Translations under genes and position numbers: made by a program
NCBI GenBank assembly: GCA_021779935.1
Contig: JAJXZT010000001.1
Span: 124,001 to 188,000, forward strand
DNA length: 64,000 bases
Direction of reading: 5' to 3'
Origin: Acidobacteriota bacterium
GTDB taxonomy: Bacteria; Acidobacteriota; Terriglobia; Terriglobales; Acidobacteriaceae
In this document: in pieces, positions 1-64,000 of the stretch
Position numbering within the stretch: the first letter of the stretch is position 1
How the letters are laid out: each line of letters starts with the position of its first letter
The notes under the pieces: model-generated
The model's database searches: none
What the model was told of the DNA's origin: nothing
What the model saw: the letters and a program-made list of their open reading frames with translations, nothing else

Positions 1-1597
1 ACATGTAGACCGGTTCCGCGTTGTCGCTCATCATCAGGTCACTTGAGAATCCCGGCCCCCACCACAAGCTCTGTTTGCCAAACGACATTTGCCAGCCCTC
101 GACGTTCAGAGCCACATATGCATCCAGCAACCGGAAACGGTCGATCGAGTGACTTGGAACTCCCGGCGCAACCGGGAATCCATCCGCGTTCGCAACCGCT
201 GTCCTTGCGCTCGTCGACAGCTCCGGCATTCCCGCCGAGTGTTGGTATTCGCCGCGCACGTACACCAAAAATGGTCCGGCCTGCGCGTGTCCTGAGATGC
301 CGGTCACGTTATTGAAACCTTCTCCATACAACCGTCCATAGTCGTTCGTAATCGTCTGGCCGAAGTGGTAGCTGTCCGTCAGCGGAGTTCCTCCAATTCC
401 CATGAATCGCGTATATACCGAGTCCACCTGTGCGCGCTCCGGTGCGCCTCCATTCAGAACCCGCAAATCATCCTTGAATTCCGCCTTCAGCGATTGGTAA
501 AGCCCTTCCGCGTCGGGATTGGGTGTCCCTTCTTGTTTCAGCGACTCGCCTGCCTCCTCCACCAACTTCGCGCACTGATAGCGTGTCCACGGCTTCAACC
601 CGTCGACGTCGTGCGCAATATACCCCAGCGCATTCAGACGGTCGAACGCCTCATACACCCAGCTATCCATCGGCACGTAGGGAGATGGCAAGTTCTCCGG
701 ATACGTTTCTTCCTTCTCCTTCGGCGTCCGCTCAAATATCCCAATCGACTGGTTTGGGAGGTTGTCTTTCGAATGCAACTTGTAAGTCTCGTAGCCTACA
801 TACCAGCCCAGCGCCGCCCCAATCAGTACGTCCGACGTAAAGTGCTTCTGCCCCGCAACTCTCGCCGCTCCCACCGCCGCCGCGCCGCCGTACGCCAATA
901 ACTTCGTCAGGATTCCCGGGTACTCATGCGCCACCACTGTCGCAATCGAAAACGCTGCCGCCGTATGCTCTGACGGAAACGACGTGCCTCCCTGGAAGAA
1001 GTCTCCTCTTCCGTTCCCTGCGTCTGGACGCTGCCTGCCTGCGATTGTCTTCGTCACTTCCGCAATTGCCAACGCGTTCAGCGCCGCTTGACCGCTCAAC
1101 ATTCCGGTCTCCCGCATGCGATCGTTGTGCGTATGGAGACCCCAAAAGTACATCCCTGCGCCCATACCGCCAAACGCCGCCGCGCCCAGGTTCGATACGT
1201 TCGTGGCGCGGTTAATAAAGCTTGGTGACTGGTTCAGGTCCGCTTTCACTTTCCTGTCTGCCGCAAACGCTCCAATCGAGGCTGCCGCCAGCGGCAATGC
1301 CCACCGGAAGTCCCGGCTCTGGAAACGCGCAGGACTTGTCCACAGAAATTTCTGGTCAAACAGCAGGTTCCGTCCCAGGTTCCGCATCGTGGCTGACCGT
1401 AACCCCTGCTCCGTGCTCGTCGTCGTTTTGCTCTTGCTCTCTCCTGACTTCGATGCCTCCGCCTTCGCTGCCTGCTTTTGCGCCGGCGCAGCACTTGGCT
1501 CTTTGCTCTGCCCCAAAGAAGAAGCCTGCGCCATGCACGCCATGGACAGGCAACAGATGACAGATAGGACCAGTGCCTTCGTGTGATACGGCCTCAT
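1..1597 (-). CDS. PAP2 phosphatase fused to Wzi-like capsule assembly domain (3' end outside window)
   Basis: The frame is open from an ATG at 1597, preceded by an AGGAGAG ribosome site, to the window edge, giving about 532 residues. It starts with a signal peptide ending near MACMAQA. It then has all three PAP2 (type 2 phosphatidic acid phosphatase) motifs: KTIAGRQRP, PSEH (usually PSGH) and ARVAGQKHFTSD with the catalytic His and Asp. After these comes a region typical of capsule-assembly Wzi barrels, including FGKQSLWWGPG near the truncated end. PAP2 enzymes remove phosphate from lipid phosphates; Wzi is an outer-membrane lectin-like barrel. I infer a periplasmic or outer-membrane protein in envelope lipid or polysaccharide metabolism. 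The C-terminus is missing, so the barrel cannot be judged complete. Confidence 0.85.
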   Translation of the reverse strand, partial: MRPYHTKALVLSVICCLSMACMAQASSLGQSKEPSAAPAQKQAAKAEASKSGESKSKTTTSTEQGLRSATMRNLGRNLLFDQKFLWTSPARFQSRDFRWALPLAAASIGAFAADRKVKADLNQSPSFINRATNVSNLGAAAFGGMGAGMYFWGLHTHNDRMRETGMLSGQAALNALAIAEVTKTIAGRQRPDAGNGRGDFFQGGTSFPSEHTAAAFSIATVVAHEYPGILTKLLAYGGAAAVGAARVAGQKHFTSDVLIGAALGWYVGYETYKLHSKDNLPNQSIGIFERTPKEKEETYPENLPSPYVPMDSWVYEAFDRLNALGYIAHDVDGLKPWTRYQCAKLVEEAGESLKQEGTPNPDAEGLYQSLKAEFKDDLRVLNGGAPERAQVDSVYTRFMGIGGTPLTDSYHFGQTITNDYGRLYGEGFNNVTGISGHAQAGPFLVYVRGEYQHSAGMPELSTSARTAVANADGFPVAPGVPSHSIDRFRLLDAYVALNVEGWQMSFGKQSLWWGPGFSSDLMMSDNAEPVYM

Positions 1598-1912
1598 TGC
1601 TCTCCTGTGATGCTGTTCAATTGACGATATCAGGTAACGATCGTCGCGGCTTCCATGGAGTATAGAGACTCAACGAATTCCCGCGCAAATTACGGATCGG
1701 CCACCTACTTTCGTATCCCGCCGCCACTCCCTATTTCTCGCGCAACTGATGAAATCTCCATGAATTCCCAAATCGACACCTTAGTACCATCTTTGCAACA
1801 TAGCTCACAGCTAATTTCTCCATGGATGTGCATTATGGCTGCGCAGTCTTATCGCAAACGAATTCTGCAGTCATGCCGTCGAACGCTCCCCAGCGAAAGG
1901 GCCTCTTCCTCT
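1598..1912. other. Divergent intergenic region (315 bases)
   Basis: This gap separates the minus-strand PAP2/Wzi gene from the plus-strand repeat protein, so promoters for both should lie here. The downstream frame is open back to an ATG at 1655, but the residues upstream of 1913 do not look like a signal peptide, so I treat them as non-coding. I see a TTGACG at 1623-1628 but no convincing partner -10 box. Confidence 0.4.
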
Positions 1913-4342
1913 ATGCGTAAATGTTATGCTGCGGTTGTTTTCCTCTGCTTTGTCCTCGCACCTTGGGTCTCTTCGGCTGACACTACGTCTGCAACCGTTC
2001 CCCGGCTCATTCGCGTTTCTGGCATCCTTACTGACCTCAACCACGCACCCAGGGTCGGTACATTTTCTGTTCGTTTCTACATTTATCAATTGCAAGACGG
2101 CGGGACTCCGCTCTGGAGTGAACTCCAATCGGTCACTACTGGTACAGATGGCAGTTATTCCATTCTCCTTGGAAACACGCTTCCCGATGGCCTTCCCGCC
2201 GGCGTTTTCAGGACCGGAGAAGCACGCTGGCTCGCCATACAGGTGGAAGGTGAAGCGGAGCTTCCGAGGACTCAGCTCGTAAGTGTTCCTTACGCGCTCA
2301 CTGCCGGCGACGCCCAGACTCTTGGAGGCGTACCTGCCAGTGCATTCGCTCTTGCTTCCAGCATTCCTGCCGTTCCGATCGAGTGTTACGGCAACATCAT
2401 CAGCGGCACTTCGGCGCCCATCGATCAGCCCTCCCCCGGCACGCCAAACTATGTCGCAAAATATCGCGACAGTCAGTTACTTACCACGTCCAGCATTATC
2501 GACCTCACCACAGGTGTCGGTATTGCTGTAAGTAATCCATCCGAGCGTCTGGACCTGCTCGGCCGTCTGAAACTTCGCTCGCAGGATACCGCCACCGGCA
2601 TTTCCTTTTCCGATGCCAACGGCAACGGCTCTCTTTTCGTCGGACAGCTCACGAACGACCCCGCCTCACCTTTCGGAATCCTCCACGGGGGAAAGTGGCG
2701 CCTCACCGTCACCCAGAGCGGAAACATCGGCATTGGCACTGAGCAGCCCACGACCGCCCTCGAGGTCGCCGGTTCTCTCAAGCTCTCCGCTTCCGGCGGC
2801 ATCATCTTTCCCGACAACACCGTGCAATCCACCGCCGCTGCGGGAACCCAGATCACGGCCGCCGACAGCTCTATCCTGGTGGCCTACTCCGGTTCTATCG
2901 CTACGCTGCGGGTAAATGACAAAGGGATTGGCACATCGTCGTTGGAAGATGCTGCCGTGTCTTCCGCCAAGGTTGCCGACGGCGCTATCTCAACGTCGAA
3001 GATTGCCGATGGTGCCGTAACACCCACCAAGCTCGCGCCATCGGCTGTTTCCTCTCAGGCAATCTCCGATGGTGCAATCTCCACCTCAAAACTGTCCGAT
3101 GCAGCCATCACCGCCTCCAAGCTCGCTGCCTCTTCCGTCACCACCGCTGCTCTGGCTGACGCCGCCGTCACCACCGGCAAGATTCTCGACGGCAGCATCA
3201 CCGCCGCCAAGTTTGCTCCGGGAGCCATCGCTATCACCGGAAATGTCGCCGGCTTAGTCGGCAACTCCTTCACCGGAACCCAGGTTGTTGACGTCGCTAC
3301 GCCTGACACATCGGCCGTCCGCGCTCACAATGCTTCCACAACCGGCACTGCGTACGGCCTGAGGGGTGAGAGTGATAGCACTGCCGGCACGGCAGTCTCG
3401 GGCTTCGCCACTGCAACGACAGGCACGGCGGTCGGCGTATCTGGTCAGACGCAGGCTGCGGCCGGCCGGGGACTCTACGGCGAGGCGTCAGCCACGAACG
3501 GTACGGGAATGGGCGTCAACGGACTCGCCCGTGGAAATTGGGGCATCGGTGTTCAGGGGGAGGCCGTCGGCGCCACCGGCTCTTCGGGAAGCACGACCTA
3601 CGGCGTCTATGGCAAGACAAATGGCGACAACTACAGCGCAGGCGTTTACGGGATCAACACTCTAGCCACATCCTTCGGCACAACCTATGGTGTTTACGGG
3701 AAGTCCGCAGGTTCCGGAGGCGTGGGCATACTCGGCTATGCCACTTCACTGTCGGGAGTGACTGTGGGAGTTTTTGGCCGTTCCGACTCGCCCAGCGGTC
3801 ACGGAGGAATGTTCACCAACGCTGCCGCCAATGGCATTGTAATTTCAGGCTACAACGCCACAAAGCGCGTCTTCCGGCTTGATACCAGTGGCAACATCTT
3901 CATCACCGGAACCGTTACCACCGGCGGAGCGGACTTTGCTGAAACTCTGCGCGCCGCTGGCAATCCTGCCGATTTCTCCCCCGGCGATGTCCTCGTTATC
4001 GACGAACTTCATGATCGCCAGGTGCGCAAGGCCAGTTCTCCGTATTCCTCCAGCGTCATTGGCGTCTACTCCACCCAGCCCGGTGTACTCGGTACACCAC
4101 ACGCCATGGACGCTCCACACGCCGGCGAATTGCCCGTCGCCATGATCGGCATTGTCCCCTGCAAAGTCAGTGCGGAAAACGGTCCCATTCGCCGCGGAGA
4201 TCTGCTTACAACTTCCAGCACTCCCGGCTTTGCCATGAAGGCCACCGACCCGGCACAAATGATTGGCGCGATCGTGGGCAAGGCATTGCAGGCGCTCGAC
4301 TCCGGCACCGGCATCATCGAGATTGCGGTGACACTCCGTTAA
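1913..4342 (+). CDS. Secreted repeat protein with tail-fibre-like stalk
   Basis: About 809 residues. I choose the ATG at 1913 because it starts a clear signal peptide (MRKCYAAVVFLCFVLAPWVSS); the frame is open back to 1655. Residues about 350-440 consist of a degenerate 10-11-residue repeat built on DGAIS-SKLA / DAAVT-GKI, as in trimeric stalks of phage fibres and adhesins. Residues about 480-630 contain repeated GVYGK / GVGILGY glycine units, which suggests a beta-solenoid. The C-terminal part from about 670 (GGADFAETL onward) resembles the end domain of such fibre-like proteins. I infer an exported, probably trimeric surface fibre. The substrate or partner is unknown, and the family is known to me only as a recurrent Acidobacteria type. 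Confidence 0.7.
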   Translation: MRKCYAAVVFLCFVLAPWVSSADTTSATVPRLIRVSGILTDLNHAPRVGTFSVRFYIYQLQDGGTPLWSELQSVTTGTDGSYSILLGNTLPDGLPAGVFRTGEARWLAIQVEGEAELPRTQLVSVPYALTAGDAQTLGGVPASAFALASSIPAVPIECYGNIISGTSAPIDQPSPGTPNYVAKYRDSQLLTTSSIIDLTTGVGIAVSNPSERLDLLGRLKLRSQDTATGISFSDANGNGSLFVGQLTNDPASPFGILHGGKWRLTVTQSGNIGIGTEQPTTALEVAGSLKLSASGGIIFPDNTVQSTAAAGTQITAADSSILVAYSGSIATLRVNDKGIGTSSLEDAAVSSAKVADGAISTSKIADGAVTPTKLAPSAVSSQAISDGAISTSKLSDAAITASKLAASSVTTAALADAAVTTGKILDGSITAAKFAPGAIAITGNVAGLVGNSFTGTQVVDVATPDTSAVRAHNASTTGTAYGLRGESDSTAGTAVSGFATATTGTAVGVSGQTQAAAGRGLYGEASATNGTGMGVNGLARGNWGIGVQGEAVGATGSSGSTTYGVYGKTNGDNYSAGVYGINTLATSFGTTYGVYGKSAGSGGVGILGYATSLSGVTVGVFGRSDSPSGHGGMFTNAAANGIVISGYNATKRVFRLDTSGNIFITGTVTTGGADFAETLRAAGNPADFSPGDVLVIDELHDRQVRKASSPYSSSVIGVYSTQPGVLGTPHAMDAPHAGELPVAMIGIVPCKVSAENGPIRRGDLLTTSSTPGFAMKATDPAQMIGAIVGKALQALDSGTGIIEIAVTLR

Positions 4343-4529
4343 ATTTGCTCACGCCGCTGCACTTGCGCGGAAGTCACGTTTTTTCCTTCAGAGAAAGCCA
4401 TTTTGCTGCGTCTCTTTCGTCCGGCGTTCGCTTCATGTATATAGATAAATGAAGCCTTTGTGGTGTTCTGCACCTGCTCACACACGCCATTGGCCAAGCG
4501 ATCAACAATCAAATAGAGGGTTGAAAGTT

Positions 4530-4883
4530 ATGCCCGCTAACTACACTTACGTGCCGGATTTACTCAAGGAAGCTCGCATCCCTGAAACGGGATGTCTCAG
4601 CCGTACTCTCCACAACGATGATGAACTCCGTATCCTCATATATGGGTTCGCCACTGGAGAAGAACTCGCTGATCATTTCTCCCCCACTGCTGCCGTACTC
4701 CACTTTTTAGAGGGCGAGGCCGAGGTCACCATCAACGGCGACCAAATGTCCGCCAAGGCTGGCACTCTCATCCACATGAGTCCCAACCTTTCTCACGGGA
4801 TCATCGCCCGGACGCCTCTTATCATGGTGCAAACCCTGCTCAAGTTGACGCGGGTTGCCATGGATAACGCGGATATGACGTAA
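4530..4883 (+). CDS. Small cupin-domain protein
   Basis: 117 residues from the ATG at 4530, which has a GAGGG ribosome site 9 bases upstream; an in-frame start at 4449 has none. The single cupin fold is visible from the glycine-rich strand turns LEGEAEVTINGD and KAGTLIHMSPNLSHGI, the latter corresponding to cupin motif 2 with its His. Motif 1 is degenerate: it has one His (ADHFSP) and a Glu in place of the HxH pair, so metal binding is uncertain. Single-domain cupins of this size are often sensors or small enzymes. No operon partner is obvious: it is followed by a convergent ABC-F gene. Confidence 0.75.
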   Translation: MPANYTYVPDLLKEARIPETGCLSRTLHNDDELRILIYGFATGEELADHFSPTAAVLHFLEGEAEVTINGDQMSAKAGTLIHMSPNLSHGIIARTPLIMVQTLLKLTRVAMDNADMT

Positions 4884-4958
4884 AACCGCGACGGCCGGGT
4901 ACTGGTCAAGCGGTTGTGATGCGTACGCGTGGGGAATTGCTGCGTCACTCTGGCGCGT

Positions 4959-6902
4959 TCAGGCGTTTTCTTCCAGGAACTGCGAAACCTCTTCCCACTC
5001 CGCCATCAGTGCTGTCACTTGCCTGCGTTTCGTGTCCAGCAGTTCTGAGAGACGTTGTGTTTCCTCGGCGCTGACAAAGATCGTCAATGCCTGTTCGGCG
5101 TTGGCGATCTCTGACTCAGTGCGCGCAATGGATACTTCCAGTTCCCGGTTACGTTCCGTCATCTGCCGCAGTTTGATCGGATTGACGCGCTTCTTCGATT
5201 CTGTCTTTCCATTGTCTTCCGTCGCGGCTGTGCTTTCGGATGTCTTGTTCGCCAGAATCCCGCGCGCGCTGACGCCCGTCAGCGACGTATCCACCGGGCT
5301 TCCCTGCTTGCGCCACAAATAGTCTTCGTAGTTGCCCGGATATACGCTGACTCCCCCGTCGGCCACTTCGAAGATTCTCGTCGCCAGCTTGTCGATAAAG
5401 TAGCGATCGTGGCTCACGAACACCACCGTCCCGCTGAATTTCTCCAGGGCCTCCAGCAGCACGTCTTTTGCTCTCAGATCCAGGTGGTTTGTCGGCTCGT
5501 CCAGCAGTAGAAAATTCGACGGTTGCAGCAGCATTCTCGCCAGCGCGTACCGATTGCGCTCGCCGCCGCTCAGCACGCCAATCTTCTTGAACACATCGTC
5601 TTCGCTGAACAGGAAGCTTCCCAGGATGCTGCGCAACTCCGTCTGGGTTGTGCGCGGCGCCACTGTTTCCAGATCTTCCAGGATGCGGGCCTCCGTGTCT
5701 AATTCCTTGTACTGATCCTGCGCGAAGTAGTCGACTTCCGCGTTGTGTCCCAGCCTGAATTCGCCGGCCGTCACTGGCTCCGTTCCCGCCAGCACTTTAA
5801 TCAGTGTCGACTTTCCCGCTCCGTTCACTCCCACCAGCGCCACGCGGTCTCCACGTTCAATGATGAACTCCACGTTGCGCAGCACTTGCTTCTCGCCGTA
5901 GCTCTTCGCCATCCCTTTGCACTCGGCGACCACGCGCCCGCTCGGCTTTGGCTGCGGAAACTTGAAGTGGATTGTCTTCTCCTCGTTCGGGACCTGGATT
6001 CGCTCGATCTTCTCCAGTTCCTTGATGCGGCTCTGCACCTGCTTCGCCTTCGTCGCCTGGTAACGGAAACGGCTGATGAACGCCTCGAGTTGCTCGATGC
6101 GCTCCCGCTGATTCCTGTAGGCCGCCTCCAGCGACTCCCGTCGCTGTTGTTTTTCGCGCAGGTACTTTTCGTAATTTCCGCTGTAGAAATGAACGCCCTT
6201 GTTCCAGATTTCGACGATCTTCTTCACCGTCACGTCGAGGAAGTAGCGGTCGTGCGAGATCAGCAGACAGGCGTAAGGATATTGGTTCAGGTATCCCTCA
6301 AGCCAATTCCGCGTCTCCAGGTCAAGATGGTTCGTCGGTTCGTCCAGCAATAGCAGGTTTGGCTTTTCCAGCAGCAGTTTTGCCAGCGCAATCCGCATCT
6401 GCCATCCGCCGCTGAATTCGCCTGTGTCGCGTGTCCAGTCTTCTTTGCGGAATCCCAGCCCTGTCAACACTGCGCCCACTTGCGCTTCCAGCGCGTACCC
6501 GTCGCGTGTGTGGAATTCGCTGTCGATCCGGTGATAGCGGTCCGCCACTTGCGCATACTCCGCGCTTGTCGTGTCCAGTTCTCCCATGCGATGAGTCAGT
6601 CCTTCCAGTTCGCGCTCCATCGCATGAAGCTCTTCAAACACCGACATGCACTCGTCGAATACCGTCCGCCCTTCCAGGCGCAGGCCGTCCTGCGGCAGAT
6701 ATCCCGCGCTCACTCCCTTGCCAACGCTCAACGTGCCGTAGTCCAGCGATTCAAGTCCGGCCAGCATCTTCATCAGCGTGGACTTCCCCGTCCCGTTGGC
6801 GCCTACAAGCCCAACGCGATCTTGCGGAGTAATCATCCAGTCCAGGTTTTCGAATAGGAGTTTGTGGCCAAAACGCTTTCCGGCCGCGGACAACTGGATC
6901 AT
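4959..6902 (-). CDS. ABC-F family ATPase (translation factor or ribosome-protection type)
   Basis: 647 residues with two ABC domains in one chain and no membrane segments, which defines ABC-F. Domain 1 has Walker A GANGTGKST (34-42), signature FSGGW and DEPTNHLDLE. A charged linker of about 80 residues follows, rich in Arg, Lys and Glu (the P-site tRNA interaction motif). Domain 2 has Walker A GVNGAGKST, signature LSGGE and DEPTNHLDLR. The last 90 or so residues are a Glu/Arg-rich coiled coil, as in Uup and YdiF-type members. ABC-F proteins bind the ribosomal E site and hydrolyse ATP during elongation. Subfamily (Uup versus YfmM/YdiF) cannot be fixed here. Confidence 0.93.
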   Translation of the reverse strand: MIQLSAAGKRFGHKLLFENLDWMITPQDRVGLVGANGTGKSTLMKMLAGLESLDYGTLSVGKGVSAGYLPQDGLRLEGRTVFDECMSVFEELHAMERELEGLTHRMGELDTTSAEYAQVADRYHRIDSEFHTRDGYALEAQVGAVLTGLGFRKEDWTRDTGEFSGGWQMRIALAKLLLEKPNLLLLDEPTNHLDLETRNWLEGYLNQYPYACLLISHDRYFLDVTVKKIVEIWNKGVHFYSGNYEKYLREKQQRRESLEAAYRNQRERIEQLEAFISRFRYQATKAKQVQSRIKELEKIERIQVPNEEKTIHFKFPQPKPSGRVVAECKGMAKSYGEKQVLRNVEFIIERGDRVALVGVNGAGKSTLIKVLAGTEPVTAGEFRLGHNAEVDYFAQDQYKELDTEARILEDLETVAPRTTQTELRSILGSFLFSEDDVFKKIGVLSGGERNRYALARMLLQPSNFLLLDEPTNHLDLRAKDVLLEALEKFSGTVVFVSHDRYFIDKLATRIFEVADGGVSVYPGNYEDYLWRKQGSPVDTSLTGVSARGILANKTSESTAATEDNGKTESKKRVNPIKLRQMTERNRELEVSIARTESEIANAEQALTIFVSAEETQRLSELLDTKRRQVTALMAEWEEVSQFLEENA

Positions 6903-6993
6903 CGTGCGTACGCCCTGTGTTTCCTTGCTTCGAGAATATAACTCACTTTTATTCTCTCACGCCGGGCCCCTGCACACGTCCCATGTCGCTGTT

Positions 6994-8727
6994 CTATTGC
7001 GATTGGAAGTTATCGATTCGCCGCTCGATTGCGCGCGCCTGTTTCGCTTCCTCATGGCGCCCAAGTTTGTCCAGCGCCAGCGCCAGCGACGTGTGGAATC
7101 CTCCCGACTTCGGGCGCATCCCGATCGCCAGCGTGTACCACCGCACTGCGTCCTCGTAGTGCCCCGTGTCGTAGGCAATCATCCCCAGGTAATAGATCGA
7201 CATCGTCTTGTTCAGCTCGTCCGTCGGCTTTTTCAGGCTTTCCAGCAACGTCACTTTCGCATCCTTGATATCTCCGTTCAGGTACTCCTGAATTCCCAGT
7301 GCCTCCCACGCGCGCTGCGAATCCGGAAACTGCTGCACCGTTTCGTGCAGGATCGCCATCGCTTTGCCCATCTCACCGTTTTCCGAGTACGCGCCCGCCA
7401 GGATCACGCGCGCCGGTATGTGGTTCGGAGCGATCTCAACCGCACGCTTCATCAGCGCGAGATCGTTGTCCCACCACCGGAATTGCACCACTGTTCCCGC
7501 GATGAAGACCGCCACCAGTGCCGTCACCACGCCTACGCGCAGTGCACCGCTCGTTCTCTCGTCGCGCCAGCGCAGCTTGCAGATCATCGTTGCCGCCAGC
7601 ACTGCCGCCGGATACGTCGGCACATACAGGTATCGGTCATGTGGCTGGATCAGCAGCACCGTGGCAATCACCGGCGCCAGTGACAGTACGTACATCGTCG
7701 CCAGCAGCGCCCACTCCGGCGACCGCCTTGCGTATCGCCATCCAATCCATCCCAGTGCAATCAACGGAATCGCTGGCAGCAGCGTGTACTTCACCGAGAA
7801 ATTCCACTCGATCATCAGCGGGTAGTACTCGCTAAGCCGGAACGGCCATACCGTGTGGAGGATGTAGAACCAGCACGCCTCCGGCAGTGTCCATATGGTT
7901 TTGGGAATCGAAAGCATGTACGACATCTCCGACAGCCCGTGCATCACGTGCCACCGGATTGCCCAATAAACCCCGCTCAGCGCGAAATACGGAATTGCCG
8001 GCCTTATCGCTGCCCACAGCCTCCGGTATCTTTTTTCACTGGATGCGTAGAACTCGTACACCGCCATCATCAGCGGTACCAGGATTGCCGTTTCTTTCGC
8101 GAACAGCGCGCCCAGGAAAAACACGATTGCGCCTGCCATCCACGCCTTTCGCCGCACGCCCTCGCGTGCATGCAGGTAGCAGATCAGCGTGCCGAACAGG
8201 AACATCGCCTCCAGCGGTTCGCTCCCGCCGGAAATCCACGCTACCGTCTCTACTTTTGTCGGATGCAATCCAAACAGCAGCGCCGCAATGCCCGCCACCG
8301 TCTCGTTCTTCATCAACAATCGCGTCAGCGCGTAGACCTGATATACCACCACCAGGTGCAGTCCGATCGTGCATAGATGGAACCACCCCGGCGCTCCTCC
8401 CGTTACCTGTTGCACAAGAAATAGCCACAGCATGAACACTGGGCGGTAGTAATTCGCCGTCGTATAGTACGCCGTGAATCCCCACAACTGTTTGTGAAAG
8501 AAAATCGGAACGTACTTCCATGAACTCAACCACGGGTTCAGGGAAATTTGCAGGTGATCGTCGAACACAAAGTCGAAACCAACGGTCTTGAGATACACGA
8601 CAAACACCAGTACAGCCGCTACCCGCAACAACACCGGACCAGACAATATCCATGAAGTCAGTCCACGTTGCGCTACCGGCAGTTCTGGCGCAACCTTCGT
8701 GTCATCGCCTGCGTCCTCTTTTACCAT
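6994..8727 (-). CDS. TMTC-like multi-spanning membrane protein with C-terminal TPR repeats
   Basis: 577 residues from an ATG at 8727 with AGGAAG six bases upstream; a GTG at 8763 is in frame but lacks a ribosome site. About ten hydrophobic spans fill the first 400 residues. They include FDDHLQISLNP and a luminal-type ANYYRPV loop, then LHPTKVETVAWISGGSEP, all of which resemble the GT-C glycosyltransferase fold of TMTC proteins (an acidic pair after TM1, then LHP...E). The last 150 residues hold about four TPR units, such as ALGIQEYLNGDIKDAKVTLLES. In animals TMTC proteins O-mannosylate cadherins. In bacteria the role is unknown; I infer a lipid-linked sugar transferase of the envelope. Confidence 0.75.
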   Translation of the reverse strand: MVKEDAGDDTKVAPELPVAQRGLTSWILSGPVLLRVAAVLVFVVYLKTVGFDFVFDDHLQISLNPWLSSWKYVPIFFHKQLWGFTAYYTTANYYRPVFMLWLFLVQQVTGGAPGWFHLCTIGLHLVVVYQVYALTRLLMKNETVAGIAALLFGLHPTKVETVAWISGGSEPLEAMFLFGTLICYLHAREGVRRKAWMAGAIVFFLGALFAKETAILVPLMMAVYEFYASSEKRYRRLWAAIRPAIPYFALSGVYWAIRWHVMHGLSEMSYMLSIPKTIWTLPEACWFYILHTVWPFRLSEYYPLMIEWNFSVKYTLLPAIPLIALGWIGWRYARRSPEWALLATMYVLSLAPVIATVLLIQPHDRYLYVPTYPAAVLAATMICKLRWRDERTSGALRVGVVTALVAVFIAGTVVQFRWWDNDLALMKRAVEIAPNHIPARVILAGAYSENGEMGKAMAILHETVQQFPDSQRAWEALGIQEYLNGDIKDAKVTLLESLKKPTDELNKTMSIYYLGMIAYDTGHYEDAVRWYTLAIGMRPKSGGFHTSLALALDKLGRHEEAKQARAIERRIDNFQSQ

Positions 8728-9022
8728 CGGCTTCCTGGCCCTGCTTCGCTGGATTCGTGTCACAAATTCGTCTTGCCCTGCCGTCTCGTTCGTCTATCTC
8801 TGGATTCCGTTCAGCATCATCGTTTCCTGCGTCCTGTCGCCTCTATAACCTACCTAGCAGATTCCCCCGCTGCCAGCGGAAACTCACTTCGAGAGGTAAC
8901 CAAAGTGTGCTACAGGAGCCATCTTGGTGGTTTCTCTCTCGCTCCTTGCGGACTCCGAGCGGCTCAAGGGGTAAAATAACTTTGCCCATCCAAAACCTTC
9001 TTCTATTCACAGGAGACCACAG

Positions 9023-9430
9023 GTGAGATTTTTCATCGCCGTGCTTGCAGTGATCGGAATGGCGCTCGCCACTGCCGCTCTTCGCGAGCACTACAACACC
9101 AAGCCTTCCCCCTGCGACATCAACACCAAATGGGACTGCGGTATCGTGAACAAAAGCCAGTTCGCCATGATCCACGGAATCCCCGTGGCAGCCATCGGCA
9201 TTGTCGGCTACCTCGCCATGGCTGCACTTGCTTTATCGCGCTCGCGCCGGCTTCTGTTGGCCACTGCTCTTATCGGCCTCGGCTTCTCGCTTTACCTTAC
9301 CCACATCGAGGCGTCGGTACTTGAGGTCTGGTGTATCTACTGCGTCGGTTCGCTGATCACCATTTCTCTCATCAATCTTTCTTCTATCGGTTGGTTCGCC
9401 TACTGGTGGCGACACCGCGAACAGGAATAG
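9023..9430 (+). CDS. Vitamin K epoxide reductase (VKOR) family protein
   Basis: 135 residues from a GTG at 9023 with AGGAG seven bases upstream. It has four hydrophobic helices, the outer Cys pair C31 and C39 in a loop after TM1 (SPCDINTKWDCG), and the quinone-proximal CxxC (C104-I-Y-C107) at the start of the last helix. Bacterial VKOR re-oxidises a DsbA-like thiol oxidase and passes the electrons to quinone, replacing DsbB. Many bacterial VKORs carry a fused thioredoxin domain; this one does not, so its redox partner must be encoded elsewhere. A bidirectional hairpin terminator follows. Confidence 0.92.
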   Translation: MRFFIAVLAVIGMALATAALREHYNTKPSPCDINTKWDCGIVNKSQFAMIHGIPVAAIGIVGYLAMAALALSRSRRLLLATALIGLGFSLYLTHIEASVLEVWCIYCVGSLITISLINLSSIGWFAYWWRHREQE

Positions 9431-9440
9431 CCGCTGGTTC

Positions 9441-9470
9441 CCCACATCTGCCGCGGTCCGCAGATGTGGG
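9441..9470. terminator. Bidirectional hairpin terminator between VKOR and alginate lyase genes
   Basis: Perfect 11-bp arms CCCACATCTGC / GCAGATGTGGG around an 8-base loop, in the 52-base gap between two convergent genes. It is followed on the plus strand by TTTACTC. The arm sequence may itself belong to a repeated palindrome family, but only one copy is in this window. Confidence 0.7.
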
Positions 9471-9482
9471 TTTACTCATTCC

Positions 9483-10592
9483 TTACATCCCAGCCTTCGT
9501 CAGCAGGATGATCCACGCCGGAGCCTTGGCCTTCGAGGTTCGCGACATGCTCTTGTAAACCTGCGCATATCCTTTGTCCACCGCCGTCACCATTGCATAC
9601 ACGGTCACACTCGTCGCCGGGTCCCACCGGCCCGAGAATCCTTTTTCACCCGCTGCCGCTCTCTCCGCATCAAAACGCACCAGCGAGCGCACAAACTCAT
9701 CGTGCGTCTTCGCCCCCGTCGCATAAGGTGTCAACCAGTTGACCGCTTGCGCCACGGACGCTCCCTCGCGCGGCTGGTAGTGGAACCAGTCTTCCCCGTG
9801 CGCCTTTGCGGCCAGTGAAGCCGTCACCAGTGGTTCCAGGTCATACGTTACGTAATGCAGCGCGTCGCGCTTGTAGAAATCCACCACGGATCCATCCGGC
9901 CTTATGTTGACTTCCACTTGTCTCTGAAACGCCTTGCGAGCGCGACCAATCAGCCCTTCGTCTCCCGTTTCAAACGCGGCCAGTGTGATCAGCTTCACCC
10001 GATGGCTCTGCCAGTTCGCATTGTCTTCCACTCTCTGTTTCGCAATTCTGTCCAGATACCCTTCCGCCATCGCACGTAGAAATCCATCCATCTTCTGCTG
10101 CAACTTCACAGGCAGACTGGCGCGCGTCAGGTCATACCCTATAATCACCGCGTCGAACCGTGTCTCGTCGATCGGATTGAAACTGATCTGGTACGTCGAC
10201 AGCCACGCCGACAGATACCGGGCTTCGCCATTCAGGTAGCGCCTCTCTCCGGTCAACCGGTACGCCAAACCCAGGTCGCGCATTGTCTCGAAATCCTTGG
10301 CGGCCTTCAGGCTCTCGTCCCGTATCCCCTGGTGCGGCAGCGTTCCCTCCGTATGAATCCGCGGCAGCGCTCCGGGCTTCCTCGCCAAACCCTTATCGGC
10401 CTCGCGAATCACCGCCTTCGCCTGCGACGTTTCCACCTGCGACTTCAATCGAGCCGCAACCCTTGGCGACACCAGCGCAAATGGCTGACTGTTGCCCTTC
10501 GTCGCCCCGGTCGTCACGGCCGGCACCCCCAACAACAGTAGAAACATCAGCCACGCAACGGCAGCATTCACTCCACAGACTCGCTTCCGCAC
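9483..10592 (-). CDS. Divergent alginate lyase-domain (PL5-like) secreted protein
   Basis: 369 residues from a GTG at 10592 with GGGAGG just upstream; this start gives a good signal peptide (VRKRVCGVNAAVAWLMFLLLLG). The frame is open to a TTG at 10682. The alpha-toroid pattern of the alginate lyase domain is recognisable: DNANWQSHR followed by ITLAAFETGD, and later KRDALHYVTYDLEPLV, matching the usual R...HYS.FNLEAL block. In PL5 enzymes the catalytic motif is NNH; here the corresponding site reads DNANWQSH, so the His is displaced or lost. I infer a periplasmic polysaccharide-binding or lyase protein; activity and substrate are uncertain. Confidence 0.65.
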   Translation of the reverse strand: MRKRVCGVNAAVAWLMFLLLLGVPAVTTGATKGNSQPFALVSPRVAARLKSQVETSQAKAVIREADKGLARKPGALPRIHTEGTLPHQGIRDESLKAAKDFETMRDLGLAYRLTGERRYLNGEARYLSAWLSTYQISFNPIDETRFDAVIIGYDLTRASLPVKLQQKMDGFLRAMAEGYLDRIAKQRVEDNANWQSHRVKLITLAAFETGDEGLIGRARKAFQRQVEVNIRPDGSVVDFYKRDALHYVTYDLEPLVTASLAAKAHGEDWFHYQPREGASVAQAVNWLTPYATGAKTHDEFVRSLVRFDAERAAAGEKGFSGRWDPATSVTVYAMVTAVDKGYAQVYKSMSRTSKAKAPAWIILLTKAGM

Positions 10593-10797
10593 ACACCCTC
10601 CCGATCGCCGCAAAATCCACAGCGCACCAGTGTATGAACGAAGCGTCCACTTGTATAGCAAACGAGATCCCACCGTACTCAACTAGCGCCGTTGCGATCA
10701 ATTTGCAGGACCACGCTGGAAAAAGCGACGCGGCCCTCATGACCGGAGGTGCCATTGCCAATGCAAAGACCGTCAGCCCCGCAGGAACCCTTCACTC

Positions 10798-11133
10798 TCA
10801 CAAATGTGAGTATGCGCTTACGACGGTTCCCGACTCCGGATCAAGGTCATACACTCTTCCCTCAACATCAAACAGCCTCACAAAGTTCCCTGCGTTCCGG
10901 ACGCGAACAAAATGTCTCCTGTTCAGCAGATGTCCTGTCGATTGCATACGCCATAAAAATCGTCCTTCGCAGTCCACTGCGCACACGTTCTCGTTGAGGG
11001 TGCGGTCCGTGGGAGCTTTCATGCGCACCACAATGACATTCCCTGCTTCGATTACCTCGCAAATTTGCGAATCGAATGCCACGCTCTTCCCGGATGGCAA
11101 TTCCATCGTGTTCCCTTGTACTTTGAATTCCAT
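10798..11133 (-). CDS. Conserved-looking hypothetical protein, 111 aa
   Basis: The likely start is the ATG at 11133 (MEFKVQGNTMELPSGKSVAF), preceded by GGGGAC; the frame extends further upstream without a ribosome site. The sequence alternates strand-forming residues and turns (VIVVRMK, FLWRMQ, FVRLFDVEGRVYDLDPESG), suggesting a small beta-sheet or partial propeller fold. There is no signal peptide and there are no membrane spans. It lies 118 bases downstream of the next minus-strand gene and could be co-transcribed with it. I do not recognise the family. Confidence 0.6.
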   Translation of the reverse strand: MEFKVQGNTMELPSGKSVAFDSQICEVIEAGNVIVVRMKAPTDRTLNENVCAVDCEGRFLWRMQSTGHLLNRRHFVRVRNAGNFVRLFDVEGRVYDLDPESGTVVSAYSHL

Positions 11134-11251
11134 GGCTCGGTCCCCTTTTCTACAAATCATCTGGGTAACTTCTCGGGACCTTCTAGCGGCTTCACGTCGG
11201 GTCCAGGAACGGCATGTACCTGTCTGCCATCGTGGCGCCGCACGCATTCGG

Positions 11252-11803
11252 TCATTCGACGAAGGTCACATTTTCTTTCCGCAAATCAGATGGCATTTCC
11301 CCCGCAGTGAGGTATCCGTACCCCGCACAGACCCCGAAGTCGGGCATGCCCAGGGCCTTGATCAGAGCCAGGTGCTGCTCAAAGGCAAACACGTATTCCT
11401 TCCTGCCGCGCAGAATGTTCTCAATTTCCTCTGCGGCGGCATTCGCTGACATCGTCGATGCAAGCAGCGCCGCATTTCCGCCGGCCGGCGGCAGATCCGT
11501 CCCGTCGAAGTACCCCGGCCGCGAATCGTATTCATCGACCATCCTCACCGGTGTATGCAGCGAATACCACAGCATGTCGTCATCGTGATTGAGCACCGCC
11601 CATGCAGGCACATCCAGACCGGATGACAGAAGCTGTGCCAACGCTCCCAGTACGTTTACGTCCTGCTCATCGCACTCTGCGTCCCAGATCACTGTGTAGT
11701 CGTTCACCGTGGGAGAAATCGCTGCTCTTCTCCCTCGCATCGCTTCAACTATCTTGTCGTGGTCCGGTCCGTAGACTGTGATGTTCGTATAAAAGTTCCC
11801 CAT
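11252..11803 (-). CDS. Hypothetical protein, 183 aa
   Basis: The start is taken at the ATG at 11803 (MGNFYTNITVYGPDHDKIVEAM), with a GGAAAG site nine bases upstream; an in-frame ATG lies at 11827. The N-terminus has a ferredoxin-like beta-alpha-beta look. The remainder is acidic with no transmembrane segment or signal. The opening NFYTNITVYGP...VEAMRG is typical of small proteins found beside effector or immunity-like genes, but no toxin partner is seen here. Together with the 111-aa neighbour it may form a two-gene unit of unknown role. Confidence 0.6.
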   Translation of the reverse strand: MGNFYTNITVYGPDHDKIVEAMRGRRAAISPTVNDYTVIWDAECDEQDVNVLGALAQLLSSGLDVPAWAVLNHDDDMLWYSLHTPVRMVDEYDSRPGYFDGTDLPPAGGNAALLASTMSANAAAEEIENILRGRKEYVFAFEQHLALIKALGMPDFGVCAGYGYLTAGEMPSDLRKENVTFVE

Positions 11804-12149
11804 GTTCGCTCTTTCCTTCTCGGCCAATCTCTGAGCCGAACTTCTTCGCTGGCATTGGCGTCAGTTGCCGCTTCCCCGCGCACGATGAATTGTCGGACCA
11901 TTTGCTCGTCACCGTTGCTAATGTCGCCATATGTTCGGACTCTGGAACACTCTTTGGTAACCACCGGAAATGGGTATGGCGGAAACTGCTGAGGCGGAAT
12001 TTAGAGGATGAAACAACGCCGTCGCCGGATGAAGAACGAGGCTTGAACTTCTTTCGTAAGGAGCGTAATGACGATCACTCGCAGGCAAAATCCTGATACC
12101 GGCCTTCGCGGGATGTCAGAACCCTCTCCACTTGAAACTCGAAACTGTC
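11804..12149. other. Intergenic region (346 bases)
   Basis: No supported gene. It includes upstream sequence for the 183-aa hypothetical protein and the 3' flank of the GAF-SpoIIE gene, ending in a short GAAAC repeat (12131-12148). Short open frames here have neither ribosome sites nor recognisable protein character. Confidence 0.5.
12131..12148 (+). repeat. Degenerate GAAAC array, copy 1
   Basis: Two units, TTGAAACT and CGAAACT, directly after the stop codon of the GAF-SpoIIE gene. Longer arrays of the same unit lie at 13585, 16424 and 17284. Confidence 0.5.
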
Positions 12150-13409
12150 CTATGCGCTTCGCAGAAGAATCACCGTAGCATCGTCGCCTTGCGCGCGCCC
12201 ACCGCGGAATTCGCGGATTGCTTCAATCAGTTTGGGCACGCTGCAATCGTGCGTCCCCACGAATTCCACCAGTCGCGCAGCCCCGAATTCCTCGTCTTCC
12301 CGGTTCAGTTCTTCCGAGATTCCGTCCGTGTACAGCAGCAGCCGGAAATTGTGGCACAGCGTCACCGTGTGTTCCGTGAACCCGCCGGGCAACAATCCAA
12401 GCGGCATCCCCGCATCCGCATGCAGCGGACGGACATCCGTTCCATGGCACAGCAGCGGCCACGGGTGCCCGGCACTGGCAAACGTCAGTGTCCTCCGCGC
12501 CGGGTCGAGAACCGCGTAAATCATCGTGACATAGCGGCCGGTCGCGAAATCGGAGAGTAGCATCTGGTTCACCCGCGCCAGCATCTCCCCCGGACCGCTG
12601 ACCAGCGGCGCCAGCGAGCGCACGATGCCGCGCGTCGCCGACATTAGCAGCGCTGCCGGCATCCCCTTGCCTGAAACGTCCGCCAGCACAATTCCCCACC
12701 GCCCGTCGCCGAGCGGAAGGTAGTCATACCAGTCGCCACCCACCGCGTCCGCGGGCACGCATTCGGCTTCCAGCTTGAAGCCTGGCAGTTCCGGAGCGGA
12801 ATGCGGCAGCAGGTTCTGCTGGATGCGCTGACTCTCTTCGCGCTCTTCCTGCAGGCGATGCGCTTGTTGTCTTTCGTGCCGCACACGCTGCGCGTTGTCG
12901 ATCGCAACGCCAATGTGTTCGGCGAGTGCTTTCAGGATTTCGATTTGCGCCCGCGGGAATGCGTCGAGCTCATGGTGCGAGGCGTTAAAGACCCCGAGTA
13001 TGCGATTCCCCGACTTGAGCGGCAGTGCGATTTCCGAACGCGTCTCCGGTTCGCACGCCTTGTACAGCAGTTCCTGCGACACGTCCGGCGCATAGTAGGC
13101 CCTCCCGCTGGCCACCACTTGGGCTGACAGGCCTTCGTGCACCGGCCACCGGTCACCCTTCGTCGAGCTTGTGCAACCGTGCACCGCCGCCACCTGGAAC
13201 TGCTCGCCCTCCACCAGCAGGATCATCGATTCGATGCACCCGAAATCCACCGCGATGCGATGCACCACTGTTTCCAGAAGCTCGTCCAGTTCCAGGATTG
13301 ACCCTATTTGTTGTGCCGCTTTTTGTACCGCCATCAGGGCGTCTACGCGCCGCTGTTCAAAGATCGCCACTTGCGCCGGCTGAGGAACTCGGCTGGAGAT
13401 TGTGGACAT
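12150..13409 (-). CDS. GAF domain + SpoIIE/PP2C serine phosphatase (RsbU-like)
   Basis: 419 residues from an ATG at 13409 with an AGGAGG site; the frame remains open upstream, but that part runs through the tRNA-Leu gene and is not coding. Residues about 25-185 are a GAF domain (ILELDELLETVV ... IGVAIDNAQ). A coiled-coil linker rich in Arg, Gln and Glu follows (RQQAHRLQEEREESQRIQ). Residues about 210-418 are a PP2C-type SpoIIE domain with VGGDWYD and VLADVSGKGMPAAL metal-binding motifs, LLYTDGISEE and a terminal GDDATVILL. This layout fits a signal-controlled phosphatase of an anti-sigma antagonist. No partner kinase or STAS protein is nearby. Confidence 0.92.
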   Translation of the reverse strand: MSTISSRVPQPAQVAIFEQRRVDALMAVQKAAQQIGSILELDELLETVVHRIAVDFGCIESMILLVEGEQFQVAAVHGCTSSTKGDRWPVHEGLSAQVVASGRAYYAPDVSQELLYKACEPETRSEIALPLKSGNRILGVFNASHHELDAFPRAQIEILKALAEHIGVAIDNAQRVRHERQQAHRLQEEREESQRIQQNLLPHSAPELPGFKLEAECVPADAVGGDWYDYLPLGDGRWGIVLADVSGKGMPAALLMSATRGIVRSLAPLVSGPGEMLARVNQMLLSDFATGRYVTMIYAVLDPARRTLTFASAGHPWPLLCHGTDVRPLHADAGMPLGLLPGGFTEHTVTLCHNFRLLLYTDGISEELNREDEEFGAARLVEFVGTHDCSVPKLIEAIREFRGGRAQGDDATVILLRSA

Positions 13410-13539
13410 GATCGAGCCCTCCTGGTTTTTATTGGATTTGTAAGTGGCACGGCCGGATGCGGAATTGATTACCGCCGCGCTGCTATTGCGGCCCAATTCC
13501 CTCTCTGCAACTTCCCGCGCAGGGCTGACCGCCGGGCGC

Positions 13540-13576
13540 CCCACGTTCGCGGCCCGCAGTTGGCCGATAACGTGGG
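13540..13576 (+). repeat. 37-nt hairpin repeat, copy A
   Basis: CCCACGTT / AACGTGGG outer arms (8 bp), a two-base internal mismatch, a 5-bp inner stem CGGCC / GGCCG, and a 7-base loop CGCAGTT. It is identical to copy B at 19381 except for three loop bases. It lies between the GAF-SpoIIE gene and tRNA-Leu, in intergenic sequence. The flank GCCGGGCGCC just upstream is also nearly conserved in copy C. Confidence 0.8.
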
Positions 13577-13584
13577 TTCGTTCC

Positions 13585-13615
13585 TTCTCGAAACTGCCGA
13601 AACCTTCGAAACTGC
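13585..13615 (+). repeat. Degenerate GAAAC array, copy 2
   Basis: Three units with the core CGAAAC, spaced 9-10 bases apart, immediately beside the 3' end of the minus-strand tRNA-Leu gene, where the sequence then runs into a T tract on the plus strand. Confidence 0.55.
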
Positions 13616-13619
13616 TTTT

Positions 13620-13708
13620 TGGTGCCGGGAGGGGGAATCGAACCCCCACAGTCCTTTCGGACCTGCGGATTTTAAGTCCGCTGCGTCTGCCAGTTTCGCC
13701 ATCCCGGC
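13620..13708 (-). tRNA. tRNA-Leu (anticodon UAA), CCA encoded
   Basis: Read on the minus strand, the acceptor arms GCCGGGA / TCCCGGC pair fully and the 3' CCA is encoded. The anticodon arm is GCGGA-CTTAAAA-TCCGC with anticodon TAA. A long class II variable arm (AGGTCCGAAAGGACT) is present, as required for leucine, and the T arm is GGGGG-TTCGATT-CCCCC. Length is 89 bases with CCA. Confidence 0.97.
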
Positions 13709-13795
13709 TCACCGCTATTGTAACTTGCCGCACGATTGCGCACGTTTTCAAACGCCAGTCATGGTCGTCTTCATTCTGAATTCTGATTACGGGTT

Positions 13796-13823
13796 TTGCA
13801 GTCGGGCGTTCCCGTACTATACT
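13796..13823 (+). promoter_or_regulatory. Sigma-70-type promoter for zinc-ribbon membrane protein
   Basis: TTGCAG at 13796-13801, a 16-base spacer and TATACT at 13818-13823, which is 53 bases upstream of the ATG at 13876. Good matches to both boxes. Confidence 0.55.
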
Positions 13824-13875
13824 TTTGCTCCGTTGAGGACTAATTGCCGCCTCATCAGGATGTACTGGTTCTCTC

Positions 13876-14595
13876 ATGTCCTTTCCCGGCTTCTCCATTC
13901 TCAATTCCAAGCGCGCTCGATGCCCGGCGTGTGGCCGCCCGATTCCCATCGAAGCCATTCGCGTTGCCGCTCCGTTCTCTTGCATCGGCTGTCGAACCCA
14001 TCTCAGTGTGAAGCCTTTGTACAGACGGCTGATTCTGCTCCTTGCCGCCGCCATCAGTTTCTGGGCCGCACTCATTGTCTCTTCCGGAGCTCTTTTCATA
14101 CTTTGCTGGCCCGTATTCTGCTTCTTTGCGCTCATCTTTATCCCTAATATCCTTAAGGTCTTTCTTCCGCCCGGGCTCATCCTCGCCGCCGACTACGATC
14201 CGCACAATCGCGGTTTTTTCCGCCGCAACCTCTCTTACTTTCTGACCATCTGGTTAACCATCGGCTTCAGCATGATCATCACGGGTGCTTTCTTTGGACT
14301 CGGAGGCATCGCCGTGGGGGCCTCCTCTTCTGATCTCCACTTTCTTCTCGATGTGCTGACGTCCCCGGTCCACGACTTCGGTCCTGCCTTTGTCCTCACT
14401 ACTCGCAGCAGCTTTCTCACGGTCTGCTCCGTCATCTTTGCCAATGCATTTTTCTGGACACTCCTTATTGGTCCAGTCACTCAATTCGTGCACGCCATGC
14501 TTCACAGAAGTCGCGTCACCGAACTGGGACTCAGCGGTTCCACCGTTCTCCAGGATGATGATGATCAAATCGAGGATCGATATGTTGACCGATGA
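13876..14595 (+). CDS. Zinc-ribbon membrane protein of unknown function
   Basis: 239 residues. The N-terminus has two CxxC knuckles (C16/C19 and C36/C39; CPACGRP and CIGCR), a compact zinc ribbon. At least four long hydrophobic stretches follow, starting near residues 50, 70, 120 and 190. The tail is acidic (DDDDQIED). I infer an inner-membrane protein with a cytosolic zinc ribbon. It resembles generic bacterial zinc-ribbon membrane proteins, and no pathway is suggested by its neighbours. A promoter-like pair of boxes lies just upstream. Confidence 0.75.
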   Translation: MSFPGFSILNSKRARCPACGRPIPIEAIRVAAPFSCIGCRTHLSVKPLYRRLILLLAAAISFWAALIVSSGALFILCWPVFCFFALIFIPNILKVFLPPGLILAADYDPHNRGFFRRNLSYFLTIWLTIGFSMIITGAFFGLGGIAVGASSSDLHFLLDVLTSPVHDFGPAFVLTTRSSFLTVCSVIFANAFFWTLLIGPVTQFVHAMLHRSRVTELGLSGSTVLQDDDDQIEDRYVDR

Positions 14596-14651
14596 CAGCC
14601 GTCGACAGCCTGTTCCGCACCGAGCATATCGTTGGTAACAACATCTCTCCC

Positions 14652-14680
14652 TTCGCATTCCTCCCCGTTCCCGGTAAAAT
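14652..14680 (+). promoter_or_regulatory. Possible promoter for the flavoprotein gene
   Basis: TTCGCA at 14652-14657, 17 bases, then TAAAAT at 14675-14680. The -35 box is weak and the -10 box good. The start codon lies 52 bases downstream. Confidence 0.4.
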
Positions 14681-14731
14681 AGCCAAGTCGCTTTCCACGT
14701 CATCATCGCAACCATTGGGGATGCACCCACT

Positions 14732-16327
14732 TTGAATAACACACGCCAGAAGACTGCCGTCATCATCGGAGCGGGTCCCGCCGGACTCACGGCCGCTTAC
14801 GAACTTCTCACCCGTTCCGACGTCAAGCCCATCGTGCTCGAGAAGAGCTCCTACATGGGCGGCATCTCCCGCACCGTCAATTACAAGGGCAACCGCATCG
14901 ACATCGGCGGCCATCGCTTCTTCTCCAAAAGCGACCGCGTCATGGACTGGTGGCTCCAGCACATGCCGCCTGCCGACCCTTCCGCCGCCGGACAAACCAT
15001 TGCCTATCAGAATCGTCAGCGCGAAGTTCCCGCCGCAGCCACACCGGCGAATGCCGATGCCGTCATGCTGCTTCGCGAGCGCAAGTCGCGCATCTATTTC
15101 CTGCGTAAGTTCTTCGAGTACCCCATCACTCTCAGCGCGCAGACGCTCCGCAACCTCGGCCTCGTCCGCACCATAAAAATCGGCTTCAGCTATCTTTGGA
15201 CCGCGCTCTTTCCGCCGCGTCACGTCGACAACCTTGAGCAGTTTTTCATCAGCCGCTTCGGCAATGAGCTCTATCTCACCTTCTTCAAGTCCTACACCGA
15301 GAAGGTCTGGGGCGTTCCCTGTCACGAGATCAGCGCCGAGTGGGGCGCGCAACGCATCAAGGGTCTTTCCATCACCAAGACCGTGATGCACATGCTCAAA
15401 AAAACCTTCTCCCGCGCCCGGGACATCCGCCAGAAGGACACCGAGACTTCGCTCATCGAGCAGTTCCTCTATCCCAAGCTCGGCCCCGGACAGCTCTGGG
15501 AAGTTGTTGCGGAAAAAATCAAGGCGCTTGGCGGCGAGATCATCACCGAGTTCGATGTCGACAAACTCCACGCCGATGGCAACCGCCTCGTCTCTCTCTC
15601 CGGACGCGACAAAGCCGGCAATCGCCGCGACTTCGCCGGTGATTACTTCTTCTCCACCATGCCCGTACAGGAGTTAATCAACTCCCTCGATGCCCCCGTG
15701 CCCGTCGACGTTCGCGAGGTCAGCGACGGCCTCCAGTATCGCGACTTCATCACCGTCGGCCTCCTCCTCAACCGCCTTACCGTCGTCGATAAGGACAACC
15801 CCAAGACGCTCATCAAGGACAACTGGATTTACATCCAGGAACCCGACGTCACCGCTGGTCGTCTTCAGATCTTCAACAACTGGAGTCCCTACCTCGTCCG
15901 CGATCCCAACACTGTCTGGATCGGCGTCGAGTACTTCTGCTATGAAACCGATGCCATGTGGAAACTCTCCGACGCCGACATGGCTGCCCTCGCCAAGCAG
16001 GAGCTTGAGCGGATCGGCATCATCCGCCAGTCCGATGTCCTCGATTCCACCGTCATCCGCGTCCCCAAAACCTATCCCGCATACTTCGGCACCTATACGC
16101 GTTTTGACGAAATTCGCGCCTTCGTTGATCGCTTCGAGAACCTCTTCCTCGTCGGTCGCAACGGCATGCACAAGTACAACAATCAGGATCACTCCATGCT
16201 CACCGCCATGACCTCCGTCGACAACATCATCGCCGGACGCACCGACAAGTCCAACATCTGGGCCGTGAACACTGAGATGGAATACCACGAGGAAAAGGAA
16301 GGCGCCGAGAAACAGCCCGCCTCCTGA
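14732..16327 (+). CDS. FAD-dependent oxidoreductase, UDP-galactopyranose mutase/amine oxidase-like
   Basis: 531 residues from a TTG at 14732; the ATG at 14721 is out of frame and stops at once. The N-terminal dinucleotide-binding motif is clear ([17 protein letters not shown], then [10 protein letters not shown] with the ribose-binding Glu). GGHRFFSKS follows, as in UGM-like and protoporphyrinogen-oxidase-like proteins. The middle has [20 protein letters not shown], and the C-terminus has the second FAD contact [19 protein letters not shown]. Proteins of this type sit in polysaccharide gene sets, where they rearrange or oxidise nucleotide sugars. The exact reaction cannot be assigned, and no glycosyltransferase is adjacent. 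Confidence 0.88.
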
Positions 16328-16423
16328 TGCCGTTCAGTATCTCAAGCATTACATTAACTAATGTCTGGAATTAATTGTGAAATATGTCGCGTGCCTTTCG
16401 CGACAGGGTGGGGTTTTTGTTTT

Positions 16424-16455
16424 TCTCGAAACTCGAAACTTGAAACTCGAAACTT
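16424..16455 (+). repeat. Degenerate GAAAC array, copy 3
   Basis: Four units, CGAAACT, CGAAACT, TGAAACT and CGAAACT, with a near-regular 7-8-base period. It sits between the 3' ends of the flavoprotein and the convergent membrane-protein gene. Confidence 0.65.
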
Positions 16456-16468
16456 CTTTCGCCCCGCT

Positions 16469-17179
16469 CTACGACGGAATCCTCTCGTTCCCCGTCCGCC
16501 GCCCTACCATTTCCACCGGCTTCCTCGTTCGTTCCGTCAGCAGCTTCTGGAACTCTTCCGGGCCTTCGTATATCCCCGAGTGCCGGATGGTTCTCCCCGC
16601 GCCTTTCACCGTCGTCACTCCGTCGCTCACCGCCACCGAATCAACCGCGTCATACGGAATCCTCTTCGTCCCGCACAGCCGCGTCCGTTGCGTGATTCCA
16701 CCTGCATCGCAGCGAATCGCATGGGGCCACAGGTAGAACGCCAGGAACGCTACCGCCGCCGTTAACAGTTGAATCCAGTGGGGATAATGTTGCCGCTCGA
16801 AGTCGACCGCTGCTGGAAGATTCTCGCGCCGGAAAACCCACGTCAGCCCCAGCGAGAATCCTGCCGCCACAATCAGCAGAATCTGCACCGGCTTGATGGC
16901 CGCAAACACGCGCGCCCCGCCAACCGCTTCCGCTCCATGCCGCTGCAGGTCGGTTCGCGTCGACAGAAACACTGCCCAGTACCACACCGCCGCCAGCACG
17001 CTTCCGAACTCCAGCGGCACCTGCCAGTTCACATCCCACGCCCCGTGCAGCAGACGATTCAGTACCGCCGCCGACGCCACCATCGCGCACACGCTCGCCA
17101 GCAGAATCGCCGACGACCGCGCCGCCACCTGCGAACTCACCCGGAATTTGCTCCAGCCTGTGGAAGTTGAAGAGGTCAT
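16469..17179 (-). CDS. Membrane protein with C-terminal PH-like domain, unknown function
   Basis: 236 residues from the ATG at 17179 ([12 protein letters not shown]); an in-frame upstream extension to 17251 is possible. Four hydrophobic segments occupy residues about 20-145. The C-terminal part ([33 protein letters not shown]) resembles the PH-like domain of bacterial membrane proteins, in which a short strand pattern ends with the phrase IPYDAV. I infer an inner-membrane protein with a cytosolic PH-like head. It is convergent to the flavoprotein and divergent to ssb. Confidence 0.65.
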
Positions 17180-17283
17180 TTCGATCACCAGCGGCCCTCG
17201 CAGCGATACGATTTTATCCCGAACCGCCCCCGCTCGCCGAGGAACAACCAATTCCTTCTCCGTGTTGATCCTTGTTTTTGCCT

Positions 17284-17320
17284 TTCGAAACCTCCGAAAC
17301 GTCCGAAACCTTTGAAACCT
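17284..17320 (+). repeat. Degenerate GAAAC array, copy 4
   Basis: Four units with cores CGAAACC, CGAAACG, CGAAACC and TGAAACC, 8-9 bases apart, in the divergent gap upstream of ssb. Confidence 0.6.
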
Positions 17321-17374
17321 CTTCTCCCCCCTGTTACACTGCCCTATTCAAACTGCATCCGTGCGAGGCACTAT

Positions 17375-17854
17375 ATGGCGAAGAGCGTTAACAAGGTCAT
17401 TCTCATCGGCAATCTTGGCAAGGACCCCGAACTCAAGTACACCGGCGGTGGAACGGCGGTCGCAAAGTTCACGATCGCAACCAACGAGCGCTTCAAGGAC
17501 AAGGAAGGCAACTGGCAGGACCGCACCGAATGGCACAACATCACCTGTTGGCAGCGGTTGGCGGAAATCGCCAGCGAATACCTCAAGAAAGGCCGCACCG
17601 TCTACATCGAAGGCAGCCTCCGCACTGACAGTTGGGATGACAAGCAGAGCGGCCAGAAGCGCTATTCCACCTACGTCGTCGCCAACGATCTCGTCCTCCT
17701 CGGTGGACGCGGCGAACCCGGCGAAGGCGGCGGCTCTGGCGGTGGACGCTCGCGCGGTGCAGCTGCTTCCAACGACTTCGATCAGCGCGGCCCCGACACC
17801 GAATCCGCTCCCGCCAACCACACCGAAATCACCGACGACGACATCCCGTTCTAG
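17375..17854 (+). CDS. ssb: Single-stranded DNA-binding protein
   Basis: 159 residues from the ATG at 17375; the frame is open upstream, but [19 protein letters not shown] is the canonical start. The OB fold spans residues 1-112 with typical blocks [30 protein letters not shown] and [12 protein letters not shown] Gly- and Asp-rich flexible linker follows, ending in the acidic tip DDDIPF that recruits partner proteins. SSB coats single-stranded DNA in replication and repair. No second replication gene is adjacent. Confidence 0.97.
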
Positions 17855-17887
17855 CACTGCAGGGGATATTCACGATCTGAAAGGGTG

Positions 17888-17913
17888 CCCCGTCCTAGCT
17901 CAGCTAGGGCGGG
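17888..17913 (+). terminator. Hairpin terminator downstream of ssb
   Basis: CCCGTCCTAGCT / AGCTAGGGCGGG arms (one G-T pair), followed by CTCTTTGC. It lies 33 bases after the ssb stop codon. Confidence 0.6.
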
Positions 17914-18108
17914 CTCTTTGCTTGCGCCTTGTCCCTCTGACCTGCCCCCGCAATCTCCGCCGCCAACGCCGGCATCCTCGTCCATGCGACTTCCCCGACG
18001 CACCCGCTCCCAGCCACGTAACCGCGCCTCAAGCCGCGTGTTGATATCTCCCCGAAATGGTAATCGAGGCCAATCGTAATCTGGAATTTCCAGCGCAATC
18101 AGGGTAAG

Positions 18109-19362
18109 GTGCTATTGCCCCTTGATGTGCTGTTGTCCGAAATCAAAGCTATGGGCATACAGGCGCGGTTTCCAGTCTCCACTTGGGTTGTTAGAAAGCT
18201 CACCGGGCGATGGGCACGCCGGGCTCTCGCCGTCCTCGTCCTTGCGCTGCTTTGCTTCGCCGTTGCGTCGCACATCCGTTCTTATCTCATGGTGCGCCGA
18301 ATCCAGGCTGTGTTGCGCGGCCTCTCTGAGCTTCGCATCGATCAGACCAGCGAATCGGAGTTGCAGCGGACTGTGCCCTACTTGGTCCGGAGCACGTTTG
18401 ATCGGACTGCCGGCGGCAGCGTGCGGCGCTGGTATTACGCCGGCATCACCAACGCGTCAGATCGGCTCATGTCTCGGATCATCTCCTCTTATCCATGGGG
18501 CGAACAGGTCGCAAATTGGCTTGGGTACCGTTTCATCGCGTTCGACGCGGGCGTGATCGTCCAGGATGGGAAGGTGCGGAGAATCTCGTACGGCGTGTCG
18601 AAGCATTTTGTACTGCCACTTCAGCCCGGATACATTGTTTCGGCAAATAGTTTTCATGGCATTTGGGCTCCTTACTCGAGTGGCTTTTCTGTGAGTAGCC
18701 AGGACGATTTCAGCCCGCAATTCCGCATTGGAGAGTATAGAGAAGATCCTTGGGTGGGTCACGGGAAGGTCCTGCGCGTCACGTTCTCAAACGATGCACC
18801 ACCAGATCAGGTTCGCCAGGTCTTTCAACTGAAGCTTGGCTGTTTCTGGAAGCTTCTACCGTGTGGGGATGCCCGGGACATCGCTCCTCAGTTGTGGCGC
18901 GCAAAACAGGCGATTGATAATGCCACCACCCAGCAGTTGAACTCTGGAAAGTGCCCAGATTCCATCATTCGAGGACGAATCCGGTACTTGCCCGATGTAT
19001 CGGTCGTATTGCTGGAAGTGACGGGCTCGCGGCGGCTCAAAGTAAATGAAGAAGGAGAAACAGTCCAGGATTTGTTTACGGATTATCGATTGAAGGAGGT
19101 CATTCGCGGCCGCCCGGAAGCGCAATCCTGGGACCATGTGCGATTTCAGCAGTTGATCCCATCGCCCTCAGACCCCACGCGCACGATGGCGAACCCTATA
19201 TGGCCCCCGACTAAGGTAGGAACTCAAGTACTGTTCTTCGGCACGCACCATTTCTATACTTGTCGCTTTATTCCCGCGACTCCTTCCGCATTGGAGATCA
19301 TTCGCAACACCCCGACACCGCCCAAACGTTCGGAAGATGAAGTCGGGTTGGGAATTCAGTGA
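18109..19362 (+). CDS. Hypothetical membrane-anchored protein, 417 aa
   Basis: The frame opens at a GTG at 18109 with AGGG close upstream; an ATG at 18151 is an alternative start. One N-terminal transmembrane helix (ALAVLVLALLCFAVASHI) follows a basic stretch, so the bulk (residues about 60-417) is probably extracytoplasmic. That part is mixed alpha/beta with scattered cysteines (LKLGCFWKLLPCGD). I recognise no domain. Its sense strand is less pyrimidine-rich than that of neighbouring plus-strand genes, for example the flavoprotein, which may point to a different history. Confidence 0.65.
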   Translation: MLLPLDVLLSEIKAMGIQARFPVSTWVVRKLTGRWARRALAVLVLALLCFAVASHIRSYLMVRRIQAVLRGLSELRIDQTSESELQRTVPYLVRSTFDRTAGGSVRRWYYAGITNASDRLMSRIISSYPWGEQVANWLGYRFIAFDAGVIVQDGKVRRISYGVSKHFVLPLQPGYIVSANSFHGIWAPYSSGFSVSSQDDFSPQFRIGEYREDPWVGHGKVLRVTFSNDAPPDQVRQVFQLKLGCFWKLLPCGDARDIAPQLWRAKQAIDNATTQQLNSGKCPDSIIRGRIRYLPDVSVVLLEVTGSRRLKVNEEGETVQDLFTDYRLKEVIRGRPEAQSWDHVRFQQLIPSPSDPTRTMANPIWPPTKVGTQVLFFGTHHFYTCRFIPATPSALEIIRNTPTPPKRSEDEVGLGIQ

Positions 19363-19380
19363 ACCCTCGCAGCGGCTCAC

Positions 19381-19417
19381 CCCACGTTCGCGGCCCTTTG
19401 TTGGCCGATAACGTGGG
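19381..19417 (+). repeat. 37-nt hairpin repeat, copy B
   Basis: Same 8-bp outer stem, internal mismatch and 5-bp inner stem as copy A (13540), with loop CTTTGTT. It starts 18 bases after the stop of the 417-aa gene and lies 62 bases before the next start codon. Confidence 0.8.
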
Positions 19418-19479
19418 TCGCGGCGTGAGAATAGCCCGGCGCTTCAGCACCGCGCGCCTCGCGTTATAATCCCATCCCA

Positions 19480-19926
19480 ATGTTCTCAGAAGACGCCCAA
19501 CCGCTCACAATCAGGAACCGAGCAGCCGCCATCTTCGTCGCTGCCTTTGCGGCTCTTGCCTTCGCCGGTGACGCTACGTCCGTCCTGTATCCCGCTCCCG
19601 TTCAATTCCACTGGATACTCCCCCTCGATTGGTTGTTGCCTCATCCGGCAGTGATTTTGGCGAACATCTTTTTCTATGCCTATTTATGGTGGTTGGTCCT
19701 CTTCTTCTTCCGGAGAACACGAGAGAAGGAACGCATCATCGTCGTTTGCTGGTCGATTGATATGGTCGAGGGACAACTCAACCCCTTCGTACCCCGCGTT
19801 GTCGCCGTCCTTCTCCAGTACCTCACAACCGCCGCCATGACCGTTGCGCTCTTCATTGCCTTACTGATTCTTCTCCGCATTCTTCGCGATCGCGGCGAGC
19901 ATTCCGCAGCTACACCATCCGAATAG
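19480..19926 (+). CDS. Small membrane protein, unknown function
   Basis: 148 residues with three hydrophobic spans: about 14-30, 58-76 (IFFYAYLWWLVLFFF) and 105-135. An Arg/Lys/Glu cluster RRTREKER follows span two, and the C-terminus is polar. It has no motifs I recognise. It stands alone between two repeat-bearing gaps, with 37-nt hairpin copy B upstream and a CCTTCGTG array immediately downstream. Confidence 0.6.
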   Translation: MFSEDAQPLTIRNRAAAIFVAAFAALAFAGDATSVLYPAPVQFHWILPLDWLLPHPAVILANIFFYAYLWWLVLFFFRRTREKERIIVVCWSIDMVEGQLNPFVPRVVAVLLQYLTTAAMTVALFIALLILLRILRDRGEHSAATPSE

Positions 19927-20001
19927 CCTCTGTCTTACCTCTGTGTCCCTCCGTGGCATCTTGTCTTCCCTCCGTGTCCTTCGTGACCTTCGTGGTTAGC
20001 C
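19927..20001 (+). repeat. Degenerate 9-nt array (CCTTCGTGA type), copy 1
   Basis: The clearest part is CCTCCGTGT-CCTTCGTGA-CCTTCGTGG at 19970-19995, preceded by looser units such as CCTCTGTGT and CCTCCGTGG. The inverse orientation of the same array occurs at 42634-42662. Confidence 0.65.
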
Positions 20002-20112
20002 TTGTCTTCCGGAACCTGTTTTCTTGTCAAGCCCCTTCAAGACATAACTCGTAGCAAACAAAGCAAATCGAGTTGGTCTGTTTCCCCGCGCAATCTGCTA
20101 TCCTAAAAGTAG

Positions 20113-20138
20113 AGGGACTTGTCATTCGACAAGTCCCT
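20113..20138. terminator. Perfect 11-bp hairpin with T-rich tail
   Basis: AGGGACTTGTC / GACAAGTCCCT arms with a four-base ATTC loop, then GTTCTTTT on the plus strand. It could terminate plus-strand transcription or end a short RNA starting near the TATCCT at about 20098. On the minus strand it lies 160 bases beyond rfbH. Confidence 0.55.
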
Positions 20139-20182
20139 GTTCTTTTGAAATCAATATGAGAGGCCTCGGACAGCGCTGCTTC

Positions 20183-20288
20183 CAGATATCTGAAAACAAA
20201 CAACTTTAACTCGTTTATTTTCAGATATCTGCGGACGAATTCACCTAAATATTTGATTCGCCAATATTTAAAAACAGGGGGGTGGGGG
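20183..20288 (+). repeat. AT-rich palindromes plus G-run, copy 1
   Basis: An inverted repeat CAGATATCTGAAAA / TTTTCAGATATCTG (14 bp, loop 21), a second TAAATATT / AATATTTA (8 bp, loop 9), then TAAAAACA and a G6-T-G5 run at 20277-20288. The AAATATTT core and the TTTAAAAA-spacer-G-run are shared with the copy at 42246-42316. Confidence 0.7.
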
Positions 20289-20297
20289 TATCGACTA

Positions 20298-21611
20298 CTA
20301 CTTCTTCCCTGCGGCTTCACCCAGCGATGTCATCATGTATTGCAGCATCGCTTCCGTCAGTCCTGGGTACACGCCGATCCAGAAGACATTGTTCATCACG
20401 TAATCGGCGTTGGTCAGTTCCCCTGCAATGCGGAACTCGCAGTCCTTGTAGGCAGGTTGGCGCGTGAGATTTCCGCCAAACAGTAGTCGCGTGCCGATCT
20501 CGCGCAATTCCAGGTGATGGATCACTCGCTCGCGCGTCACGCCCGACTCAGGCTTCACCGCGATTGGGAATCCGAACCAGCTCGGATCACTCCCCGGTGT
20601 GGCTTCCGGCAGGAGATAGCGGTCCTGTAACGGCTCGAGCCCTTTGTGCAGCGTCGCAAAGTTCCGTTTGCGCGCCGCAATAAAGCCATCGAGTTTGTCC
20701 AGTTGCGACAAGCCAACGGCCGCTTGCATATCTGTGATCTTCAGGTTGTAACCGATGTGCGAGTACGTATATTTGTGATCGTATCCGTGAGGAAGCGATC
20801 CCAGTTGCCAATCGAACCGCTTGCCGCAAGTGTTCTCTTTACCCGGAGCGCACCAGCAATCGCGCCCCCAGTCGCGGAACGACTCGATCAGCTTCGCCAT
20901 TTGCGGCTTGTCGGTCAGAACGCATCCGCCTTCGCCCATCGTAATGTGATGCGCCGGATAGAAGCTCACCGTCGCCAGGTCACCGAACGTGCCCGCGTTC
21001 TGGCCCTTGAAGGTTGCGCCCAGCGCGTCGCAGCAATCTTCGATCAGCCAGAGACCATGCTTGCGGGCAAACGCCGCAACGGTCTTCACGTCGAATGGAT
21101 TGCCCAGCGTATGCGCAAAGATGATGGCGCGCGAGCGTGGGCTGAGCGCCGCTTCCAGCTTGCTGACATCGGCGTTATACGTACCGAGTTCCACGTCGAT
21201 GAACACCGGCACCGCGCGATTCTGGAAGATCGGATTCACCGTCGTCGGAAATCCCGCCGCAACCGTGATCACTTCATCGCCCGGCTTCAGTTGCCGTTCG
21301 CCCAGCGTTGGCGACGTCAGTACTGACATCGCAATCAGGTTCGCCGACGAGCCCGAGTTCACCAGCCGCGCACACCGAACCCCAACGCGATTTGCAAACT
21401 TCCGCTCAAACTCCTCCGCAAACCGTCCCGTTGTCAGCCAGAAATCCAGCGACGAATCGACGAGCGTCGCCACGTCCTTCCCGTCGAAAACTCGGCCTGA
21501 CACCGGCACTGGCGTCTCACCCGGCACAAACGGCTTCTTCGAAAAAGCCTCCCGCGAGTATTCGCCTACCAACTCCAGTATCTGTTTCCGTATCTCTTCC
21601 GCGCGGCTCAT
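20298..21611 (-). CDS. rfbH: CDP-6-deoxy-4-keto-glucose 3-dehydrase (E1, RfbH type)
   Basis: 437 residues of the DegT/aspartate aminotransferase fold. The PLP Lys of ordinary aminotransferases is replaced by His221 ([14 protein letters not shown]), the hallmark of E1. The [2Fe-2S] ligand spacing C-X57-C-X1-C-X7-C known for E1 is met exactly by C194, C252, C254 and C262. E1 with PMP dehydrates CDP-4-keto-6-deoxyglucose; a reductase (E3) then completes C3 deoxygenation to the 3,6-dideoxy-4-keto sugar. Its start overlaps the stop of rfbG by four bases, so the two are translationally coupled. No E3 reductase gene is seen in the window. Confidence 0.95.
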
Positions 21612-22702
21612 TTCTGCTCACTCTCGCCGGATGGCCCTTCGCCCACCAGCGCCCTATACTGTTCGATCTGCCGGCACGTGAGCGCCCGCATCTCTTCCTT
21701 ATCCTGAAATGCCCTGTACCACTGCGAAGTCAATTGCAGCGCAGCCTCCAGCCGCAACTCTGGCCGCCATCCGAGTCCCTCGGACGCCTTCGTCCAGTCC
21801 AGCTTCAGCGTTCTTGCCTCGTGCGGATGCTCTGCTCCATCCACTTCCCATCGCGCCTCCGGTCCCCACGCTTTCGCCAGCTTCTCCACAATCCATTCCA
21901 CTGTCTTCGTGTCTGAATATTCCGGTCCAAAGTTCCACGCCTCTGCAAACCGAGCTCCCTCTCGATGGAGTCGCTCCGCCAGCAGCAGATATCCTCGCAG
22001 TGGCTCCATCACGTGCTGCCACGGTCGCACGGCCTTCGGATTACGAATCTTCAACACCTGCCCTGCCGTAAAGGCGCGCATAATGTCCGGAACCAGGCGG
22101 TCCTGCCCCCAGTCTCCTCCGCCAATCACGTTCCCGGCGCGTGCGGACGCCAGCGCCACTCCGTGCTGCTGGTACCGCTGTGCCGAAAAGAACGCGCTGC
22201 GATACGACGCCACAACCAGCTCTGCGCACGCCTTACTGCTGCTGTAAGGATCGTAGCCGCCAAGCCGGTCGTTTTCCCGGTACGCCCAGGTCCACTCCTT
22301 GTTTTCGTAGCATTTATCTGATGTGATCACCACCACGGCGCGCACCGACTCGCACCCGCGAACCGCTTCCAGCACATTCGCCGTGCCGGTCACATTCGTC
22401 TCAAAGGTTCCCGCCGGATCTTCATATGACTGCCGTACCAGTGGTTGGGCCGCCAGGTGAAAAACAATCTCGGGGCGAAAAGCTTTCACTTCTTGCTGCA
22501 ATCGCGCCAGGTCGCGGATGTCACCGATGGCCGACTTCATCCCGCGTCCCACCGACGCCGCCTCAAACAGGTTTGGGTTCGTAGGCGGATCGAGGGCGTA
22601 GCCGCACACCTCCGCGCCCACCTGCTGCAACCAAAGCGCAAGCCAGCTTCCTTTGAAGCCCGTGTGTCCCGTGACTAGGACTCTTTTTCCCTTCCAGAAC
22701 AT
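21608..22702 (-). CDS. rfbG: CDP-glucose 4,6-dehydratase
   Basis: 364 residues, extended SDR family. NAD-binding GHTGFKGS (12-19), VLVTGHTG strand, the [11 protein letters not shown] block specific to CDP-glucose dehydratases, TSDKCYEN, and the catalytic YSSSK. The C-terminal half has [12 protein letters not shown] and NFGP, also characteristic. It converts CDP-glucose to CDP-4-keto-6-deoxyglucose, the substrate of RfbH. It starts 13 bases after the ThDP enzyme stop and overlaps rfbH by four bases. The upstream cytidylyltransferase (rfbF) is not in the window. Confidence 0.95.
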
Positions 22703-22715
22703 TCCGTCTCTCCAC

Positions 22716-24482
22716 TCACCGATTCAGGTACCGCATCACCTTCGTCGCCAGTTCTTTCGGCAGGTCAGGAGACATCAGGTGCAACGGGGTGGAAACCATG
22801 CTGCCGTTCTCGGTAATCCTACTCGTGATCTTCGGAAAGTAAGTCTGTTTCGGATCGATTTTCACCAGGAATCCCGCGGCTCCCGTCGCGTTGAAGCGCC
22901 GCAGAAACTCTGCGTCCCGCTCGAAACCCGGGCCAACCGCCATTACCGGAATCCCATACGCGGCAAACAGGTGATCCCACTGCGGAATACCCAGCCCCGT
23001 CTCCGTATCGCAGCCCACATAGCGTCCGCCGAAGTAGTTACTCTGCGTCATGCGTATCGAAGCGTACCCATTGTCGTTGAAGAGGAATATCTTCAGGTTG
23101 AGCTTATTCGCGGAAACCGTTCCCAGTTCCTGCAGGTTCTGCATGAACCCGCCATCCCCCTCCACCAGCACCGTGCGCTTCCCCGGTGACGCAATCGCCG
23201 CACCAATGGCTCCACTCAACCCATAGCCCATGGAAGCCATTCCTTTGTCGTTGACCATCACCTGTCCGCGCTTCTGCTCGAAGGTCTGCATCAGGACGGT
23301 TTCGGCTCCGCCGCTGCTGCACGGAATCACCACATCTTCTCCGGTGCACAACTTCGATAGCTCCTGCATGAAGGCATACGGAGACAGATATCCTTCACCC
23401 GTGTGGTTCACAGGCTCCACCAGCGGAATCGCCTCTCGGACCATTTGGCAAAACTCGACCCACTCCCGGTAGTTCCCTGCGTCGTTCGCTGCAATGTGCT
23501 TCAGCACTACGTTCGCATCGCCGCAGATCGGCAAATCTACCCGTGGATGTCCTTTGTGCAGTTCCGACGGGTCGCACTCAACTTGAATCACTTCGCCTAC
23601 CGGCATAAATTCCTGCCAGTTGAATCCCGTCTGCTGCAAGCCCAGCCTCGTCCCCAGTGCCACCAGCAGGTCAGCCTGCTGCAGCAGAATGTTTGAAGAC
23701 CGCTGTCCCCACGTATTTGGCCGTCCGAAATACAATGGATTCTCCGACGGCACGCGATCGATACCATTCCACGTTGTCATCAGTGGGATCCCGAGTTCCG
23801 TCAACCGGTCGAGCACCGCTGCCGACGTCTCCCGGGTTACTCCTCCACCCAGCAGCAACACTGGCCGTTTCGACTCGCGCAGCTTTCGCACCACCTGGTT
23901 CAGCGTATCTTTCTCTATCGGTGTAAAAGGCGAGCGCGTTGGACGTATCTTCGTATTGACCTTCACTTCGTCCACTTCGCGTCCCTGAATATCCAGTGGA
24001 ATTTCAATAAACACCGGCCCTTTGCGCCCGTGCGCCGTCGTTGCCACCATCTCGGCAAACGTCGCCCGATCCACTGTCTCTCTCAGCAGCGTCGCCAGCA
24101 CCGTTACCGGACGCACGATTGAGACCCCATCTACTTCCTGAATGCCGCGCTGCCGCACTTCTCCATTCGCCAGATCTGCCAGTTTTGCTTGTCCCCCGAG
24201 CACCAGCAGTTCGCGGCTCTCCATGTACGCCCCGGCCATCGCGGTCACGATGTTCGTCAATCCCGGCCCCGCCGTCACCAGCGCGAATGCCTTGCCCGTC
24301 CGCGAAATCTCCGTGAAGTACTCTGACGCAATTCCCGCGCACGTTTCATGTACCACCGGAATGCACTTGAAGCGCCGGCTGCAACTCTCCAGCAGATGCA
24401 TGATGTTGCCGCCTGCCAGGAAAAAGCAGTGCGTGTATCCAAGCTCTACAAGCCATTCCGCCATCTGATCGCTATACTTCAT
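22716..24482 (-). CDS. ThDP-dependent enzyme, acetolactate synthase-like (YerE-like candidate)
   Basis: 588 residues with the three-domain ThDP-enzyme layout: N-terminal PYR domain with catalytic Glu46 (VVHETCAG), central domain (about 190-330) and C-terminal PP domain with the ThDP/Mg motif GDGG near residue 441 through NDNGYAS. Alone this would be called acetolactate synthase large subunit. Its place between a HAD phosphatase and rfbG/rfbH points instead to sugar branching. In Yersinia yersiniose synthesis YerE, a ThDP enzyme, adds a two-carbon unit from pyruvate to the CDP-3,6-dideoxy-4-keto sugar. That role here is inference; a decarboxylase of another keto acid is the alternative. Confidence 0.85.
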   Translation of the reverse strand: MKYSDQMAEWLVELGYTHCFFLAGGNIMHLLESCSRRFKCIPVVHETCAGIASEYFTEISRTGKAFALVTAGPGLTNIVTAMAGAYMESRELLVLGGQAKLADLANGEVRQRGIQEVDGVSIVRPVTVLATLLRETVDRATFAEMVATTAHGRKGPVFIEIPLDIQGREVDEVKVNTKIRPTRSPFTPIEKDTLNQVVRKLRESKRPVLLLGGGVTRETSAAVLDRLTELGIPLMTTWNGIDRVPSENPLYFGRPNTWGQRSSNILLQQADLLVALGTRLGLQQTGFNWQEFMPVGEVIQVECDPSELHKGHPRVDLPICGDANVVLKHIAANDAGNYREWVEFCQMVREAIPLVEPVNHTGEGYLSPYAFMQELSKLCTGEDVVIPCSSGGAETVLMQTFEQKRGQVMVNDKGMASMGYGLSGAIGAAIASPGKRTVLVEGDGGFMQNLQELGTVSANKLNLKIFLFNDNGYASIRMTQSNYFGGRYVGCDTETGLGIPQWDHLFAAYGIPVMAVGPGFERDAEFLRRFNATGAAGFLVKIDPKQTYFPKITSRITENGSMVSTPLHLMSPDLPKELATKVMRYLNR

Positions 24483-24579
24483 CGATTCGAACCCTGTCTC
24501 GCGAAGTTACACCGAACCCGCGAATGTTGTTGTTGACTCAATGATTCCTGGAGATTATCGAAAGCGCCTCGCCTGTTGC

Positions 24580-25263
24580 TCACCGGCTCGGACCTTCCGG
24601 GATTGGCCCCAGCATTTCGAGAAGCTGTTCAAATTCGCCTATCTTTTCGATCTCTGACTCGTGCAGCTCTCCATAGCCGTAGGCAGCATGAATAAACGGA
24701 AGACGCGCGGCCCGCGCAGCCATCCAGTCTTCCGCCGTATCGCCAATCATCCGTGCCCGCACCGGATCCACGTCGTGACGATCCAGCAATTCCCGCAGCA
24801 TCTCGCTTTTTGCGCCGTAAACAGGCGTTCGCGAGTCGCGGCTCACGACTTCCGTGAATAATTCCGTCAAGCCGAATTTTCCCAGCACGTTCCCAGTAGC
24901 CACCTTTGGTTTGTTCGTTACGATAAACAACCGCAGATCGCGCTTGACCAGTTCGCGCAGTGTCTCTTCCACGCCCGGATAGAGAACGCTTTGCAGGCAG
25001 CCAACATGATCGTAGCTTTGCCGGTAACAGCGCTCCATCACATCTACTTCGGAGTCCAGAAGTTCGCTGTCGAGGTTTCTCAGGATCGTCCGTATGCTGG
25101 GGCCGATGAATGCGCGCACGTCATCCACCGGCAGCAATTTGCCGACTGCGGCAAAGGCCTCATGGAGCGAAAAACTGATACCCGGCACCGAGTCCACGAT
25201 CGTTCCGTCCAGGTCCAGAAAAACCCAGTACGCCCTGTCCGTCAGTGCGGCTTTTCGCTCCAT
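24580..25263 (-). CDS. HAD-superfamily phosphatase (Gph/PGP-like)
   Basis: 227 residues from the ATG at 25263 with AAGGGA eight bases upstream. All HAD motifs are present: FLDLDGTIVDS (nucleophile Asp and acid Asp), TNKPK (motif II), the Lys of GAKSEM and IGDTAEDW (motif IV). The four-helix cap follows motif I, as in phosphoglycolate phosphatase and beta-phosphoglucomutase. In this operon it may dephosphorylate a sugar or aldol product. It begins 34 bases after the aldolase-like gene, consistent with co-transcription. Confidence 0.9.
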   Translation of the reverse strand: MERKAALTDRAYWVFLDLDGTIVDSVPGISFSLHEAFAAVGKLLPVDDVRAFIGPSIRTILRNLDSELLDSEVDVMERCYRQSYDHVGCLQSVLYPGVEETLRELVKRDLRLFIVTNKPKVATGNVLGKFGLTELFTEVVSRDSRTPVYGAKSEMLRELLDRHDVDPVRARMIGDTAEDWMAARAARLPFIHAAYGYGELHESEIEKIGEFEQLLEMLGPIPEGPSR

Positions 25264-25297
25264 TCCTCCGCTTCCCTTGTCGTTTGGAGCCCTGTTG

Positions 25298-26101
25298 CTA
25301 CTTCCCGCCATTCAGAATTTTCCAGCGTTTCTCCAGCATGTCGATGCGCTTCGCGTCTTCGCGCTCGATATGCCCGTAATAGTCGCGCTTGTTGAGCAGC
25401 CACAGCAACTCGAAGTGCACCGCATTCAGCAGACCCTGCTCCATGTTGGGAGCGTTCAGTGAGTTTGCGTCGAAGATCACCTTACGTGTCTCGAATCGGG
25501 TTAGATGGATGCTCTTGATTTTGCGCAGGGCCGGCAGCGCGTCCATTGATACTCCACCACCAACCACCAGGTCCAGCTTCCTTGCCTTCGCCGCCGCTGC
25601 CGTCTTCAGTACATATTCCGTAACCACGTCCTCGTTGATCGCGTCCCGCGAGAGTCCATTCGACAACGAGAAGTCCACTCGCCCGAATACGATGCCGGAC
25701 AACTGCGGCGACCGTGCCGTCAGGTCCGCCAGTGCGTCGAGCGCCTGAAACGCCTGGATCGTTTCCAGGTTGAAGAGAAACTGCGTCTCCGCCTGTTCTT
25801 CCTTTAGATAAACCTTGTCAATCGCTTCAGCAAACTTCGAAAGGGCGTACGCGCTCTCGACCATCGGCGCGATGATGTAGTCCACTCCGATCTGTTTGCT
25901 CTCAATCAGGTCGCGCATCGCTTCACAGCCGCCGATCTTCAGCCCAAGCTTCAGATCCGCCTTCCGCCCGATCTCCACCAACCGGAGCAACTCTTCAACC
26001 CGTGTGCCTTCCGCCTCAAACTCCGCCTTCACGGCTGTATAACCGAACTCACTCTTGCCCTTTTTCAAAATATCGAGCATCTGACGTTCGTGTGTATTCA
26101 T
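25298..26101 (-). CDS. HpcH/HpaI-like aldolase/citrate lyase family protein
   Basis: 267 residues from the ATG at 26101 with AAGG eight bases upstream; the frame runs to 26227 without a ribosome site. The TIM-barrel pattern of this family is visible: [16 protein letters not shown], then [15 protein letters not shown] (with the metal-ligand Glu) and [10 protein letters not shown], then [11 protein letters not shown] with Asp. It is usually a pyruvate- or acyl-CoA-dependent lyase or aldolase; the gene is first in the CDP-sugar operon. Product and direction of reaction are unknown. It is similar in size to citrate-lyase-like proteins found beside HAD and ThDP genes in polysaccharide loci. Confidence 0.8.
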
Positions 26102-26458
26102 ACCAATCCTTGCAATCAGTACTGCGATTGAACTCTGTCCGGCGCTCTTTTTCGATCCGCCTGCGCACTCCGGCGATCTTACACGCCTTGCATCGCCGAT
26201 CCCATTATCGATAGTGCATTTGTACATAATGGACTTTCGGACGGACGTAAATATACGACACGCAAATTATCCGCCGCAAAACACGTTCTCTTTCTTTCGC
26301 GATCTGTCTCCGCAAAGGCGACGCTCGAGTTTGCACCAACCGCGTTTGGGATCATCCCTCTCCGCAGGCCTTGCGCGTCCCAATCGAAACACCCTCAACC
26401 TGTTTCCGCCAATCACTCTGTATCCGCCCGATTGCCTCCAGGCCAAAATTAGGTGACA
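26102..26458. other. Divergent intergenic region (357 bases)
   Basis: It separates the minus-strand CDP-sugar operon from the plus-strand small membrane proteins, so both promoters should be here. It contains the AT-rich stretch GTAAATATACG (26248-26258) and ATTATCGATAGTGC (26204-26217), but I could not pair convincing -35 and -10 boxes. Confidence 0.45.
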
Positions 26459-26944
26459 ATGACCTCCGTGAGGTCTTCGCTCCTATCAACCGTATCTGCC
26501 GGACTCCTTGCTTTCGTGCTGGGCGGAAGCCTCAGTTATTTTGGGGCCGAGAGGCTTACTCTTCTTTATATGGGGCCCTCGTTCAGCGAACTTGGGCATA
26601 AGGAAGGTCACAAGCTCAGTCGAGTCACTCAATCGCTTTATGGGTTGGAACTCTCGCGCCTCCTCACCCAGAGCACTCCGGTGTCTTTGCAGCGTAGCGT
26701 GGGATGCCTCCGTCACATTCGTGCCGGATCTCCTCCCGAAGTTGCCCACGCCATCGACCTCCAGCTTGCCACCGATTATTCCGCGCTCGCCCTGCTGGAA
26801 CAGCAAGCCAATGATCCCTCGGCAGCCGCGAGTCACCGCCAGATCGCCGCAAGTCTTCTTCAATCCATTGGCTGGAAGGATACCTCCGAAGGAGCGCTCG
26901 ACAATCTGGCTGTCCATTACATGCATAAGGGAACCAAGCCATGA
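26459..26944 (+). CDS. Small membrane-anchored helical protein (first of an overlapping pair)
   Basis: 161 residues from the ATG at 26459, with AGGTG immediately upstream. One N-terminal transmembrane helix (AGLLAFVLGGSLSYFGAE) is followed by about 120 residues of Ala/Leu-rich helix (VTQSLYGLELSRLL, ALALLEQQANDPSAAASH), perhaps a TPR-like repeat. The stop overlaps the start of the next gene in ATGA, so the two are probably translated together. I do not recognise the family. Confidence 0.65.
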   Translation: MTSVRSSLLSTVSAGLLAFVLGGSLSYFGAERLTLLYMGPSFSELGHKEGHKLSRVTQSLYGLELSRLLTQSTPVSLQRSVGCLRHIRAGSPPEVAHAIDLQLATDYSALALLEQQANDPSAAASHRQIAASLLQSIGWKDTSEGALDNLAVHYMHKGTKP

Positions 26945-27402
26945 GCGCGCAATTGAGAAGTACGATCGTTGTCGCTGCCTTGGCCGGTATCCTCACCGGT
27001 GGCACGCTTGGCGCTTATATGGCCCGCAAGAATGACGGGATCGTCGAGTCGGCCAGAGTCATTGCTGCGTCGTCGGCAACGGCTGCATTCGCCGCCGAGC
27101 AATTTCGCCACGCCGACCCTCAACACGCCCGCGAAGCCGTCATGCTCCAGATTGACCTTCTGCAACAGTTCGAGCGCATCGCCCCCTCTTCGGTTCATGA
27201 AAGAAACCTTGGTTTCGCCTATACCCGTCTGGCGATGGTCGACGAAGCCGCCGGCCAGAAAGCCGACTCGGAAGTCGCATTCCAACATGCAAAGGATTGG
27301 TTTCAGAAGGTCCATCCGGAAAATCGGCTGACCGATGTCCAGATGGAAAGCTTTGTCCGGCACCTGGAAAAGCCTCCTGCGGACCGTCCCCCGCTCCCCT
27401 GA
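26941..27402 (+). CDS. Small membrane-anchored helical protein (second of the pair)
   Basis: 153 residues starting inside the stop of the preceding gene (ATGA). One N-terminal helix (IVVAALAGILTGGTLGAYMA) precedes a helical domain with a TPR-like unit near residues 75-120 (ERNLGFAYTRLAMVDEAAGQKADSEVAFQHAK). It ends in a Pro-rich tail. The layout mirrors its neighbour, so the two may form a heteromeric membrane complex. Function unknown. Confidence 0.65.
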   Translation: MSAQLRSTIVVAALAGILTGGTLGAYMARKNDGIVESARVIAASSATAAFAAEQFRHADPQHAREAVMLQIDLLQQFERIAPSSVHERNLGFAYTRLAMVDEAAGQKADSEVAFQHAKDWFQKVHPENRLTDVQMESFVRHLEKPPADRPPLP

Positions 27403-27555
27403 GTGCCCCTGCGGTCGTATTCCCATTCCCGACCCTGATCTACGCGGCTGATCTGATTCTCAATATCCTTTTCCTTTGCCGCTCGTCCGTGTTACAAGCG
27501 CATGTTCACACCATGCACGCTGCAACAAGCCGTTTTCCAATCTCCAGGAGACCTC

Positions 27556-29526
27556 ATGAAGCGTCTTTCACGGCTCTCAATTCTCGTCGTTCTTCTCCTC
27601 TCCGGCGTCCTTGCATTTGCGCAGGAAAAATCCATTCCTCCCAACGAGAATCTCGCTGTTCAGGGCATTCCACCCATACCTGCTTCGCTCGCCGAACGTG
27701 CGGACCGCTACACAAACTCCCGTTCCGCGGCGATCATGTCCTGGCACCCGACTCGCCGCGAGATGCTCATTTCGACCCGCTTTGCCGATACCGTCCAGAT
27801 CCACCTCGTCAAGTTTCCGGGCGGAGCCCGTACTCAGCTCACCTTCTTTCCTGATCGTGTCCTTGGCGCTATTTTCCAGCCGAAACTCGGCAATTACTTC
27901 CTCTTCATGAAAGACGTGGGCGGTGGCGAATGGTATCAGCTCTTCCGCTATGACATGGCTGACGGCAACATCACCATGCTGACCGACGGCAAGTCGCGCA
28001 ATCTCCCCGGTCGATGGAACAACAAGGGAGATCTTTTTTCTTGCGCATCCACCCGCCGTGACGGTCGCGACGTAGATTTCTGGGTGATGAATCCCGCTGA
28101 TCCCTCCACCAATCGAATGATCACTGAAAATACCGGCGGCGGCTGGGGAATGCTCGACTGGTCTCCGGACGACAAGACGATTCTCGCCACCGAATACATC
28201 TCCGTGAACGAGAGCCGGCTCTGGCTCGTCGATGCGGCGACCGGAAAGAAGACGCTTGCCACCCCGGAGACCAGTGAAAAAGTTGCATACCAGGGCATCG
28301 GATTCAGCGCTGACGGCAGGGGAATATACCTCACCACCGACAAGGACAACGAGTTTCAGCGACTCGCGCTTCTGGACATAGCGACCAGGAAACTTACATA
28401 CCTCACCCACTACTCATGGGATATCGAGCAAACGCTCCTCTCCCCCAATCGCAAACTCGTCGCCTACACCGTCAATGAAAACGGAACCAGCGTCCTTCAC
28501 GTCCTCAATCTCGTATCCAACAAGGAAGTTGCGCTTCCTCGCCTTCCCGCCGGCATCATCGCAGGTTTTGACTGGCGCGATAACAACGAGGAACTGGGCA
28601 TCTCACTCAACTCCGCGCGATCGCCCTCCGACGTTTATTCCGTCGATCTCCGCACCGGCAAAGTTGACCGCTGGACTTACAGCGAATCAGGCGGCCTGAA
28701 CACTCAGGCCTTCGTCGAACCGGAATTGATCAAGTGGAAGAGTTTCGATGGACTGGAGATTTCAGGTTGGCTCTACAAGCCGCCCGCCAGGTTCACTGGC
28801 AAGCGCCCGGTGATTATCGACATTCACGGCGGTCCGGAGGGCGAAGCGCGCCCCTACTTCCTCGCCCGGGACAACTACTTCCTCAACGAACTCGGTGTTG
28901 CTCTCATCTTTCCAAATGTTCGCGGATCGACCGGCTTCGGTAAAACTTTCGTCGCCCTCGACAACGGTTACAAGCGCGTCGACTCCTATAAGGACATTGA
29001 GGCGCTTCTTGACTGGATTAAGACTCAACCGGAACTTGATGCCAACAAGATCATGGTGACCGGCGGCAGCTATGGCGGCCACATGACTCTCGCCATCGCC
29101 ACCCGCGACAACGATCGCATCGCTTGTTCGCTCGATGTCGTCGGAATGTCCAACCTCGTCACGTTCCTTGAACACACCGAACCGTACCGTCGCGACCTCC
29201 GCCGTGCCGAATACGGCGACGAGCGCGACCCGAAGATGCGCGCATTCCTGGAGAGCATTGCTCCCATGAATCACGTGCAGAACATTACCAAGCCCATCTT
29301 CATCGTCGCCGGCGCCAACGATCCTCGCGTCCCCAAGAGCGAGGCCGACCAGATAGTTGCCGCTCTTCAAAAAGAAGGCACGCCGGTCTGGTACCTGGTA
29401 GGCAAAAACGAAGGCCACGGCTTCTCAAAAAAAGCCAATGCCGATTACCAGTTCTACGCGACGATTCTCTTCATTGAAAAGTACCTGCTTGGCAAGGATG
29501 TTGGCGAGTCCGTGGGAGCCAGGTAG
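27556..29526 (+). CDS. S9-family prolyl oligopeptidase-like serine peptidase, secreted
   Basis: 656 residues from the ATG at 27556 with CAGGAG five bases upstream. A signal peptide ends at VLAFAQ. Residues about 60-390 are an eight- or seven-bladed propeller (TolB-like repeats such as MLDWSPDDKTI), which gates access to the active site. The C-terminal alpha/beta hydrolase domain has IDIHGGPEG and the catalytic triad Ser505 (GGSYGG), Asp589 (NDPRVP) and His621 (GHGF). Such enzymes release dipeptides or acylated residues from peptides. The gene has its own terminator and appears monocistronic. Confidence 0.93.
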   Translation: MKRLSRLSILVVLLLSGVLAFAQEKSIPPNENLAVQGIPPIPASLAERADRYTNSRSAAIMSWHPTRREMLISTRFADTVQIHLVKFPGGARTQLTFFPDRVLGAIFQPKLGNYFLFMKDVGGGEWYQLFRYDMADGNITMLTDGKSRNLPGRWNNKGDLFSCASTRRDGRDVDFWVMNPADPSTNRMITENTGGGWGMLDWSPDDKTILATEYISVNESRLWLVDAATGKKTLATPETSEKVAYQGIGFSADGRGIYLTTDKDNEFQRLALLDIATRKLTYLTHYSWDIEQTLLSPNRKLVAYTVNENGTSVLHVLNLVSNKEVALPRLPAGIIAGFDWRDNNEELGISLNSARSPSDVYSVDLRTGKVDRWTYSESGGLNTQAFVEPELIKWKSFDGLEISGWLYKPPARFTGKRPVIIDIHGGPEGEARPYFLARDNYFLNELGVALIFPNVRGSTGFGKTFVALDNGYKRVDSYKDIEALLDWIKTQPELDANKIMVTGGSYGGHMTLAIATRDNDRIACSLDVVGMSNLVTFLEHTEPYRRDLRRAEYGDERDPKMRAFLESIAPMNHVQNITKPIFIVAGANDPRVPKSEADQIVAALQKEGTPVWYLVGKNEGHGFSKKANADYQFYATILFIEKYLLGKDVGESVGAR

Positions 29527-29561
29527 CTCCACCGGTCGACACATTTTCACTTCTACGATCA

Positions 29562-29582
29562 GGGCCGCCTTCCCCGCGGCCC
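29562..29582 (+). terminator. Rho-independent terminator of the S9 peptidase gene
   Basis: GGGCCGC / GCGGCCC arms with a seven-base loop, followed by TTTTT at 29583-29587, 36 bases after the stop codon. Confidence 0.85.
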
Positions 29583-29657
29583 TTTTTATGTAACGGTTCT
29601 GCGCTGTTTTTTGATAGTCCCTGTCGCCTCTGGCTCGCCACTCTTTATAATCCCCTC

Positions 29658-29987
29658 ATGGACGACCAGACATTTCAGACCCGCGCCGACACAGCCCTCG
29701 AGTCTCTCAAGCACTCCCTCTACGATGCCGAAGAGGATGGCGGCTTCGAAGTCGACGAATCCGGCGGAGCCTTGCAGATCGCTTTCGACGATCCTCCGGG
29801 AAAATTCATCGTCTCCCCTAATTCACCTGTACGCCAGATATGGATCTCCGCCCTCTCCACCAGTTTCAAGCTCGACTGGTCCGAGGCCGCCAATGGGTTC
29901 GTACTCCCAAAAACCGGTGAAGCCCTCAAGCCGCTCGTCGCGCGCCTCATCTCCGAACAGACCGGTAGTCCTGTCAGCCTCAGTTAA
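29658..29987 (+). CDS. cyaY: Frataxin/CyaY-like iron protein
   Basis: 109 residues; the full alpha-beta-alpha frataxin fold is readable. Helix 1 is acidic (YDAEEDGGFEVDES), the iron-binding ridge of the family. It is followed by the conserved block FDDPPGKFIVSPN and IWISALSTSFKLDW, where the family signature contains N-P-Q-IW-S. The C-terminal helix ends at LIS. CyaY donates or regulates iron for IscS/IscU Fe-S assembly. No isc genes are in the window. Convergent with the reductase gene, with a shared terminator between. Confidence 0.9.
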   Translation: MDDQTFQTRADTALESLKHSLYDAEEDGGFEVDESGGALQIAFDDPPGKFIVSPNSPVRQIWISALSTSFKLDWSEAANGFVLPKTGEALKPLVARLISEQTGSPVSLS

Positions 29988-30010
29988 CATTCGTCTCCGG
30001 AGACACGAAT

Positions 30011-30032
30011 GGCGGAAGCTATTGCTTCCGCC
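30011..30032. terminator. Bidirectional hairpin between cyaY and the YpdA-like gene
   Basis: GGCGGAAGC / GCTTCCGCC arms (9 bp, loop TATT), preceded by a second smaller hairpin CTCCGGAG at 29995-30002. It lies in a 69-base gap between convergent genes. Confidence 0.7.
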
Positions 30033-30056
30033 ACGCGTTTCTTCCTGATTCTTCAC

Positions 30057-31094
30057 TTACTCTTTGTTTCGCAACTCGGTTGGCACCGCGACCGGGTTCG
30101 AAGCCTCGCCCAGCAATTTCGACTTCAGGTCCTCGGCAATCTGCTTCCCGTGGAATCGTCCGTTCTCGATGAAAATCTCCCCCGTCTTCATGCCGCCGAT
30201 GATCACTCCTGCCAGGTAGACCCCGGGCACGTTGCTCTCCAGCGTCTTTGAGTTCACCTTCGGACGCGAATCTTTGTCCGTGATCTCCACTCCCACCGAT
30301 TTCAGAAATGTAAAATCCGGCTTGTATCCTGTCATCGCCAGCACAAAGTCGTTTTTCAGTCGCACCTCTCCGTCGGGTGTCGCCAGCGTGACCGAATCCG
30401 GCGCAATCTCCGTCACGGTTGTGTTGAAGTACGCTTTAATTTCTCCATTCTTGATTCGATTCTCGATGTCCGGCTTGATCCAGTACTTCACGTGCGCGTG
30501 AATTCCTGCGCCGCGATGCACCAGTGTCACTCGCGCTCCGTGTCTCCAGAGCTCCAGCGCCGCGATGGCCGCCGAGTTTTTCGCACCTATCACCAGCACG
30601 TCGCTGTTGTAATACGGATGCGGTTCTCTGTAATAGTGCGTGACTTTCGGCAGGTCTTCTCCCGGAATGTTCAACTCGTTCGGCAGATCGTAGTATCCCG
30701 TGGAGAGAATCAGCTTCTTCGCTCCATACTCGTACTCGCGTCCCATCAGGTCTTCCGTCGTCACACGGAATTGCCCATCGTGTCCGGTCACGCCTCGTAC
30801 TGCTTGATATTGCCGAACGTCGCACCCATGAAACTCCGCGACTTTCCGGTAATACTCCAGCGCCTCCAGTCGAGTCGGTTTCTGGTTCGCACTGGAGAAC
30901 GGGATGTCGCCAATCTCCAACAGCTCCGGAGTCGTAAAAAACGTCATGTTCGTCGGATAGTTGTAGAGCGAGTTCACCAGGCAGCCCTTGTCGATGTTGA
31001 CCGCCTTCAGTCCGATCTTTTTGGCCTCAATGGCGCAAGCCAGCCCCGTTGGCCCTGCGCCTATCACAATGACGTCAAACTCTTCTCTGTTCAT
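30057..31094 (-). CDS. ypdA: YpdA/Bdr-like thiol disulfide reductase
   Basis: 345 residues from the ATG at 31094 (MNREEFDVIVIGAGPTGLAC); the frame runs to 31142. The FAD motif GAGPTG is at 12-17, the NADPH motif VIGAKNSAAIAALEL is central, and the C-terminal block is VPGVYLAGVIIGG. Characteristic YpdA features are LVNSLYNYPTNMTFF and the absence of the CxxC of thioredoxin reductase. YpdA reduces bacillithiol disulfide using NADPH in Firmicutes; bacillithiol genes (bshA-C) are not in the window, so the substrate here is inferred. Confidence 0.88.
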   Translation of the reverse strand: MNREEFDVIVIGAGPTGLACAIEAKKIGLKAVNIDKGCLVNSLYNYPTNMTFFTTPELLEIGDIPFSSANQKPTRLEALEYYRKVAEFHGCDVRQYQAVRGVTGHDGQFRVTTEDLMGREYEYGAKKLILSTGYYDLPNELNIPGEDLPKVTHYYREPHPYYNSDVLVIGAKNSAAIAALELWRHGARVTLVHRGAGIHAHVKYWIKPDIENRIKNGEIKAYFNTTVTEIAPDSVTLATPDGEVRLKNDFVLAMTGYKPDFTFLKSVGVEITDKDSRPKVNSKTLESNVPGVYLAGVIIGGMKTGEIFIENGRFHGKQIAEDLKSKLLGEASNPVAVPTELRNKE

Positions 31095-31133
31095 GATGAC
31101 TAGAAGACTACACGCTTCCCTGCCAACGAAAAA

Positions 31134-31153
31134 GGCCGGCATTTTCGCCGGCC
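31134..31153 (-). terminator. Rho-independent terminator of the fumarase gene
   Basis: On the minus strand, GGCCGGC / GCCGGCC around ATTTTC/GAAAAT, followed by TTTTT. It lies 22 bases after the fumarase stop codon and just upstream of the ypdA start, so it isolates the two genes. Confidence 0.85.
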
Positions 31154-31175
31154 CCCGTTCGACTTGCGCGTATGC

Positions 31176-32687
31176 CTACTTGATGTTGACCATCTCCGCG
31201 ATCTTCGCCTGCCATTCTTTCGGACCGCTCTGGTGCACGGCGTTTCCGTTTACGTCCACCGCCACTGTCACCGGCATGTCCTTCACGTCGAACTCGTATA
31301 TTGCTTCCATCCCCAGGTCAGCGAAAGCAACCACGCGTGAGGACTTGATTGCCTTCGATACCAGGTAGGCTGCTCCGCCAACCGCCATCAGGTAGATAGC
31401 CTTGTTGTCGCGGATTGCCTCGATCGCCGCCGGGCCGCGTTCCGCCTTGCCCACCATGCCCAGCAACCCTGTGGCCTCCAGCATCTGCCGTGTGAACTTA
31501 TCCATACGGGTCGATGTCGTCGGCCCCGCCGGCCCAACAACCTCATCCCTGACTGGATCGACTGGTCCCACGTAATAGATGAAGCGATTGGTGAAGTCTA
31601 CCGGCAGCTTTTCGCCACGATTCAGCATTTCTGTCAGCCGCTTGTGTGCCGCGTCGCGTCCCGTCAGCAGCTTGCCATTCAGCAGGATTACTTCGCCCGG
31701 CTTCCAGCTCGCAACATCCGCCCTCGTCACTGTGTCCAGATTGACCCTGCGCGCCCCCGTGGGATCGTATGTCAGCTCCGGCCAATCGCTAAGCGACGGT
31801 GGCTCCAACGCTACCGGCCCTGACCCGTCCAGCACGAAGTGTGCGTGCCGTGTTGCCGCGCAGTTCGGAATCATCGCGATCGGCAGGTTTGCCGCGTGTG
31901 TCGGATAGTCTTTCACTTTCACGTCGAGGACCGTCGTCAACCCGCCGAGTCCCTGTGCGCCGATGCCTAGTGCGTTCACTTTCTGATAAAGCTCAATCCG
32001 CAGCTCTTCCGCGCGAGTCGACGGTCCCCGTGCGATCAACTCCTGGATGTCGATCGGGTCCATCAGCGCTTCTTTTGCCAGCAGCATTGCCTTGTCGGCC
32101 GTGCCGCCAATTCCTATCCCCAGCAATCCCGGAGGGCACCAGCCCGCGCCCATCGTCGGAACCGTCTTCAGCACCCAATCCACTATCGAGTCCGAGGGAT
32201 TCAGCATGGCGAACTTCGACTTCGCCTCCGAGCCTCCGCCCTTCGCCGCCACGGTCACGTCAACCTTGTCGCCCGAAACGATCGACACGCACGTCACCGC
32301 CGGAGTGTTGTCGCGCGTATTCTTGCGCTGTCCGGCCGGATCGGCCAGCACGCTTGCGCGCAGCTTGTTGTCGGGATTCAGATACGCCCGGCGCACGCCT
32401 TCGTTGACCATCTCTTCCGGCGTCATTGTTGCCTGCCATTGCACGTTCATCCCGACCTTCAGGAACACCGTCACGATCCCTGTGTCCTGGCAGATTGGCC
32501 GATGCCCTTCCGCGCACATGCGCGAGTTGATCAGCAGTTGCGCAATCGCATCGCGCGCCGCCGGAGACTGCTCCTTTTCGTATGCGATTGCGAGGCTTTT
32601 GATGAAATCGACCGGGTGATAGTAGGAGATGTATTGCAGTGCATCCGCAACACTTTGGATAAGGTCTTCCTGCTTGATGATTGTCAT
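31176..32687 (-). CDS. fumA: Class I (iron-sulfur) fumarate hydratase
   Basis: 503 residues from the ATG at 32687 with CAGGCGG before it. Class I signatures: RPICQDTGI, AKGGGSEAKS, GAGWCPPG and NCAATRH, supplying the three cysteines of the [4Fe-4S] cluster, then PVDPVRDEVVGPAGPTTSTRMD in the C-terminal domain. It interconverts fumarate and malate in the TCA cycle. Its length matches single-chain FumA/FumB rather than the two-subunit form. The neighbours are cysteine dioxygenase, upstream on the same strand, and divergently aspartase, which makes fumarate. Confidence 0.95.
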   Translation of the reverse strand: MTIIKQEDLIQSVADALQYISYYHPVDFIKSLAIAYEKEQSPAARDAIAQLLINSRMCAEGHRPICQDTGIVTVFLKVGMNVQWQATMTPEEMVNEGVRRAYLNPDNKLRASVLADPAGQRKNTRDNTPAVTCVSIVSGDKVDVTVAAKGGGSEAKSKFAMLNPSDSIVDWVLKTVPTMGAGWCPPGLLGIGIGGTADKAMLLAKEALMDPIDIQELIARGPSTRAEELRIELYQKVNALGIGAQGLGGLTTVLDVKVKDYPTHAANLPIAMIPNCAATRHAHFVLDGSGPVALEPPSLSDWPELTYDPTGARRVNLDTVTRADVASWKPGEVILLNGKLLTGRDAAHKRLTEMLNRGEKLPVDFTNRFIYYVGPVDPVRDEVVGPAGPTTSTRMDKFTRQMLEATGLLGMVGKAERGPAAIEAIRDNKAIYLMAVGGAAYLVSKAIKSSRVVAFADLGMEAIYEFDVKDMPVTVAVDVNGNAVHQSGPKEWQAKIAEMVNIK

Positions 32688-32857
32688 TGCCGCCTGATAA
32701 GGGATTCCCGGGAGTATGGGGTACGAAGGAATCCTCTTCAAGCTTACAAAACATTGGGACAGAACTGGTAAACAAATTCGGTGGAGCTCCGGCAGTGTCA
32801 GGAAAAGGACACAGGCGCGCTGCTCGATCATGGCGCAGCCGCCTGCTCGTTATTGCT

Positions 32858-33442
32858 TTAAGCTGGTTTGCCGTACACCGTGTCAAAGTGCAACTGCACT
32901 TCGCCGCAGGTACGCTTCTCCGCCGAGTACACCAGGCAATGGTCGAACGGCCGCGAGTAGATATGCAAACTCACCGCCCTCTCCCCGAACTCTTTTGGAT
33001 TGGTGACTTCGTGAACTGGCTCCGCCGGATCCACGCCTGCCGGGTTCTCGCTGCTCATTTCGAACAGGCTGGTCGGGGCCAACTCGCAGCATCCCTCCGC
33101 GCAGTCGGCAATCACGCGATAGTTCTGCACCATCAGCCGCCCAATTGGAGTTGCCATCCAACACTTCTGGCCTTCGTGGTTGTGAATCGAACTTCCCTGG
33201 CCGACCTCCCAGCAGATCGCTATCAGGTCGTACATATCCGTGTGGTCCACAAGGTTGCGCGTGTAGTGCTGGGTGTTCCACGTTAAGTAATTCTTCAAGC
33301 TCTGCGGCTCCACCGGATGCTTCCGCAAGAACTCCGTCACCTGCGGCACGTCATCGAAGGTTACCGCGGGCAGTGCCCGCAGTTGCCCCACAAACTCCCC
33401 GATGGTGTACAGCTTCTTGGTTGATTGGACAGTGTTGGCCAT
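32858..33442 (-). CDS. cdoA: Cysteine dioxygenase
   Basis: 194 residues with a complete CDO cupin. The iron ligands are HNH (His87 and His89) and His160 (SLHIY). Cys94, exactly five residues after the second ligand, is the position that forms the Cys-Tyr crosslink in the animal and some bacterial enzymes. The sequence between motifs (GQKCWMATPIG) is typical of bacterial CDO. The enzyme oxidises L-cysteine to cysteine sulfinate with O2. It is 170 bases upstream of fumarase on the same strand and divergent to aspartase. Confidence 0.93.
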   Translation of the reverse strand: MANTVQSTKKLYTIGEFVGQLRALPAVTFDDVPQVTEFLRKHPVEPQSLKNYLTWNTQHYTRNLVDHTDMYDLIAICWEVGQGSSIHNHEGQKCWMATPIGRLMVQNYRVIADCAEGCCELAPTSLFEMSSENPAGVDPAEPVHEVTNPKEFGERAVSLHIYSRPFDHCLVYSAEKRTCGEVQLHFDTVYGKPA

Positions 33443-33652
33443 CTTTCCTCGGTCATTTCGGCCAATGGGCAGGCGTTGAGTGAAGAGCGCCCGATATCGT
33501 CACATGAACCTGTGACGAATGCAAGCGTCTATCGCCTGCCATTCACCGTTGCCGCCAATTCCACTTTCCAGCAATTTCCTCTGTCTTTCCGCTTCCCAAT
33601 CGCGGTTCTTCGCATCTGCTTAGTGTGCTGTCATACTTCCTGGCAGGAGGCG

Positions 33653-35092
33653 ATGATGACCGCCATGCGTACTGAAAAAGACTCTCTTGGTACAAAGGAA
33701 ATCCCCGCTGGCGTTTACTACGGCATCCAAACCGCGCGTGCCATGGAGAACTTCCCCATCAGCGGCCTGAGAGCCCATCCCTCTCTTATCCGCTCCGTTG
33801 CCATGGTGAAGCAGGCCGCCGCCGACGCCAATCGCGCACTCGGCCTCGTGGACAACGCCCGCGCCGGGGCTATCATTACCGCCGCCAAGGAAGTCCAGGA
33901 AGGCCGATGGAACGACCAGTTTATGGTCGATGTCTTTCAGGCTGGGGCCGGCGTCAGCTTTCACATGAACGCCAACGAGGTCATCGCCAACCGCGCCACC
34001 GAGCTTCTTGGCGGCAGGCTCGGCGAATATCTGGTCCATCCCAACGACCACGTCAACTACGGCCAGTCCACCAACGACGTCTTCCCCACATCCATGCGTC
34101 TTGCGGCGCTGCTTGAGTTGGAGAATCTCTATCTCGTCCTCGATTCTCTGTCCGCGTCGTTTTCCGCCAAGGCAGCCGAATTTCACGACATTCTGAAGTC
34201 CGGCCGTACCCACATGCAGGACGCCGTACCCATTCGCCTTGGACAGGAATTCGCCGCCTATTCTGGGGCCATTCGCCGTTGCCGCCTTCAAATCGAGCAC
34301 CAGTCGGAATTGCTCCGTGAAATCGGTCTCGGGGGCTCTGCCGTTGGCACCGGCATCAACACTCATCCCAACTACCGCGCACAGGCCGTCACCAACCTCG
34401 CGCACATTTCTGGCCAGCGCCTGCTCCCGGTTGACGATATGCGTTACGCCATGCAGTCCAACCTTGCGATGTCGTCGCTTTCCGCGGCCCTGCGCAATCT
34501 GGCGCTTGAAGTGATACGTATTTCCAACGACTTACGCCTGCTTTCCTCCGGGCCCAACACCGGTTTGGGCGAGCTGGGCCTCCCGGCGCTCCAGCCCGGG
34601 TCTTCCATCATGCCCGGCAAGATCAACCCCGTTATGCCGGAACTCGCCGCCATGGTCTCGTTTCAGGTAATTGGCAATGACACCGCGGTTGCCTTCGCGG
34701 TACAGGCCGGCCAGCTCGAACTCAACGTCATGATGCCCACCATGGCGTACTCGGTGCTCCAGTCCATCACAATCATGACCAACATGCTCCGGCAGTTCAC
34801 CGGTCTATGTGTCGCCGGAATCACCGCCAACCCTGACCGTTGCGAATATTACTTACACCGCACCGTCGCGCTCGCAACCGCCCTGAACCCCTACATCGGC
34901 TACGCCGAGGCTGCGGAGATTGCCAAGGAATCAATTAGAACCGGCCGTTCGATTATTGATATATCTCGGTCTTCTGGATATCTGACAGAGGAGCAGATTA
35001 GCCAGATTCTTGATCCGCAAGGCATGGTAGATCCGGCTCCTCCCGTCGGCGCCCACGGGCCCCGGGACACTCCTCGTAACGCGCGTAAGTAG
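33653..35092 (+). CDS. aspA: Aspartate ammonia-lyase
   Basis: 479 residues from the ATG at 33653 with AGGAGG a few bases upstream; an adjacent ATG at 33656 is equivalent. The fumarase/aspartase superfamily blocks are all present: GQSTNDVFPT, SGRTHMQDAVPI, GGSAVGTG and the flexible SS loop GSSIMPGKINPVMPE (about residues 316-330) with the catalytic Ser. This loop with the Lys-rich N-terminus (GTKEIPAGVYYGIQT) favours aspartase over class II fumarase. It converts aspartate to fumarate and ammonia. The C-terminus has a Pro-rich extension. Confidence 0.95.
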   Translation: MMTAMRTEKDSLGTKEIPAGVYYGIQTARAMENFPISGLRAHPSLIRSVAMVKQAAADANRALGLVDNARAGAIITAAKEVQEGRWNDQFMVDVFQAGAGVSFHMNANEVIANRATELLGGRLGEYLVHPNDHVNYGQSTNDVFPTSMRLAALLELENLYLVLDSLSASFSAKAAEFHDILKSGRTHMQDAVPIRLGQEFAAYSGAIRRCRLQIEHQSELLREIGLGGSAVGTGINTHPNYRAQAVTNLAHISGQRLLPVDDMRYAMQSNLAMSSLSAALRNLALEVIRISNDLRLLSSGPNTGLGELGLPALQPGSSIMPGKINPVMPELAAMVSFQVIGNDTAVAFAVQAGQLELNVMMPTMAYSVLQSITIMTNMLRQFTGLCVAGITANPDRCEYYLHRTVALATALNPYIGYAEAAEIAKESIRTGRSIIDISRSSGYLTEEQISQILDPQGMVDPAPPVGAHGPRDTPRNARK

Positions 35093-35282
35093 TACACCAG
35101 ACCTCCTGATCTCGCTTGCTGGGATACTAAACGCCAATCAGTGGCAGCAGCCCGTTTCTGTCCATTGAATTCTTTTATTTCACATGGAAAACCCGAAAGC
35201 GCGAAGATACATCTAAAGTCAAGGACTTAGTTTCTTTACTGGTACCCCGGTATCGAATCGGACGAAACCCGCGTTAAGGTAC

Positions 35283-35310
35283 TTGTTATCTTGTTCTAAT
35301 AAGGTAAAAT
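35283..35310 (+). promoter_or_regulatory. Promoter of the OmpA-like gene
   Basis: TTGTTA at 35283-35288, a 16-base spacer and TAAAAT at 35305-35310. The transcript would have a leader of about 105 bases before the ATG at 35422. That leader contains two small hairpins (GGAG..CTCC at about 35324-35339, and GTGA-AAG-TCAC at 35359-35368). The 329-base gap upstream of the gene holds no other gene. Confidence 0.6.
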
Positions 35311-35421
35311 TTTCGTCAAGGATGGAGTGTTGTCGCTCCGCACACCTTGGGTCAAATGTGAAAGTCACATGTTTTTGTGTTCAGGTTGCGCTCTGCCGCT
35401 GGACTTTTGGAGGATTTCTGC

Positions 35422-37038
35422 ATGTCGTTACGTAGGATGGTTACAACAACTCGCAAGGTGTTGATGGGCCTGCTACTCGGCGCTGTCGTCATGATTCCCA
35501 TGATGGCAAATGCGCAAGATCAGCCCACACCGAAGGCTGAATTCTTTGGCGGGTATTCCTGGTTTACTCCAGGTGCACAAGCCGGTGCATTTCCCACGTA
35601 CCCTGCTCTCCCTGACTCGAAGAAAGGCTGGGCGGGCTCTGCGACTTGGAATTTCAATCGGTGGGTGGGGGCCACGGCTGATTTCGGCGGGCACTACGGA
35701 CCTGATTACAATCTGCACACACTGCAGTTTGGTCCGCAATTCAGGTATCGGACTGATCAAGTGTCGCCGTTTTTCCACGTGCTGTTCGGCATGACCCACG
35801 CATCGCCTAAGGGGCTCCCGTCGTTTACATCCCCATCGTTCTCATTCGGTGGTGGTTTTGATTTGTCGGCCGGACGGTATCTCTCCGTCCGTATCTTCGA
35901 AGCTGACTATCAGATGGTCCGCTACAAGAATATGACGTACCCTGGCCCAGCTGGCCGCTGGGACGGTATACGTGTTCAAGGTGGATTGGTCTTCAATCTC
36001 GTACCTAAGGAAAACAAGGTACCACCATCGGCCTCTTGTTCTCTCGACCCGACAGAGATCATGGCGGGAGACCCCGTGAAGGCTTCTGTCTCGACCACTA
36101 ACTTTAACCCCAAGCGCACTCTTTCCTATGAGTGGACCACGTCTGGCGGAAAGGTAGAAGGCTCCGGTACTGCTATCACCGTGGATACGGCCGGCTTGGC
36201 TCCCGGAAGCTACACGGTCGGAGTCCGAGTCAACGACAACGGCAAAGGCAAGCACCAGATGTCAGCAGGTTGCGACTCCAAATTCACTGTGAAGGAGCCG
36301 CCGAAGCATCCTCCACTGATGTCCTGTTCCGCCATGCCTACCACCGTTCGTGCCGGCGATCCGGTCACTGTTTCGGCCCAGGCAAGCAGCCCTGATAACC
36401 GTCCGTTGAGCTACTCCTGGACGACCAGCGCAGGCCGCATCAGCGGCAGCGGCGCCACCGTTACTCTTGACACTGCTGGCCTTTCCGCTGGCCCTGTCAC
36501 CGTTAACGGCACCGTCACCGACGACCGTGGTCTCTCCGCTTCTTGCTCCACCGGCGCGACTGTCGAAGTTCCGCCGCCGCCGCCGGAAGCCAGCAAGATC
36601 AACACCATCGCCTTCCCCGACAAGCGCCGTCCGGCTCGTGTCGACAACACTGCCAAGGCAATCCTCGACGAAGTTGCGCTGCGCTTGCAGCGTGATGCCG
36701 ATTCGACTGCCGTGGTTGTGGGCTACGCAAGTGCTGACGAAGTGAAGCCGAAGTACAAGCGCATGAAGGCAAAGATGACAGCCGAGGAGCTTGCCGCTCA
36801 ACGTGCCGTCAATACCAAGGAATACTTGACGAAGGAAAAGGGCATTGATCCCAGCCGCATCAAGGTCGCAACCGGAACCGGTGACGAGGCCAAGGCGGAT
36901 ATCTGGATCGTGCCGCAAGGTGCAACTTTCAACGAGCCCGGGACGACCACGGTTGATGAGTCCGTGGTAAAACCGACCTCGGAGAAGCGCGTTGTTTACC
37001 ACAAGCGCGTCGTCAAGAAGGCACCTGCAAAGAAGTAG
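35422..37038 (+). CDS. OmpA-family outer-membrane protein with barrel, Ig-like and OmpA-C domains
   Basis: 538 residues from the ATG at 35422 with GGAGG eight bases upstream. A signal peptide ends at MMANAQD. An N-terminal barrel of about 175 residues starts with AEFFGGYSWF and ends with GLVFNLVP. Two Ig/PKD-like repeats follow (CSLDPTEIMAGDPVKAS...VDTAGLAPGSYTV and CSAMPTTVRAGDPVTVS...LDTAGLSAGPVTV). The C-terminal domain (INTIAFPDKRRPARVD ... YLTKEKGIDPSRI) is an OmpA-like peptidoglycan-binding domain in a diverged form. A strong promoter and two terminators suggest high expression. Its GGT/GCT-rich codons also fit that. Confidence 0.85.
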   Translation: MSLRRMVTTTRKVLMGLLLGAVVMIPMMANAQDQPTPKAEFFGGYSWFTPGAQAGAFPTYPALPDSKKGWAGSATWNFNRWVGATADFGGHYGPDYNLHTLQFGPQFRYRTDQVSPFFHVLFGMTHASPKGLPSFTSPSFSFGGGFDLSAGRYLSVRIFEADYQMVRYKNMTYPGPAGRWDGIRVQGGLVFNLVPKENKVPPSASCSLDPTEIMAGDPVKASVSTTNFNPKRTLSYEWTTSGGKVEGSGTAITVDTAGLAPGSYTVGVRVNDNGKGKHQMSAGCDSKFTVKEPPKHPPLMSCSAMPTTVRAGDPVTVSAQASSPDNRPLSYSWTTSAGRISGSGATVTLDTAGLSAGPVTVNGTVTDDRGLSASCSTGATVEVPPPPPEASKINTIAFPDKRRPARVDNTAKAILDEVALRLQRDADSTAVVVGYASADEVKPKYKRMKAKMTAEELAAQRAVNTKEYLTKEKGIDPSRIKVATGTGDEAKADIWIVPQGATFNEPGTTTVDESVVKPTSEKRVVYHKRVVKKAPAKK

Positions 37039-37058
37039 TCAGCGCACGTCTTTACCCT

Positions 37059-37081
37059 GGCCGGCGATATTTTCGCCGGCC
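37059..37081 (+). terminator. Terminator of the OmpA-like gene
   Basis: GGCCGGCGA / TCGCCGGCC arms, then CTTTTC, 20 bases after the stop. Confidence 0.85.
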
Positions 37082-37113
37082 TTTTCTATCTCTGCGCGTG
37101 TCCATGAGCAAAA

Positions 37114-37141
37114 AAACACGCCCCGAACGCAGGGCGTGTTT
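37114..37141. terminator. Bidirectional terminator, mainly for fabH
   Basis: AAACACGCCC / GGGCGTGTTT arms with an eight-base loop, A-rich on the left and T-rich on the right, so it can act in both directions. It lies 40 bases after the fabH stop on the minus strand. Confidence 0.8.
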
Positions 37142-37181
37142 CGTTTCCATCGATTGCAGTGCAACTACCTGCGCTGTTTCC

Positions 37182-38183
37182 TCAGAAAGCCCACTTCAGG
37201 ATCGACGCACCGCTCGTAAACCCGGCGCCTACCGACGCAATCAGTAGCGTGTCGCCCTTTTTCAGCTTCCCTTCTTCCAGCGCCGTCATCATCGCCAGCG
37301 GAATTGTCCCCGCGGTTGTATTGCCGTAGCGATCGATATTCACGATCACTTTTTCGTGCGGCATCTTCAACCGGTCCGCCGTGGCCATAATGATCCGCTT
37401 GTTCGCCTGGTGCGCGATAAAGCAGTCCACGTCTTGCCCCGTAAGGCCGTTCTTGTGCAGGACGCGCTCAGTCATTTCCGCCATTTTTTTCACTGCGTAC
37501 TTAAAGACCTGCTGTCCGTCCTGATGCACCACGTGCATGTTCTGTTCAACCGTCTCTTTCGATGCCGGGTTCAGGCTTCCGCCTCCCGGCATGCACAGGT
37601 ATTCACCGCCAAAACCTTCCACTTGATGCACGAAGTCAATGAGCCCGACGTCCTCGCCTTCGGCCGCCGGTTCCAACAGCACTGCTCCAGCGCCATCGCC
37701 AAAAATGATGCATGTTGACCTGTCGGAGTAGTCGATCATCGAAGAGTTCACATCCGCGCCGATTACCAGGACCTTTTTGTGCGCGCCGCTCTCCACCAGC
37801 TTCGCTCCCGTCGTCAGCGCAAATACAAATCCTGAGCATCCGGCCGATACATCGAATCCCCATACATTCTTCAATCCCAGTTTGTGCTGCACCAGGCAGG
37901 CCGTCGAGGGATACATCATGTCCGGAGTCACCGTCCCGAGCACGATCGCCTCCACCTCGTTCAGGTCCACTCCGTGGCGCTCCACAAGGTTCCTGACCGC
38001 GCCCACCGCAAGATCGCTCGCGGCCATCCCCTTCTCTACCAGGTGCCGCTCGCGAATCCCAGTGCGTTCCAGAATCCACTCATTGGTCGTGTCGACCATC
38101 TTCTCAAGGTCGAAATTTGAAAGGATTTTCGGTGGGACGTAGGTACCCAGTGCGCTGATCTTCGCGCGTATGCCAGTTTTCAA
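37182..38183 (-). CDS. fabH: Beta-ketoacyl-ACP synthase III
   Basis: 333 residues from a TTG at 38183 with GGAGA eight bases upstream. The catalytic triad is explicit: Cys116 (DVSAGCSGF), His258 (FIAHQANKR) and Asn288 (RYGNTTAG). GDGAGAVLLEP is also diagnostic. The enzyme condenses acetyl-CoA (or a branched acyl-CoA) with malonyl-ACP to begin fatty acid synthesis. No other fab genes are adjacent, as is common for stand-alone copies. Substrate preference cannot be read from sequence. Confidence 0.95.
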   Translation of the reverse strand: MKTGIRAKISALGTYVPPKILSNFDLEKMVDTTNEWILERTGIRERHLVEKGMAASDLAVGAVRNLVERHGVDLNEVEAIVLGTVTPDMMYPSTACLVQHKLGLKNVWGFDVSAGCSGFVFALTTGAKLVESGAHKKVLVIGADVNSSMIDYSDRSTCIIFGDGAGAVLLEPAAEGEDVGLIDFVHQVEGFGGEYLCMPGGGSLNPASKETVEQNMHVVHQDGQQVFKYAVKKMAEMTERVLHKNGLTGQDVDCFIAHQANKRIIMATADRLKMPHEKVIVNIDRYGNTTAGTIPLAMMTALEEGKLKKGDTLLIASVGAGFTSGASILKWAF

Positions 38184-38405
38184 CGTTAGTTCTCCGTCTA
38201 AAAATCTAATTGTCCCTTATGGCGCGCGCGATGGCAATCTGCCATTTCACTTTCGCCCGTAACGCGGGACGTCCTCACGACCTCAAATCCCTTGTCTGTT
38301 GCGAAATTCCGTGGATCGTCAGCTATTCCGGGCGCGTCTATTTAAAACGGTGAAACTCGCAACGTCGTCCAAAAAATATTCATTTCCTGGTACCGGAGGT
38401 AATCC

Positions 38406-38882
38406 ATGAAGTCACGTCTCAACTATATCGTCGCCGCGCCCAATGGCTACTCCGCGATGGTTGCCCTTGAACGGTACGTTCAAAATTGCGGCCTTGAACA
38501 TTCTCTGCTTGATCTCGTCAAGTTGCGAGCTTCCCAGGTCAACGGCTGCGCTTTCTGTATTGACATGCACTGGAAAGATGCCCGCGATGCCGGTGAATCC
38601 GAAGAGCGTCTTTATATGCTCAACGCCTGGCCCGAGTCCCCGCTCTACTCTGACCGCGAGCGGGCTGCTCTTGCGCTGACCGAAGCCGTCACACTCGTCA
38701 GCCAGACTCACGTCCCGGACGAAGTCTTTGCCCAGGCACGTTCTCACTTTTCGGAATCGGAGGTTGTAAACCTCACTCTGGCCATCGCCACCATCAACTC
38801 GTGGAACCGCCTCGCCATTACTTTCCGCGCCGAACCGGGAAAGTACCAACCCGTCAGGCGTAACGCTGTCGCAACCACATGA
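38406..38882 (+). CDS. AhpD-like/carboxymuconolactone decarboxylase-family protein
   Basis: 158 residues with the AhpD fold: LDLVKLRASQVNGCAFCIDMHWKDA holds the redox-active CxxC (CAFC) followed by the conserved His, and the C-terminal half has a second helix pair with NLTLAIATINSWNRLA. Members act in peroxidase systems or as small thiol reductants. It has an upstream GGAGG ribosome site and is divergent to fabH. Its substrate is unknown. The annotation carboxymuconolactone decarboxylase reflects the family name, not a demonstrated activity. Confidence 0.88.
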   Translation: MKSRLNYIVAAPNGYSAMVALERYVQNCGLEHSLLDLVKLRASQVNGCAFCIDMHWKDARDAGESEERLYMLNAWPESPLYSDRERAALALTEAVTLVSQTHVPDEVFAQARSHFSESEVVNLTLAIATINSWNRLAITFRAEPGKYQPVRRNAVATT

Positions 38883-38926
38883 TTCCCAGCGTTAAGGCGT
38901 CGGCTGATTCTTCAGTTTTGTCCACA

Positions 38927-39037
38927 AAAAAGCCGGACACCGGCGACCCACTGCGCACGAAACTACCCGTTACCGTTGCTTCCTTCCGGACCTGGCGGGA
39001 TTGGCGGGGTTACGTCGCGTAGGACCGATGTCCGACC
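38927..39037 (-). ncRNA. ffs: Signal recognition particle RNA (small bacterial 4.5S type)
   Basis: On the minus strand the SRP core is read as CCAGGTCCGGAAGGAAGC, followed by AACGGTAACGGG. The long terminal stem pairs GGACATCGG near the 5' end with CCGGTGTCC near the 3' end. It finishes in a run of six T (38926-38931), a Rho-independent end. A TAGAAT -10 box sits at 39044-39049 just upstream, consistent with a start near 39037. It binds Ffh to target nascent membrane proteins; ftsY, its receptor, is at 54989. Confidence 0.93.
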
Positions 39038-39128
39038 CGCTTGATTCTACCAAACTTTTGCCGTTCGCACCGCCCCGTATCCATGAACTTTCTGCCGGGA
39101 ATTTCGTCTTCCGCTCTACAATGACCTC

Positions 39129-41354
39129 GTGGCGGCCTCTGCGACAACTCAACCCCGGCCCCTGGCTCCTCCCGAGATCGAGGACTTTTTCCAGGGATGC
39201 CTTTTTCTGCTCATCGTCACTGGATTTGTCACTCTCACTGCCACCGGCAAGCTCGATTTCCTGAGCATTGTCTTTGTCTCTCTTGCGCTTCTCTTGCGCG
39301 GCTACACCCTTATCCGCCGCCGCCATCTCAACATTCCTGAGCGCTGGACTTCCTATCTCGGCGTCGCCTACGTCGTCGTCTACCTCGTCGATTTCTTCCT
39401 TATATCGCAGAACTTCGTTGCCGCCACTGTCCACCTCGTCCTCTTTGGAATGGTGGTCAAGATCTTCTCCGTGCAGCGCGATCGCGATCACATTTATCTT
39501 TCCGTGCTCGCATTCCTCGAAGTTCTCTCTGCCGCCATACTCACCGTCGACAGTGTCTTTCTTGCGGCCTTCTGCACCTTCGCCCTCATCGCCGTGCTCA
39601 CCTTCATCTCCATGGAGATGCGCCGTTCCGCCATTTCCGCCACCAACGCCGGCCACCTCCGCATTCCCGGCCTGCGGACACGCGCCCGTGCCGTTTCTCC
39701 ATTCCAGCGCCTTGCGTTGTCTCTCGCCCGCACGGGACTGGTGCTCGTCGCCGGCATGCTGCTCGCCGGATCAGTCATCTTCTTCGCTCTCCCGCGCCTC
39801 TCCTACGGATACCTCAGCAAGCTTGCACAGCAAAACACGCTCGTCAGCGGATTCAGTGACAATGTGAATCTTGGCGAGATTGGACGAATTCAGCAGTCCA
39901 GCCAGATCATGATGCACATCCGCGTCGAGGGCGATCAGACTGGCGGATACGATCTCCTGCTGCGCGGTGGCGTGCTCACCCACTTCGACGGCCATCGCTG
40001 GACCAATCCTCCCCACGATATTGAGTCTCTCGTGCCGTCCTACGGTGGACGCTTCGCCATCGCCGGTCGTTCCTCCGACCTTCCCGTGGACATGGTGCGT
40101 TTTGCCCGCAGCCCCATTCACACCATCATTCGCTACCGTGTCACCATGGAGCCCATTGGGACGAACATCATCTTCCTCGTTCCCACCGCTCGTTTTCTCT
40201 CTGGACGCTTCCGCGAACTCGCCGCCGACATCGACGATGTCGTCCAGAACGTCGACCGAGATCGCTCCACGTCAACCTACAACGGCATCTCGGACATCGC
40301 GCGTCCCACTCCTGCCGAACTCAACGCGGCTACAGGCGCCGTTCCCGAAGACCTGCGCGAGCGCTATCTTCAGGTGCCTTCGCTCGATCCGCGTATCGCC
40401 CAACTCGCCCGTCAGGTCACGCGCACCGAACGCACCCCGTATGCCAAGGCCGCCGCCATCGATCGCTATCTCACCACTCAATACGGCTATACGCTCGAAC
40501 TCCCCAGCGAAGACCATAAGGACCCGCTTGCCTACTTCCTCTTCGTGCGCCGCCGGGGACACTGCGAATACTTCGCGTCTTCCATGGCCATCATGCTGCG
40601 CGAGATCGGCATTCCCAGCCGCATCGTCACCGGCTTCCGTGGCGGCGAGTACAACAACCTCACCGGCAGTTACATTGTCCGCGCTCGCGATGCGCACTCC
40701 TGGGTAGAGGCGTTCATTCCCGGCGCAGGCTGGGTCACGTTCGATCCCACTCCCGCTGGCGGTCCCTCTGTCGTTACCTTCTGGACGCGCCTTCAGCTCT
40801 ATACCGATGCCATGCGGGAGTTCTGGCGCGAGTGGATCATCAACTACGACTTCGGCCACCAGCAGACGTTGACCAATACAACCGTGGCTCGCTCGCGTCA
40901 CAGTGTTGATCGCTTCCGTCACTGGGCGCGCGAACGTTATCTATACCTGCTCAACCTCGCGCGACGCACCAACCAGGAGGTCAGCAATCAGCCGCGTCTC
41001 TACTCCGAGCGAGCAGTCGTGCTGGTTGCGGCGATCATCCTGCTGTTCAGCCTGCCGCGCATCATCCGCACATTGCGGCGCAACGCGCTGGCGCGCAACC
41101 CGGCCAGCGCTCCTCAGGCGGCGGCAACCTTGTGGTATCGGCGCATGACCAGGCTTGCGTCGCGGCGAGGATGGCATCGCGAGCCGTCGCAAACTCCGAC
41201 AGAGTTCACCGCGAGCATCACCGATGACGAACTTCGCCAACTCATCCAGGAGTTTACTGACCGCTACGAGCGCGCACGCTTCGGCAACTCCGCTGACGAT
41301 GCTTCGTCACTGCCGGAGATCTATCACTCCATCGAGACATTCGGCAGGAAGTAG
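39129..41354 (+). CDS. TgpA-like membrane transglutaminase
   Basis: 741 residues from a GTG at 39129; an out-of-frame ATG lies eight bases upstream. Five or six hydrophobic spans fill the first 200 residues (DUF3488-like). A transglutaminase core follows with Cys479 (RRRGHCEYFAS), His523 (RDAHSWVEAF) and Asp539 (TFDPTPAG). A last helix near residue 620 is followed by a C-terminal helical DUF4129-like tail. TgpA proteins are inner-membrane enzymes with a periplasmic transglutaminase domain, needed for viability in Pseudomonas; the substrate is unknown. It usually follows a MoxR/DUF58 pair, which is absent here. Confidence 0.9.
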   Translation: MAASATTQPRPLAPPEIEDFFQGCLFLLIVTGFVTLTATGKLDFLSIVFVSLALLLRGYTLIRRRHLNIPERWTSYLGVAYVVVYLVDFFLISQNFVAATVHLVLFGMVVKIFSVQRDRDHIYLSVLAFLEVLSAAILTVDSVFLAAFCTFALIAVLTFISMEMRRSAISATNAGHLRIPGLRTRARAVSPFQRLALSLARTGLVLVAGMLLAGSVIFFALPRLSYGYLSKLAQQNTLVSGFSDNVNLGEIGRIQQSSQIMMHIRVEGDQTGGYDLLLRGGVLTHFDGHRWTNPPHDIESLVPSYGGRFAIAGRSSDLPVDMVRFARSPIHTIIRYRVTMEPIGTNIIFLVPTARFLSGRFRELAADIDDVVQNVDRDRSTSTYNGISDIARPTPAELNAATGAVPEDLRERYLQVPSLDPRIAQLARQVTRTERTPYAKAAAIDRYLTTQYGYTLELPSEDHKDPLAYFLFVRRRGHCEYFASSMAIMLREIGIPSRIVTGFRGGEYNNLTGSYIVRARDAHSWVEAFIPGAGWVTFDPTPAGGPSVVTFWTRLQLYTDAMREFWREWIINYDFGHQQTLTNTTVARSRHSVDRFRHWARERYLYLLNLARRTNQEVSNQPRLYSERAVVLVAAIILLFSLPRIIRTLRRNALARNPASAPQAAATLWYRRMTRLASRRGWHREPSQTPTEFTASITDDELRQLIQEFTDRYERARFGNSADDASSLPEIYHSIETFGRK

Positions 41355-41356
41355 TT

Positions 41357-42211
41357 CTAGAGCGTGCTTCCGCGCGTGAACCAGCGGCCGTCGATCCTCA
41401 TCGGAACGCCTTCGCCGTCCAACATCGACTCCGCGTTTCCGCCGCGCTTGGCGTGGATGTGGAGATGCGGTTCCGTCGTGTTGCCGGAGTTGCCCACGCA
41501 AGCGATCCGCTCGCCTGTCTTCATGGTCTGTCCAGATTGGACAACGATGCTGCCTTGCATCAGGTGTGCAAGGCCAACGTAAACGCCGGGAGAATCCGCG
41601 CAGCGGATGACGACGTGATTGCCTGCGGGATTCGCGCGATCCATCTCGCCGAGCGGCAGATCAGGATGACCATCGACAACAGCGGTGATGGTTCCATCGC
41701 ACGGAGCAACCACGGGACAACTGAAGATGCAGTAAGAACGAAGGTCTTTGGGATAGATGCCGCGAGCGCGGACGCCGAGGAAGTTCAGCTTTGAAATGTC
41801 GAGCGCGTAGCGCTGCGAGCGCGAGCGGCGATGATGGTTGAGGAGCTTGGAGTTTCCGCCCTGCGCGACGAAGAAGCTTCCTGACTCGAAGGGCGAACGC
41901 AGCGCGACAAACTGCTCACCGCGCGGCGCGCGGCGCGGGAACCAGTAGACGACAATGATGGCAAGAAGCGTAAGCGCCGCTGGAATCCAACCGAATTTAT
42001 AAAACGTCAGCGCGACGTAAGCGGCCGAGAAAACAAACGGCAAGTATCGACTCGTAACGTCCCAACGTGCGACGGCGATGAACCAGACAAAGATGAGCGT
42101 GGTAAAGAGAAACGCTCCGCTCGTCGCGGAGTCGCTCATCCAAACGCTCGACATCGCCGAGAGCGGCCAGAGAATGTAAATCGCGGCGCTGAAGTAAATG
42201 AGCCATTTCAT
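41357..42211 (-). CDS. M23-family peptidase with N-terminal membrane helices
   Basis: 284 residues, starting MKWLIYFSAAIYILWP. Two or three transmembrane segments lie in residues 1-90. The C-terminal LytM domain has a beta-rich block with LAHLMQGS and PHLHIH, which supply two zinc ligands. In the usual first motif (HxGxD) the His position is Arg (QRYALDI), but NHH a few residues before may serve. It would cleave peptidoglycan cross-bridges or act as an activator. It ends two bases after the convergent tgpA gene. Confidence 0.85.
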   Translation of the reverse strand: MKWLIYFSAAIYILWPLSAMSSVWMSDSATSGAFLFTTLIFVWFIAVARWDVTSRYLPFVFSAAYVALTFYKFGWIPAALTLLAIIVVYWFPRRAPRGEQFVALRSPFESGSFFVAQGGNSKLLNHHRRSRSQRYALDISKLNFLGVRARGIYPKDLRSYCIFSCPVVAPCDGTITAVVDGHPDLPLGEMDRANPAGNHVVIRCADSPGVYVGLAHLMQGSIVVQSGQTMKTGERIACVGNSGNTTEPHLHIHAKRGGNAESMLDGEGVPMRIDGRWFTRGSTL

Positions 42212-42245
42212 CGTTCAGAAATTCTAAACGACAGAGGTTGCGACA

Positions 42246-42316
42246 CCCCCACCCCCTATTTTTAAATTACTTGTTTTCAAATATTTACGAATATTCCCGC
42301 GTAAATATTTGAAAAC
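42246..42316 (-). repeat. AT-rich palindrome plus G-run, copy 2
   Basis: On the minus strand the order is palindrome, TTTAAAAATA, then G5-T-G5 (42246-42256). The palindrome is a perfect 16-bp inverted repeat, GTTTTCAAATATTTAC / GTAAATATTTGAAAAC, with a 12-base loop. It begins 34 bases upstream of the M23 start codon. It is the same type of element as that at 20183-20288. Confidence 0.75.
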
Positions 42317-42633
42317 AAAGGGGAAAAATTCCAAATATTACAAAAGAAAGCTGTTCGCTCTTGGCCCTTGGCCAACAACGACAAAGGCCCGCGCGGGGCG
42401 GGCTCGGATGTTTGGTCTCTACATCTAGTGTGACACAGCAGAGGGGGAAAAGGTGACATCGATTTGGAAACTATATTTCCTTGAGAATCAGATAGCTGGA
42501 GGAAATGTGTGATCTGCGTCCTCTTGACAGGTGATCGAGAAGTCGCGAGTCACGAGTCACGAACAGCAACGGATCACCACCGAGGAATTTTCGAATTGCC
42601 GGATTTTCGAATTTGAAAGGCCAAAAAGAGACG

Positions 42634-42662
42634 AACCACGAAGGACACAAAGGAACACGAAG
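42634..42662 (+). repeat. Degenerate 9-nt array (CACGAAGGA type), copy 2
   Basis: AACCACGAAGGACACAAAG, then GAACACGAAG: three units of about 9 bases, the reverse complement of the array at 19927-20001 and sharing AACCACGAAGG with it. Confidence 0.6.
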
Positions 42663-42698
42663 AAAGAAACAATTTCCATGAGTGAGCGGCGCGGTTCT

Positions 42699-42735
42699 CC
42701 CACGTTATCGCCCAACAGCGGGGCGCGAACGCGGG
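42699..42735 (-). repeat. 37-nt hairpin repeat, copy C
   Basis: The same 37-nt fold as copies A and B, read on the minus strand. In the inner stem the G-C pair at positions 13/25 becomes C-G, a compensatory change. The outer stem has one G-T in place of A-T. The flank GCCGGGTGCC matches copy A. Confidence 0.75.
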
Positions 42736-43003
42736 GCACCCGGCTAACGGATATGACGCACCCTCAAGTGATTGTTACGGGTGAGAAATGGGCCACCAGC
42801 TGGTGAATTGTGCGTTGCCCTGCCCCACGACTCTTGTTCATTTTCCTGAGCGAAGTTTTGTGCTACTCTGTGCGACCATCAACTTCTTATGTGCAGCAGC
42901 GACGGATGCTACTGCGGCCACCCGCCACGCGCAGATACGAGTGGCTCGTAGTATGACGGTGATCTCGTGCGGGAATTGATTCAATTGCTTGGAGAGCTTC
43001 CGG

Positions 43004-44254
43004 ATGCATATTAGATTCAGCAGGCTTGCCTTAGTCGCGTGCATTGGGATCGTGTCCTCAATTGCACGCGGCCAGACAACGATATGTGAGGATCCGCATT
43101 ATCGAAACCATCCGCTCTACAGCAAATACTGTTCCGGCGGCAGCTCAGGCGGTACCGACTATGCTCCTGGTGTGAGCGTCTTCAATCCGAAAGGCAGCCT
43201 CGGGGAGCAGACCTACGTTGGGCTCCCCTTCTGGATCCTATATAAGATCGGCACCATGGGGCACACCCACAAGGTGTCCAATCCGGCGAACTCGGCAGAG
43301 CAGCAGGCATACGCTCTCAACGAGCAAGGAGTGAACGCTTATGCCTCGCTGGATTTTGCCGGTGCAGCAAACTACTTCCAGCAGGCGCTGGACAAGTCTC
43401 CGAATGATGCCGTAATTCGCGACAACCTGCAAAAGGCCAATTTGGCAGTGGAGACAAAGCGTGCCTCCGAAGCGCGCCGTGAGGAGCTGGCGCGCAGCCT
43501 CGACCGGCTTGCCGAGGCGGTCCGCGACCCCAAGGTGGTCGAGAACAGTTCCGAGCTTGCCTTCATTGGTTCAGGAAACAGCAATCCAAATGGAAAGAGC
43601 GACGAACTGCAATTCATGCCCGCGCGGCCCTCGACAACCGGCGTGAGTAGTGACCCGAACGTCGTCGATGCGCGGAACATTCCGTCCAGGCTGCCGAAGT
43701 CTGTCGATGACACGCTGGCGCGGGTGTTCCGTGATCTTTCCCCGGATGCCATGTTGCGTCTGCGCATCGGGTGGGAAGCGGTGATGGTGCGCGATTGGAA
43801 GGTTGCGGACGCACTGTTTGAGGATGCGCTCAACCACGATCCAACCAATCCACAGCTTAATCAGTTCCTGAAGTCCTTCCGTACGGCGATGCAGAATCCG
43901 CCGGCGCCGCCTTCGCCGAAGCTGGAAGCAGAAGCAAGAGCTGCGGTGAATAGCAGCAAAGAAGACGAAGAATTGAAGCAGTGGTGGGTGCCAACCCGTC
44001 CGGGGCAGACGATCGATTCAGACCCGGACTGGCGAGAGCAGGCAAGGTTTTTCCGGCAGGAGAGCAATGAGATGTTCGATAAGCTCCTTAAGGAGAACCC
44101 GGTGCCAGCGGCAGTCCCCAGCAAGCCGGCTGGAAGGCTACAAAAGCCTCGATCCTCCGACGTCCAATTTCTCATGGATGTCCCGTCGGGTGAGACGCTC
44201 AAGTCTTCTGCACAACAGCGGAAGACCCGATCCGGCGCGGATATACACAACTGA
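43004..44254 (+). CDS. Secreted TPR-containing protein, unknown function
   Basis: 416 residues from the ATG at 43004 with GGAGAG seven bases upstream. A signal peptide ends at ARGQ. A TPR pair lies at about residues 105-160 (YALNEQGVNAYASLDFAGAANYFQQALDK), a Glu/Arg-rich coiled segment follows, and a second TPR-like unit (VMVRDWKVADALFEDALNHDPT) lies near 255-290. The C-terminus is polar and disordered. It is 30 bases upstream of a second TPR protein, likely in one operon. Exported TPR proteins usually scaffold envelope complexes. Confidence 0.65.
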   Translation: MHIRFSRLALVACIGIVSSIARGQTTICEDPHYRNHPLYSKYCSGGSSGGTDYAPGVSVFNPKGSLGEQTYVGLPFWILYKIGTMGHTHKVSNPANSAEQQAYALNEQGVNAYASLDFAGAANYFQQALDKSPNDAVIRDNLQKANLAVETKRASEARREELARSLDRLAEAVRDPKVVENSSELAFIGSGNSNPNGKSDELQFMPARPSTTGVSSDPNVVDARNIPSRLPKSVDDTLARVFRDLSPDAMLRLRIGWEAVMVRDWKVADALFEDALNHDPTNPQLNQFLKSFRTAMQNPPAPPSPKLEAEARAAVNSSKEDEELKQWWVPTRPGQTIDSDPDWREQARFFRQESNEMFDKLLKENPVPAAVPSKPAGRLQKPRSSDVQFLMDVPSGETLKSSAQQRKTRSGADIHN

Positions 44255-44284
44255 GAATCGATGCGAACTCGCCGGGGGAACTAA

Positions 44285-45574
44285 ATGACTCTGACATATT
44301 CAGGTATTTTGCGAGCTTTGATGTTTTGGGCCTGCCTGCTTGCACCCATCGCTTGCCTCGCGCAAGCCGCACCCCTTGCGCCGCACACTCCGCCCACACC
44401 TGCGGCTACTGCGCCAGCTCACGAGCTGAATGATGCGGCGAAGGAGCCATTCCAAAAGGGCATGCTGGCCGCCCAGCAGCAGGACTATAAGGCGGCAACT
44501 CGCTATTTTCTCGAAGCACAAAAAGCCGATCCGAACGCGTCGCAGATTTGGTACAACCTGGGACTCGCCGAATCAAAGTTGCCAGGCCATGAGCTGCGCG
44601 CAATATCGTGGTTTCAAGCCTATCTTCTAGCCGAACCGCATGCGGTCAATGCCGATGCGGTGAAGCGTTATATTCTGCCGCTGGAAATGGCGTTCGAAAC
44701 TAGATTGAGCAAGCTGCTGGACCGAGTCGAAGAACTTCTTGCTGCGATCACCAAGCAGAATCCACTGCCAAGCACCGGCGACTTCGATCGCGACGTTGCC
44801 GTGCGTGACCTGGCTACTGCCCGAAACCTGCTCGGCGACCAGCAGGCTGCCATCCGAATTCTGGACAATAATTGCGGGGATCTAAGCAGTTGTAGCAAGA
44901 AGTTTGCGGCGGGCTCGCTGGTTGCCTCCTTCGCAAGCGCCGGTGAATTCGACGTAATAGAGAAATTCTGGCCACGAGGAAACACGGCTGCAGCAAGTTA
45001 TGCCATTGAGCAAGGCAACTTCGAGCAAGCTTGGCGAATGTTGGACATCCGGGAGAACAACGGTTTCAATTCCGCGACTTGGGATTTGCTGGCGTGTTCG
45101 GCCGTGGATCGACACGACGAACAAATGCTTGCCCGCCTGATTGAACTCGGCCGACAGACGCCTCTTGAGTCCGATCGGGTTCATCTTGTTGGCCTCCTTG
45201 TCCTCCTCGGAAGGCAAAATGATGCCGAAAAGACCGCCGCCACAATTGCCGAGCCTGAGATGAAGAAGCGGGCCGACAACTTCTTGTCCGGACTAAACTC
45301 GTTTCCGTCCTGGGCGTGCAAGTACGTGGTTTCGTTTGAGGTCTCTAGCTGGCGCCGCAGGTTCCTGGTTACCACGGCGAGAGACGGAGTTGATCTGAGC
45401 CAAGGCTGGCAGCAAGGCGCTCCTCATTTCCTGGATACGCAGCTGCCGGAGTACTTGGAATTTCGACGGCAGTACGAAAACCCGCCTACTTATGCTTCCG
45501 TGAGAGTCCTGGCTACCAGTTTTATGCACCTGGCAGAAAGCTACCGGCAGGTGCATGGTCCTTTCAATCATTGA
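44285..45574 (+). CDS. Secreted TPR-containing protein, unknown function
   Basis: 429 residues with a signal peptide (ALMFWACLLAPIACLAQA). A TPR block at residues about 45-110 (FQKGMLAAQQQDYKAATRYFLEAQ, IWYNLGLAESK) is followed by a long helical region with weaker repeats (AASYAIEQGNFEQAWRMLDIREN). The C-terminal 110 residues are a separate fold. Both this gene and its upstream partner use a less biased codon set than the genes to either side. I infer a periplasmic pair with its neighbour; the role is unknown. Confidence 0.65.
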   Translation: MTLTYSGILRALMFWACLLAPIACLAQAAPLAPHTPPTPAATAPAHELNDAAKEPFQKGMLAAQQQDYKAATRYFLEAQKADPNASQIWYNLGLAESKLPGHELRAISWFQAYLLAEPHAVNADAVKRYILPLEMAFETRLSKLLDRVEELLAAITKQNPLPSTGDFDRDVAVRDLATARNLLGDQQAAIRILDNNCGDLSSCSKKFAAGSLVASFASAGEFDVIEKFWPRGNTAAASYAIEQGNFEQAWRMLDIRENNGFNSATWDLLACSAVDRHDEQMLARLIELGRQTPLESDRVHLVGLLVLLGRQNDAEKTAATIAEPEMKKRADNFLSGLNSFPSWACKYVVSFEVSSWRRRFLVTTARDGVDLSQGWQQGAPHFLDTQLPEYLEFRRQYENPPTYASVRVLATSFMHLAESYRQVHGPFNH

Positions 45575-45731
45575 TGGACGATTGAGTGGAGTAAAACTGC
45601 GGGCCATGACTCACTACGTGAGGTGTGCTGCGTAGAGGTTCAAAAGACCCACTTCTGCCAACAGAAGGTAGATATGGGCACCCTCGGGATACTGGGCGGT
45701 TCTCCATCCCATGCTAAACTCAAGAGATAGC

Positions 45732-47312
45732 ATGATGCAGAAGAGTCTCACCGTAGTGTCTCCGGCAGAAAGCAGTGCCGCAAAGAAACCCGCTGAAGCG
45801 CCGCTTCCCGTACATCCGAAGGTTGGTTTTGTCAGCCTTGGGTGTCCGAAGAACCTGGTGGACAGCGAGGTGATGATGGGCATGTTGTCGTCGGCCGGGG
45901 CGACGATCACTCCGAGCGCGGAAGACGCGGACATCATCGTCGTCAACACCTGTTCGTTCATCAACAGCGCCAAGCAGGAGTCGGTCGATACCATCCTGGA
46001 GATGGCCAACTACAAGACCGAAGGCCGCGCGAAGAAGCTGATCGTCGCCGGATGCCTCGTCGAGCGCTATCGCAACGAAATCCAGAAGAACATTCCCCAA
46101 GTGGACGCCGTCGTCGGTACCGGCGAGTTGGAGGCGATTCTCGCTGCGGCGGGGATTGCTCCGCAGGCCCACGCGCAGGGCGACGCGAACTCTCCATTCA
46201 CCATTCTTAATTCGACGTCGGCATCGCAGTCGCTGAAGTCGGGCGTGTATGAAGACGGCAAGGCCGCTCACGCTCATGCGCGGGCGGAGGGCGAGGCGCG
46301 GGAGCAGGCGGGCCGCTTCTCACGCAGCGAGTGGGACGGCGCGATTGCCGATTTGCCGAACTATCTCTACGACGAAAACACGCCGCGGATTCTGGCGACG
46401 GCGAAGCACTCGGCCTATATCAAGATAGCCGAAGGATGCGATCATCCGTGCGCGTTCTGCATCATTCCACAGTTGCGCGGCAAGTTCCGCTCGCGGCGGT
46501 TTGAGTCGGTGATTACGGAAGCCGAACGGCTGGCGCGGCAGGGCGTGAAAGAAGTTGTGCTGATTGGGCAGGACACAACCTGCTACGGCGAAGACCTCGG
46601 GCTGAAAGACGGGCTGGCGCTGCTGCTGGAAGGGCTGGCGAAAATCGACGGCCTGCGATGGGTGCGGTTCCTCTACGCGTATCCCAACAAGATCACAGGA
46701 CGGCTGCTGGAGACGATTGCGGCGAACGAAAAGATTTGCCCGTACATCGACGTGCCGCTGCAACACGCGTCGCCGTCGGTACTGAAGCGGATGAAGCGCG
46801 GAGCCGGGGCGGAGATTTTCCTGAAGTCGATTGCGAAGATGCGCAAGGCGATCCCGAACCTGACGCTGCGGACATCGTTCATCGTCGGATTCCCGGGCGA
46901 GACAGCGGAAGACTTCGAGGCGCTGTGTGAGTTTGTGAAAGCCGCAGAGTTCGACTGGCTGGGAGTGTTCAGCTACTCGGACGAGGAAGGCTCGCCGGCA
47001 TTCGACCTCGACGCAAAGGTTCCGGAGCGCGAGATTGAACGGCGCAGGAAAAAGCTGATGCAGTTGCAGAAGGCGATCAGCAAGCGCAAGCGCAAGGCGA
47101 CCGTGGGACGCGAGATCGAAGTGATGCTGGAAGGGCCGAGCGAAGAGACGGAGCTGCTATGGGAAGCGCGCTCGCCGGCACACGCGCCGGAGATCGACGG
47201 CAAAGTGTTCGTCAACGACTTCGGGGACTATGAAGACGTCCAGCCGGGAGAGTTCTACCGCGCGGAAGTTGTGGAAGCTCACGACTACGACATTGTGGTG
47301 AGACTGCTCTAG
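45732..47312 (+). CDS. rimO: Ribosomal protein S12 methylthiotransferase
   Basis: 526 residues from the ATG at 45732; an in-frame ATG at 45711 is an alternative. The N-terminal MTTase domain (VGFVSLGCPKNLVDSE, VVNTCSFI, GC) binds the first cluster. The radical SAM motif is CDHPCAFC. The C-terminal TRAM domain begins near SKRKRKATVGREIEV. The enzyme methylthiolates Asp89 of S12. Odd: an extra Ala/Ser-rich stretch of about 55 residues (roughly 150-205) separates the MTTase and radical SAM domains. The underlying DNA includes TCTCCATTCACCATTC, which looks like an inserted intergenic-type repeat. Confidence 0.93.
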   Translation: MMQKSLTVVSPAESSAAKKPAEAPLPVHPKVGFVSLGCPKNLVDSEVMMGMLSSAGATITPSAEDADIIVVNTCSFINSAKQESVDTILEMANYKTEGRAKKLIVAGCLVERYRNEIQKNIPQVDAVVGTGELEAILAAAGIAPQAHAQGDANSPFTILNSTSASQSLKSGVYEDGKAAHAHARAEGEAREQAGRFSRSEWDGAIADLPNYLYDENTPRILATAKHSAYIKIAEGCDHPCAFCIIPQLRGKFRSRRFESVITEAERLARQGVKEVVLIGQDTTCYGEDLGLKDGLALLLEGLAKIDGLRWVRFLYAYPNKITGRLLETIAANEKICPYIDVPLQHASPSVLKRMKRGAGAEIFLKSIAKMRKAIPNLTLRTSFIVGFPGETAEDFEALCEFVKAAEFDWLGVFSYSDEEGSPAFDLDAKVPEREIERRRKKLMQLQKAISKRKRKATVGREIEVMLEGPSEETELLWEARSPAHAPEIDGKVFVNDFGDYEDVQPGEFYRAEVVEAHDYDIVVRLL

Positions 47313-47374
47313 CGACGGCGGAAGTTCCGGTATGATGTGGAGGGCTTTCGCCCTGAGAGGTCCCGTTCAGCACC

Positions 47375-47647
47375 ATGGCGCGTAAGAAAGTCCGCAGCCT
47401 GCAATGTCCTACCTGTAGGAAGATCGTTCTGGCGAGCGATCCGGAATTCCCCTTCTGTAGCGAACGGTGTCGCACCATCGACCTGGGAAGGTGGGCGAGC
47501 GGCGGATACGTGATTTCCACGCCGATCAACGACCCGGAGTCGGGCGGAGAGGCCGAGTATACGGACGGCAAGACGCACGCAGGGAGCCAGAAAAAAGGTT
47601 CGGACGAGATCGGAGAGGGCTTCCATGGCAGCCGAAGACCGCAGTAA
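47375..47647 (+). CDS. yacG: DNA gyrase inhibitor YacG
   Basis: 90 residues with a Cys4 zinc site: CPTC, then FPFCSERCRTIDLGRW, the signature of YacG. A 40-residue Gly- and Ser-rich tail follows. YacG binds GyrB and inhibits gyrase. Its 3' end overlaps pgpA by 23 bases. It is 62 bases downstream of rimO and is probably in the same transcript. Confidence 0.9.
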   Translation: MARKKVRSLQCPTCRKIVLASDPEFPFCSERCRTIDLGRWASGGYVISTPINDPESGGEAEYTDGKTHAGSQKKGSDEIGEGFHGSRRPQ

Positions 47648-48134
47648 ATCCACGGCTCCGACAAAACCGCTGTGGGCGTGGCTGGTGGCGACATTCTTCG
47701 GCGCGGGGACGATGCGGCCCGGTCCGGGGACATGGGGATCGGCGGCCGCGATGCTGTCGTGGGCAGCCGTTGGACACTTTCTGCCGAAAGAATGGCTGAT
47801 CCCGGGCGCGATCCTCTACGCGGCTCTGGCCACCGCCGTTGGGATTCCGGCGGCGACACGTGTGGCACGTGCGTGCGGGAGGAAAGATCCTCAGCATGTG
47901 GTGATCGACGAAGTGGCCGGACAGATGGTGACGCTGATAGGCGCGCCCATGCATTGGATTGCGCTGTTGGCGGGCTTTATACTCTTCCGTGCATTCGACA
48001 TCACCAAACCGCCTCCGATACGGCAACTGGAAAAGTTGCCGGAGGGGACGGGAATCGTGGTGGACGACCTCGGCGCAGGCGTTTATGGGCTGATTGTGAT
48101 GCAGTGCCTGCTGCATTTCGGCATCATCAGGTAG
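47625..48134 (+). CDS. pgpA: Phosphatidylglycerophosphatase A
   Basis: 169 residues. The PgpA fold is recognisable from ATFFGAGTMRPGPGTWGS, VVIDEVAGQMV with the acidic active-site pair, FILFRAFDITKPPPI and DDLGAGVYG. Four hydrophobic helices match an inner-membrane enzyme. It dephosphorylates phosphatidylglycerophosphate to phosphatidylglycerol. It starts within yacG. The other phospholipid genes plsY and gpsA lie a few kilobases downstream. Confidence 0.93.
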   Translation: MAAEDRSKSTAPTKPLWAWLVATFFGAGTMRPGPGTWGSAAAMLSWAAVGHFLPKEWLIPGAILYAALATAVGIPAATRVARACGRKDPQHVVIDEVAGQMVTLIGAPMHWIALLAGFILFRAFDITKPPPIRQLEKLPEGTGIVVDDLGAGVYGLIVMQCLLHFGIIR

Positions 48135-48152
48135 TTGAACGCGGACAGTACA

Positions 48153-49193
48153 ATGACTGATCCAACATCCAGCACTTCTCGAACGCCACACATCGAAAAG
48201 ATCGAGCCGCGCTTCGCCCTGTCAGGCAGCGAGATTCGCATCGTGGGAAAAAACCTTACCCCGGCGGGATTTCAGCGGCCCATCGTCTACTGCAACGGAT
48301 ATGAAGCGTCGCTCAGCTTTGCCACGGACACGGCGATCACGGCGAGGGTTCCGGATGGCGCCACCTCCGGGCCGCTGACGGTGCTGACCGAGCTACCGAG
48401 CAACAGCGTGGAACTGACCGTGGCACGGATGATTGCGGAAGAACTGCATCCCGTGGCGAACCCCGCGGTGGACCTCGCGGGAAATATCTACGCGACGTTT
48501 TCAGGCTCGCGCGGACAGAGCGTTCCGGTATCGATTTACAAGATCGACGGCGAAGACACCGTGCAGCCGTTCGTGACGGACCTGATGAACGCAACCGGGC
48601 TGGCGCTCGACAGCGAAGGCTACCTCTACGTCTCTTCGCGCTACGACGGGACCGTCTATCGCGTGACAGCCAGTGGCACCATGTCCACCTATGCCAAGGG
48701 CATGGGCGTTGCCACCGGGATCGCGTTCGACAACGACCGGAACCTCTATGTTGGCGACCGCAACGGGACGATTTTCAAGATTGGGCGCGACCGCCAGATT
48801 TACGTATTTGCGACGCTTGAGCCGAGTGTTGCGGCCTATCACCTGGCGTTTGGGCCGAATGGAAATCTCTACGTCACCGGGCCCACAACTTCCAGCAATG
48901 ACTGCGTCTACGAGGTCGATCCCCATGGCACTGTAAACGTGTTTTGCCGTGGGCTCGGACGTCCGCAGGGCTTGGCATTCGACCTGGAAGGAAACCTGTA
49001 CGTGGCCGCTTCCTACAAGGGCGAACGGGGAATTCTGCGGGTGACGCCGGCGGGCGAAGTCTCGCTGGCTGTCGCCGGAAACGGCATTGTCGGGATGGCG
49101 TTCGCCCCCGGCAATTCCCTGATTGTGGCGACCACGGACGCCGTGCACCACTTGGCCTGGGGCATCGCCGGCCGGGTGCTGGTGGCCGGCTAG
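48153..49193 (+). CDS. IPT/TIG + NHL-type beta-propeller protein
   Basis: 346 residues from the ATG at 48153; a TTG at 48135 is in frame. Residues 10-95 form an IPT/TIG immunoglobulin-like domain (IEKIEPRFALSGSEIRIVGKNL). The rest is a six-bladed propeller with NHL/SMP-30-like blades, each with LALDSEGYLYVSSR or GIAFDNDRNLYVGD signatures. There is no signal peptide. Such proteins bind ligands or hydrolyse lactones. It sits in the rimO-yacG-pgpA group without functional clue. Confidence 0.8.
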   Translation: MTDPTSSTSRTPHIEKIEPRFALSGSEIRIVGKNLTPAGFQRPIVYCNGYEASLSFATDTAITARVPDGATSGPLTVLTELPSNSVELTVARMIAEELHPVANPAVDLAGNIYATFSGSRGQSVPVSIYKIDGEDTVQPFVTDLMNATGLALDSEGYLYVSSRYDGTVYRVTASGTMSTYAKGMGVATGIAFDNDRNLYVGDRNGTIFKIGRDRQIYVFATLEPSVAAYHLAFGPNGNLYVTGPTTSSNDCVYEVDPHGTVNVFCRGLGRPQGLAFDLEGNLYVAASYKGERGILRVTPAGEVSLAVAGNGIVGMAFAPGNSLIVATTDAVHHLAWGIAGRVLVAG

Positions 49194-49274
49194 CGCCGCC
49201 AAAAAGCCCGCCCCGAGCGGGTGATTTGCCGGCAAGTCACTGCCGGACAAGCGGAAGTCATTTACACTGTCACT

Positions 49275-50522
49275 GTGAATGCTGAGATTATCGCGGTCGG
49301 CTCGGAGCTCTTGACGCCGTATCGCAAGGACACCAATTCCCTTTACCTCACGCAGAAGCTCAACGAGCTCGGCGTCGAGGTCATCTTCAAGAGCATCGTT
49401 GGAGATCATCGCGAACACCTCACCCAGGCGACGCGACAGGCGCTCTCGCGCGTGGATATTGTGATCTTCTCCGGCGGTTTGGGACCGACGGAAGACGACC
49501 TCACTCGCGACTGCGTTGCCGAAGCACTCGGCATCGAGTTGAAACGCAATCCCGAACTGATCGCCGCGCTGTACGCCCGCTTTGCTTCCCGCCGGCTGAA
49601 AATGCCCACGAACAACGAACGGCAGGCAGACATTCTTGCGGACGCGGAGATTCTGAAGAATGACCGTGGCACGGCTCCGGGACAGTGGCTGGAGGCTGAA
49701 TACGACGGGAACAACAAGATCGTAATCCTGCTGCCGGGTCCGCCAAGTGAACTCGAAGCGATGTTCGAAAACGAGTGCCTGCCAAGGCTCGAAGCGGCGC
49801 TGCCGGTGGAATACATCGCCACACGTCAATTGAAGATTGCGATGGTGCCGGAGTCGACGGCGGATCAGCGCGCGGCGGCAATTTACAAGAAGTTTTCCGA
49901 TGTGCAGACGACCATCCTCGCGGCCGGGCCGGGAGAGGTGCAGTTCCACCTGAAGACCCATGCCAAGTCGCAGGAGGCTGCGGAGGAGCGCGTCGACGAA
50001 CTGTCTTCCCTGCTGGAGGAGGAGTTCGCGGAGGAGTGTTTTGCCACATCCGGCGAGACGATGGAGCAGATTGTGGGCTACTACCTCCAGATGCGCAACG
50101 CTACCATCGCCGTAGCGGAATCCTGCACGGGCGGACTGCTGGCGGAGCGGCTGACGCGCGTCAGCGGAAGCTCGCGCTATTTCCTCGGCGGAGCCATCGT
50201 TTATTCCAACGACATGAAGACACACTTTGCCGATGTGCCGCCGCTGATGATCGTGGAACATGGAGCGGTCAGCAAGCAGGTGGCCACGGCGCTGGCAGAG
50301 GGAATCCGCAAGCGGTGCCGGGCAACCTACGGCGTCGGGGTAACGGGCATCGCGGGACCCACGGGCGGCACCGAGGAGAAACCGGTCGGTCTGGTGTATA
50401 TCGCTCTGGCTGATGGAAAGAAGACAGAAGTAGTCGAGCGCAAGTTTCTCGGAGATCGCGAACGGATTCGGCTCTGGGCAACTCAGCAGGCGCTCGACAT
50501 GGTGCGTCGCCGGCTGGTCTAG
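49275..50522 (+). CDS. cinA: CinA-family protein (competence/damage-inducible; NMN amidase domain)
   Basis: 415 residues from a GTG at 49275 (VNAEIIAVGSELLTPYRKD). The N-terminal MoaB-like domain contains FSGGLGPTEDDLT. The C-terminal CinA domain has AVAESCTGGLLAERLTR and GITGIAGP-type GVTGIAGPTGGTEEKP, the NMN deamidase active site. It probably recycles pyridine nucleotides. It is followed closely by thpR and plsY. Confidence 0.93.
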   Translation: MNAEIIAVGSELLTPYRKDTNSLYLTQKLNELGVEVIFKSIVGDHREHLTQATRQALSRVDIVIFSGGLGPTEDDLTRDCVAEALGIELKRNPELIAALYARFASRRLKMPTNNERQADILADAEILKNDRGTAPGQWLEAEYDGNNKIVILLPGPPSELEAMFENECLPRLEAALPVEYIATRQLKIAMVPESTADQRAAAIYKKFSDVQTTILAAGPGEVQFHLKTHAKSQEAAEERVDELSSLLEEEFAEECFATSGETMEQIVGYYLQMRNATIAVAESCTGGLLAERLTRVSGSSRYFLGGAIVYSNDMKTHFADVPPLMIVEHGAVSKQVATALAEGIRKRCRATYGVGVTGIAGPTGGTEEKPVGLVYIALADGKKTEVVERKFLGDRERIRLWATQQALDMVRRRLV

Positions 50523-50637
50523 GGTCTGGTTCCTGAATCATCCCAGCGCGCCCGAAACAATTTGTTTTTCACACGCGAATAGCCGGACCATTTCCACCCG
50601 GCTCAGACAAGGCCACAGGAACTCCTGGCGAACTATC

Positions 50638-51216
50638 ATGCGGCTTTTTGTTGCGCTGGACATCGACGAAGAGATCCGCACCCGGCTGGAGCGGTTCGTG
50701 CGCGAGGTCAAGCCTCTCGCACCGGACATCCGTTTCGTCGGCACGGAGACCTTTCACGTCACACTGAAGTTCCTTGGCGAGACCGGAAAACTTGAGTCGC
50801 TTCAGAGGACTCTGCGCGGGGTCCGTGCCTCGCAATTCAAGCTATCGTTTCGCGATACCGGATTCTTTCCAAACCAGCGGGCGCCGCGGGTTTTCTGGGC
50901 CGGAATTCACGCAGGGCCCGGGTTGGAATCGCTTGCGAATCTCATCGGATGGGCAGTGGCTCCGTTGGGATTTCCGACTGAACCCGGTCCCTACCACCCG
51001 CATCTCACGCTGGCCCGGTCGGGCTCGGGAAATCCGCGCATGCGCTCGCACGAGCGGCCGAACTCAAAGTTTCAACAGCTCCAGGAGCGATTGGCATCGA
51101 TGCCGCAACCCGACTTCGGTACAATGACGGCGCGCGAGTTCTTCCTCTATGAAAGCAGGTTGTCGCCAAGAGGCGCCAGCTACCACAAGCTCGAACGCTA
51201 TGCGCTTGAGCCGTAA
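50638..51216 (+). CDS. thpR: RNA 2',3'-cyclic phosphodiesterase
   Basis: 192 residues with the two HxTx motifs of the 2H phosphoesterases: HVTL (His40) and HLTL (His122), symmetric in the two lobes. The N-terminus MRLFVALDIDEEIR is typical. It opens 2',3'-cyclic phosphates at RNA ends. ATG start, with CAGGAACTCCTGG upstream. It is 27 bases before plsY. Confidence 0.92.
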   Translation: MRLFVALDIDEEIRTRLERFVREVKPLAPDIRFVGTETFHVTLKFLGETGKLESLQRTLRGVRASQFKLSFRDTGFFPNQRAPRVFWAGIHAGPGLESLANLIGWAVAPLGFPTEPGPYHPHLTLARSGSGNPRMRSHERPNSKFQQLQERLASMPQPDFGTMTAREFFLYESRLSPRGASYHKLERYALEP

Positions 51217-51243
51217 CCCTCGACGGAGTCGCGCACAACAATC

Positions 51244-51903
51244 GTGAGTATATCCACCTACATCACCGTCGCCGTCATCTCCTATCTCTTCGGCTCCATC
51301 CCATTTGGCTACATCCTTGTGCGACTGTTCACCGGGTCCGATGTCCGCGACCAGGGGAGCGGCAATATCGGCGCAACCAATGTCGCTCGAACCGGGCGCA
51401 AGGGACTGGCCATCACCACGCTTCTGCTGGATGCGCTGAAGGGATTCATTCCCATCTACCTGATTCACCATGCCGCGACGTCGATCTTCAGTCGTGGCCC
51501 GTCCGGATATTTGCTCACGGCCGGTGACGTTCGTCTTCTGGCGGCGCTGGCGGCTCTCTGCGCAATTACCGGACACATGTACCCGGTGTGGCTGAAGTTC
51601 AAGGGCGGCAAGGGCGTGGCCACGGGGCTGGGCGTATTCGTGGCGCTGGCTCCGAAAGCGGTGCTGGTGGTGCTGGCCGTCTTTGTCGTAATTGTGGCCA
51701 TCACGCGATACGTATCGCTTGGCTCGATTGTCGCGGCCCTGCTGTTTCCGGTGAGTTTCTTTCTCCTCGACCGGCGCCAGGCGACTCCACTGGTGATGAT
51801 GATGATTTCCGCCGTCTCGCTGCTCATCGTGTGGAAGCACAGGCAAAATATTCGTCGGCTGGTTGCCGGCAACGAAAATAAATTCGGCGCAAAGAAAACT
51901 TAG
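51244..51903 (+). CDS. plsY: Acyl-phosphate glycerol-3-phosphate acyltransferase
   Basis: 219 residues from a GTG at 51244. Five transmembrane spans and the PlsY motifs SIPFGY, GSGNIGATNVAR and GHMYPVWLKFKGGKGVATGLG are present. It acylates glycerol-3-phosphate in the first step of phospholipid synthesis. gpsA, which makes the substrate, follows 11 bases later, a natural pair. Confidence 0.96.
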   Translation: MSISTYITVAVISYLFGSIPFGYILVRLFTGSDVRDQGSGNIGATNVARTGRKGLAITTLLLDALKGFIPIYLIHHAATSIFSRGPSGYLLTAGDVRLLAALAALCAITGHMYPVWLKFKGGKGVATGLGVFVALAPKAVLVVLAVFVVIVAITRYVSLGSIVAALLFPVSFFLLDRRQATPLVMMMISAVSLLIVWKHRQNIRRLVAGNENKFGAKKT

Positions 51904-51914
51904 GAGAGAACGTC

Positions 51915-52940
51915 GTGGCGAAGATCGCGGTCATCGGCGCTGGAGCATGGGGCACGGCAATTGCCATTGCACTTGGACGCAAGGGCACGCACGATGTGAA
52001 GTTGTGGGCCTTTGAGTCACACGTATGTGAATCGATTCAATTGCGCCGCACAAATGATGTCTTCCTGCCGGGTGCGGAGATTCCTTCCGCGGTAAAGGCG
52101 ACGAATTCCCTTCCCGAGGCACTGGCCGGCGCAGGGGTCGTAGTGAGCGTGATGCCGTCGCACCACGCCCGCAAGCTCTATACGCAGATGAAGCCGCAGC
52201 TCCGCCCGGAGATGCTCTTTGTCTCGGCGACGAAAGGCATCGAAAACGATACCCTGCTCCGCATGAGCGAGGTGATCGGTGAAGTGCTGTCGCATGGAGA
52301 GGGTGGGTTTAACCCGCGCCTTGGGGCGCTGAGCGGCCCTTCGTTCGCGAAAGAAGTCGCCATCGGCGATCCCACGGCGATTACCGTGGCGTCGAGCGAT
52401 CGCGAACTGGCCGAGACGATCCAGACGGAATTCAGCGACCCCATGTTCCGCGTCTATCGTAATGACGACATTGTGGGTGTCGAGTTGGGCGGCTCGCTCA
52501 AGAACATCATCGCCATTGCAGCCGGAGTGGTGGACGGCCTTGGCCTTGGACACAACACGGCGGCTGCGCTCATCACCCGCGGATTGGCGGAAATGACTCG
52601 CCTGGTAACGGCCTGTGGCGGGCGTCCACAGACGATGGCCGGCCTGGCTGGCCTTGGGGACCTGGTGCTCACCTGTACAGGCGGCCTGTCGCGCAATCGT
52701 ACCGTGGGAGTGGAATTGGGAAAGGGCCGCAGGCTCGATGACATCATCGCCGGGATGCATGGCATGGTGGCTGAAGGCGTTCTGACAACCAACGCCGCAG
52801 TCGGTTTGGCGCGCAAGATGGGCGTCGAGATGCCGATCACCGAACAAATGCACGCCATTCTCCACCAGGGAAAATTGCCGAAAGACGCTATCCGTGCGCT
52901 GATGACGCGGCCGATGTCGTCAGAAATTGCCCTCACCTAG
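51915..52940 (+). CDS. gpsA: Glycerol-3-phosphate dehydrogenase [NAD(P)+]
   Basis: 341 residues from a GTG at 51915 with GGAGAG seven bases upstream. The N-terminal nucleotide-binding motif is IGAGAWGTA, followed by FVSATKGIE and GPSFAKE. The catalytic Lys lies in GGSLKNIIAIAAG, and the C-terminal domain has GLGDLVLTCTG. It makes glycerol-3-phosphate from dihydroxyacetone phosphate. It forms an operon with plsY. Confidence 0.96.
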   Translation: MAKIAVIGAGAWGTAIAIALGRKGTHDVKLWAFESHVCESIQLRRTNDVFLPGAEIPSAVKATNSLPEALAGAGVVVSVMPSHHARKLYTQMKPQLRPEMLFVSATKGIENDTLLRMSEVIGEVLSHGEGGFNPRLGALSGPSFAKEVAIGDPTAITVASSDRELAETIQTEFSDPMFRVYRNDDIVGVELGGSLKNIIAIAAGVVDGLGLGHNTAAALITRGLAEMTRLVTACGGRPQTMAGLAGLGDLVLTCTGGLSRNRTVGVELGKGRRLDDIIAGMHGMVAEGVLTTNAAVGLARKMGVEMPITEQMHAILHQGKLPKDAIRALMTRPMSSEIALT

Positions 52941-53147
52941 AAGCCGCAGGAAATCGCCCCTGTAGTTACTGACGTTACGTGCGCGATGGGAGAAGTAGCG
53001 CTAAGCTTCCCTCCACATCGCCCTCCCCTAACTGAGCGGCGACGCCGGTCTTGTCCTTTCGTGCAGATGCCCCTAACCGTCTCGGCACCTTTGAGGCACG
53101 GACCGGCGTTGTTTTGGGCTAGAATATCGGCCAGCAAAACACAAACT

Positions 53148-54950
53148 ATGTCGATCCTCCCATCTCGCGTTCCGATTCTTTACATACTGCTCGGCGTTCT
53201 CCTGCTGGTGAGCGTCGTGCCGATGTATTTCTATTCGGATCGAGTTGTCAGCATCAATCGCGAGCGCCTGAAGGTGAACGAAATGCTCCTTCAGAACACG
53301 GTGACGCGCTCGCTTGCCGACGACCTGGGACAGCGCCAGACAACACTGAGGATGTTGCTGGAAAATATGGCCTCTGCCGTACAGGTCTCGAGCGGCGGAA
53401 ACCTGGCGGGCGCTCATGTCAGCACTCCGGAACTGCGGGCCCTGTTGGAGAAGTTCGTCAGCTCCTATGGCGACCTGGCCTACGCAACCATTCTCAACTC
53501 CGACGCTAAGGGCATCTCCGCCGGAAAAATTCAACCTGATCCGTTTCTGCAACGTGAGCTTGAACGCGGCTTCAATGCCGCACAGGAGGGCCGCGCCTAC
53601 ACCGGCCAGCCGCTTTCCATTGGCAGCGGGAAGAACGCACATACGGTCGTGCTCGTCTGCCAGCCGCTGTCGGCCGGTGGACGTTTCCTGGGAATGATCG
53701 GCGCGGTGCTCGACCTCCAGTTCCTGATCGAGCGGCTTGACCAGGTCAGCAAGGGTGGCCTGAGTATCTACGTGGTGGATCACGAGGGCAGGCTTGTCGC
53801 AGGAACCGTGCCCTCCTATGCCACCGGGCAGGACATGAAGCGTTTCGAGATCGTGCGCAAGTTCGTGGAAGAGAGCGGAAACGCGCCGTTTACCGAAACA
53901 ACCGAATTTACATATGACGATTCACGCGGACAGGTGGGAATGCTGGGGACGTTCAGCCCGGTCCCCCTGTTCGGATGGGCCGTAGTGGCGCAGAAGGACC
54001 AGCGCCAGGCGTATGCCAGCGTCTACGAGATGCAGACGTATTCGCGCGTGCTCGCTCTCCTGACCATTCTGCTGAGCGTGGGATTGAGCGTGCTCGCCGC
54101 CCGGCGCATCACGACTCCGTTGCAGGTGCTCACTGAATCCAGCCGGGCGATTGCACGCGGCGACTTCACGCAGCGCGTCCATCTCAAGTCGCGAACGGAA
54201 ATCGGAGAGCTGGCGACCACGTTTAACCTGATGTCCGAGGACCTGGAACGCTTCGTCGAGGACCTGAAGCGCGCGGCGGAGGAAAATCGCCAGCTGTTCT
54301 TGAACTCGATACAGATGCTGGCCGGCGCAGTCGACGAAAAAGATCCGTATACGCGAGGCCACTCTGACCGCGTCACGCGGTACTCGGTTCTGCTGGCGAC
54401 GGAGATGGGCCTGCCGGAGAGCGATATTGACAAGATCCGTATCGCGGCGCAGTTGCACGACGTTGGCAAGATCGGCATCGAAGACGCCATCCTGAAGAAG
54501 CCGGGGGCGCTCACGCCGGAAGAGTTCGAAATCATGAAGACGCACACCATCAAGGGCGCCAATATCCTGCGTCCGATTGAACAGCTTAAGGACATGCTGC
54601 CGGGGATCGAGTTGCACCACGAGTCTCTCGATGGACGCGGCTACCCCTATGGTTTGAAGGGAGACGGCCTTCCCTTCATGCCGCGGCTGATTGCGGTGGC
54701 CGATACGTTCGATGCCATGACGACGAACCGTCCGTATCAGGCCGCGATGGAAACCGGATACGTCGTCAATATCATCAATTCCATGGCCGGCCGCAAGTTC
54801 GATCCCACGGTGGTTGCAGCCCTTACGTCGGCATTTGAAAAGGGCAAACTCAATATTCGTCGCGCGGCCGTGGTGGAACCCGTGGAAGACGCGCCGATCA
54901 TGGTACCCGCACCCGGCGACGACACGGCAAAACTCACCGAGCGCATGTAA
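53148..54950 (+). CDS. Cache-HAMP-HD-GYP c-di-GMP phosphodiesterase
   Basis: 600 residues from the ATG at 53148; the frame is open further upstream. TM1 (LYILLGVLLLVSVVPMYF), a periplasmic double Cache domain (about 35-285), TM2 (LALLTILLSVGLSVLAA), HAMP (ITTPLQVLTESSRAIARGDFTQRV) and a complete HD-GYP domain: H437-D438 (LHDVGKIG) and G498-Y499-P500 (DGRGYP). All HD-GYP residues needed for c-di-GMP hydrolysis are present. The ligand of the Cache domain is unknown. Confidence 0.93.
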   Translation: MSILPSRVPILYILLGVLLLVSVVPMYFYSDRVVSINRERLKVNEMLLQNTVTRSLADDLGQRQTTLRMLLENMASAVQVSSGGNLAGAHVSTPELRALLEKFVSSYGDLAYATILNSDAKGISAGKIQPDPFLQRELERGFNAAQEGRAYTGQPLSIGSGKNAHTVVLVCQPLSAGGRFLGMIGAVLDLQFLIERLDQVSKGGLSIYVVDHEGRLVAGTVPSYATGQDMKRFEIVRKFVEESGNAPFTETTEFTYDDSRGQVGMLGTFSPVPLFGWAVVAQKDQRQAYASVYEMQTYSRVLALLTILLSVGLSVLAARRITTPLQVLTESSRAIARGDFTQRVHLKSRTEIGELATTFNLMSEDLERFVEDLKRAAEENRQLFLNSIQMLAGAVDEKDPYTRGHSDRVTRYSVLLATEMGLPESDIDKIRIAAQLHDVGKIGIEDAILKKPGALTPEEFEIMKTHTIKGANILRPIEQLKDMLPGIELHHESLDGRGYPYGLKGDGLPFMPRLIAVADTFDAMTTNRPYQAAMETGYVVNIINSMAGRKFDPTVVAALTSAFEKGKLNIRRAAVVEPVEDAPIMVPAPGDDTAKLTERM

Positions 54951-54988
54951 GCCACCCTTCCCGCCATCACCGATATAATTGACATGCA

Positions 54989-55954
54989 ATGATTCAGACC
55001 CTGTTCGGAAGCTCTGACGAGAAACCGGAGAAGGAAAAACGATCCTTCTTTGACCGGATGAAGCAGGCCGTCACGCGCACGCGCGAGAACCTGGCCGAGC
55101 GCATCGACGAAGTTGTCAGTTTTCACAAGGAAATTGACCGGGACACCCTGGACGACCTGGAGGCGACACTGATCGCCGCCGACCTCGGCACCACGACCAC
55201 CCGCGAAGTGCTGCAAAAGATGCGCGAGAAGGTGGACCGGAAACAGATTGGCGACGTCGGCGAATTAAAGCGCGTCCTCAAGGATGAACTGCTCGCGATT
55301 CTTACCACGGCGGCGGAAAAGCCCGTAAAGAGCGTGGACGGCGAGCCGGAAGTGATCCTCGTGGTGGGCGTCAACGGCACGGGAAAAACCACGACCATCG
55401 GCAAGCTGGCGAACCACTTCCGCGCTCAGGGAAAAACGGTTCTCTTGGCGGCGGCTGATACGTTCCGCGCGGCGGCCATTGAGCAACTGGAAATTTGGGG
55501 AAGCCGGACCGGCACGGAGGTCATCAAGACAAAGGCAGGTGGCGATCCCTCGGCGGTACTCTTCGATGCCTTGCAAGCCGCGAAGGCGCGCAAGATGGAC
55601 TACGTGATCGTCGACACCGCCGGGCGTCTGCACAACAAGGCGAACCTGATGGCCGAGCTGGAAAAGATGTATCGCACCGCCCAGCGCATCATTCCGGGGG
55701 CTCCGCACGAAACGCTGCTGGTGATGGACGCGACGACGGGACAGAATGGATTGCAGCAGGCGCGTGTCTTTACCGAGGCCGCCGGGGTCACGGGCATCGT
55801 ACTGACGAAACTCGATGGCACGGCAAAGGGCGGCGTGGTGGTCGCAATCTCGCGCGAGCTCGGGCTGCCTGTCCGCTTTGTGGGAGTCGGCGAAAAACAG
55901 GGCGACCTGTTGCCGTTCAACCCCAATGATTTCGTGGAATCGCTGTTCGCGTGA
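54989..55954 (+). CDS. ftsY: Signal recognition particle receptor
   Basis: 321 residues. The N domain is helical and short-acidic; the G domain has [14 protein letters not shown] (G1), [12 protein letters not shown] (G2), [13 protein letters not shown] (G3) and [10 protein letters not shown] (G4). The N-terminal A region is only about 20 residues, shorter than in E. coli. It docks Ffh with SRP RNA at the membrane; the RNA gene is at 38927-39037. The next ORF starts eight bases later. Confidence 0.97.
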
Positions 55955-55962
55955 GGTGACAA

Positions 55963-56145
55963 ATGTTGATCAAGCTCGGCGCATTGATGGTGGTTTTTAT
56001 CGCGCTATGGATTGCGGCGCGACTGATGAGGCGTGACCGGGCCGTTCCACCTCCGGCGGAAGAATTGCTCGTAGGCGTTCGAAACAAGCGTCCTCCAACA
56101 GCTGGCTCGGGAGCCGTGGCACTGAAGGAACCGGAAGACAATTAA
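55963..56145 (+). CDS. Small single-span membrane protein, 60 aa
   Basis: One transmembrane helix (LGALMVVFIALWIAARLM) and a Pro/Glu-rich tail. It has a GAGGTGAC ribosome site and fits exactly between ftsY and ribD, two bases before the latter, so it is likely to be translated. No recognised family. Confidence 0.6.
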   Translation: MLIKLGALMVVFIALWIAARLMRRDRAVPPPAEELLVGVRNKRPPTAGSGAVALKEPEDN

Positions 56146-56147
56146 CG

Positions 56148-57356
56148 ATGGCTAAAACCGCCGACGAACTTTTTCTCGCACAAGCACTCGAACTGGCGCG
56201 CCAGGGCATTGGGCTCGCATCGCCCAACCCGTGCGTCGGAGCGGTGATTGTCGATGAACGCGGGAGGATCGTGGGACGCGGCTTCCACACCTATGCGGGC
56301 GTCAAGCACGCAGAGGTGCTGGCGCTGGAAGAGGCGGGAGAGAAGGCGCGTGGGAACACTCTCTATCTGAACCTGGAGCCCTGTTCGCACACCGGACGCA
56401 CGGGCCCCTGCGCCGACGCCATCGTAGCTGCCGGAATTGGCCGCGTGGTTTGCAGCATGGCCGACCCGAATCCGATGGTGGCTGGCAAAGGCTTCGAGAA
56501 GCTTCGCGCCGCCGGAATCGAAGTCGAGGTTGGATTGCTGGAGGACGAAGCCCGCAAGCTCAACGAATCGTTTGCACGGTTCATTCGCACACGGCTGCCG
56601 CTGGTCACGCTGAAGTCGGCCATGACGCTGGATGGAAAGATTGCGCAAGCATCGGGGGTTTCGCGCAATCCTACAGCGCTCGGCTCTGCGCAGGCATCCA
56701 CCAACTACATTACCGGCGAGGCATCGCTGAAAAAAGTTCACGAGATGCGTCACGCCTCCGATGCAATTCTTGCCGGCGTCGGAACCGTGATTGCCGACGA
56801 CCCGCTGCTCACGGACCGTTCGGGGCTTCCGCGGCGAAGGCCCCTGGTGCGCGTCATTCTCGATTCGCGTCTGCGCATCCCGCTGGAGTCGCGCGTGGTT
56901 CGCAGCGCCCAGGACGACGTGCTGGTGCTCTGCTCATTTGCCGAGGAACACAAGCTCCGGGAGCTGGAGCAGCGCGGCATCCGCGTGGAACACGTGCCGC
57001 TGACGGGATTGCCCCACGAGTTTTCCGCGCCCGCAGGTCACGATGGACGCCCGGACCTGCGCAGCGTCTTTGACCTTCTCGGCAACCTCGACATCACAAG
57101 CGTGCTGGTGGAGGGCGGTGCGATGGTCAACTCGGCTTGCCTGGCGGCCGGAGTCGTCGACAAGATTTTCCTCTTCTTCGCGCCAAAGATTTTTGGCGGC
57201 GAAACCGCCGTGCCCTGGCTCTCCAGCGGACGGAGCATGAGCGAGACGCTTTCCGTCAAGAAGCTTGCAATCCATCGCTACGGCGATGACTTTGCCGTTG
57301 AGGGCTACCTGCGCGATCCCTATGGCGATCCGCTGCAGATCGTCAGCAGTAATTAG
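56148..57356 (+). CDS. ribD: Bifunctional riboflavin deaminase/reductase
   Basis: 402 residues. The deaminase domain has the zinc motifs HAEVLAL and EPCSHTGRTGPC. The reductase domain has TLKSAMTLDGKIA, GVGTVIADDPLLT, a second VEGGAMVNSA and FFAPKIFGG near the C-terminus. It carries out two successive steps of riboflavin synthesis. ribE is 148 bases downstream. No FMN riboswitch is visible. Confidence 0.96.
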   Translation: MAKTADELFLAQALELARQGIGLASPNPCVGAVIVDERGRIVGRGFHTYAGVKHAEVLALEEAGEKARGNTLYLNLEPCSHTGRTGPCADAIVAAGIGRVVCSMADPNPMVAGKGFEKLRAAGIEVEVGLLEDEARKLNESFARFIRTRLPLVTLKSAMTLDGKIAQASGVSRNPTALGSAQASTNYITGEASLKKVHEMRHASDAILAGVGTVIADDPLLTDRSGLPRRRPLVRVILDSRLRIPLESRVVRSAQDDVLVLCSFAEEHKLRELEQRGIRVEHVPLTGLPHEFSAPAGHDGRPDLRSVFDLLGNLDITSVLVEGGAMVNSACLAAGVVDKIFLFFAPKIFGGETAVPWLSSGRSMSETLSVKKLAIHRYGDDFAVEGYLRDPYGDPLQIVSSN

Positions 57357-57503
57357 CGTGTCCGCCCCCTCGCGCCACTGTGCCGGACATCACTGTCCGC
57401 GCTTCCGCTCAGGGTATGATGGAGAGGAAAGCGGGCTGCTCCGCGCCCTCCACGTGGCGCCGATCCTTTCATTCGCAGCCTGCGCCTGTTACGGAGCTAT
57501 TAC

Positions 57504-58151
57504 ATGTTTACTGGAATTGTTGAAGAAGTGGGCCGCATCGCCCGGATTGAGCAGAAGGGCGAAAACCGGCGAATTGTGATTGAGGCCCGCAACACGCCCG
57601 CACAGTTGAAGACCGGCGATAGCTGCGCGGTCAGCGGCGTCTGCCTGACGGCGCTCGACATCAAGCCGAATTCGTTCTGCGCCGACCTTGCGCCTGAAAC
57701 CTGGGTGCGCACTTCCCTTTCGCGCATCACGGAAGGCGCGCTGGTAAACCTGGAACTCCCTATGAAGGCCGACGGACGCTTCGGCGGGCACATCGTGCAG
57801 GGACACGTCGATGGCGTTGGCAAACTGATGGAGTTCGAACACATCCCCAACTCGGACGATTACTGGCTTCACATCGAACTGCCCGTCGAACTGGAAAAGT
57901 ATCTCGTCTACAAAGGCTCCATCACCATCGAAGGCATCAGCCTTACGGTTGCCAAGCTCGATGGCCTGAAGTGCTCGGTCGCAATCATCCCGCATACGGT
58001 GGAGATGACAAACCTGAAGACGCTGAAGCCGGGTGACCCGGTGAACCTCGAAGCCGACATCGTCGCAAAGTACCTGGAAAAGTGGTTCCACCGTGGCGAA
58101 GAAAAGTCCGGCGGACTGACCGTGGAGACGCTGGTGGCGAAGGGCTTCTAA
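57504..58151 (+). CDS. ribE: Riboflavin synthase alpha subunit
   Basis: 215 residues with two similar lumazine-binding halves. The first starts MFTGIVEEVGRI and has SGVCLTA and GGHIVQGHVDGVG. The second has YKGSITIEGISLTV and the HTVEMTNLK block. It dismutates two lumazine molecules to riboflavin. It lies downstream of ribD and is closed by a terminator; ribB/A and ribH are not in the window. Confidence 0.96.
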   Translation: MFTGIVEEVGRIARIEQKGENRRIVIEARNTPAQLKTGDSCAVSGVCLTALDIKPNSFCADLAPETWVRTSLSRITEGALVNLELPMKADGRFGGHIVQGHVDGVGKLMEFEHIPNSDDYWLHIELPVELEKYLVYKGSITIEGISLTVAKLDGLKCSVAIIPHTVEMTNLKTLKPGDPVNLEADIVAKYLEKWFHRGEEKSGGLTVETLVAKGF

Positions 58152-58171
58152 ACGGTTTCTCGAAGAACCAG

Positions 58172-58197
58172 AAAGGCACGGCTCGCACCGTGCCTTT
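58172..58197 (+). terminator. Terminator of the rib genes
   Basis: AAAGGCACGG / CCGTGCCTTT arms with a six-base loop, A-rich before and TTT after, lying 20 bases beyond ribE. The symmetry allows action on mlaF-side transcripts too. Confidence 0.85.
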
Positions 58198-58215
58198 TGC
58201 ATTGTCCTCGGGCGT

Positions 58216-59031
58216 CTAAACGGAAAGGCCCGCCTGCCCAGCGCCCGTCCGCCATGTGTCCAGCCGAAGTTCGTCGAGGTCCAGAAATTGCCGGACGATT
58301 GGCTCCTCGGACTTCTCCATCTCGGCGGGAGTCCCGTAGAAGGCGACACGGCCTTCGTGGAGGAAGACGACACGGTCGGCAACCTTCTTGGCCAGCCGCA
58401 TATCGTGCGTCACCACGATGCTCGTCAGCTTCAACTGATACTTTAGCTTTTTGATCAAATCGCCTAAAAGTTGGGCCATTAGAGGATCGACCATGGTGGT
58501 CGGTTCGTCGTACATAACGGCCTCTGGCTGGGCTGCCAGGGCGCGGGCAATGGCCACCGAGCGCTTCATTCCTGTAGAAAGATCGGACGGAAGCTGGTCC
58601 CTGTATTGCCCCACGCCGACCATCTCCAGCAGGCCGTCTACGATCTGGTAGATCTGCTCCTCCGTGAGGTCGCCGCGCTCGCGAAGTGGAAATGCCACGT
58701 TTTCTCCGACGGAAAGCGAGTCGAACAGCGCGCCGTTCTGGAAGACCATGGTGACTTTTTTCCGTATGCGCTCCAGGTCGCGTTCGCCGTAGTCGGTGAT
58801 GTCTTCGAAGGCGACCCAGATGCGGCCAGAATCCGGCTTGAGAAATCCCATGATGTGATGCAAGGCCACGGACTTCCCCACGCCGCTGCGACCGAGAATG
58901 CAGACGGTTTCGCCCGGCATCACGGCGAAGCTGACGTCCTCGAGCACGACGTTGTCTCCGAACGCCTTGCAGACCTTTTGGAACTCGATGTAAGGCTTGT
59001 GCTCTTCGCTTATCTCGCCGTGGTTTGCCAT
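58216..59031 (-). CDS. MlaF-like ABC transporter ATPase
   Basis: 271 residues. Walker A GRSGVGKS, Q-loop VFQNGALFDSL, signature LSTGM (usually LSGGM), Walker B VMYDEPT and a switch His in THDM. The block NGALFDSLSVGENVAFPLRE is diagnostic of the MlaF/Ttg2A retrograde lipid system. The permease MlaE and MlaD are not adjacent, though the gene may still belong to that system. It begins inside the end of mobA (22-base overlap), an odd pairing. Confidence 0.88.
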   Translation of the reverse strand: MANHGEISEEHKPYIEFQKVCKAFGDNVVLEDVSFAVMPGETVCILGRSGVGKSVALHHIMGFLKPDSGRIWVAFEDITDYGERDLERIRKKVTMVFQNGALFDSLSVGENVAFPLRERGDLTEEQIYQIVDGLLEMVGVGQYRDQLPSDLSTGMKRSVAIARALAAQPEAVMYDEPTTMVDPLMAQLLGDLIKKLKYQLKLTSIVVTHDMRLAKKVADRVVFLHEGRVAFYGTPAEMEKSEEPIVRQFLDLDELRLDTWRTGAGQAGLSV

Positions 59032-59639
59032 GGTCTTAGTTTTTCAAACTCCTCGGGAGTATTCACGTTTGCAAATAGTTCGCCGCCAAACCCGGCCGCG
59101 TGCAATTCTTCATCCGTCAGCATCCGCAAACTCGCGCGTTCTATCGCCCGGTGGACGGCATTCTCGCCGCTTGCCAGCACTTCCCCGGCAACGGCCGCGA
59201 ACTCCCGCCGATAGACCGCGCACAAGGGTTGCAGTTTGCCGTCGATCCTCGCCACCATAACCAGCGCATTGGACGCCCTTGCCTGGTCAACAAGATACTC
59301 GATCAGCGCCCGCGTCACATGCGGCAAATCGACGGCTAGCACAAAATTCAGCTCGCTCGTGCTATGGCGCAACGCCGCGTGAATCCCGCCCAGCGGTCCG
59401 CGTTCGGCGTAAACATCTTCGACAATTTCTCCACGCCACAGCCCGGAATACTCCTTCGCGGGTCCAACCAGCAGGACGCTATCGGCCACCGCTCGCAAGG
59501 TGGCCACGGCGCGGTCGAGCAATGTTTCGCCGGTTGCCAGTCGCAACAGGGCCTTGTCGCTCCCCATGCGCAGGCTTTTTCCGCCCATCAGCACGAATCC
59601 CGTCACCTGCCGCCCTGTGCGCTCCTGCATCGGCCCCAT
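59010..59639 (-). CDS. mobA: Molybdenum cofactor guanylyltransferase
   Basis: 209 residues from the ATG at 59639, with GGGGTG five bases upstream; in-frame starts further up to 59672 are less likely. The nucleotidyltransferase motif GGKSLRMGSDKA is present with G-P-L-G-G-I-H, and the metal-binding D of AVDLPHV. The C-terminal block is NVNTPEEF. It attaches GMP to molybdopterin. No other Mo genes are near; it ends within the start of the MlaF-like gene. Confidence 0.93.
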   Translation of the reverse strand: MGPMQERTGRQVTGFVLMGGKSLRMGSDKALLRLATGETLLDRAVATLRAVADSVLLVGPAKEYSGLWRGEIVEDVYAERGPLGGIHAALRHSTSELNFVLAVDLPHVTRALIEYLVDQARASNALVMVARIDGKLQPLCAVYRREFAAVAGEVLASGENAVHRAIERASLRMLTDEELHAAGFGGELFANVNTPEEFEKLRPWQTTAR

Positions 59640-59692
59640 GTTACACCCCATCGGCATGCTACAATCCGCCAACTCACTACTCCGGCAATGCT

Positions 59693-60745
59693 ATGAATCT
59701 ACGACGCAGGCTCCTGACGGCTGTCGCGCTCTTTGTAGTGGTAGCGGCCTTTGCGGTGGCAGGATACAGGCTGCTTGGCGGTTCTGGAGTCACCCTTCTA
59801 CAGGCCGTCTACATGGCGGTCATTACCCTCTGCGGTGTCGGCTACGAAGAAGTCGTCAACACCAGTCATCATCCCGCCCTGCGTCTTTTCAACATGTTTG
59901 TCGTACTTATCGGGGTGGCCATCACCGTCTATGTTTTTTCGGCCGTCACGGCATTCCTGGTCGACGGCGAAATCCGGCACTTGTTCTGGAGACGGAAAAT
60001 GCAGAAAAGAATCGGAATGCTCAGCAATCATTACGTCGTCTGCGGACTGGGCGATACGGGCCGCTACGCCATCGAGGAGTTGCACAAGACTGGCACTCCC
60101 TACGTCGTCATAGAGTCCAGCGAGGAAAACCTGCGGCGGTCCCAGGAGCATGAGGGCGGATTGCTCGCCAATCTGCCGTACGTGATCGGTGACGCCACCG
60201 AGGACGACATCCTCGCCCAGGCTGGAATCGACCGTGCCGCCGGATTGATAGCCGCCGTCCCCACCGACAAGGACAATCTCGTCATTACGTTTATGGCCCG
60301 GCAAAGGAACCCGAACCTGCGCATTGTGGCCCGCTGCAACGATTTAAAGTTCACCGAGCGCATGATGCGCGCCGGCGCCAACTCCACGGTTTCGCCCGAT
60401 CACATTGGCGGACTGCGCATGGCCAGCGAAGTGCTCCGTCCCCACGTCACCAGTTTTCTGGACATGATGCTGAAGGAACAGACGAAAACGATCCGGGTGG
60501 ACGAGATCGTGATCCAGGAGGGGTCGCCGTGGATTGGCCGCTCGCTGGAGTCGCTGGATCTGCGCGGGCGCTATAACATCCTGCCGCTGGCGGTGAAGAA
60601 TACGGATGTGCCCAGCGCGCAGAGCTACTGGGTCAATCCGCCAGACACGCTGACCATTTCAGCCAATGCAGTCGTCATCGTCGTTGGAGATGTAGTCGAA
60701 GTTCGCCGCGCTCGCACGGATGCCGGAAGCAAGAAAGGCGTATAG
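59693..60745 (+). CDS. 2TM potassium channel with RCK (TrkA-N/TrkA-C) domain
   Basis: 350 residues from the ATG at 59693. It has two helices around a pore loop, then an RCK domain with GLGDTGRYAIEEL (118-130), an acidic turn (VIES) and the TrkA-C domain (VDEIVIQEGSPWIGRSLESLDL). The filter region reads T45-L-C-G-V-G-Y-E52, so the central VGY is kept but the flanking Thr and second Gly are not. K+ selectivity may be altered. It sits divergently from mobA. Confidence 0.88.
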   Translation: MNLRRRLLTAVALFVVVAAFAVAGYRLLGGSGVTLLQAVYMAVITLCGVGYEEVVNTSHHPALRLFNMFVVLIGVAITVYVFSAVTAFLVDGEIRHLFWRRKMQKRIGMLSNHYVVCGLGDTGRYAIEELHKTGTPYVVIESSEENLRRSQEHEGGLLANLPYVIGDATEDDILAQAGIDRAAGLIAAVPTDKDNLVITFMARQRNPNLRIVARCNDLKFTERMMRAGANSTVSPDHIGGLRMASEVLRPHVTSFLDMMLKEQTKTIRVDEIVIQEGSPWIGRSLESLDLRGRYNILPLAVKNTDVPSAQSYWVNPPDTLTISANAVVIVVGDVVEVRRARTDAGSKKGV

Positions 60746-60754
60746 GCCGCAGCG

Positions 60755-61138
60755 TCACGCTGAACCCATGACATCTCCGGGGCGCCATTGTATTTCCATC
60801 CCGACGATGCGACCGGCAAGATCGACGTCGAGTTTTGCGGGAGCGTTGATTACGGCGTCGCCGTTAGATCCAGGAATGGCGATGAATACGCGCGGCTCGA
60901 TGTAGTCGGCCACCGGCTCCTTCCTAATGAACGTGAGCGCCTGGTCGTTGCGGCACTGCTTGGGCAATACAAAGCTGAGATCCGCGAGCTCGCCCGTTTC
61001 GGAGACCGACACCGCCGCCTCGATTGGCATGCGCGCCTGTATCTCTTCCTTGCCAACTTCCAGGTTTGGCTTGAAACACACGTAGTAGAGGAACCCGTCT
61101 TCGGGATCATAATCCGAGCGTTCCACCCGCATTGACAT
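60755..61138 (-). CDS. Hypothetical protein, 127 aa, DUF2283-like end
   Basis: The most probable start is the ATG at 61138 (MSMRVERSDYDPEDGFLYYVCF). Sequence ends include YDPEDGFLYY and DLAGRIVGMEIQWRPG, reminiscent of the DUF2283 pattern YDpeaDxLYI...DxxGrIvGiEi but with a longer middle. No membrane span. Convergent to the channel gene by nine bases. Function unknown. Confidence 0.6.
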   Translation of the reverse strand: MSMRVERSDYDPEDGFLYYVCFKPNLEVGKEEIQARMPIEAAVSVSETGELADLSFVLPKQCRNDQALTFIRKEPVADYIEPRVFIAIPGSNGDAVINAPAKLDVDLAGRIVGMEIQWRPGDVMGSA

Positions 61139-61250
61139 GTCCACGGCAGCTCCCAAGGCGTGCGGCGACTTTGTATCACATCGACGGCCGGTTCTCAATA
61201 ATAGTTGTTGCGAATCCTGCCCACTTTCCCCGGCGTCTAATCATTTAACA

Positions 61251-61694
61251 GTGAGTCACGCGATAAAGTTGCGGGTTTATACCGATAGTCGATGCCCCTT
61301 CTGCGTATGGAGCAGGGGCCTGGTGGAGCCGTACGACACCGCGCATCGGCTGGAGTTCCGGGATTACAACGATCCGTCGATTGCCTCCGAGACGCCGTTC
61401 AGCGTCGCCGAGCTGGCGCGAGAGATGCACGTTGCCACTCCCGAGGGGCGCTGGCTCGCCGGCTTTGACGCGTGGGTTGAAGTGCTGAAGGCAGTTCCGA
61501 AGCGACACAGGTGGGCAGCGTGGTTAACCACTCCGGCACTTCGCTGGGCGGGCCCAAGGGTGTACCGTTGGATTGCAGCACACCGTTACCGGATGCCGGG
61601 CTGGGCATTGAGATGTGTGGATATACCGCCGCCCTGCGATGAGTTCTGTGCGAGAAAACCGGGCCAGGGCGCCAGGGATTCTGTATCGAAGTAG
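61251..61694 (+). CDS. DCC (DUF393)-like thiol-disulfide protein
   Basis: 147 residues from a GTG at 61251; the frame is open upstream, but this start places the motif near the N-terminus. It starts KLRVYTDSRCPFCVWSRGLVEPYD, the thioredoxin-like CxxC of the DCC family (usually YDGxCxxC). It ends in CDIPPPCDEFC, a Cys-rich tail. Members are small redox proteins of uncertain role. No strong ribosome site is visible. Confidence 0.65.
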   Translation: MSHAIKLRVYTDSRCPFCVWSRGLVEPYDTAHRLEFRDYNDPSIASETPFSVAELAREMHVATPEGRWLAGFDAWVEVLKAVPKRHRWAAWLTTPALRWAGPRVYRWIAAHRYRMPGWALRCVDIPPPCDEFCARKPGQGARDSVSK

Positions 61695-61717
61695 GGATAT
61701 TTCAACAGGAGCAATGT

Positions 61718-62815
61718 ATGAAGCCGAAGATGCAACTATTCACTATTGCCGCGGTAATGATTCTGATTGCCGGGCTGTCCGTTGGCTGCAACAAGGCTAC
61801 GCCTGCCCGGACCGATGCGCAGGTCGCCAGCGACGTCCAGAGCAAGATCATGAGCGACCCTGCCGTCCAGAGCCGCGACATCAGCGTGAACGCCGCGAAC
61901 GGAGTAGTTACCCTCTCCGGTACCGTGTCCTCTGACGCGGAGCGCAACGCCTCCAGCAACGACGCCGGCGCAGTCAATGGCGTCAAGACTGTCATCAATA
62001 ACCTCACTATCCAGCAGGCGCAGACCACGCCCGCTCCCGCGGAGCAGGCCCAGGCTGCTCCACCGCCGGCGCCTGAGCCGCGCCGCGAGACTCGACGCGA
62101 CGAACGGCGCGCTGCGCAATCGCGCAGGGACGAAAGAGCGGCAAGGAACCGCGAGACGGCTAATAATATGGCTGCGTCGCAAACGCCGCCACCTCCTCCT
62201 GCGCAGCCCGCACAAATGCCCGTTGCCAGAATGCAACCCGCACCGCCGCCAGCGCCAAAGAACGTGACCATTCCTGATGGAACGACGTTGTCGGTCCGTC
62301 TGATTGACAGCCTCGATTCCGACTCGGCGCACATCGGCGATAGTTTCCGCGCCACGCTGGATTCGCCCATTGTCGTCAACGGCGAGGAAATTGTGCCGTC
62401 GAACTCCGACGTGCAGGGCCGCGTCGTCGACGTGAAGAGTGCCGGACGTTTCGCCGGACAGTCACTATTGACGATTGAACTCACGAAAATCACCGTCCAC
62501 GGACGCTCGTATCCCCTCCACACCAATCAATGGTCCAGGGAGGCTTCGTCGCGCGGAAAGAGCACGGCGAAGAAGGTCGGCGCCGGTGCGGTGATTGGCG
62601 GCATCATTGGCGCCATCGCCGGCGGCGGCAAGGGAGCGGCCATTGGCGCGACGGTGGGAGCCGGAGCTGGCGGCGGCGTACAGGCGGCAACCCACGGCGA
62701 GCAGATCAAGCTTGGCTCTGAGGCTCTGCTCAACTTCCAGATGCAGACGCCGCTCACGGTTGTCGTGCATCCGAACCAGAAGTCCAACGGGAACCATCGC
62801 CAGCCGATGGAGTAA
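61718..62815 (+). CDS. BON-domain lipoprotein with glycine-zipper tail
   Basis: 365 residues. A lipoprotein signal (MQLFTIAAVMILIAGLSVGC) ends in the lipobox LSVGC. A BON domain (about 30-100: VQSKIMSDPAVQSRDISVNAANGVVTLSGTV) is followed by a Pro/Arg-rich linker. A beta-rich domain from about 190 to 270 contains TIPDGTTLSVRLIDSLDSD. A glycine zipper lies near residues 290-325 (VIGGIIGAIAGGGKGAAIG). It is likely anchored to the outer membrane. Confidence 0.82.
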   Translation: MKPKMQLFTIAAVMILIAGLSVGCNKATPARTDAQVASDVQSKIMSDPAVQSRDISVNAANGVVTLSGTVSSDAERNASSNDAGAVNGVKTVINNLTIQQAQTTPAPAEQAQAAPPPAPEPRRETRRDERRAAQSRRDERAARNRETANNMAASQTPPPPPAQPAQMPVARMQPAPPPAPKNVTIPDGTTLSVRLIDSLDSDSAHIGDSFRATLDSPIVVNGEEIVPSNSDVQGRVVDVKSAGRFAGQSLLTIELTKITVHGRSYPLHTNQWSREASSRGKSTAKKVGAGAVIGGIIGAIAGGGKGAAIGATVGAGAGGGVQAATHGEQIKLGSEALLNFQMQTPLTVVVHPNQKSNGNHRQPME

Positions 62816-62937
62816 TTGGCCGGCAACTCATGCAGGCGCGGGGCCTTCGCTCCGCGCCGTTGTTTTTGCGGAATCAAAACACTCACAGGTGCATGGCACT
62901 CCGGTACCCGGGGCTATTGCGGTGTTCACCGGCTATA

Positions 62938-63894
62938 ATGGCGTCGCTTCTACCTCAACCTGGCGGACACCCTTTGGACCTGTACGGCTTCTTCGCGGCG
63001 GCTGCATTTCTTTTCGGGCTTCTTTTCGGCAGCTTCCTCAACGTGTGCATCTACCGGTTGCCACGCGGCCTGTCGATCGTGAGTCCGCGCTCGGCCTGCC
63101 CGCAGTGCCACGCGCTGATCGCCGCCTATGACAACATTCCCATATTGAGCTGGCTGCTGCTCCGCGGGCACTGCCGCCACTGCAAGGCTCCCATTTCGTC
63201 CCGCTACGCGGCGGTAGAACTGCTCACCGGGGCAATGTTTCTTGCCAGTTATCTTGGCTTCGGAGGTCCAACCCTCGCTTCGCTCAAGGCGATTGTCTTC
63301 TCGTTCCTGGTGATCGGGCTGGTCTTTACCGACGCCGAGACGCATCTCCTTCCGGACGCGCTCACACTGCCAGGAATCGTGCTTGGGCTCGGCTTCAGCA
63401 TATTCGTCCCGCTCGGCAGCATCCTTGAGCAGCACTTCACGTCGAGTTCCGTCCTGGCTGGTGGATTCTCGTGGCAGTTCCTCTCATTCGCCGATTCCCT
63501 TCTCGGAACAGCCATCGGCGCCGGCCTGATCTACGGAGTCGGAGAGGCATACTTCCGGCTGCGCGGCATTGAGGGCATGGGGTTTGGCGATGTCAAACTG
63601 ATGGCGATGGTGGGAGCGTTTCTTGGCGCGGGTCAGAGCCTCTTTGTTCTCTTTGGCGCATCAACCGTCGGGGCCGTCTACGGCATCGCGGTCCTGATGC
63701 AGGTTCGCGGCAAGCGCCTGCGCCGCTACGCTCGTGTGCAACGCCCGGACGCTGCGGCACGTGCATGGCAGTCGGCTTCGCTGGCGATGCAGTACATGGA
63801 AATTCCCTTTGGAGTGTTCCTTGGCGGCATGGCGCTGGTCGCAATGTTTTTTGGTACTTCGGTCCTCCACTGGTACCTGGGGTTGTTCCGCTAG
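62938..63894 (+). CDS. pilD: Type IV prepilin peptidase / N-methylase
   Basis: 318 residues from the ATG at 62938. An N-terminal helix with FGSFLNVCIYRLP precedes the zinc-binding pairs CPQC...CRHC. The aspartyl sites are in FTDAETHLLPD and GMGFGDVKLMAMVGAFLG (the GxGD motif). Seven or eight hydrophobic spans. It cleaves and methylates type IV pilins and pseudopilins. No pilin gene is in the window. Confidence 0.93.
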   Translation: MASLLPQPGGHPLDLYGFFAAAAFLFGLLFGSFLNVCIYRLPRGLSIVSPRSACPQCHALIAAYDNIPILSWLLLRGHCRHCKAPISSRYAAVELLTGAMFLASYLGFGGPTLASLKAIVFSFLVIGLVFTDAETHLLPDALTLPGIVLGLGFSIFVPLGSILEQHFTSSSVLAGGFSWQFLSFADSLLGTAIGAGLIYGVGEAYFRLRGIEGMGFGDVKLMAMVGAFLGAGQSLFVLFGASTVGAVYGIAVLMQVRGKRLRRYARVQRPDAAARAWQSASLAMQYMEIPFGVFLGGMALVAMFFGTSVLHWYLGLFR

Positions 63895-64000
63895 CCATCG
63901 CCCGGCAGTCCAACCACTGACGTTTGAGGTTCCGGGAAGTTCTTCGCTGGGGTAGACCTTCAAACGGAGCTAGAATTGTCGATAGCAAGAGGTGACGTTC

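Follow-up and report, generated by a model that had tools for sequence, protein, structure and literature searches.

At positions 20183-20288 of the window, the whole 64,000-nucleotide stretch of DNA analysed here, the plus strand carries an AT-rich inverted repeat, a second stem, TTTAAAAACA and a G6-T-G5 run (Table 1). Nine bases lie between this run and the stop codon of a convergent gene, rfbH (NCBIfam NF011936), which confirms the original prediction of two inverted repeats and a G-run within ten bases of that stop. These features form the right-hand part of a longer unit, which begins about 150 bases further upstream. A second copy of the unit is found on the minus strand. This site had been placed near a start codon, and it is real: a 19-bp palindrome and a G5-T-G5 run are present, and the run stops 34 bases short of the ATG of a co-directional gene (42211). 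Each of the two window copies is about 265 bp long.

Both window regions fold better than all of 200 shuffles (z -4.3 and -3.2). An intrinsic-terminator scan (GC-rich stem and T-run) detected nothing at 20183-20288 or 42246-42318; a hairpin of this kind lies further upstream, after the leader. Rfam 15 gave no match at gathering score at either window site, and three matches, all below gathering scores, on seven loci of the element. Elsewhere in the window, Rfam recognises a bacterial small SRP RNA and a tRNA, both on the minus strand (38934-39031 and 13623-13708, respectively).

Table 1 Features of the two copies of the unit and of the adjoining genes (window positions)
Feature	Position	Strand	Basis
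First AT-rich inverted repeat, copy 1	arms CAGATATCTGAAAA 20183-20196, TTTTCAGATATCTG 20218-20231	+	sequence, fold
Second stem-loop, copy 1	20231-20261	+	fold
TTTAAAAACA, copy 1	20267-20276	+	sequence
G6-T-G5 run, right-hand end of copy 1	20277-20288	+	sequence, family comparison
Right block, copy 1	20187-20294	+	model R3, 75.9 bits, E 8.2e-16 (copy among the 30 source sequences of R3)
Leader, copy 1 (type 2)	20026-20119	+	model R2, 45.5 bits, E 2.8e-13 (among the 30 source leaders of R2)
Extended -10 pattern TGCTATCCT, leader of copy 1	20096-20104	+	TG..A...T columns invariant in 30 aligned leaders
GC hairpin directly after leader, terminator-like, copy 1	20113-20138	+	fold -19.6 kcal/mol, z -6.4
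rfbH, convergent neighbour outside the element	20298-21611	-	NCBIfam NF011936, 730.8 bits (cut-off 423)
19-bp perfect AT-rich palindrome, 10-base loop, copy 2	arms 42271-42289 / 42300-42318	-	sequence
G5-T-G5 run, right-hand end of copy 2	42246-42256	-	sequence
Right block, copy 2	42239-42347	-	model R3, 108.5 bits, E 1.3e-23 (copy among the 30 source sequences of R3)
Leader, copy 2 (type 1)	42411-42513	-	model R2, 90.3 bits, E 2.9e-27 (among the source leaders of R2)
Extended -10 pattern TGTCACACT, leader of copy 2	42435-42427	-	pattern
GC hairpin after leader, T-rich tail, copy 2	42387-42403	-	fold -12.2 kcal/mol, z -1.9; 10 of 200 shuffles fold as well
Co-directional neighbour gene outside the element	41357-42211	-	weak resemblance to M23-type peptidoglycan endopeptidases; NCBIfam matches all below cut-off

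The unit recurs throughout the genome

The genome of origin amounts to 4.49 Mb in 72 contigs. In line with the original prediction, which had proposed a genome-wide search for the motif, further copies were found: a model built from 17 right blocks identifies at least 32 copies at E ≤ 2.8e-11, a lower bound with 150 of 312 candidates scored. Chance or base composition was rejected as the origin of the motif. Indeed, the window has two matches to TTTAAAAANAGGGGG when up to one mismatch is allowed, against none in 100 dinucleotide shuffles, and a looser pattern has 22 overlapping matches in the genome versus 0 for the reversed control. Among the 20 GGGGGTGGGGG sites of the genome, 16 belong to the same element, one to a diverged copy and three are unrelated, as judged by eye; here, the reversed control is uninformative, since GGGGGTGGGGG is identical when read backwards. 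A search with a strict palindrome pattern gave 0 matches, and sequence models were used instead. A search with the leader consensus returned 31 matches in the genome. Contig ends fall inside or beside several copies.

The first alignment (A1) comprised the GGGGGTGGGGG sites minus the three unrelated ones and the diverged copy L017, plus L029, which has a G5-A-G5 run. Right blocks were aligned for 30 of the 32 copies (A4), those of contigs C49 and C61 being left out; the leaders of both are counted among the leader-consensus matches, and the C61 copy was also read. Leader alignments A2 and A3 include L017 and L109. The copies have diverged from each other, with a mean column identity of about 70%, so that recent movement is not evident. 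L017 itself (contig C67, 106915-107203) has a leader with 72% identity and a one-T G-run, around another AT-rich body. At L098 (contig C52, 71904-72043), a leader and hairpins precede a co-directional frame, and no palindrome or G-run was seen after them.

The exact motif occurred in one of 100 genomes, namely the one studied here. Ten matches in a contig collection from other organisms were judged unrelated by eye, and the pattern of inverted unit and G-run had 0 matches in viral contigs.

A promoter-like leader and a terminator-like hairpin

Read from the left, the unit starts with a leader. In most copies, a GC hairpin with a T-rich tail follows; then come a variable spacer, AT-rich units that form a palindrome and, last, the G-run. 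The leader, of about 100-140 bp, emerged as a second conserved block in the aligned upstream sequences and exists in two types, each represented by one of the window copies. The columns that never vary in 30 aligned leaders include TG..A...T and, after it, TAG. We take TG..A...T to be the pattern of an extended -10 promoter. The leader appears as a promoter-like block directed into the unit. According to model R2, itself built mostly from copies of this genome, 29 of the 30 right-block loci have a leader upstream, on the same strand; the thirtieth locus is cut by a contig end.

Directly after the leader, a terminator-like hairpin is found in 25 of 29 copies of this genome, versus 0.62 expected from dinucleotide shuffles. 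The same holds for relatives, with 15 of 28 loci versus 0.44 expected; 29 leader loci had been fetched, and one (L130) was too short for this test. The letters of the hairpin vary with the leader type and the pairing is kept, for example GAGCCCGCC..GCGGGCTT and AGGGACTTGTC..GACAAGTCCCT. The GC hairpin lies within about 50 bases of the promoter-like pattern.

The palindrome and the G-run

The spacer consists of short degenerate repeats and is variable. It is followed by AT-rich units of about 25 bp, one of which is inverted, giving a long palindrome. When 30 copies are aligned, 10 of 19 pairs of the palindrome show changes on both sides, and 75.6% of the cells are paired, versus 33-52% when the partner is slid by 1-3 columns. 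On the five covariation measures, between 5 and 17 shuffles out of 500 do as well as the alignment, which makes this control modest. The structure tested was taken from one of the aligned sequences, and sliding by -3 and -2 columns still yields 8 double-change pairs versus the 10 observed; unconstrained RNAalifold on the first alignment predicted no consensus structure or pairs. Comparison of the copies thus argues moderately for a conserved pairing of the palindrome.

The G-run has the form G5-7-(T/A)-G4-6 in 27 of the 30 copies, with T in 16 and A in 11. It is an unbroken G6-8 in the three others, and the inner base is never C. The sequence 3' of the run varies among copies, TAC being found in 7 of 30.

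The genes beside the copies look varied

For 26 of the 30 copies, a GC3-rich open frame lies no more than about 103 bases from the right end. By this simple frame survey, which is not a gene finder, the nearest right-hand frames are convergent for 17 copies and co-directional for 13. The element thus recurs beside gene ends and gene starts alike, and the initial view that it is not a simple terminator holds. By eye, the right-hand neighbours look varied, so that a reading of them as one functional class was dropped, and no transposase was recognised among the 30. When these neighbours were compared with those of 23 of the 25 right-block loci fetched from relatives, one homologous pair was found to link them.

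An rfbH gene was detected at E ≤ 1e-60 in ten of 60 genomes of the family, including the one studied here. The nine other orthologues have no right block within the fetched locus and none has the unit at its 3' end. The 700 bases past their stops together contain a single long G- or C-run, an uninterrupted G6 at base 683 in one genome. No alignable empty site was found for the unit. In the 30 copies read, the left end of the unit is too diffuse to delimit a target duplication. No inverted copy of the right end was seen at the left end, either by eye in the 30 copies or among the matches of model R1.

Leaders and right blocks in relatives

Model R2 detects leaders in 41 of 150 genomes at E ≤ 0.01, including the one studied here, all from the same family. 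Right blocks are found in 10 of 150 genomes, again including this one. G037 has 19 of them, G031 10, G015 8, G006 4 and G054 2, with single ones in G051, G052, G103 and G093; the G093 match is weak and comes from another family. As for the genome of origin, the leader and right-block counts are lower bounds obtained from the part of the candidates that was scored. From the relatives, 29 leader matches and 25 right-block matches (nine genomes) were fetched and read.

In 12 of these 25 right-block loci, a run G4+-(A or T)-G4+ is found at the block end or at most 200 bases after it. The inner base is A in 10 of these strict runs and T in 2, and TACC comes next in 7. In the 13 remaining loci, a contig end cuts the run, or it is absent, shorter, unbroken or interrupted by two bases. 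At L165 and L169, two of the five G015 loci, a G7-A-G5 run is found about 65 bases past the model match, with extra AT-rich units between palindrome and run.

In G015, leader and right block occur together in all five fetched loci, on the same strand in four. In G037, a listed leader is near 3 of the 19 right blocks, as judged from coordinates (contigs C29, C32 and C94). The five G031 and four G006 right blocks that were read have no R2 match; by eye, they are preceded by other upstream sequences that recur among themselves.

In relatives, the same leader heads predicted endonuclease genes

In the relatives, the leader often stands ahead of a small gene. In the eight such loci that were scanned (L111, L113, L118, L119, L120, L122, L129 and L139), this gene belongs to the PDDEXK_5 family (PF11645; 40.9-72.4 bits, cut-off 26.1). 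A PDDEXK_5 gene follows on the same strand, 70-307 bp after the leader, in 23 of the 29 leaders listed out of 45 counted in six relatives. That leaders head genes in this way supports the leader being a real promoter.

PDDEXK_5 genes number 21 in G114, 16 in G036, 10 each in G044 and G023, 6 in G005, 4 in G055 and 1 in G001. With these relatives as positive controls, none was found in the genome of origin, G037, G015 or G031. Among the genomes compared, which were picked for one or the other property and not at random, the six rich in PDDEXK_5 have no right-block match and the four without the gene are the richest in right blocks. In most genomes looked at, one of the two forms, coding or non-coding, predominates. 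A strict rule by which a genome has PDDEXK_5 or the right block and never both was rejected, as G006 carries four right blocks and at least one PDDEXK_5 frame behind a leader (L122, 55.6 bits). G001 has its single PDDEXK_5 gene together with a non-coding leader unit that contains G-runs (L112). In the PDDEXK_5 units read, neither right block nor palindrome nor G-run was found within 1.5 kb downstream as a shared 3' end.

A phage origin was considered and rejected: a leader-linked PDDEXK_5 protein has distant phage matches only (less than 40% identity, 20 records) and no confirmed relative in viral contigs.

Several relatives, and the genome of origin at one place, have a second small frame after the leader. 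It has no Pfam match in the two examples scanned, and the frame after it is a DSPc-type phosphatase in the one example scanned. Hence, the leader stands before non-homologous genes, namely PDDEXK_5 and, at other loci, this unrelated small frame with a DSPc-type gene behind it. The case in the genome of origin is L109 (contig C55), where a diverged leader without hairpin is followed by a 126-aa frame of no Pfam family and then by a phosphatase-like frame. A similar pair of small and phosphatase-like frames comes after the leaders at L121, L126, L128, L133, L136 and L137 in relatives.

Discussion

The copy number, the anatomy, the fixed orientation, the leader common to relatives and the unshared right-hand neighbours at the loci compared are direct observations. 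Our preferred reading, which we put at slightly better than even (probability of roughly 0.55), is that the feature next to rfbH forms the right-hand end of a mobile-type intergenic repeat, non-coding and dispersed, that bears a promoter, whose copies spread to new gene borders and whose G-run ends transcription. Transcription from the leader, its arrest at the G-run and the movement of the unit are our inferences from the sequence comparisons. The promoter in the leader would make RNA towards the G-run and most transcripts would end at the GC hairpin. The RNA reading through would fold the AT-rich hairpin and then reach the G-run. Being on the RNA-like strand, the latter could form an RNA or RNA:DNA quadruplex, ending transcription before the neighbouring gene. 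Copies of the unit would move to new gene borders, no linked transposase having been found in this genome. The upstream hairpin terminator counts against this working model, because it would keep most leader RNA from the G-run. The divergence of the copies, the blurred left end, the lack of an empty site, the modest covariation control and the right blocks of relatives that have no strict G-run or no leader match also count against the preferred reading. As for the quadruplex, suggested from the outset, it is compatible with the conserved layout, in which exactly one T or A stands inside the run in 27 of the 30 copies; G5-T-G5 permits only a weak two-layer intramolecular quadruplex, unless it is formed between strands. 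It had also been suggested that the boundary of a transposon might account for both window sites. A mobile-element boundary is indeed close to what we find; a linked transposase, an empty site and a sharp left end, however, were not seen.

Several other readings were weighed. The unit may be a passive MITE-like element, with palindrome and G-run as recognition sites for a trans-acting transposase or nuclease, and with promoter and hairpin merely left over from a coding version since lost, like the PDDEXK_5 units of relatives. It is indeed multi-copy and non-coding, its neighbours differ between genomes, and the same leader heads PDDEXK_5 genes at 4-21 per genome in six relatives; in addition, no such gene was detected in the four genomes richest in right blocks (the one studied here, G037, G015 and G031), and no right block in the six PDDEXK_5-rich genomes, within this chosen set. 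However, no terminal inverted repeats were seen, the right end having no inverted copy on the left; the PDDEXK_5 units read show no right block over 1.5 kb downstream; the two forms are not strictly separated (L122 in G006, L112 in G001); and no transposase was recognised by eye among the right-hand neighbours of the 30 copies. We hold this reading to be possible and rather doubtful. Distinctly improbable, in our view, is a fixed host element that selection, and not movement, would have kept in place as a two-way transcription stop or as an insulator at gene borders. The conserved hairpin and palindrome would suit such a role, as would the closeness of 26 of the 30 right ends to a GC3-rich frame in either orientation. 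Yet right-hand neighbours are almost never common to the genomes compared, the nine rfbH orthologues of relatives all lack the unit at the 3' end, and a general insulator would call for more than about 30 copies per 4.5-Mb genome.

The direct and inverted AT-rich units also recall REP/BIME-type repeats moved by RAYT, a Y1-type tyrosine transposase, and tyrosine transposases with repeats have been reported from Koribacter (PMC3733652). Y1_Tnp genes are present in all five genomes searched. The genome of origin has five, and G031 has four matches, three of them at 1.90, 3.29 and 4.10 Mb. R3 matches were found in 2 of the 30 Y1 loci, both among the six of G037: at L200 (contig C88) and L204 (contig C70), the right blocks are about 0.9 and 1.0 kb from the Y1 genes. 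Against this origin, the five Y1 loci of the genome studied and those fetched from G006, G015 and G031 have no R3 match, and by coordinates the nearest copy in the genome of origin is about 10 kb from a Y1 gene. Neither GTAG nor CGTC, the tags of REP/RAYT repeats according to PMC3733652, was seen by eye at the feet of the palindrome in the alignment, and the G-run, leader and hairpin are not parts of REP. Such an origin is very unlikely. Next to no weight is left for an ordinary intrinsic terminator of rfbH combined with a chance G-run. With T-rich tails on either strand, the hairpin at 20113-20138 could serve as a terminator for rfbH as well, some 160 bases beyond the stop codon; the terminator scan, however, is blank at 20183-20288, and the genome has at least 32 copies of this right end, some of them ahead of gene starts. 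As a full explanation, an rfbH terminator is refuted by these copies.

Small dispersed intergenic repeats and mobile promoters are a known kind of element. Mobile promoters (Matus-Garcia et al. 2012, as cited in PMC8049555) share with the present unit a promoter-like sequence conserved at the DNA level upstream of unrelated genes, in many copies. Here, in contrast, a GC hairpin is present and, in the genome of origin, a non-coding body of palindrome and G-run replaces the gene. MITEs and small bacterial intergenic repeats are likewise short, non-coding, palindromic and dispersed at gene borders in many copies. The unit differs from MITEs in that no terminal inverted repeats were seen and in its promoter-like block, terminator-like hairpin and conserved G-run end. 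With REP/BIME and RAYT, the likeness resides in palindromic AT-rich units in both orientations and in the Y1 genes of the genome, whereas the unit has no GTAG/CGTC tag that we could see, no adjoining Y1 gene in the genome of origin, a G-run end and a promoter-like leader. The PDDEXK_5 units of relatives have the same leader, a hairpin in many cases and several copies per genome; they differ in carrying an endonuclease gene, not found in the genome of origin, and in having no right block at the loci read. Neither Rfam nor the literature searched, which left out most subscription papers, contained a description of the element. In the same searches, the combination of promoter-like leader, hairpin, palindrome and G-run, with a leader common to endonuclease units, was nowhere found described.

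The G-run resembles that of mitochondrial CSB II, given as G5AG7, G6AG7 or G6AG8 in PMC8780183, where CSB II is proposed to act in transcription termination via RNA or RNA:DNA quadruplexes. In CSB II, a single A separates two G-runs, which lie downstream of a promoter and on the RNA-like strand; here, the G-run lies on the strand of the leader in 29 of 30 loci. On the other hand, the present element is bacterial and dispersed, its second run is shorter, T is commoner than A in the genome of origin, and an AT palindrome stands ahead of the run. A more speculative proposal, which we think unlikely, would make the leader-headed units a new class of bacterial mobile element. In its coding form, a PDDEXK_5 endonuclease would copy itself to new gene borders. 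In its non-coding form, the palindrome and G-run end would work like CSB II, an RNA:DNA quadruplex stopping leader transcription and leaving an RNA-DNA hybrid that would be used in copying.

If our interpretation is right, a family of bacteria, probably Acidobacteriota, carries dispersed units of promoter and hairpin that have not been described before. Part of these units contain an endonuclease gene and others are non-coding, and they place promoters and structured G-rich DNA at gene borders. The units would provide a bacterial setting for testing whether a G-run with a single A or T can halt transcription as a quadruplex, the role proposed for mitochondrial CSB II, and would bear on how non-coding repeats without a linked transposase spread.

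Further repeats are seen to the left of the unit. At L050-L079, up to about 600 bp leftwards, degenerate micro-repeats (for example GAAACTC, GCTAAGA, ACCTAGC, CCTTCGTGT and AATCAGC) occur left of the leader and in the spacer. They differ from copy to copy, often keeping a similar order, and have the look of slippage arrays. Further left, a separate recurrent hairpin of approximate form GGGTGCCCCATATCTGCCAG...GGCAGATGTGGGTC is found at L050, L056, L060 and L063, and may correspond to the terminators of the left-hand genes.
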